Positions 1-24,137 of a stretch of DNA of 24,137 bases are shown here, piece after piece; position 1 is the stretch's first letter, and every line of letters begins with the position of its first letter. The translations under genes and the position numbers were made by a program. A model generated the notes under the pieces. That model worked only from the letters and a program-made list of their open reading frames with translations, was not told the DNA's origin and did no database searches. Source of the stretch: a virus; IMG/VR virus record IMGVR_UViG_3300034063_000021, positions 1 through 24,137 of that record. The stretch is one strand, 5' to 3'.

Positions 1-383
1 CCAAGGTTAGTAATCCTGAACCCACCCATGTTGAGAATACCTTGCATGGTATCCCCAATCTTGCTGAGGGCACTAAAGGCAATCTCTTGAACGCCGTAAA
101 GGGTCTGAGTGAAGTTAGAATTCAGATCCTTGGCCTTGATGGCCGAACCAGCAAAGAAGGTGGCCTTTGTCTGATCCGTATCGGTGTCCCGATAGATTCG
201 AATGGCAGCCCCAGCAGAAGGGGGCGTCGAGAACTGAATGGATGAAGCGGTGGCAAAGATGTAGTTGGTTACGAGTACGTTGTTAACCGTAACCTTGACA
301 TCGGCCTTATCCAGGTAGGAAAAGGACAGGGAATAGATCGTGGTAGACCCATTCCCCGTATAGGTGTTTTGGACGATTGCCAT
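1..383 (-). CDS. gp17: Tail fibre protein, N-terminal part (gp17-like), truncated by window edge
   Basis: An open frame runs from ATG at 383 off the left end of the window, giving 127 codons with no stop. The protein begins MAIVQNTYTGNGSTTIYSLS, then has FSYLDKADVKV and, near residues 112-126, DTMQGILNMGGFRITN. This is the pattern of the T7 gp17 N-terminal domain, which docks the fibre to the tail at the gp11/gp12 junction; the DTM..LNMGG.RITN motif is very common at the start of phage fibre shafts. The receptor-binding C-terminus lies outside the window. It starts 5 bases after the gp16 stop, in the same order as T7 genes 16 and 17. No clear Shine-Dalgarno sequence precedes the ATG. Confidence 0.9.
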   Translation of the reverse strand, partial: MAIVQNTYTGNGSTTIYSLSFSYLDKADVKVTVNNVLVTNYIFATASSIQFSTPPSAGAAIRIYRDTDTDQTKATFFAGSAIKAKDLNSNFTQTLYGVQEIAFSALSKIGDTMQGILNMGGFRITNL

Positions 384-388
384 TGTGT

Positions 389-3300
389 TTAGTTACCGAA
401 ATTGATTAACTGTTCGAGGCGCTTTTGCTCGTCCTGAAGTCGCTGCGATTCAAGCGTTGCTTGGCCTGCATACTGTCCCTGAGATTGAGCAAACCTAAGT
501 TGACCAACCTTTCTCAGTTTTTCTTCAATATCAGGCCTTTCAGCAATAAGTGCCTGCGTAGCTCTTTCATGGGCACCTTGGATAATTTCCTTGGTTTTAC
601 GCACATAAATGGGCTCTTCGTATTGTTCGCCGCGTTCCATAGTTCTGGCTTTAAAATTAGCACGATCTTGTTTAAATTCTTTGCTATTAAACCAGGCTTT
701 TAGTTCAGCTGGCAAACTACCATTACCGTACATAAGTTCTTGAAGGCGTACTCGTCCTTGCGGATCCAAGGATAGTCCATCTTTGGTCCTTTTATAGTCA
801 ACGGTAGGCCAAACATTCATTTCCACAAGCATCTGAGCAACTGGATCTGTGTTGACCTTAGTTGCTTCAAACGGAATTACAGCATTCCGCAGGCCGCCAC
901 CAGGGTTCAGCATCGGTTTTCCAGACAGAATACTAATGCTATATGGAATGTTTTGCTTGCTAAGCCACGGCATCATATCGTAAAGTTTCTTCTGAGTCCA
1001 AGACTCATACTCACGATAGTACTTATCGGAAGCATTGTTCCAAACTTTCCTGAAGCCAGCACCTGGAATAAACGAATTAACGAATCCAAGAATTGCAGCA
1101 CCTGATCTATCAGCGGGTCCTGTTGCCTCACCAAAACGTTCTTTGGCTTTGGTAAATTCAGAAATTGTTTCGTAAGGTGCGGAGAATAGGGAAAGGCCAT
1201 CAAGACCAGCAAGGTAGCTTTTTTCGGTAAAACTCGCTGCAATAGCAAATCCAAGGCGGGTAGCTACTTCTTCCAGTTCTTTAATTTCCCCATTGCGCTC
1301 CATGTGGCCAATGTCAGCAGCCGCAGCTACCCAGTTTGAAAGAGGTTCAAACCAGTTATAGGACACCCACTCGTTGCCAATCTTAATTGACCGAGGTTGA
1401 ATGCCAGCCTGCCTCCACCGCTCACGCTCGTTCTTGTCGATAGGCATGTTGCCCGTGATGTGACCAGACCAAGCATGGGTGTAGCCAAAGGAAACCAAGA
1501 AGGAACCAACGGCTTCTCTACCTTGATACTCTGCAATTTTAAGAGTATCGTTATCTGTGATGGCCTGCTTATAGCCATCCATAAAATTTTGAAGGAGCGG
1601 TGAGGTGGCACCGGGAGTCATTTGCAACTGGTACCTCATGATATTAGCAGGAGTCCGCACAAAGGGAAACGCATACTTACCAACAGGAATACCAAGTGGA
1701 CTAAACCGATCGATGGCATTGCTCAGACTGTTTACAAACACACCGGGGTCATCTTGATAGGTAGTACTCTCTGCAAACTTTTGCAGGGCCTCATCTTTGA
1801 TCTGTCCGGTTTTAAAGTCTACCTGCTTTTCCATTTCCTGGATGGCAGCTTCCTGGAGGCTCTTTAAAGTTCCTTTGCCGTTTTGCCGAGCCTCAAAGGC
1901 CTTCATCATGGCATCTTCATAAATCTTTTGACGCACGGCCACGGTACGCATAAAGTCATCAGAAGACATCATAAGGCGACTGGGCAGATCCGTCCAGTTA
2001 ACCACTGCGTGAACCGCTTTAAGGGTCATTGCTGCTGCTCGCTCAGAGGGGCTTACTGCTGCATCTGCAATAGCATCAACCATTGCCATGCGTTCTGCCT
2101 TGCGGATCACACTAATCTCATTCCAGGTAGCAGGCACACCACTCTTCATGGTAACAGCAGCCACATGAAAGGCATCAGTAATGCCACTAAAGGCACCAAT
2201 AATGCCAGCTCCAGCTGCTCCAATCAACCGGTCATCGCCATTAACGACACCTACGATGCCCACATGAAGGGGTTGAGTAAAGACTCTAATTACAGCACCA
2301 AGGTTCCGAACAATAGTTTTGGGGCCGGACAAGATGCTATTAAAGAATAGTCCAAGAGACTCTTTACCCAGAGCCGTGAGTACAGTCTCACCAAAGTTGA
2401 TGGCTTTGGCAGGGTCACCACCAGCAAGAGACATTGCAAGAGACATCATACGCATCTCTTCAATGGCAGTCGGATCACCAGAGCGAAAACGAGCCTTAAC
2501 ATCTGATGCCCACGTCTTCAACATGCGCGGTGTAAGGACAGTCTTTTCTGCTTCAGTACCAGCTTCCTCAATCATTTGCTTGTAACTAGGATGCTTACCA
2601 AGAAGCAGGCGGCGTCCAGCATCCAAGCTCCAGCCTTCTTTGCGAAGCATCATTAGACCAATCAGCCTATCAAGAAGGCGATCAGGCTGGTTGCCATTTG
2701 CCAGAAGGGCTGCATCATGATCCAAAAAGCTCTTGGAAATCTTTGCAAGCTCTTCTGCCATGCCTTGCATTGTTGCTTGAACAACAATAACAGCCTCATC
2801 TTCGATTAGCTCACCGCTGGACTTGGTGAAGGTTTGACCGCTTTCCCTAAGAAAACGCATTGCCAAATCTTTAGCTTCATCCGCAGTTTGAGCCGTATCC
2901 ATTACCTCTGTAAATTTATCGACCAAAACCTTGAGGTGATCACTCTTGAGTTTTTCCCAGGCGGCTTTACCTTGGTTGCGATAAATCTGATTCAAGCGAT
3001 CTGGATCCAGATTTTTGATGGCTGGCTTGATGATTTGTTTCCAACTATCTTCCAGATTCAAACGCTTTACAGCGGCATCTGTTAGCCAGTTGCGTCCATA
3101 CACAATGGACTCAGGGACACTTACACTTTTATAGGTGCTTTCTTTTTCCCAGGGTTCTTTGTATCCATTATCGATGATGGCCCGATCAATCTCTTGTTGA
3201 TCCAAGAGGTTGCGTTCCAGCTGATCATCAATCTGTTTAGCGGTTTCAAGGTCTTCAGGGTCTACTGCCTGACGTTGTTGCCTTAAAGAGTTTTCTTCTT

Positions 3301-4462
3301 GAAGAAGTTTGTTGAGTTGAGCTTCGCGGGTATCATTCCACAGCTCTCCTTCCTTTTTAAAGTCAACAGCGGCTTTGGCAGATAAAGCGTCGGCCTCATC
3401 GGACATGGTTTTTACTCCAGCCTCCAGTGCCGTTTCGGTATCACTACCCGCATTTTTTGCGTCCCTAAAGGCGAATCTACCTTTAAACAACGCTCCAATC
3501 ACATCAGCAATAGTACCAAGGCCTTCACCTTCAAGGGCACCCTTCAATTTAATTTGATAAAGGTTATCTCGTTCCCCATCAGCAGCCAAAAAGAACAAAG
3601 GCTTAATTGATTCTGGAACAAAGTCCTGAGCAAAGTTAGATAGCGTTTCCGGGTCTTCCGGTGACGCCATGATAAAGTCTGCAATAGCTCCAGGAAGATT
3701 ATCAACCAGAGTTTGAGCCCCTCTACCTTTGGGAACATTTAAGGCTTGTGAAAGAGATTGAGGCTTTCCAGTAAGCTTAGTTACACCAAAGGTAGACGCC
3801 CTGGTAATAGCTCTGCTAGCATTAAAGAACTGAAGAAGTCGTGCTGCCTTTTGACCACCTTGTGTTTTAGGTGTTATACCAAGATCAGTTTGTGCTCGAA
3901 TGTATCGATCATTGAACGGATCCTTGGTAGCATCATAGGTGCCAGTGACTGCGCGGATGGGCTGTTGAAGAGTATCGCCAATTAGGACAGCAGTGTCAGC
4001 AATCTTTTCAATAACGCCAGGTCCGGTGCTTTTGAGGGCAATCCGTCCCATCTCTTTGGCTCCAGCCAGTGACTTATCAAGGGCTGCATCCGTTTTAGTT
4101 CGCTGTTTTTTTGCTTTTAGTTTTTCCTGTGCTCGCCACTGCGGATCCTGTCCAGCAGCGGTAGCGAGCCAATCAGATGCGTTTTCTAATCCCTGAGCAA
4201 CAACATCTGCACCACCCATAACTGGAGCCAAGATTTTCTTGATTCCTTCTCCAGCAGCTGCCGCCGGATTCCATGTCTGTTGATTCCGTTTAGGCTTGGG
4301 TGTTGGTTTAGTGGGTTGTTTTTTTGATGTAGGTTTAGCTGAAGAAGGCTTAGTGGGTTTCTTTTTTGCTAACTCAGCTTGAAGAGCCTTTTTAGTATAT
4401 TCAGGGTCCCGATATGCACCATAAGTACTACCGGGTTCAAATCCTTGCAACGGATCGGCCAT
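389..4462 (-). CDS. gp16: Internal virion protein D / ejection protein (gp16-like)
   Basis: A 1357-residue protein, close to T7 gp16 (about 1318), in the gp16 position between gp15 and the tail fibre. In T7, gp16 is an inner-core protein ejected into the host envelope to form the DNA conduit. The N-terminus (about residues 25-62) is rich in Lys, Pro and Thr. No transglycosylase-type catalytic motif is visible there, although T7 gp16 carries its muralytic domain at that end. Near residues 694-770 is a long hydrophobic, Gly/Ala-rich stretch containing FFNSILSGPKTIVRNLG. That resembles a recurring motif of giant phage ejection or polyvalent proteins and is a candidate membrane-interacting region. 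The C-terminus is charged and coiled-coil-like. The ATG at 4462 follows GAGGGAG. Identity rests on size and synteny more than on motifs. Confidence 0.85.
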   Translation of the reverse strand: MADPLQGFEPGSTYGAYRDPEYTKKALQAELAKKKPTKPSSAKPTSKKQPTKPTPKPKRNQQTWNPAAAAGEGIKKILAPVMGGADVVAQGLENASDWLATAAGQDPQWRAQEKLKAKKQRTKTDAALDKSLAGAKEMGRIALKSTGPGVIEKIADTAVLIGDTLQQPIRAVTGTYDATKDPFNDRYIRAQTDLGITPKTQGGQKAARLLQFFNASRAITRASTFGVTKLTGKPQSLSQALNVPKGRGAQTLVDNLPGAIADFIMASPEDPETLSNFAQDFVPESIKPLFFLAADGERDNLYQIKLKGALEGEGLGTIADVIGALFKGRFAFRDAKNAGSDTETALEAGVKTMSDEADALSAKAAVDFKKEGELWNDTREAQLNKLLQEENSLRQQRQAVDPEDLETAKQIDDQLERNLLDQQEIDRAIIDNGYKEPWEKESTYKSVSVPESIVYGRNWLTDAAVKRLNLEDSWKQIIKPAIKNLDPDRLNQIYRNQGKAAWEKLKSDHLKVLVDKFTEVMDTAQTADEAKDLAMRFLRESGQTFTKSSGELIEDEAVIVVQATMQGMAEELAKISKSFLDHDAALLANGNQPDRLLDRLIGLMMLRKEGWSLDAGRRLLLGKHPSYKQMIEEAGTEAEKTVLTPRMLKTWASDVKARFRSGDPTAIEEMRMMSLAMSLAGGDPAKAINFGETVLTALGKESLGLFFNSILSGPKTIVRNLGAVIRVFTQPLHVGIVGVVNGDDRLIGAAGAGIIGAFSGITDAFHVAAVTMKSGVPATWNEISVIRKAERMAMVDAIADAAVSPSERAAAMTLKAVHAVVNWTDLPSRLMMSSDDFMRTVAVRQKIYEDAMMKAFEARQNGKGTLKSLQEAAIQEMEKQVDFKTGQIKDEALQKFAESTTYQDDPGVFVNSLSNAIDRFSPLGIPVGKYAFPFVRTPANIMRYQLQMTPGATSPLLQNFMDGYKQAITDNDTLKIAEYQGREAVGSFLVSFGYTHAWSGHITGNMPIDKNERERWRQAGIQPRSIKIGNEWVSYNWFEPLSNWVAAAADIGHMERNGEIKELEEVATRLGFAIAASFTEKSYLAGLDGLSLFSAPYETISEFTKAKERFGEATGPADRSGAAILGFVNSFIPGAGFRKVWNNASDKYYREYESWTQKKLYDMMPWLSKQNIPYSISILSGKPMLNPGGGLRNAVIPFEATKVNTDPVAQMLVEMNVWPTVDYKRTKDGLSLDPQGRVRLQELMYGNGSLPAELKAWFNSKEFKQDRANFKARTMERGEQYEEPIYVRKTKEIIQGAHERATQALIAERPDIEEKLRKVGQLRFAQSQGQYAGQATLESQRLQDEQKRLEQLINFGN

Positions 4463-4505
4463 TGATTGTTTTCTCCCTCAGGAGTAAGTATGGAAAATAG
4501 ATTTT

Positions 4506-4546
4506 GTGGAGACCTCATCCTCGCAAGTCAGAGGTCTTTAATCCAC
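4506..4546 (-). other. Hairpin between gp15 and gp16
   Basis: In the 90-base gap between gp15 and gp16, AGACCTC and GAGGTCT form a 7-bp perfect stem around a 14-base loop. An outer GTGG/CCAC pairing extends it, with a 5-base bulge on one side. On the minus-strand transcript the hairpin lies just after the gp15 stop. It is followed by CAAAATCTATTTTCC, which is not a clean U-tract. It may be an mRNA 3'-end stabiliser, a processing site or a weak terminator; the sequence does not decide between these. Confidence 0.5.
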
Positions 4547-4552
4547 GATTAG

Positions 4553-7306
4553 TTAGCGAAACGGATCAACTCCGCTATCAACCAACTGCTTTAGCTCACG
4601 TCGAGCATTAAGAAGAGCTTGCCGTAATTTAAGGCTAGAAATAGTAGCCTTGTTTCCAGCTTTATCTTCATCATATTTGCCCCTACCATTAACGCCAGGA
4701 GCTGCGGCCCATTCATAAGCAAAAGCTTCTTGGGCACGATCAAGGTTATTGTGCTTACCCAGCAGGTAATCACGCAGATCAGGGCGCACATTAGAATTAA
4801 GGATATAACTCCAGAACATCTTAAGTTGATTTTCTGGTGTCATCTTGGCTGTTGGTGGCAGGTTGGCCGCAATCCTTGCTTTTGTCAAGTTGCTATTTTT
4901 TCCATCAGGAATAGCCCATTGAGCAAATCCAACTGCAAATAATTTACCTTGTTTTTGCAACTGTTCTACCTCTCCAATGTTCATGGAGGTAAGATTAATT
5001 TGCGTACCAGAACCAGTAGTTCCATAATTAACAGAATTGAATCCACCCTCTCCACTGGAAGTTAGTTCTGCTAAACCACCGAAATCTCCCGCACCAAACG
5101 TGGATCCTTTCCCAACAGGGATACCTCCTCTGGAAGAGAGGAGTTCCAAGGCACTTCGAATTTGTGCATTGGTAGATCTGGGGTTGCGAATGACGTTGGC
5201 AGCGTTAAGATTGATAGCAGCATTTCGCTGATAAGAGGCCTGCTTATCTGGATTTGGTACATAAGGTTTTCCAAGTAATTTCCCCTGGTAAGCCATCCAG
5301 GTATCTTCATTCAAAAAGCCAGCCATTTTAGCGGCAGCTGTAATCTCTACTGGCAGTGAACCACCATTAGAAATTATGGTTTGATAAAGATCATAGTCCT
5401 CTGAATTTGTCCGCAACGCAGTAGCTTGCATTGTTGGGAAAGGACCGGCTTTTTTTCTCAAAGAACGCAACTGCTCTGGAGAAGCCACGGGACTTTGAAT
5501 TTCTAGATTTTGCCCAGAAGGTAGATTCTTTTTAAGAATGTTGGGCGTTTTACCTTTAGAATCAATGTAAAACTCTTCAGATGGAAGAGAGATAATTCTT
5601 TCAGTTTCCGCCTGCCACTGCCTGGCCACTTCACTGTCGTTTGGATACTTGCCAGTTCTTTCAAACTGCTCTTTCCATTTGGATGAAAGTGTATCAAATG
5701 CGACACGCATAGCCCCATTAAGGGCTCCATCTACTCTAGATTTTAATCCAGCATCAGAATTATACAGCGATCCGCCGCGATCCAGCCGTGTCAGCAAACG
5801 ACCCCTAACGTTCGGAAGAACAATGCCTGTGCCAACACCTTTACCAAGATCAACAACAGACGGGATGTCAGGAAGAAGGGCTTTAATTTCTTCTGCATCC
5901 GAGGCTTCTAAATCTTCAGCTCCAACCAAGCGATCAATTTCATCCTCGGTCCACAGAAACCCGCCACCAGGTTTTTTGTTTCCAGCTCTAATCTGCGAAA
6001 GAATTTGAGTCTTCAATCGAATAGAGCCGTCTTCTTTGGTAAGCTTATTCTGCAGCTCCATGGCATAGGGGCTAGAGCTTTGGGTCAAGGAGGCTCTAAA
6101 GGCTGCCCTCTGTTTTGCCAGTTCTTCAGGAGAGGCGGTATTCCTTATCTGCTGGAACTGCTGCCATTGGTAATCAAGTCTAGACTTTTCGTCAGCATCA
6201 ACGGCAGCGGCGTTTGCCTTTCGACCTTCTGCAATTTGTGCTCTAAATTGTCTAAATTTGGCAGCATTTTTATTGCCGTAAGTTATATTTGTTCCTGGAA
6301 TTTTAACGCCTTCCAAATTGCTGATAAGGCGTTGCATGGAGGTTATATCTCCACTGCGTTGATAAATATCCAGTTGCTGTTCGATAGCCTTCAACTGTGC
6401 TTCATTGACAACAACAGGGTCTCTGAAATCACGCATACCATTGGCGAACGAAGTACGCTGCCAATCATCAGCCCCCTCAGGTGTTAAAGCCTGCGGAAGC
6501 GTATTTGCCATGCTTAGTTCCGTATTATATTGTCTGCTCTTTAGTTCCCGCTCGTCGGTCTCCTTCATCCAAATACGCATTGCTTCACGTTCAGCCATCG
6601 CCAGGTTGAAGCCGCCGTGCTCTTGAATGATCTGCGGGTTGATCCTATCCAGACCATACTGCAGAACCCATTGCTTTGTCAGTGCCCTGGTAACGTCAGC
6701 TACCTCGTACCCCTTGGCTTGGCTAGGAACAATGATCCTACCATCATCAAGCTGTACGGGTGTGCTGCTGTTCTTGTTTGATAGCAAGTAGGTTTCAAGG
6801 TTTGCTGGAGCAAGTTGAGCTTGAGCTATTGCTGCACCATAGGCTTCCCAACCCTTGAGGGCAGGACTTGTAGATAGGATGGTACTGGCGGTACCAGGAG
6901 AATTGCCTGAGTTGGCAACCTCTTGAGCAACAGCCACATCCTTACTAGCATTCGCCTCCAGGACAGCTGCTTTAGCCTGGAATTGTTGTTGGGCTTTAGG
7001 TTTAAGGCCAACTTCTCCACGGATATACTTGGCGTAGCCCTCTGCAATCTGAGCCTTCTTCTTACTTTCAGCTCTTTCAAGCATAAACTTGTTGAGAGTC
7101 TCAGAAAAGGCTGCCAATTCCTCCAGGTCTTGTTTATTGTTTTGGAGGACAGTCTCCGCAACAGCATTGGACTGTTCGGTGCGCCGCTGTGTTTCCCGTA
7201 GGAACTGGGAACTAGGATCAAATGCTTGGACTGGATTAAACCCCGCAACTCGCTGTGGCCCAGTTAGCTGAATTTGTCCAGGAGTTGATTCATAAATTCT
7301 AGCCAT
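4553..7306 (-). CDS. gp15: Internal core protein (gp15-like) with C-terminal lysozyme-like domain
   Basis: A 917-residue protein, longer than T7 gp15 (about 747), in the gp15 position 5 bases after gp14. In T7, gp15 is part of the inner core and the ejected periplasmic channel. The first roughly 700 residues are helical and Gln/Ala/Glu-rich, with no catalytic signature. The C-terminus from about residue 735 looks like a lysozyme/transglycosylase fold: SSGEGGFNSVNYG with Glu753 as candidate catalytic acid, then LTSMNIGEVEQLQKQGKLFA, VGFAQW, MTPENQLKMFW and AFAYEWAAAPG. This order (Glu near the start, an INxGE-type helix, AxGxxQ, then P.NQ) matches phage peptidoglycan hydrolase domains as I know them. 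It would cut the host cell wall during DNA entry. The ATG at 7306 is the first start. Family identity is firm by synteny; the enzymatic domain is a motif-based inference. Confidence 0.85.
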   Translation of the reverse strand: MARIYESTPGQIQLTGPQRVAGFNPVQAFDPSSQFLRETQRRTEQSNAVAETVLQNNKQDLEELAAFSETLNKFMLERAESKKKAQIAEGYAKYIRGEVGLKPKAQQQFQAKAAVLEANASKDVAVAQEVANSGNSPGTASTILSTSPALKGWEAYGAAIAQAQLAPANLETYLLSNKNSSTPVQLDDGRIIVPSQAKGYEVADVTRALTKQWVLQYGLDRINPQIIQEHGGFNLAMAEREAMRIWMKETDERELKSRQYNTELSMANTLPQALTPEGADDWQRTSFANGMRDFRDPVVVNEAQLKAIEQQLDIYQRSGDITSMQRLISNLEGVKIPGTNITYGNKNAAKFRQFRAQIAEGRKANAAAVDADEKSRLDYQWQQFQQIRNTASPEELAKQRAAFRASLTQSSSPYAMELQNKLTKEDGSIRLKTQILSQIRAGNKKPGGGFLWTEDEIDRLVGAEDLEASDAEEIKALLPDIPSVVDLGKGVGTGIVLPNVRGRLLTRLDRGGSLYNSDAGLKSRVDGALNGAMRVAFDTLSSKWKEQFERTGKYPNDSEVARQWQAETERIISLPSEEFYIDSKGKTPNILKKNLPSGQNLEIQSPVASPEQLRSLRKKAGPFPTMQATALRTNSEDYDLYQTIISNGGSLPVEITAAAKMAGFLNEDTWMAYQGKLLGKPYVPNPDKQASYQRNAAINLNAANVIRNPRSTNAQIRSALELLSSRGGIPVGKGSTFGAGDFGGLAELTSSGEGGFNSVNYGTTGSGTQINLTSMNIGEVEQLQKQGKLFAVGFAQWAIPDGKNSNLTKARIAANLPPTAKMTPENQLKMFWSYILNSNVRPDLRDYLLGKHNNLDRAQEAFAYEWAAAPGVNGRGKYDEDKAGNKATISSLKLRQALLNARRELKQLVDSGVDPFR

Positions 7307-7311
7307 TAGCC

Positions 7312-7992
7312 TTATTTAGGAGGTTTAGTATCGGGTTTATTAGATTTATCAGGAAGAGGATTATAAGCCGGTTTTGGCTTCAATTCATTCCAAGTGCTTA
7401 TCCCGCCAATAGCAGCAGATCCAAGTCCCGCTACCAATCCAATACCGCTAGGACCAGGCATAGCAATCGGAGAGGAAGGCTTGAGGGTGCGTTGAGAAGC
7501 AGCCATATTGTTTGCAGTCTCCTGCTGATTATAGATGCTTTCAGCACCAATCCAGTAATCCTGATTGGCATACGCAAGGTTCTGACCCAGCACTGCCATA
7601 TCACGACCGGCTGTCCTTTCAGCATCCGCCAACAGTAGCCCAATTGACTGTCCAGAGCGTCCGGTTGCCATCACAAGCCCCTGCTGCTGAAGACTTTGAA
7701 TGGTGCGTTCCTGGGCCTTCTGGGCTGCTTGGGCATACTCAGCTTGAAGCTTGCTCTGTTCCGAAGTATAGGCCCGATTGGCGGCCTCAGCATTGAGACG
7801 CATTTGCGCTTCATAGCTTCTTTCAGATTGGTTGTAGGCTGTTAGCTGAGCCTGATATTGTTGTCGGGCAACAGCATTCGCATAATCTGCTTGCTGCTGC
7901 TGTTGCTGATAGGAAGCGATTGAGCCAATAGCTCCACTAGCAAAGGAGCCAATCGCGGTTACAATAGCTAGTGTTCCAGGACCTAGGCACAT
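7312..7992 (-). CDS. gp14: Internal virion protein B (gp14-like)
   Basis: A 226-residue protein (T7 gp14 is 196). It begins MCLGPGTLAIVTAIGS, with a hydrophobic N-terminal segment (about residues 6-27). A Gln-rich coiled-coil-like region follows, with a run of six Gln at about 29-34 and many Ala/Gln/Glu from 30 to 110. A small Gly-rich hydrophobic stretch (about 183-195) and a Pro/Lys tail close it. The Met-Cys start and helical Gln/Ala-rich body are like T7 gp14, an ejected protein thought to form the outer-membrane part of the DNA channel. The ATG at 7992 overlaps the gp13-like stop by 10 bases. The function is inferred from synteny and composition. Confidence 0.82.
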   Translation of the reverse strand: MCLGPGTLAIVTAIGSFASGAIGSIASYQQQQQQADYANAVARQQYQAQLTAYNQSERSYEAQMRLNAEAANRAYTSEQSKLQAEYAQAAQKAQERTIQSLQQQGLVMATGRSGQSIGLLLADAERTAGRDMAVLGQNLAYANQDYWIGAESIYNQQETANNMAASQRTLKPSSPIAMPGPSGIGLVAGLGSAAIGGISTWNELKPKPAYNPLPDKSNKPDTKPPK

Positions 7993-8453
7993 GGCATTAA
8001 CTTAGCAAATTCTACATAGGTTAGATTGTTGGGACCAACACTTCGATATGCCAACCGCTTGAATCCAAGCATGTGAAGCAGTTTCATGTGCATCTCATTT
8101 CGTGGATCAGCAATGTTGTGAAGCATCAGGTAGGAGGTTTGTTGATCGACCCATTTTCTTGCCTCCTTGAAAAAGAGTTTTGGGTACTGGCGGACATAGG
8201 GTGTGGTTAACATCCAGATGGCTCCGCTATGGGCATCTGTTCTGGATACCCCAGCCATCCCACATATCATGCCAGCTGGATTCCAAAAACAAATTGGATC
8301 CTCTTCGACATCAAGAGCATGAAGGAGGGCCATTCGCATATCAGTAATGCCAAGGCCCTCTAGTTCTCTGCGATCTGCTGGCTGAAGATGGGCGGCCACC
8401 CACTCAACGTCGAATGGCCGCGCTTTATCAATGAGTTTGGTGAGAACGCCCAT
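7983..8453 (-). CDS. gp13: gp13-like internal virion / assembly protein with GNAT-like pattern
   Basis: A 156-residue protein (T7 gp13 is 138) located between gp12 and gp14, as in T7. The segment ICGMAGVSR, then IWMLTTPYV, KLFFKEARKWVDQQ, LHNIADPRNEMHMKLLHMLG and FKRLAYRSVG follows the strand-helix order of small phage GNAT-fold proteins. It parallels T7 gp13 (CWFVTSDQVWR, WVGNTSHIRFLKTIGAVF). T7 gp13 is needed for proper virion assembly; no acetyltransferase activity is established for it. The ATG at 8453 begins 2 bases after the gp12 stop. An alternative reading is a generic acetyltransferase-like protein, but context favours gp13. Confidence 0.72.
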   Translation of the reverse strand: MGVLTKLIDKARPFDVEWVAAHLQPADRRELEGLGITDMRMALLHALDVEEDPICFWNPAGMICGMAGVSRTDAHSGAIWMLTTPYVRQYPKLFFKEARKWVDQQTSYLMLHNIADPRNEMHMKLLHMLGFKRLAYRSVGPNNLTYVEFAKLMPCA

Positions 8454-8455
8454 TA

Positions 8456-11146
8456 CTACTTAAGGGAAATTCCTTTGTTGTTGTAGGTGCCTTCCCAGGT
8501 GATCGACGTGAGGGCCGTGGGGAAGGGGCTATCCGCCACCAACTCTACCTCTACCTGATCGCCTTTGGCAAGAATAGGAACGGTATTCCGTGCATTCCTT
8601 AGAACTGGAATGGCATTGGCCAGGTAAAGGTTGCCCACAATTTGGGGAAGATTGATGGAGAATTCTGCTCTACCATCTGCCCGCACCTTAACGATGTACG
8701 GACCAGAATCATAGCTATCGATCGATAGTCGGTTGATTGTGGGAATGTTGAGTGTATCCTTCCGTCCCTCACTCACCAAGAAGTAAAAGGCAGGCAGAAT
8801 AGCGGAGGCTTCATACTTGTACCCAAGAGCGAATTTCTTGGTTGTTTGATTTTCCTCAACCGTCACAAAGTACCGTTGACCAACAGGCTGTGTCAGATCC
8901 GTCTCCAGAGGAAGCTCAAGAACAACACCAGGCTCCAGCGGATCCAAGGATACCAGAACAGGCTGAAGGGTGGAATCATTGAATCCATCCTTAAAGCAAA
9001 TATGGGTCTCGTCTGTTCCAGCAAAGTAAACCTTGGTGGGATTGTAATCGAAAAGATCAAGGCGCAGATCGATGTACTTGTCCTCAAAGAGCACCGCACC
9101 ACCAGGAGTATCCGTCAATAGATTGAGCTTGCTGAGTACATGATTACTACCCTGCTGTGTGACCACAAACATTGTATCATGTTCAAACTCCACCATTGCG
9201 ATGGTGCCTGCCATTTCCCACTTGAACCAGGACGCCATCAGTCGCTTGGTTCCATCCTCAAAGAAGCGGAAGAAATACAGGGACTTGGGTTCACGATTGC
9301 TTAGTGCGGTGAACGTATTGGCAGAACTGGTAACCTTCAGATCACGAATGTCCGAGGGGATAAAGGATGGAATGCCTCGTGTAAGTTCGGTAACCACAGG
9401 CTTCTCACCTGGGCCACCAATCACCATTTCAAACGCACCGGTGGATGTATCGTTCTGTTCTACGAAAACAATACTAGAACCAGTGTCGATAGGCGAAATG
9501 CGGGGCGACTGGCTGAAGCTACTAACCAAGTTAATCTCAGCCGTAGCAGCAGAGAATGCCTCTGTTGAGGTCTCCAGGATGTATTGAGCATTGTCGGCAA
9601 ACAGGGCCAATCCCCGAGGAATTTGAACCGCATGACGCAATTCAATTGGCTTCAACGAACCGCAACTAAGATCAATCGGATCGCTATCAACGATGGTGAT
9701 GACCGTGCTTGCAAAGAAGTTGAAGTAGTCCCCAGCCCGTGAGCAGATGACATTTTCATTGGACATCAAGATCAGTCGATTCTTGAAAAATGAAATGCCA
9801 TGAATGTTTGTCCCAACAAATGTGGGCATGAGGTTGGTTTCTGCGTCTCCAACAACTCGTGGCTGCCAGAACTGGGATGCAATGCCATCTACGGATTGAG
9901 TTACCGAAGTGACGGTATCTACCCGGAATGTATCGCCCTCAGCACTGGTAACAACATCCAGGGCAGTGTATGCTCTACCTGACCGGCTGATCTTAATGCC
10001 CGTGATGGCACCGGTAGTGGATGTCGAAGTTACTTTAAGACGGAGGTTGATGCCCGTCCCACCATAAACTGGAAAGCTCTGTCCAACAGCATACCTGCCG
10101 TTCCCAGAAGTGAGGATGCTAACAGCAGAAGGAACACCCGTTACTGTTGCAGTTGGTGGGGTGGCAAGTGCTGATGCCTCGTCAAGTTTACGGAAGGTGA
10201 ATGTGCCGTTTGCCTCACGAATGATTACATGGGGCATGGTGGCTTCATCAAAAGACTTCACCACCCCAGGACCAATCGTTTCCTCCCAGACACCTGTGCC
10301 GCTAGAGCTTCCATCGCTGGTGATGAACTTCACATAGTAATCATCGCCAGTTGAATTCTCTGAGGCGAGAACCTTGATAATTGATCCATTAAGGAATTGC
10401 CTTGGCAACTCACCTACAACACTGACAGTTCCTTTGTATGCCTGAATGGCGTTGCCTGCTGTGCCACCCTTTGCTTCCAGAGAGAAGTCAGCGTTGTTGG
10501 CCCTTCGAACATGGATGCTGTTGCCCACTCCGGTTGCCACAAACGCTGGGTTAGCATTGATGGCAGAGACCAGAGCGTTGATGATCGTTGAGGCACTGAG
10601 AGAAGAACCAGAAGTTGTGGGGGTACTGTAGGTAAACGATGTACCAGCAATCTTAACTTCGTAGCTCGTGTCGTATGCCACACTGTTGAGCACCACAAAA
10701 CCATAGGGGGTAACTGCTGCGCTCACATCTGCCGCATCCTCCAACACGACAACCGTTCTGTTCAACACAAAGTTGTAGTCGTTGATCTGAAGGATGGCTA
10801 AATCTGAAGAATCAGTATGTGTTGCGTATGTGGTGGCCGATCCTGCTGGAGTATTTACTGTCTGTTGAATGCCGCTGTTTGCGTCCCAGATTCTCAGAAC
10901 ACCTTGCTTGGTAAATTCAACGAGGTACTTCTCTTCGTCGTCTCGGAAGATAGGAAACCAAGTGCCATCAGAGACAGCATTATCAAGCTTACGAATGCCC
11001 CGAAGACCCGGACGCTTAGCCAGACCAAAGGTAGGATCTGGATAGTAGTTTGTGCATTTTCGCAGCTGATTTGCTGCCTTGAAAGCATCAGGCTGCTGCG
11101 ATACCCCACCAATCAAGTTTGGTATTTTCTGAGAAACGGCAGCCAT
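8456..11146 (-). CDS. gp12: Tail tubular protein B / tail nozzle (gp12-like)
   Basis: An 896-residue protein (T7 gp12 is 794). It opens with MAAVSQKIPNLIGGVSQQPD, the highly conserved start of gp12-type nozzle proteins, followed by CTNYYPDPTFGLAKRPGLRG. Internal matches to the family include FFKNRLILMSNENVICSRAG near residue 460 and the beta-rich segments around it. The protein forms the tail nozzle below the gp11 adaptor and, with it, the fibre attachment site. About residues 150-235 hold a Ser/Thr/Ala-rich insert-like stretch that may explain the extra length. The start ATG overlaps the gp11 stop in TAATG, so the two genes are probably translationally coupled. Confidence 0.95.
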   Translation of the reverse strand: MAAVSQKIPNLIGGVSQQPDAFKAANQLRKCTNYYPDPTFGLAKRPGLRGIRKLDNAVSDGTWFPIFRDDEEKYLVEFTKQGVLRIWDANSGIQQTVNTPAGSATTYATHTDSSDLAILQINDYNFVLNRTVVVLEDAADVSAAVTPYGFVVLNSVAYDTSYEVKIAGTSFTYSTPTTSGSSLSASTIINALVSAINANPAFVATGVGNSIHVRRANNADFSLEAKGGTAGNAIQAYKGTVSVVGELPRQFLNGSIIKVLASENSTGDDYYVKFITSDGSSSGTGVWEETIGPGVVKSFDEATMPHVIIREANGTFTFRKLDEASALATPPTATVTGVPSAVSILTSGNGRYAVGQSFPVYGGTGINLRLKVTSTSTTGAITGIKISRSGRAYTALDVVTSAEGDTFRVDTVTSVTQSVDGIASQFWQPRVVGDAETNLMPTFVGTNIHGISFFKNRLILMSNENVICSRAGDYFNFFASTVITIVDSDPIDLSCGSLKPIELRHAVQIPRGLALFADNAQYILETSTEAFSAATAEINLVSSFSQSPRISPIDTGSSIVFVEQNDTSTGAFEMVIGGPGEKPVVTELTRGIPSFIPSDIRDLKVTSSANTFTALSNREPKSLYFFRFFEDGTKRLMASWFKWEMAGTIAMVEFEHDTMFVVTQQGSNHVLSKLNLLTDTPGGAVLFEDKYIDLRLDLFDYNPTKVYFAGTDETHICFKDGFNDSTLQPVLVSLDPLEPGVVLELPLETDLTQPVGQRYFVTVEENQTTKKFALGYKYEASAILPAFYFLVSEGRKDTLNIPTINRLSIDSYDSGPYIVKVRADGRAEFSINLPQIVGNLYLANAIPVLRNARNTVPILAKGDQVEVELVADSPFPTALTSITWEGTYNNKGISLK

Positions 11147-11745
11147 TAGCGTGCAATAGTACGGAACGGAGTGTATGAGACGTAGAAATTCTGACCACTT
11201 TCCAGACCAAAGATATTGACTTCGGAGGTGCTGGTATCGTAGGCCAGACAGTTGGATCTGAGGATGGTCTCATCCTGTGCATTGAAGGTCACCATCTCCT
11301 CAGAACCAAGCGCTCGTCCAGCGAATACTCTGGTGGCTCGTTGCGTGATATAGTCCTTGAATGGTTGGGGAAGGTCTTCAAAGTCAAAGAGCCAAACCAC
11401 ATCGCAGTTGATGGTCTCTCCAGGAACAAACTCATAGGTATGGGCCAGCTTATCATAAAGCTTCCCACCCCGCAATACCGTCTGGTATTTCTGAGAGTTA
11501 GCTGTCTTGTTATCCGTCAAGGACAGTACATCTTGAGGGATTGCAATTTCCCCGTTTGTATCCGCAGTGAACGGATAGTTAATTTCGGTGTTAAAGTGCC
11601 AGCCCTCGCCTTGAACTTCTCGGCTTACAGCGTCAAGAATAGCCAGCGCAAGAGCCAGTTCAGGGTTAGCCACATCAAGGCTGACCACTGGTGCCTGCCC
11701 GATGCCATTCAGCATTTGGTTAATTGCTTGGAGTTGAGTCGTCAT
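11146..11745 (-). CDS. gp11: Tail tubular protein A / head-tail adaptor (gp11-like)
   Basis: A 199-residue protein when started at ATG 11745 (MTTQLQAINQMLNGIGQAPV); T7 gp11 is 196. The frame stays open upstream to a TTG at 11781, but that start would run into the terminator hairpin and is unlikely. The LQAINQMLNGIGQAPV opening and GWHFNTE and RGGKLYDKLAHTYEF motifs fit the T7 gp11 family. Members form the dodecameric ring that joins the portal to the nozzle. The gene begins 80 bases after the capsid stop and just past a strong terminator, so its expression depends on read-through or another promoter, as for T7 genes beyond the terminator after gene 10. Confidence 0.93.
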   Translation of the reverse strand: MTTQLQAINQMLNGIGQAPVVSLDVANPELALALAILDAVSREVQGEGWHFNTEINYPFTADTNGEIAIPQDVLSLTDNKTANSQKYQTVLRGGKLYDKLAHTYEFVPGETINCDVVWLFDFEDLPQPFKDYITQRATRVFAGRALGSEEMVTFNAQDETILRSNCLAYDTSTSEVNIFGLESGQNFYVSYTPFRTIAR

Positions 11746-11763
11746 GTTATCGGACAGGACATT

Positions 11764-11801
11764 AAAAAAAAGAGGGGCCAACCTTTAATAGGCTAACCCC
11801 T
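11764..11801 (-). terminator. Factor-independent terminator after the capsid gene
   Basis: On the minus strand AGGGGTTAGCC pairs with GGTTGGCCCCT through 11 positions (Watson-Crick plus three G.U pairs) around the loop TATTAAA. A C and then eight consecutive T follow. This is the clearest terminator in the window. It lies 24 bases beyond the capsid stop codon, the place of the T7 late terminator after gene 10. Partial termination here would lower tail-gene mRNA relative to capsid mRNA. Confidence 0.88.
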
Positions 11802-11808
11802 TATTGAA

Positions 11809-11824
11809 CCTAGTTTTGGCTAGG
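11809..11824 (-). other. Short hairpin next to the capsid stop
   Basis: CCTAG and CTAGG form a 5-bp stem around a 6-base loop (CCAAAA on the minus strand). It starts 1 base after the capsid stop codon and 7 bases before the larger terminator stem. It may protect the capsid mRNA 3' end or act with the terminator. It is short enough to be chance. Confidence 0.35.
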
Positions 11825-11825
11825 A

Positions 11826-12827
11826 TCAGGCCACGTTGCGGAAGGCACCAGCACAGGAGACGCGCACAGGACCAGCGCCATAGGCCAGGCGGCCCACGAT
11901 CACATCGCCCTGATAGATCACCTTGGTGTCAGCACCGGTGGTCTGCACGGAGGGGCCAATGGCCTCCACCACACCAGCAGCATCCCGATGGAAGATCAGG
12001 CCGCAGGCATTGGTGAAGTCGGTAGCGATACCATAGTTGTTGTTCTCGCCGGTAACGGCGGCGGCATCGATGTTGGCACCAGCAGCCGAACCATACTTGC
12101 CCAGGAAGGGGATGTTGTTCGACTTGTAGATCTTGATGCCAGCGATCTCGTAGAGACCTTCGCCGCTGTTCAGGCTGCCACCAGAGGCACCATACTCACG
12201 GTTGAGGATGTTGGTGTCCACCTGGCTGATCAGTGCGTAGTACTGACGGGGGGACAGCACGGCAACACGACCATCCTTAGGAGCAGCGATTTCATCTAGG
12301 CGAGCGGCGGCTTCGAAGAAACCATCCACGAGGGCCTGAGCATCATACTCCTTGTTGGCGCCGAGGTTGATACGGAAGCCACCAGGCTCGTTGGTCACAG
12401 CAGCAGTCAGGCCGGAGGCACGATCCAGAACGCGGAAGATACGGCGATCATAGAATTCAGCCAGGCTCTGACCGATCTGACGGGCGATGGGGCCACGGAT
12501 GTCATACTGGGCCAGGGTCTCGTCGAGGTTATCAACGAACGCAGAGGCAACCAGCAGGTCGTCCATTGCGATGGTGGTCTCAGCAGCCGGAGGGTTGCCG
12601 CTACCAAGGATCGCGGTGCCAGGGGTGTAGTAGCCAGCCTGGATACGACCGGTGTGGATGAACTGGGCTTCCTTGCCACCACGCAGGGTCCGGTTCATCA
12701 CCAGGCCTTTTGCGATCGTGTTGTTGCGGAAAGCTTCGTAAACTTCGCCCGTAAAGAGCTTCAGAAAGAGAGCCTTCTTGTCGCCAGCCTTATTAACCTG
12801 GCCGAGTTGGGTAAGAGTTGCAGTCAC
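11826..12827 (-). CDS. gp10: Major capsid protein (gp10-like)
   Basis: A 333-residue protein (T7 gp10A is 345) between scaffold and tail adaptor. The region from residue 15, GDKKALFLKLFTGEVYEAF, closely matches the T7 capsid start. It is followed by GKEAQFIHTGRIQAGYYTPG, SPRQYYALI and a late GLIFHRDAAGVVEAIGP segment typical of gp10. The family has the HK97 fold and builds the icosahedral shell. The start is GTG at 12827. An in-frame stop lies 39 bases upstream, no ATG lies between, and the next internal Met is residue 44, inside the conserved region. No Shine-Dalgarno sequence is visible, which is odd for the most abundant virion protein. The gene stands apart in a transcription unit with a structured leader before it and a terminator after it. 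Confidence 0.96.
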   Translation of the reverse strand: MTATLTQLGQVNKAGDKKALFLKLFTGEVYEAFRNNTIAKGLVMNRTLRGGKEAQFIHTGRIQAGYYTPGTAILGSGNPPAAETTIAMDDLLVASAFVDNLDETLAQYDIRGPIARQIGQSLAEFYDRRIFRVLDRASGLTAAVTNEPGGFRINLGANKEYDAQALVDGFFEAAARLDEIAAPKDGRVAVLSPRQYYALISQVDTNILNREYGASGGSLNSGEGLYEIAGIKIYKSNNIPFLGKYGSAAGANIDAAAVTGENNNYGIATDFTNACGLIFHRDAAGVVEAIGPSVQTTGADTKVIYQGDVIVGRLAYGAGPVRVSCAGAFRNVA

Positions 12828-12918
12828 TTGATTAAAGGAAAAAAGGTTTACTTGATTCCTAAGTACTTAGAATTTTGTCCGGATTAAAGGTATTCGGTTG
12901 TTAGATAATACGTCCGTT

Positions 12919-12949
12919 GTATTGGTTATCCGACGCATCGGGCCAATAC
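12919..12949 (-). other. Two-tier hairpin in the capsid leader
   Basis: On the minus strand an outer 7-bp stem, GTATTGG with CCAATAC, encloses an inner CCGA/TCGG stem with a four-base TGCG loop. There is one unpaired base on one side and four on the other. Two nested perfect stems in 31 bases are unlikely to be chance in a non-coding gap. Candidate roles are a processing site, a protein-binding hairpin or a 5' stabiliser of capsid mRNA. Confidence 0.55.
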
Positions 12950-12950
12950 T

Positions 12951-12971
12951 CCAGTCATGACTGGGTTTTTT
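12951..12971 (+). terminator. Possible plus-strand (antisense) terminator
   Basis: CCAGTCATGACTGG is a perfect 14-base palindrome. On the plus strand it is followed by G and six T, the form of a small intrinsic terminator (5-bp stem, CATG loop, T-run). All genes here are on the minus strand, so if functional it would stop antisense transcripts entering the scaffold gene. On the minus strand the same palindrome is preceded by A6 and cannot terminate in the usual way. Confidence 0.35.
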
Positions 12972-12999
12972 ACGAGGTTATCCCACCCTCAATAGGCAG

Positions 13000-13017
13000 G
13001 GGGACATTGCAGTCCCC
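13000..13017 (-). other. GC-rich hairpin just after the scaffold stop
   Basis: On the minus strand GGGGAC and GTCCCC form a 6-bp GC-rich stem around a 6-base loop, 8 bases after the scaffold stop codon. The downstream bases are CTGCC, with no U-tract, so it is more likely a 3'-end stabiliser or processing hairpin than a terminator. Confidence 0.45.
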
Positions 13018-13025
13018 ACAATCTG

Positions 13026-13871
13026 TTAGATCAGATCGCCGCTTGCAGCCAGTTTGTTCTCAATGTCAATCCGATAGGCTGGATCATTCCGATAGCGTGG
13101 ATCAGAGATGGCGCGGGCCAGCTCTGCTTGAGATCGGAAGCCTTGGACGGATTGTTGTTTAACGGACTTACCTGAAACCGTCTTGCCTTCAAATCCAACG
13201 GCATCCTTGTACCGCTGGTTGAGAGCCTGAACAGCAAAGAAGATGGCATCCTTGTTGCCAGTGTTGACTACGTTATCATACGCAGCCACCTCAGCAGGAG
13301 TCAGGTTCTCCGCAGCCCACGAAAGGGTTTCTTTGTAGGAGTTTTCCCCACCAACTGACTTAACAATGTCAGCTGCCTCTGCGTCTGAGAGGGGCTTACC
13401 AGCGGCAAGAGGGGCATTCTTTTGAAGTTCCAGGTATGCCTCGATAAGTTTTTCGGAGGGCAACTCCTTGAGCTTCTGAAGCGTCTCAGGCTTGATCTGA
13501 TTGTCGTTGCTGTAGTATTCTTCGGATGCCTTGAGAAGGACATCCTTTTCTACAGCCAGCACATCCTGAGGAGCTTCTTCCGTAGATTCAGCTTCATCCT
13601 CATTGTCGGATTCGCCTTCAGTGGTGTCGTCTTTCTGGCCCAACTTTTTCTGAAGTTCCAGATAAGCCTTTTCCAGATCTTCTGCTGACTTGAATTTGCC
13701 AGCATAGTTAAGCTCTGCCTCCGAATCCTTACGGGCTTTGTCGTAAGTCTCGCTTTGAATTGCTTCCTCTTCGTCCTGAAGACGGCTGCCAAGTTCAAGG
13801 AGGCGGGCCTCCTCTACTTCACGAGCAGCAGTTTCAGCCGGATCGGTTGCATCAAATGTGAGTTCAGGCAT
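13026..13871 (-). CDS. gp9: Capsid assembly scaffolding protein (gp9-like)
   Basis: A 281-residue, strongly acidic protein (T7 gp9 is about 307) directly upstream of the capsid gene. The N-terminal half is Glu/Asp-rich and helical, with an acidic linker near residues 80-105. It contains YAGKFKSAEDLEKAYLELQK (about 56-75) and a second EAYLELQKN near 144-152, suggesting a repeated helical element. The C-terminus, GFRSQAELARAISDPRYRND followed by PAYRIDIENKLAAS, is the conserved gp9 tail, probably the part that contacts capsid protein. Scaffold proteins guide prohead assembly and leave before or during DNA packaging. The ATG at 13871 is 5 bases after the preceding small ORF. Confidence 0.93.
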   Translation of the reverse strand: MPELTFDATDPAETAAREVEEARLLELGSRLQDEEEAIQSETYDKARKDSEAELNYAGKFKSAEDLEKAYLELQKKLGQKDDTTEGESDNEDEAESTEEAPQDVLAVEKDVLLKASEEYYSNDNQIKPETLQKLKELPSEKLIEAYLELQKNAPLAAGKPLSDAEAADIVKSVGGENSYKETLSWAAENLTPAEVAAYDNVVNTGNKDAIFFAVQALNQRYKDAVGFEGKTVSGKSVKQQSVQGFRSQAELARAISDPRYRNDPAYRIDIENKLAASGDLI

Positions 13872-13876
13872 AATGA

Positions 13877-14098
13877 TTAGTGGATGACGAGGGTAACTTT
13901 GCCGAGGCCAGGAACAATAATGCGGGGTCGAGAACCAATCAGATTGGAACTGACAGTATCAGCACTGACAGAAGATGTTCCAGCAGTCTTATGACGAGGG
14001 GTCAATTCAGTTGGAATGGATTCCTCACTGACCGACTCCTGCTGGAGATCCTCCGGGGGTTTGCCCTTGGCCGAGTTGCGAGAAGTTGGAAGCGACAT
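13877..14098 (-). CDS. Unknown 73-residue protein overlapping the portal 3' end
   Basis: I do not recognise this protein. It starts at ATG 14098, inside the last 74 bases of the portal gene in another frame, and ends 5 bases before the scaffold start, so it fills the only gap between those genes. It is Ser/Thr/Pro-rich (SVSEESIPTELTPRHKTAG), then ends in a compact hydrophobic/basic stretch, SRPRIIVPGLGKVTLVIH. No membrane segment is visible. T7 has no gene between 8 and 9. It could be a small structural or assembly protein. Support comes from filling the gap and from the folded-looking tail; the Shine-Dalgarno sequence is weak. Confidence 0.6.
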   Translation of the reverse strand: MSLPTSRNSAKGKPPEDLQQESVSEESIPTELTPRHKTAGTSSVSADTVSSNLIGSRPRIIVPGLGKVTLVIH

Positions 14099-15680
14099 TA
14101 CTTAGGGATTCAATTGCTTGAGGGTTCTTGGAAGGATCCAGAAGTGGAGCCTTGGCAAGATTACCTGCTTGGCCAATGAGAGATGCTTGAGCACTCTGGG
14201 CGGCCATCTGTGATTTCTCAACGTTGCGTTCTTCTTGGGTCTTGACCAGTTTCAGTGTATCAATGCCTTGAGCAGCAGCCAATCGCTTGATTGCTTCCTC
14301 TGGATTGATAAACGTCATCATCATTTCTGGACCCATGGATTGGCTGATTGTGCTCAAGAACATCATGAGACTTTCACGATCTTGACCACGGCCAATGCCT
14401 TCGATGCCCGCAATGACGGTTGGATAGACAACCCCCTTGGGCAGCTTAGGCAGATCACCCGAACGTTGAAGAGTGAATAGCTTACGTTGGAGGTAGGGAC
14501 GAAGTAGTTCGGATGTCAGATTCCCATAGATTCCCCCAAGCTGTTCGTTGAGTTCCTGCTGGGTGGCGCGAATTTCTTCAGCAGTAGTGCGTTCACTCTG
14601 CCTCACAGTAAGAATAAGGAATGCTTCACTCAGTCGTTGTACCAACTGGGTGATCATCTGGTAGGCAGACGCGAAGTCGGCCTGCTTCTGAACCTGAACA
14701 GCCGTAACATCTTCGGCCCTACCTTGAATGATAGCACCGTTGCCAGCCTTTGCCAGCGTTGAAGGCTTAACGGTAGCAGAAGGAGATACCAGAAAGACAA
14801 CCTTGGCAGCAGCAGCAGAGCCCTCAACCATGGCCTGCATCAGACCTTCGAGGGACTTAAGATCTCCGAGGTACTCTTCAATCCTACCACGACCATAGTC
14901 CTCACCATCCACTACGTTGAACCGCAGGGGAAGCCAGGGGCTAGTTGATTTGGGGGCCTTGCCTTCGGATTCAGGCACCACCTCTCCATCTACTTCTTGT
15001 CGCCAGCGCCACTGTCCATCCTTGAGCTTAGCCCAGGTATAAACAGCAGCCTCACCTTCGCCAACATTTACGTCGATGCTAGGGGTAGAGGCATTGTCTC
15101 CAGTATGATTGACTACTTTCTCTTCGTGTTGGAATTGTTCTGGAAGGAACTGTCGATCAATTGATTCAACCGTAAGGATCTCTGTGGGTTGACCCTCTCC
15201 ATCACGGACGACCACAAAACGGTCAAGAGGATACAACTTCACACCCTTCGAACCCATGTATACCAGGACATTCCCGGTTACAATCAGATGCTTCATTGCC
15301 TGATGGAGGACAACACGGTCCTGTGATTCGGCAATGTTTTGCATGACTACCCGCTCCATTTTGGAGAGGCTCAAATCAATCTCTGATTTGATTGTAGCAT
15401 CAAGATCTGGATTCGAGGCCAGCTTTCCGTCGTTGATCTGAAGCTTGAAGAACGTAGCTGTTACTGGGAACAGGCTAAGCATCAGCTTCGAGGCCATGAC
15501 GTTAACGCCTTTGGCTCCGATAGATTGCCAGGGGGTAGGAAGCTTCTGCCCATTCACCAGACCCGTTGGGGTGAGGAGATATGGAAGACTTAGAGCTGCA
15601 CAGTCCCTGGCGGTATCGAGGAAGATCGTCCGGTCACTTGCCAGTTTTGCGTATCGGGAAGCGGCAGACGAGGATTCCAT
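14025..15680 (-). CDS. gp8: Portal / head-tail connector protein (gp8-like)
   Basis: A 551-residue protein (T7 gp8 is 536). Conserved family segments are visible: ARDCAALSLPYLL (about 24-36), GAKGVNVMASKLMLSLFP (about 55-72), NVLVYMGSKGVKLYPLDRFV (about 136-155), DYGRGRIEEYLGDLKSLEGL near 260-280, and TAEEIRATQQELNEQLGGIY near 369-388. The dodecamer forms the DNA channel at one capsid vertex, binds terminase during packaging and holds gp11. The last roughly 60 residues are Gln/Ala/Gly/Pro-rich and probably flexible. The ATG at 15680 lies 2 bases after the preceding gene; the 3' end overlaps the next small ORF. Confidence 0.96.
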   Translation of the reverse strand: MESSSAASRYAKLASDRTIFLDTARDCAALSLPYLLTPTGLVNGQKLPTPWQSIGAKGVNVMASKLMLSLFPVTATFFKLQINDGKLASNPDLDATIKSEIDLSLSKMERVVMQNIAESQDRVVLHQAMKHLIVTGNVLVYMGSKGVKLYPLDRFVVVRDGEGQPTEILTVESIDRQFLPEQFQHEEKVVNHTGDNASTPSIDVNVGEGEAAVYTWAKLKDGQWRWRQEVDGEVVPESEGKAPKSTSPWLPLRFNVVDGEDYGRGRIEEYLGDLKSLEGLMQAMVEGSAAAAKVVFLVSPSATVKPSTLAKAGNGAIIQGRAEDVTAVQVQKQADFASAYQMITQLVQRLSEAFLILTVRQSERTTAEEIRATQQELNEQLGGIYGNLTSELLRPYLQRKLFTLQRSGDLPKLPKGVVYPTVIAGIEGIGRGQDRESLMMFLSTISQSMGPEMMMTFINPEEAIKRLAAAQGIDTLKLVKTQEERNVEKSQMAAQSAQASLIGQAGNLAKAPLLDPSKNPQAIESLSNVASNFSQLGQGQTPGGSPAGVGQ

Positions 15681-15682
15681 TG

Positions 15683-15976
15683 TTACTTACCAATGTTGAG
15701 GTTGATGCTGCCACCGGAAGTCTCCGGAGCAGAACTTGCTGCGGCACCAGCAGTAGAAGCCGAAGCGGTGGGAATACGAAGCCGACCTGGGCCACGAGCG
15801 GCAGCACTCTGGCTGGAAGCACGCTGGCTCTTGGAGGGACGGATCGTAGTGGGGGCGGTTGAACCACCTGCCATAGGGCCAGTAACCGGGGTAGGAGCCG
15901 GTGGGGGCGGTGGGGGCATCTCCGGATACGGAGGCATCTCCGGCATGGGCGGTGGGGAAGGAGCCTGGAAGCACAT
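15683..15976 (-). CDS. Small proline-rich virion protein, gp6.7-like
   Basis: A 97-residue protein immediately before the portal. It begins MCFQAPSPPPMPEMPPYP with repeated PEMPP units and a run of six Pro (residues 22-27), then a basic, Ser/Ala-rich middle (RPSKSQRASSQSAAARGPG), RLRIP at 66-70, and ends SGGSINLNIGK. T7 gp6.7 begins MCF and T7 gp7.3 ends in a short Gly-Ile-Asn stretch; both are small virion proteins lost at DNA ejection, encoded just before gene 8. I infer a gp6.7/gp7.3-type ejected protein. The N-terminal Met-Cys is also shared with gp14. The high G+C and repeats reflect the Pro codons. Homology is not proven by these short matches. Confidence 0.7.
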   Translation of the reverse strand: MCFQAPSPPPMPEMPPYPEMPPPPPPAPTPVTGPMAGGSTAPTTIRPSKSQRASSQSAAARGPGRLRIPTASASTAGAAASSAPETSGGSINLNIGK

Positions 15977-15978
15977 AA

Positions 15979-16176
15979 TTACACCTTTGATTTGAGGTAA
16001 CGGATGATTTCAATACATCCAGCCATCCTACCGGATTCCCACGCTGTCATCTCGTGGTCTGGGTAGTTGTCTGGATACATCTCATCGAGTTCAGCAATGA
16101 GGTTCTTAAGAGAAATACTCCCCCCAACCACACGGGTCAGGGGAAGCAGGTCTGGATCTAAGTAGTTGTCAGCCAT
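15979..16176 (-). CDS. Unknown 65-residue protein
   Basis: I do not recognise a family. ATG at 16176 overlaps the NrdB stop by 8 bases, and the stop lies 2 bases before the proline-rich gene. The frame is open further upstream, but that part overlaps NrdB and lacks a good start. The sequence starts MADNYLDPDLLPLTRVVGGS and continues through a helix-like NLIAELDEMYPD and MTAWESGRMAGCIEIIRYLK. It is acidic and soluble-looking, with no membrane segment or metal motif. It sits at the junction between nucleotide metabolism and structural genes. Confidence 0.65.
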   Translation of the reverse strand: MADNYLDPDLLPLTRVVGGSISLKNLIAELDEMYPDNYPDHEMTAWESGRMAGCIEIIRYLKSKV

Positions 16177-16900
16177 ACTGAGGGAGGTCAGTGTTAGATG
16201 CCTCAAAGAATGCTGGCATCCTGGCACGTTTGGTATCGGATAGGCCCGGTGCCTTACCCCTTTCATACAAGGAATCAGACTGGTTCAACCAGAAGTCCTT
16301 GTCCAGATACTTATTCTCAGACGAGGACAGCCCATCCACTACCCATCCAACAGTCGCTCTACGAAGTCGATTGAGGCCTGATGTGGACTTGAGGCCCAGC
16401 TCGGAGCAGACCATCGAGTGGACCGCGACGTGGGTTTGTTCATCTCGGCTGATGTCTGCTGCTGTGGTGCGGATGCCGATGTCTCCCGTGAATCGGAAGA
16501 AGGGAAGGATGACGAAGAAGACACTACGTTCAAGGATGGCGGCTTTCAAGAGGGGATGTTCTGGTGCGTCGAGCCATGCCTTGAGGATGTGCTTGGCTTC
16601 AGCTTCGAACTTATCGTTGGAGCCGTGAGCCGCAACAACATAGTTAAGAGCTTGGTCGTGACGCTCTTCATCCAACTGATTAGATAGCAGAGCTTGACGT
16701 ACACCAGGAGTATTAGGTAGCTCCTTTTCCAGCCCCTGCTGTAGGAATTCTCTAACAGGCAGTTCGAGGTGGCGTAGACCAAGGGCACGGTAGATCGCGT
16801 CTTCGGCACCATCAACTAGCTTGCCTTTCTGAACAGCAACTGGAGTCCACTTGCGTTTGCGGCTGATGACTTGATCATAGGGCGATAGTGTGGGGTTCAT
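16169..16900 (-). CDS. nrdB: Ribonucleotide reductase class I beta subunit (NrdB-like), radical Tyr replaced
   Basis: A 243-residue ferritin-like protein, shorter than E. coli NrdB (about 375). Start chosen at ATG 16900, which overlaps the NrdA stop as ATGA; a TTG at 16918 in the same frame is less likely. Numbering from the ATG, metal ligands are readable: E78xxH81 in DEERHD, E124 in ILERSVFFVILPFFRF (like E. coli E204), and E154xxH157 in SRDEQTHVAVH (like E238/H241); the first carboxylate is probably E46 or E51. The residue four after H81, Tyr122 in E. coli, is Leu85. A conserved Tyr (242) sits next to the C-terminus (DLPQYG), as needed for radical transfer to NrdA. It pairs with NrdA to make deoxynucleotides. 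The cofactor subclass is uncertain. Confidence 0.87.
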   Translation of the reverse strand: MNPTLSPYDQVISRKRKWTPVAVQKGKLVDGAEDAIYRALGLRHLELPVREFLQQGLEKELPNTPGVRQALLSNQLDEERHDQALNYVVAAHGSNDKFEAEAKHILKAWLDAPEHPLLKAAILERSVFFVILPFFRFTGDIGIRTTAADISRDEQTHVAVHSMVCSELGLKSTSGLNRLRRATVGWVVDGLSSSENKYLDKDFWLNQSDSLYERGKAPGLSDTKRARMPAFFEASNTDLPQYG

Positions 16901-18336
16901 TCTCCGCAAGGAATACAAGGTTCATTGTCGGGCTGAACTTTCGGGCAGCCACAATCCGGATCAATGTCTGTTTCAAAGTTAAAGAGATCTTTGAAATCAT
17001 CATTTAGTGCAGCCAGAGCATCGTCCTTGGCCTGCGTATCAGGCATCACCTGAAGAGCATAGTAGAGAGACGTTTGGGGTGAGTCCAGCCACTCCTTGAG
17101 GAAGGCTGTGTCGTAGGTGACGACATCGCTCCAACTGTTGAACGAGTACCCATGGAACAGCAGTGTATGTTGGAAGAGTCGCACTATTCCATCAACTACC
17201 CGCGTGTAGTTATCCCAACCAACTTCCGCAGCAATTTCGCAGTCGTCAGGGTAATCGTATGACTGAACCCCAAACGTTCCCGAATCACGATCGACGTGAC
17301 GGCTAATAGGAGGAGCCAACTCTGGAGTGGCAGTGAAGCCCCTAAGATCGATGTTGCTGTAGCTGCAAGAAGCGGTAGGAGCAATAGCGAACGCCCTGTC
17401 CATCTTGGCGTGGCGGGCGATCTGTGCTGCTGCTTCAACGGCCTTGGCAAGTTCCCCAACGAGTACATCGGCGGGGGAATTTTGTGATGCGTGTGCGAAG
17501 TAATCATCTAAAGCCTGACCAAATTGTTTGTAGGTGACTTTGTGATAGGCAAGGAAGTTAGCCAGGCCCAAAACACCAAGTCCTACTTGTCGGTCAGTTT
17601 CAGGAGGCAGATATTCTCCAGTATTTCCAACTCCTGTCTTAGCATGAAGTGCTACCAGGGACGACATACCCTCGGTAAATGCTGGCACCAGCTCATCAAT
17701 GTCGCAGGCACCAAGATTGATATGTTGTAGGAGGCAAGTACCACGGCTGGGGAGGTAGACCTCAAGACATACATTTCCGTAGATGCGCTTACCGTAGGCA
17801 TCACGACGAATCTTATTTAGCCAGATATCACCCTTCTTGATACCATCAAGGGTAGCTGCAATCAGTTCTGGAGAAGCATCCTCCAAAAAGTGACTATCAA
17901 CATTAAGGCAACGCTTTACCCAAGCCAGATCCGAACGACTGGCACGGATGAAATCAATAGCATCGGGATGAGTATAGTCAAGATGGCATACCACAGCCCC
18001 ATTCTTGTAGAATCCTCCCCTTCGAAGTGTTTCATTAAGAGCCGAGTAGATGCGAGCAAAAGAAACAGGACCAGAGGCGGTAAGGCCGTGACCATTGTCG
18101 TGGCCCAACGGACGGAGTTTAGAAAGGTGGACCGCAACACCAGCACCATTACGGAGAGCGTGGGAAACAAAACGCCAGGAGGCTTCAATACCCTCGGGAC
18201 CCTCCATGCTGTCTTCTACTACAAAGACGGTGCAACTGACGGGAAGGCGCGATTCCGGATTGTCGATCCACGATTGAACGCGACCGGTCCGGGCGATAGT
18301 TTTAGGGAGGTCTCCCAGGTCAGCAAAGTTGGTCAT
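16897..18336 (-). CDS. nrdA: Ribonucleotide reductase class I alpha subunit (NrdA-like), compact
   Basis: A 479-residue catalytic subunit that reduces ribonucleotides to deoxyribonucleotides. Visible residues: Cys35 in LPVSC (like E. coli C225), N188-x-C190-x-E192 in GNVCLEVYLP (N437/C439/E441), Cys201 in TCLLQHINLGAC (C462), tandem Y425-Y426 in SLYYAL (Y730/Y731), and a C-terminal CIPC (474-477) for thioredoxin/glutaredoxin recharge, with an extra CGC at 462-464. The tandem Tyr and the adjacent NrdB mark it as class I, although compact cyanophage enzymes of this type have been labelled class II. There is no N-terminal ATP cone, so overall activity is probably not switched off by dATP. It starts at ATG 18336, overlapping the MazG-like stop as ATGA. 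Confidence 0.93.
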   Translation of the reverse strand: MTNFADLGDLPKTIARTGRVQSWIDNPESRLPVSCTVFVVEDSMEGPEGIEASWRFVSHALRNGAGVAVHLSKLRPLGHDNGHGLTASGPVSFARIYSALNETLRRGGFYKNGAVVCHLDYTHPDAIDFIRASRSDLAWVKRCLNVDSHFLEDASPELIAATLDGIKKGDIWLNKIRRDAYGKRIYGNVCLEVYLPSRGTCLLQHINLGACDIDELVPAFTEGMSSLVALHAKTGVGNTGEYLPPETDRQVGLGVLGLANFLAYHKVTYKQFGQALDDYFAHASQNSPADVLVGELAKAVEAAAQIARHAKMDRAFAIAPTASCSYSNIDLRGFTATPELAPPISRHVDRDSGTFGVQSYDYPDDCEIAAEVGWDNYTRVVDGIVRLFQHTLLFHGYSFNSWSDVVTYDTAFLKEWLDSPQTSLYYALQVMPDTQAKDDALAALNDDFKDLFNFETDIDPDCGCPKVQPDNEPCIPCGE

Positions 18337-18704
18337 ACTAGATCGTCAAGGATAGGTGGATAGTAGTTAGGTCCCTTCAGTACTTTACCATCTGCTCGAC
18401 GTAGGGGTTTGCCATCGACCAGCTTGGACATATTGCTTTCAAACACTCGACGCATGGCCACGTCCAGATTCCACCCACGAGCAGCAGCATACTGGTAACA
18501 GACAAACACGAGATCGGCCAGCTCCTTCAATTGATCAACCTTTGGGACACTCAGCTCATCTTCAAACGCATCACGCCACTCCTTGTACTCCTCGTTGATT
18601 AGAGTTGCTTGAAGTTCGTGAACATTCTCATCAGAGGTGTTGAGAGGTTGATCCATTACCTCCCGAAAAGTAATGGCCTGTTGAAGCAACGATGGAGTGA
18701 TCAT
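18333..18704 (-). CDS. mazG: MazG-like nucleotide pyrophosphohydrolase
   Basis: A 123-residue all-alpha NTP pyrophosphatase-like protein. The metal-binding pattern is readable: INEEYKEWRDAF near residues 36-47 (ExxE region), then KELADLVFVCYQYAAARGWN near 61-80 (ExxD region). The C-terminal PNYYPPILDDLV is often seen at the end of phage MazG/PRA-PH-like proteins. Such enzymes hydrolyse (d)NTPs or related nucleotides to monophosphates; cyanophage MazG proteins are thought to adjust nucleotide pools or host physiology. The ATG at 18704 overlaps the DUF3310 stop as ATGA, and the stop overlaps the NrdA start as ATGA, so it sits inside a coupled nucleotide cassette. The exact substrate is unknown. 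Confidence 0.85.
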   Translation of the reverse strand: MITPSLLQQAITFREVMDQPLNTSDENVHELQATLINEEYKEWRDAFEDELSVPKVDQLKELADLVFVCYQYAAARGWNLDVAMRRVFESNMSKLVDGKPLRRADGKVLKGPNYYPPILDDLV

Positions 18705-18916
18705 CGATTACGACCTTCCGAAACTTGGGCAATCTTCTTCTCAATGTAGGCCTTAGCCTTCAGGAGATCATCCAGTTCGGACTCATAATCCTTATACCCA
18801 GCACGGCAGATGTACTTAACCACATTGCCACAAAGGAAGTCCAGGTTCTGATCAATGATGAAGTCCCACACTTGAGACCCGCCACGTTGGTAGTGGGAAG
18901 GTGAATACTTACTCAC
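18701..18916 (-). CDS. DUF3310-family protein
   Basis: A 71-residue protein if started at GTG 18916 (VSKYSPSHYQRGGSQVWDFI). The PSHYxxG..VWDFI..., LDFLCGNVVKYICRAGYKD and LDDLLKAKAYIEKKI segments are the DUF3310 signature found in many phages, often next to nucleotide metabolism genes; some members are described as nucleotide-kinase-like (T7 gp1.7 context). The GTG overlaps the preceding gene's stop by 8 bases. The frame is open further upstream, with ATG at 19105 giving 134 residues. That extension is low-complexity Ser/Thr/Pro-rich and would lie wholly inside the preceding gene, so the short form is preferred. No convincing Shine-Dalgarno sequence supports either start. Confidence 0.8.
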   Translation of the reverse strand: MSKYSPSHYQRGGSQVWDFIIDQNLDFLCGNVVKYICRAGYKDYESELDDLLKAKAYIEKKIAQVSEGRNR

Positions 18917-19181
18917 GCTTTTCGAAGAGATCTTTGTAGGCTGGGTTGGTTCGGATTTTCCAGAGGCAGTACTCGTTCCAGAGTTTGCCCACGGGTCCTC
19001 TGCGGTTGAAGGCTTGTCGGTCGAGCCACAATCGGACTCCAAGAAGTCTTTTATGGAATTGTAGTGCGATGGTGATGCGGAGATGTTGTACCTGTAGGTC
19101 CACATAATGAAAAAGGTTTCGATCCAGAATGTAGAGAACAATAAGGACTAGAGAGATCTCTAGCCAAATGAGGGGGTCCAT
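18909..19181 (-). CDS. Unknown 90-residue protein with one N-terminal membrane segment
   Basis: I do not recognise a family. ATG at 19181 follows AAGGA at a good distance, and overlaps the exonuclease stop by 22 bases. Residues 4-19 (LIWLEISLVLIVLYIL) form a clear hydrophobic helix. A basic, aromatic-rich C-terminal part follows (RLLGVRLWLDRQAFNRRGPV, then NEYCLWKIRTNPAYKDLFEK). It is probably a small inner-membrane protein with a cytoplasmic C-terminus. The segment 18917-19105 is also open in the DUF3310 frame, but the better ribosome site and membrane helix favour this frame. Confidence 0.65.
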   Translation of the reverse strand: MDPLIWLEISLVLIVLYILDRNLFHYVDLQVQHLRITIALQFHKRLLGVRLWLDRQAFNRRGPVGKLWNEYCLWKIRTNPAYKDLFEKRE

Positions 19182-19999
19182 AGGATAGGTTCCTTCGTGG
19201 TTGAATTGTATTCGCCTGGACGAAGGATCCTAGCCAAACGAGCGTTGCGGAGGGCATCCTCCTCGGTCAATCCAGTCTTTTGGTAAGCGGCTACAATAGC
19301 CTCCCATGGATCTTCCGCTTTGTCAAGGATCTTCCTGGCACCTACTGATCCAACTCCAGGAACCCCCTTGTACCCGTCCACCGGATCACCGGTCAGGCAC
19401 TGCGTCCAGAACCAGTAGTCGGCTTCTTCGGGGGTGACAGTGACCTCCTCTTCGCCGTTGAACAGGCGACAGGCGATCTGTTTCATATCCTTGTCGGGAC
19501 TGATTAGGATGAAGTCAGATGGATCTAGGTGGCACTCCAATCCTAGGGCATCATCTGCTTCGAGATTGGGGTAGCGAATAACTTTGTAGTGCTTTGCACA
19601 CCAGTTGAGAAGCCTCTTGTATCCTACGGGCTTACGCTTGGTGCGCTTGCCCTTGTATTCCGGATCAATAAGCTTCCTGAAATTTTTTGTGTCAGAAAAG
19701 TAGAGGGTGATGTAGTTGCTGTCAAACCGTTGACGGAGGAGCTGGAGTTCCCCCTCAAAGATTTCTAGGACAACCTTAAAGTTGCTGGCGATCGTAATCA
19801 GATCATCGCCCCAGTCAAGTTCCGTTTCAGCAGATTGACAGGCGCGATAGGCAAAGAAGTCGGCATCAACACGGAGATGTGTATCAGTGACAGTCTGCCC
19901 ACGAAGCTCCTTCTTTTGCTTCTGCCGCGAGGGGTACTCTGAGGTTGTAGTATTCTCCGGCTTGGACGATCGCCCATTCGAGTTGGAACTTGGCATCAT
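19160..19999 (-). CDS. gp6: 5'-3' exonuclease, FEN family (gp6-like)
   Basis: A 279-residue protein (T7 gp6 is about 300). It contains HLRVDADFFAYRA (metal Asp, about 43-55), KLIDPEYKGKRTKRKPVGYK near 108-127, LEADDALG near 146-153, ISPDKDMKQIACRLFNG near 163-179, and a helix-hairpin-helix GDPVDGYKGVPGVGSVGARK near 203-222. The TEEDALRNARLARILRPGEY end also parallels T7 gp6. It degrades host DNA for nucleotides and removes RNA primers. No start codon exists between the polymerase stop and the catalytic core, so the ATG at 19999 (or 19996) must be used, giving a 116-base overlap with the polymerase gene. The first roughly 40 residues are Lys/Ser/Gln-rich and probably disordered. Confidence 0.9.
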   Translation of the reverse strand: MMPSSNSNGRSSKPENTTTSEYPSRQKQKKELRGQTVTDTHLRVDADFFAYRACQSAETELDWGDDLITIASNFKVVLEIFEGELQLLRQRFDSNYITLYFSDTKNFRKLIDPEYKGKRTKRKPVGYKRLLNWCAKHYKVIRYPNLEADDALGLECHLDPSDFILISPDKDMKQIACRLFNGEEEVTVTPEEADYWFWTQCLTGDPVDGYKGVPGVGSVGARKILDKAEDPWEAIVAAYQKTGLTEEDALRNARLARILRPGEYNSTTKEPILWTPSFG

Positions 20000-21665
20000 T
20001 AACGAGGTTTGGTTTTACAGCAAGTTGAATTTCGTCGTGAATCCAACCAAGCCATTGGAAGTCCACATCCCAGGCATACCCCAGTTGTTGGAATTGATTG
20101 AATGAAATGACATTCCACCTTTTGCAAACAATGGCTCCGGCGGATTGAAGGAGGTAGTTAAGGGCAGCGTGCTTCTTTCCTTGGAGGCGGATGGGGCGAC
20201 CATCCAACCCTTTGAGAACATCGGACTCTGCTCGTTTGTTGACTGCCTTGAGAAGTTGATCAAGGCCAGGAATAGCCTCAAGGAACTTCTTACGAATGTC
20301 CTTACCAAGAGCAGCGGCTTTCTTGTCGTCGAGGGACTTGTCTAGGGAAGCTCCGATCTTCTTATCCGATGCTCCGTAGATAAAGGCATAGGTCAGGGTC
20401 TTAACGTCCTTTCTGGAGCAGCCAACCCGATCAGCATTTTGTTGATGAATGTCTCCATTGACAACAACATCTGCGAAGGCACCTCCGTCATAAAAAGCAA
20501 GATAGTGGCCAAGCATACGCAGCTCAAGTCCAGAAGCATCAGCGCCAACCTGACGCATACCTACGCCAGGACCAAACAGTTCACGACACCGAGGATCAGA
20601 GGAAGTCTGACCAAGGTTAGGACGACTGTGGGCATTCCGTCCTGTGTTCGTGGCCAATTGGCACGTATGATGGATACGCCCTTCCCTGGTGACAGTCTTT
20701 AGCCAAGCATTAGCACCATCTGATAGTTGACCCAGAGCCTTTTGAAGTTCTAGGATTCGTCCAAATGTATTGGCCTCCTTTGTTCCGATGGATTGGAGGA
20801 TGCCTTCATCAATCTTGGGTCGTCCGGTGTCGGTGAATACCTCAGGCTGCCAATTCCTCCAGGTCATGAAGGCCCAACCGATGTGGTCGCGGCTTGTGGG
20901 ATTGAACTCCTTGAGTTTGGTGAAGGAAGCATCCTTGATGTACCCACGTGTTGCGTTGGGACGCTTAGGGGTCATCTGACCACCATCCACATACGGAAAG
21001 GCTGCCCTCATTTGATCAGCCAGTTGATCCATTTCTGTTCTGAGAACGGACTCTAACTGCTGTGCCTTGCGGACATCAAAGGGCCATCCAGAGGCTTCCT
21101 GCTTGGCCATAATGGCTGCCACATCATGCTCAAGTTGGATGGAATCTTCGAACTTGCTCAGCTTTGGTGAGAACAGCTCGAACAAAGTCATGCCAACATG
21201 AACATCCTGTTCGCAGTAGTCTTCCATTTCAATAGACCACTCCGACCAGTCAGTAGTCTTAGCAAACTGTCCCTTGTAATCACCAAGGCGGTAGCCCCAA
21301 GATTCAAGAGAGTGCCTACCGAAAAGCTTACTGGGCATTCCGATGGGCCTTTTACGAAAGTCCCTTGAAAGAATGTCCGGAAAGAACATCCTGCTCAGGA
21401 TCAACGTGTCTAGGACCTTACCCCTTGGTTCAAAGAATGGATAGATTCCTTGAAGCACCGGAATATCGAATCCAGCAATGTTGTGACCAACAAGGAGATC
21501 GGCCTCTGCCAGGATGTTGACCCCAGTAGTTACGGACTCACGGCCTCCTGTGTCGTTGTAACGGAATACCTCACCAGTATCCAGATCCTTTGCCACGATA
21601 CAATGTACGTGACTTAATCCTTGGCGTGGTAGTCCGTTTGTTTCAATGTCAAACAGAAGACGCAT
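19884..21665 (-). CDS. gp5: Family A DNA polymerase with 3'-5' exonuclease (gp5-like)
   Basis: A 593-residue replicative polymerase when started at ATG 21665; two GTG codons immediately upstream (21671, 21668) are alternatives served by AAGGTGAG. Exonuclease motifs: D6-x-E8 (FDIETNG), N62...D67 (GHNIAGFD), Y150xxxD154. Polymerase motifs: A, D376 in GADASGLELR; B, R418 to Y430 with K422 and Tyr426 at the E. coli Pol I 762 / T7 526 position; C, H543-D544-E545. The C-terminus ASWADCH matches the T7 end NWAICH. It is about 110 residues shorter than T7 gp5 (704); the region before FNPTSRDH (255-261) is much shorter than the T7 thioredoxin-binding loop. TGATG links it to the zinc-ribbon gene. The 3' end overlaps the exonuclease gene. 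Confidence 0.97.
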   Translation of the reverse strand: MRLLFDIETNGLPRQGLSHVHCIVAKDLDTGEVFRYNDTGGRESVTTGVNILAEADLLVGHNIAGFDIPVLQGIYPFFEPRGKVLDTLILSRMFFPDILSRDFRKRPIGMPSKLFGRHSLESWGYRLGDYKGQFAKTTDWSEWSIEMEDYCEQDVHVGMTLFELFSPKLSKFEDSIQLEHDVAAIMAKQEASGWPFDVRKAQQLESVLRTEMDQLADQMRAAFPYVDGGQMTPKRPNATRGYIKDASFTKLKEFNPTSRDHIGWAFMTWRNWQPEVFTDTGRPKIDEGILQSIGTKEANTFGRILELQKALGQLSDGANAWLKTVTREGRIHHTCQLATNTGRNAHSRPNLGQTSSDPRCRELFGPGVGMRQVGADASGLELRMLGHYLAFYDGGAFADVVVNGDIHQQNADRVGCSRKDVKTLTYAFIYGASDKKIGASLDKSLDDKKAAALGKDIRKKFLEAIPGLDQLLKAVNKRAESDVLKGLDGRPIRLQGKKHAALNYLLQSAGAIVCKRWNVISFNQFQQLGYAWDVDFQWLGWIHDEIQLAVKPNLVNDAKFQLEWAIVQAGEYYNLRVPLAAEAKEGASWADCH

Positions 21666-21829
21666 CACCACTGCTCACCTTCTTCTGCGTCCAATGCCCT
21701 TTGCGTGAGGACATCAGGCTTACCACACTCAGTACAGAAAAAGCCAGCAATATCCATCTCTGAATAGAAGAAGGAAGTAGAACCGCAGGAACAAAGATCA
21801 TGTGTGTCCTTAGAAATCAGTGTAGTCAT
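21665..21829 (-). CDS. Small zinc-ribbon protein, unknown function
   Basis: A 54-residue protein when started at ATG 21829 (MTTLISKDTHDLCSCGSTSF). A TTG at 21859 would add ten residues inside the helicase gene and is less likely. Two knuckles, C13-x-C15 and C32-x-x-C35 (FFCTECGKPDV), suggest one structural zinc. It overlaps the primase-helicase stop by 20 bases and the polymerase start as TGATG. T7 also has small unknown genes (4.3-4.7) here, but without an evident relation. Position between helicase and polymerase suggests, without proof, a replication accessory or nucleic-acid-binding role. Confidence 0.72.
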   Translation of the reverse strand: MTTLISKDTHDLCSCGSTSFFYSEMDIAGFFCTECGKPDVLTQRALDAEEGEQW

Positions 21830-23426
21830 CGTTCGAGGATTTGGAGGACTTTGAATCAAAAGCAGTGGTAAGGTCTTCGGTCATGCGACCTGTCCCCTTA
21901 TCAAACACAATAGCACCAGCAGGGCCGGTCTGTCCATTGAAACGATTCTTAAGAACTCGAATGTTGGCCATGTTGTCGCCAGCACTGAGGTTCCGTTCCA
22001 GGGCGACCACGATGTCAGATAGTTGCACAATGGAGTGGCTGCCCCTGAGGTGCCCCAGGCTGACCTGTGCGCCATCTTCATGGCCTTTGTCGTTCTGAGG
22101 TCGTTTGAGGTGGCTGATCAGGATCATACCAATGCCCGTCTCCTCCACAAAGGATCGGAGCTTGGTCATGGTGAGGTCGATCAGCTTCCTCTCATCGTGT
22201 GACTCGTTGCCAGACATGAGGATGGACAAGTGATCCAGGATGATCCAACCAACTTCCTTGGCGAGTGCCATGAACCGGCAGTCGGAAAGAATTGCATCAG
22301 GGTCCACAGAACCAAAACCATCTCGCAGGTATACCCTGCCAGTGCCCAAGGAGGCATCGAACGCAGTCTTGAGATCATCCGTAGGCAGTTCGTTGTTGAG
22401 GTGGAGAGGACGGTTGGCCTTGACAGACATGAGTCGCAAGGCGGTGCGTTGGAGGTTCTCCTCAAGAGCAATATATCCTACACTTTGGTTCTGGTCAACC
22501 AGCAGCTGGGCTACCTCGCCACAGAAGGTCGATTTCCCCACCCCTGATCCAGCCGTGACTGTGACCAGTTCGCCTCGTCGAAGACCACCAGTAACGGTAT
22601 TGAGACAACTAAAGGGCCAATCAGCATCCCGACCATGGAGAGGGCGAGTGGCCAGATCGAATAGATCTCGACCATCGATGACTGTTTTGGGTGAGTAGGA
22701 CTTCTTGTTCCACAGGGCCTGCCTGATGGCTTCCCCATCCTTTGCGATGAGGGCTTCGTTTGCGTCTTTGTATGGATGGGTCTTGGCTATGAACAGTCGA
22801 TCATGTGGAAACAAGCTCGCGCAGTCTTGTGCTGCTTGAATACCAGCATCATCATTATCAAAGAGGAGGATGATCTCCTCAAAGCCCATGATCCACTTCA
22901 GTTGGTGTTGGAGGGCCTTCTTGGCTGCCTGTGCTCCATTGGGGAGGCTGACAACTGGCCAACTATTTCGAACCTGAAAGACACTCAGACAGTCGAACTC
23001 TCCTTCGGTGATTACAAGGGATTTGCCTTGCCCCCAAAGTTGCTGACCAAAGAGTGTATGGTCTTCGTTCTTGCCTACCCAACGAAAATCCTTCTCAACA
23101 TCACGAGCTTTATACGCGAGGAGCTGTCCAGTTTGCGAGTAGTACGGGAACTGAACAACCTTTGAATCACGGTCAAGTCGAACATTGAATTTACGGCAGG
23201 TCTCTTCAAGAATGTTTCGTGTCCGAAGGGGAACAATTTCCCCAGAGAGTTCCATAATTGATCTGCGATGAGGCTTGTGAACATTGATGGAGTCTGAACC
23301 TGGGGCCCAGTGCCCGCAGGAGAAGCAATACGAATGGCCATCAGTGTAGAGGCTGTTCGCATCGCTACTCCCACAGGCTGGGCATGGTTCATGCCTTACG
23401 AATTCGGAGTCGGATTCTCGAACCAT
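21810..23426 (-). CDS. gp4: Primase-helicase (gp4-like)
   Basis: A 538-residue bifunctional protein (T7 gp4 is 566). Start chosen at ATG 23426 because ESDSEFVRHEPCPACGSSD aligns with the T7 gp4A start; a GTG at 23480 is in frame but unsupported. Order: zinc-binding domain C15/C18/C34/C37; TOPRIM primase core with E141-G-E143 and D190-N-D192; linker; RecA-like helicase with Walker A GSGVGKST (293-300), Walker B Asp398 in WIILDHLSIL, ISHLKRP near 437-443, and an arginine-finger region KNRFNGQTG with Arg495. The acidic tail NDDYTDF ends in Phe, as in T7 where the tail contacts the polymerase. It unwinds DNA and makes primers at the fork. It overlaps the endonuclease stop by 31 bases; no strong ribosome site. 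Confidence 0.96.
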   Translation of the reverse strand: MVRESDSEFVRHEPCPACGSSDANSLYTDGHSYCFSCGHWAPGSDSINVHKPHRRSIMELSGEIVPLRTRNILEETCRKFNVRLDRDSKVVQFPYYSQTGQLLAYKARDVEKDFRWVGKNEDHTLFGQQLWGQGKSLVITEGEFDCLSVFQVRNSWPVVSLPNGAQAAKKALQHQLKWIMGFEEIILLFDNDDAGIQAAQDCASLFPHDRLFIAKTHPYKDANEALIAKDGEAIRQALWNKKSYSPKTVIDGRDLFDLATRPLHGRDADWPFSCLNTVTGGLRRGELVTVTAGSGVGKSTFCGEVAQLLVDQNQSVGYIALEENLQRTALRLMSVKANRPLHLNNELPTDDLKTAFDASLGTGRVYLRDGFGSVDPDAILSDCRFMALAKEVGWIILDHLSILMSGNESHDERKLIDLTMTKLRSFVEETGIGMILISHLKRPQNDKGHEDGAQVSLGHLRGSHSIVQLSDIVVALERNLSAGDNMANIRVLKNRFNGQTGPAGAIVFDKGTGRMTEDLTTAFDSKSSKSSNDDYTDF

Positions 23427-23770
23427 TCCAAGGGGATGTTGTAGGAAGGTGCCCACGGAAACCCATTCTTTTCTGCCCACATAGCGTAGGTAGTTTTGCT
23501 GGTTTTCGTGAGCGTATTTCGCGGCGCTTGGAACACCAGACGAATGTCTAGCTCCGGATGCTGCTGCTTGACGGCTAGCATCTTGCGTCGATCTTCCGGC
23601 TTGAAGTACCCCTTGGCTTCAAGAATTACCCCGTTGGGCAGTATGAAGTCAGGGGTGTATACAGCCGATAGGGTATAGTTGAGGTGAAGGCTTTCATACT
23701 CAAACTTGTACCCATTAAGCTCGAACCACCGGGCCAGCTTTTCCTCCAGTCGGGACCGGTACTTTGCCAT
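23396..23770 (-). CDS. gp3: Endonuclease I, Holliday-junction resolvase (gp3-like)
   Basis: A 124-residue protein (T7 gp3 is 149). It has YRSRLEEKLARWF (Glu9, matching T7 E20), YTPDFILPNGVILEAKGYF with D41, E51 and K53 in the exact spacing of T7 D55/E65/K67, and QHPELDIRLVF, nearly identical to T7. This is the catalytic set of the T7 endonuclease I family, which resolves branched DNA and helps break down host DNA. The basic C-terminal tail of the T7 protein is missing. The ATG at 23770 overlaps the stop of the SSB gene as TGATG. Confidence 0.96.
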   Translation of the reverse strand: MAKYRSRLEEKLARWFELNGYKFEYESLHLNYTLSAVYTPDFILPNGVILEAKGYFKPEDRRKMLAVKQQHPELDIRLVFQAPRNTLTKTSKTTYAMWAEKNGFPWAPSYNIPLEWFENPTPNS

Positions 23771-24137
23771 CAGAACGGGAGTTCGTCGTCAGCATAGCCG
23801 GTAGGACCATCGCCTGGATCTTCGGAGGGTTCAAAACTAGGGCTATTAGACTTGAATCCAGCAACCTTACCAAAGAGAGTTGCCACTTCAGTTTCATCCA
23901 GCCCACCGCTATCAGAACCTCCAGAACTAACCAGCTTGATGATCTGTGCACCACGCACCTTAAAAGAGCAGCCAACCTTGGTGGCATAGACATAGGGACG
24001 AAGGTCAATGATGAGACGAACAGTTGTCCCCTTCCAGATCTGAGTTTCAAGATCGATGGGAATGCCATCACTGTCTACCCAGGGGAACATGGGATTGCTG
24101 CTGTCACCACCGTAGGAGTACTTGACTACACCCTCTT
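23770..24137 (-). CDS. gp2.5: Single-stranded DNA-binding protein (gp2.5-like), C-terminal part
   Basis: The frame is open to the right edge with no stop: codons before the internal ATG at 24090 read GVVKYSYGGDSSNP, so the gene continues beyond the window and its true start is not seen. The visible part has WVDSDGIPIDLETQIWKGTT (like the T7 strand DSKGKKMEDVPIIGGGSK), VRLIIDLRPYVYATKVGCSF, KVRGAQIIKLVS, and an acidic, flexible tail ending DDELPF. An acidic tail with terminal Phe is the hallmark of T7 gp2.5, used to contact gp4 and gp5 and regulate DNA binding. It coats ssDNA at the fork and in recombination. It couples to gp3 by TGATG. Confidence 0.88.
   Translation of the reverse strand, partial: EGVVKYSYGGDSSNPMFPWVDSDGIPIDLETQIWKGTTVRLIIDLRPYVYATKVGCSFKVRGAQIIKLVSSGGSDSGGLDETEVATLFGKVAGFKSNSPSFEPSEDPGDGPTGYADDELPF

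Follow-up and report, generated by a model that had tools for sequence, protein, structure and literature searches.

A lambda-lysozyme-like domain predicted at the C-terminus of a gp15-position ejection protein from a probable cyanophage, with an apparently exchanged block behind its conserved glutamate

Introduction

A review of phage ejection proteins reports that the gp15-like proteins of K1E and K1-5 hold the lysozyme activity that T7 has on gp16, and describes a swapping of domains among ejection proteins (PMC8954989). The virion lysozymes described to date include SP6 gp36 and phiKMV gp36, the latter with a C-terminal lysozyme (PMC5380687, citing Lavigne 2004 and Briers 2006 for phiKMV). 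In the solved ejectosome of phi-M1, a lysozyme-like domain spans Gly718 to Ser903 of the gp15 counterpart, and such domains form the lining of a groove next to the packaged DNA (PMC11440229). A virion lysozyme at the gp15 position is therefore already known and is not tied to cyanobacteria, as these precedents come from phages other than cyanophages.

Here we analyze a 24,137-base virus record from IMG/VR (IMGVR_UViG_3300034063_000021), hereafter called the window, whose gp15-position gene resembles these systems in arrangement. The phiKMV gp36 protein (Autographiviridae) likewise has a C-terminal wall hydrolase on the protein encoded between the gp14- and gp16-position genes, but its enzyme is GH24-like and has no detectable homology to the domain in the window. 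In SP6 (gp36) and K1E/K1-5 (gp35), too, it is the gp15-like tunnel protein and not gp16 that bears the lysozyme, and the PF00959 (GH24) domain at residues 770–905 of SP6 gp36 also lacks homology to the domain studied here. The phi-M1 OEP, the counterpart of gp15, likewise has a lysozyme-like domain, seen structurally, in its C-terminal part; the gp16 counterpart of that phage bears an endolysin-like domain, whereas none was detected by sequence in gp16 of the window. By synteny and position, the gene of the window belongs with those of SP6 and phiKMV as a gp15-position protein with a C-terminal wall hydrolase, the activity of its domain being predicted.

Results and discussion

The ejection-protein operon of the window

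The virus probably infects cyanobacteria. Searches with Pfam and PHROGs revealed a T7-like structural module on the minus strand, in the order head–tail connector, capsid assembly, capsid, tube, nozzle, gp13-position protein, gp14, gp15-position protein, gp16-position protein, and the start of a tail fibre. The identity of the gp15-position protein with T7 gp15 has its basis in synteny rather than in sequence, and no sequence match was found between the two proteins. The features considered below, all on the minus strand, are as follows.

389..4462, minus strand: gp16-position internal virion protein, 1357 aa (phrog_6651 'internal virion protein', E 3.5e-108)
4553..7306, minus strand: gp15-position internal virion (ejection) protein, 917 aa (open reading frame and synteny)
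4592..5089, minus strand: lambda-lysozyme-like domain, gp15 residues 740–905 (profile, tblastn, hhalign, AlphaFold, VIA-align)
4742..5044, minus strand: apparently exchanged allele block, gp15 residues ~755–855 (identity to L003 versus L001/L002)
5048..5050, minus strand: codon of Glu753, predicted catalytic acid (invariant; aligned with lambda R Glu19)
5090..7306, minus strand: gp15 body and linker, residues 1–739 (hhalign to S-SRP02, S-TIP28, and Syn5)
7312..7992, minus strand: gp14-like internal virion protein (PF24072 T7_gp14, E 5.6e-16)
7983..8453, minus strand: gp13-position protein (phrog_308 'internal virion protein', E 3.6e-30)
8456..11146, minus strand: nozzle protein, gp12 (PF25675, E 1.2e-182)

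Elsewhere the window contains a partial ribonucleotide reductase (16897–18336) and a PRA-PH (MazG-like) pyrophosphohydrolase gene (18333–18704), both of which are also found in other cyanopodoviruses.

A lysozyme-like domain at the C-terminus of gp15

An earlier note, made by reading the sequence alone, had placed a lysozyme-like domain at the C-terminus of gp15, and this placement is borne out by profiles, tblastn relatives, hhalign comparisons, and an AlphaFold model. The motifs quoted in its support are located where they were claimed to be (SSGEGGF at residue 750, GEVEQL at 778, VGFAQW at 792, PENQLKM at 824, and EWAAAPG at 865), and the glutamate of SSGE is residue 753. The proposed span of 4553–5070 corresponds to gp15 residues ~746–917; its location stands, and its limits are better drawn at residues 740–905, equivalent to 4592–5089. 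Neither Pfam nor NCBIfam reports a domain in the gp15 protein of the window itself, so that the motif reading was genuinely needed, and a plain phmmer search of the protein against the PDB yielded nothing useful.

By using tblastn with the last 192 residues of gp15 against annotated phages, we recovered 30 records, mainly cyanophage proteins named lysozyme, endolysin, or 'lambda lysozyme', together with Burkholderia tape-measure proteins. We also fetched 24 relatives of the domain from IMG/VR, and the resulting alignment (A1) comprises 18 sequences, in which G752, E753, and G754 are invariant and Glu753 is E19. A profile made from these 18 relatives matches free-standing cyanophage proteins named 'lysozyme-like' or 'lysozyme', such as S-CRES3 gp26 and S-CREM2 gp170, as well as tape-measure domains, with scores of 94–235 bits; it does not match SP6 gp36, phiKMV gp36, T7 gp16, or gp15 and gp16 of P-SSP7. 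In the PDB, the domain profile has a weak match to residues 277–354 of 11mn_A, a '66 kDa protein' of unstated origin that may contain a further lysozyme domain (E 0.0021).

The best tblastn relative is p045 of the Synechococcus phage S-SRP02 (47% identity, E 1e-28), which combines a homologous gp15 body with the same C-terminal domain. This protein is annotated as an N-acetylmuramoyl-L-alanine amidase and has been read as a lysis gene, but we found no amidase family in it. The product of the S-SRP02 locus at 6607–9513 is an ejection protein in the gp15 position whose C-terminus is lambda-lysozyme-like, and the published reading of this isolated relative as an amidase lysis gene is corrected accordingly.

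Assignment to the lambda lysozyme family

When the widened family was compared by hhalign with individual lysozymes, probabilities of 90.4% (E 1.4e-6) for lambda R, across the region from GxxQ to EWA, and 90.7% (E 1.2e-6) for the lysozyme domain of the A-1(L) hub were obtained. Lambda R entered this comparison as a single sequence, and an IMG/VR search with lambda R gave near-identical copies only. The corresponding values for the T7 SLT, SP6, phiKMV, and PF18013-type (Syn5-type) domains were 0.1–0.4% (SP6, 0.4%; phiKMV, 0.1%). In a joint alignment, Glu753 shares a column with Glu19 of lambda R, the catalytic residue of that enzyme at the end of the first helix, and with the corresponding glutamate in the hub of A-1(L). 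All three domains have GxxQ, Q, and EWA-type motifs in common.

An AlphaFold model of gp15 residues 726–917, built from 19 closely related sequences, has a pTM of 0.73 and a mean pLDDT of 74.5. Foldseek alone returned no PDB match with E < 0.1, its best being 8kea_A (E 0.13). Alignment of the Foldseek candidates with VIA-align 2 gave Z scores of 7.2 to 8kea_A and 6.0 to lambda lysozyme (3d3d_A, over 133 residues), both under 8. These values are middling, yet the list of modelled neighbours is uniform, since the matches listed at Z ≥ 2 belong only to the lysozyme superfamily (8kea, 3d3d, the lytic transglycosylases MltF, MltC, and MltE, and a GH23 chitinase). Matches of the model in BFVD include phage lysin domains. 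The structure prediction proposed in the earlier note is thus supportive of a lysozyme fold, with weak Foldseek E-values.

The closest fold and profile relatives are thus the lambda endolysin R (PDB 3D3D) and the gp15 hub domain of A-1(L) (8KEA), and they differ from the domain in the window by context. Lambda R is a free endolysin whereas the domain described here is fused to gp15, and in A-1(L), a myophage, the domain stands at the N-terminal side of the baseplate hub whereas ours is C-terminal.

Identification as GH24, SLT, or amidase was considered and dropped. The window protein has no PF00959 match and hhalign values to GH24 enzymes are under 1%; the comparison with the SLT region of T7 gave 0.1–0.4%; and no amidase Pfam family is found in the window protein or in S-SRP02 p045. 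For the PF18013 family (Phage_lysozyme2, phage tail lysozyme) the matches are mixed: it matches 6 of the 18 relatives weakly (best E 0.0022) but not the window member, and hhalign of the domain against the PF18013-like domains of Syn5 and its relatives gave 0.16%. We consider it likely that gp15 residues ~740–905 form a lambda-lysozyme-like (GH104-type) domain that is predicted to cleave peptidoglycan and to serve entry as part of an ejection protein.

A predicted role in genome entry

By analogy with T7, SP6, phiKMV, and phi-M1, on which our model of gp15 assembly and of peptidoglycan cutting around the tunnel is built, gp15 would be packaged in the head, leave it by way of the tail, and form part of the DNA tunnel in the periplasm. 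Its terminal domain would open glycan strands locally so that the tunnel could pass the sacculus, with Glu753 as the general acid. The enzyme would probably be a lytic transglycosylase like lambda R, and its products would then be expected to contain 1,6-anhydro-muramic acid. The residence of the domain in an ejection-protein operon counts for action at entry, and a likely entry enzyme is thereby placed for a little-studied cyanopodovirus lineage.

The domain might instead act mainly as a late lysis enzyme, or in both roles. In the eight relative records, the domain is matched by the copy on gp15 only and neither an Amidase_2 nor a PF00959 endolysin was found. The S-SRP02 genome authors, moreover, put forward the homologous protein of that phage, ORF45, as its lysis gene. 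However, those eight records are fragments, and the search in them covered two endolysin families. The domain forms one polypeptide with an ejection protein of ~740 aa in a T7-like gene order, and where SP6, phiKMV, and phi-M1 have this arrangement, it is virion-associated. We therefore view lysis, as the main role or as one of two, as unlikely.

Another reading is that the lysozyme fold has been kept in a catalytically dead form that binds peptidoglycan or shapes the ejectosome. The A-1(L) paper names hub residues 56–265 a lysozyme domain, yet it reports activity for the endoglucanase and peptidase domains only, and the groove-lining location of the phi-M1 domains beside packaged DNA would also suit a structural part. 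Against this, Glu753 is invariant across the 18 relatives and is kept as far as the Burkholderia tape-measure proteins, and a domain that only binds need not retain it. We judge loss of catalysis to be quite improbable and favor an active entry enzyme.

The gp15 C-terminus as a slot for different hydrolases

The gp15 body (residues 1–734) was compared by hhalign with other cyanopodovirus proteins, giving 100% for S-SRP02 p045, 96.9% for S-TIP28, 95.9% for Syn5 gp44, and 90.8% for P60, with weaker values for S-TIP37 (81%) and S-SRP01 (79%). The ends of these proteins differ. A lambda-like C-terminal domain is present in the window, S-SRP02, and S-TIP37, whereas P60 (E 4e-5) and, weakly, Syn5 have a PF18013-like end, which those of S-TIP28 and S-CBP42 resemble by eye. 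The end of S-SRP01 matches a glucosaminidase (GH73, E 7.8e-22) followed by an M23 peptidase (E 3.3e-9), and those of L063 and L069 combine a lambda-like domain with M23. No hydrolase was found at the gp15 end of P-SSP7. In S-RIP1, a weak lambda-like match falls within a protein for which no relationship between its body and gp15 could be established. As judged from these matches, the gp15 C-terminus is a plug-in slot in which at least three unrelated predicted wall hydrolases have been joined to homologous bodies.

The S-SRP01 protein (1491–4649) carries the annotation 'hypothetical'. The loci L063–L069 constitute a more distant gp15 group in which a diverged copy of the domain precedes an M23-like region (residues ~905–985), and by eye the usual second His motif of this region seems to be missing.

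When bacterial genomes were scanned for a host from which the domain might derive, a single locus was recovered, contig JAIXOF010000238.1 of a Cyanobium metagenome-assembled genome. It contains an S-SRP02-like operon with the gp15-position gene and the next gene, and therefore represents phage DNA within a host bin. An origin of the domain in a host is thus unsupported, the sole bacterial locus being itself phage.

A block apparently exchanged behind Glu753

Contig L003 and the window share an aligned stretch of 11,257 bases with 97.7% identity, which reaches ~99% over most of this length. Within gp15 the two are likewise ~99% identical at the nucleotide level, except at codons ~755–855, where identity falls to 63%. 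In this block the window is instead 97% identical to L001 and L002, whose remaining gp15 is only ~60% identical to that of the window. Informative sites follow L001 at 96 of 99 positions within the block and L003 at 892 of 902 outside it, and in a permutation test none of 20,000 trials gave a site pattern as extreme. The left switch lies within 20 shared bases that encode the motif around Glu753, and the right switch is a short patchwork that changes repeatedly over a few bases.

Related patterns are present in other pairs. L015 and L022 are 96–100% identical in the remaining gp15 and 78% identical in the block; L002 and L013 show 82% versus 64% in the block; and L012 and L013 are 79–82% identical to L022 in the block and 42–44% in the N-terminal body. 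The lobe behind Glu753 appears, from these comparisons, to have been exchanged between lineages by recombination, and recurrently so. Exchange of an ejection-protein gene in cyanopodoviruses agrees with the phylogenetic incongruence reported for their internal core protein (PMC4646655). The block is the sharpest mosaic place of gp15 but not the sole one: between less close pairs, residues 31–70, 275–313, and 496–531 are also low in identity, and we therefore rejected the notion of a single variable patch.

We also considered whether the mosaic might be an assembly chimera, since metagenomic assemblies can join at conserved stretches and the two exact junction sequences of the window are absent from all other IMG/VR contigs, which leaves this particular recombinant unreplicated. 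Such an artifact has a low probability in our estimation, because identity at the left junction extends over only 20 bases, the right junction alternates several times within a few bases, the block is 97% rather than 100% like its relatives, and the same pattern is seen in L015/L022, L002/L013, and L012 or L013 versus L022. Recombination thus remains our preferred explanation for the block.

Along the 11.2 kb shared with L003, divergence is sharpest in this block and in the tail fibre, the latter being the only other strong divergence and located at the end of the shared stretch. At window positions 1–118, near-identity stops inside the tail fibre gene and falls to ~55%. Our hypothesis is that swapping this lobe adapts the enzyme to host walls. 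More specifically, the lobe could be a swappable cassette under host-driven selection, exchanged like tail-fibre tips and acting as a second, periplasmic determinant of host range, although we offer this only as a tentative possibility. If the block does matter for the host wall, then peptidoglycan recognition at entry would join receptor binding in deciding which cyanobacteria can be infected.

gp16 and the proposed relocation of the muralytic domain

The gp16 protein of the window is homologous to Syn5 gp45 and P-SSP7 gp16. Its N-terminus is a Lys/Pro-rich stretch, as the earlier note had described, and the accompanying statement that it has no recognisable muralytic domain agrees with our profile-level results: muralytic Pfam families, including SLT, have no match among 14 aligned gp16 sequences, whereas the positive control T7 gp16 returns SLT (PF01464) with E 1.7e-31. 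By hhalign, the gp16 of the window and residues 1–160 of T7 gp16, the SLT region, gave 0.2%. This absence is to be read at the level of sequence, because the AlphaFold model of gp16 failed (pLDDT 34.4, pTM 0.23); the endolysin-like domain inside the phi-M1 gp16 counterpart was found from structure (PMC11440229).

The further suggestions that the wall-cutting activity moved between core proteins, and did so to suit the cyanobacterial envelope, do not fit the comparisons. By hhalign, the lambda-R-like domain of the window has no homology to the T7 gp16 SLT or SP6 GH24 domains, and phages that infect Salmonella, E. coli, Pseudomonas, and Pectobacterium show the same arrangement. Separate acquisitions fit different families at the gp15 end better than one move does, and cyanopodovirus gp15 bodies with differing hydrolases count against a single relocation from gp16. 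It is accordingly very improbable that the T7 gp16 function was relocated to gp15 in response to the envelope of cyanobacteria: gp16 has no detectable muralytic domain here or in the other cyanopodoviruses tested, most of which have one on gp15, but phages of proteobacteria use the gp15 position too, homology between the domain in the window and the SLT domain of T7 is not detectable, and P-SSP7 has no muralytic domain detected in either gp15 or gp16.

The N-terminal part of gp16 (residues ~1–180) is lineage-specific and hypervariable in the window and in L021 and L022; between the latter two, a 150-base stretch near the start of gp16 is 51% identical amid surroundings of ~90%.
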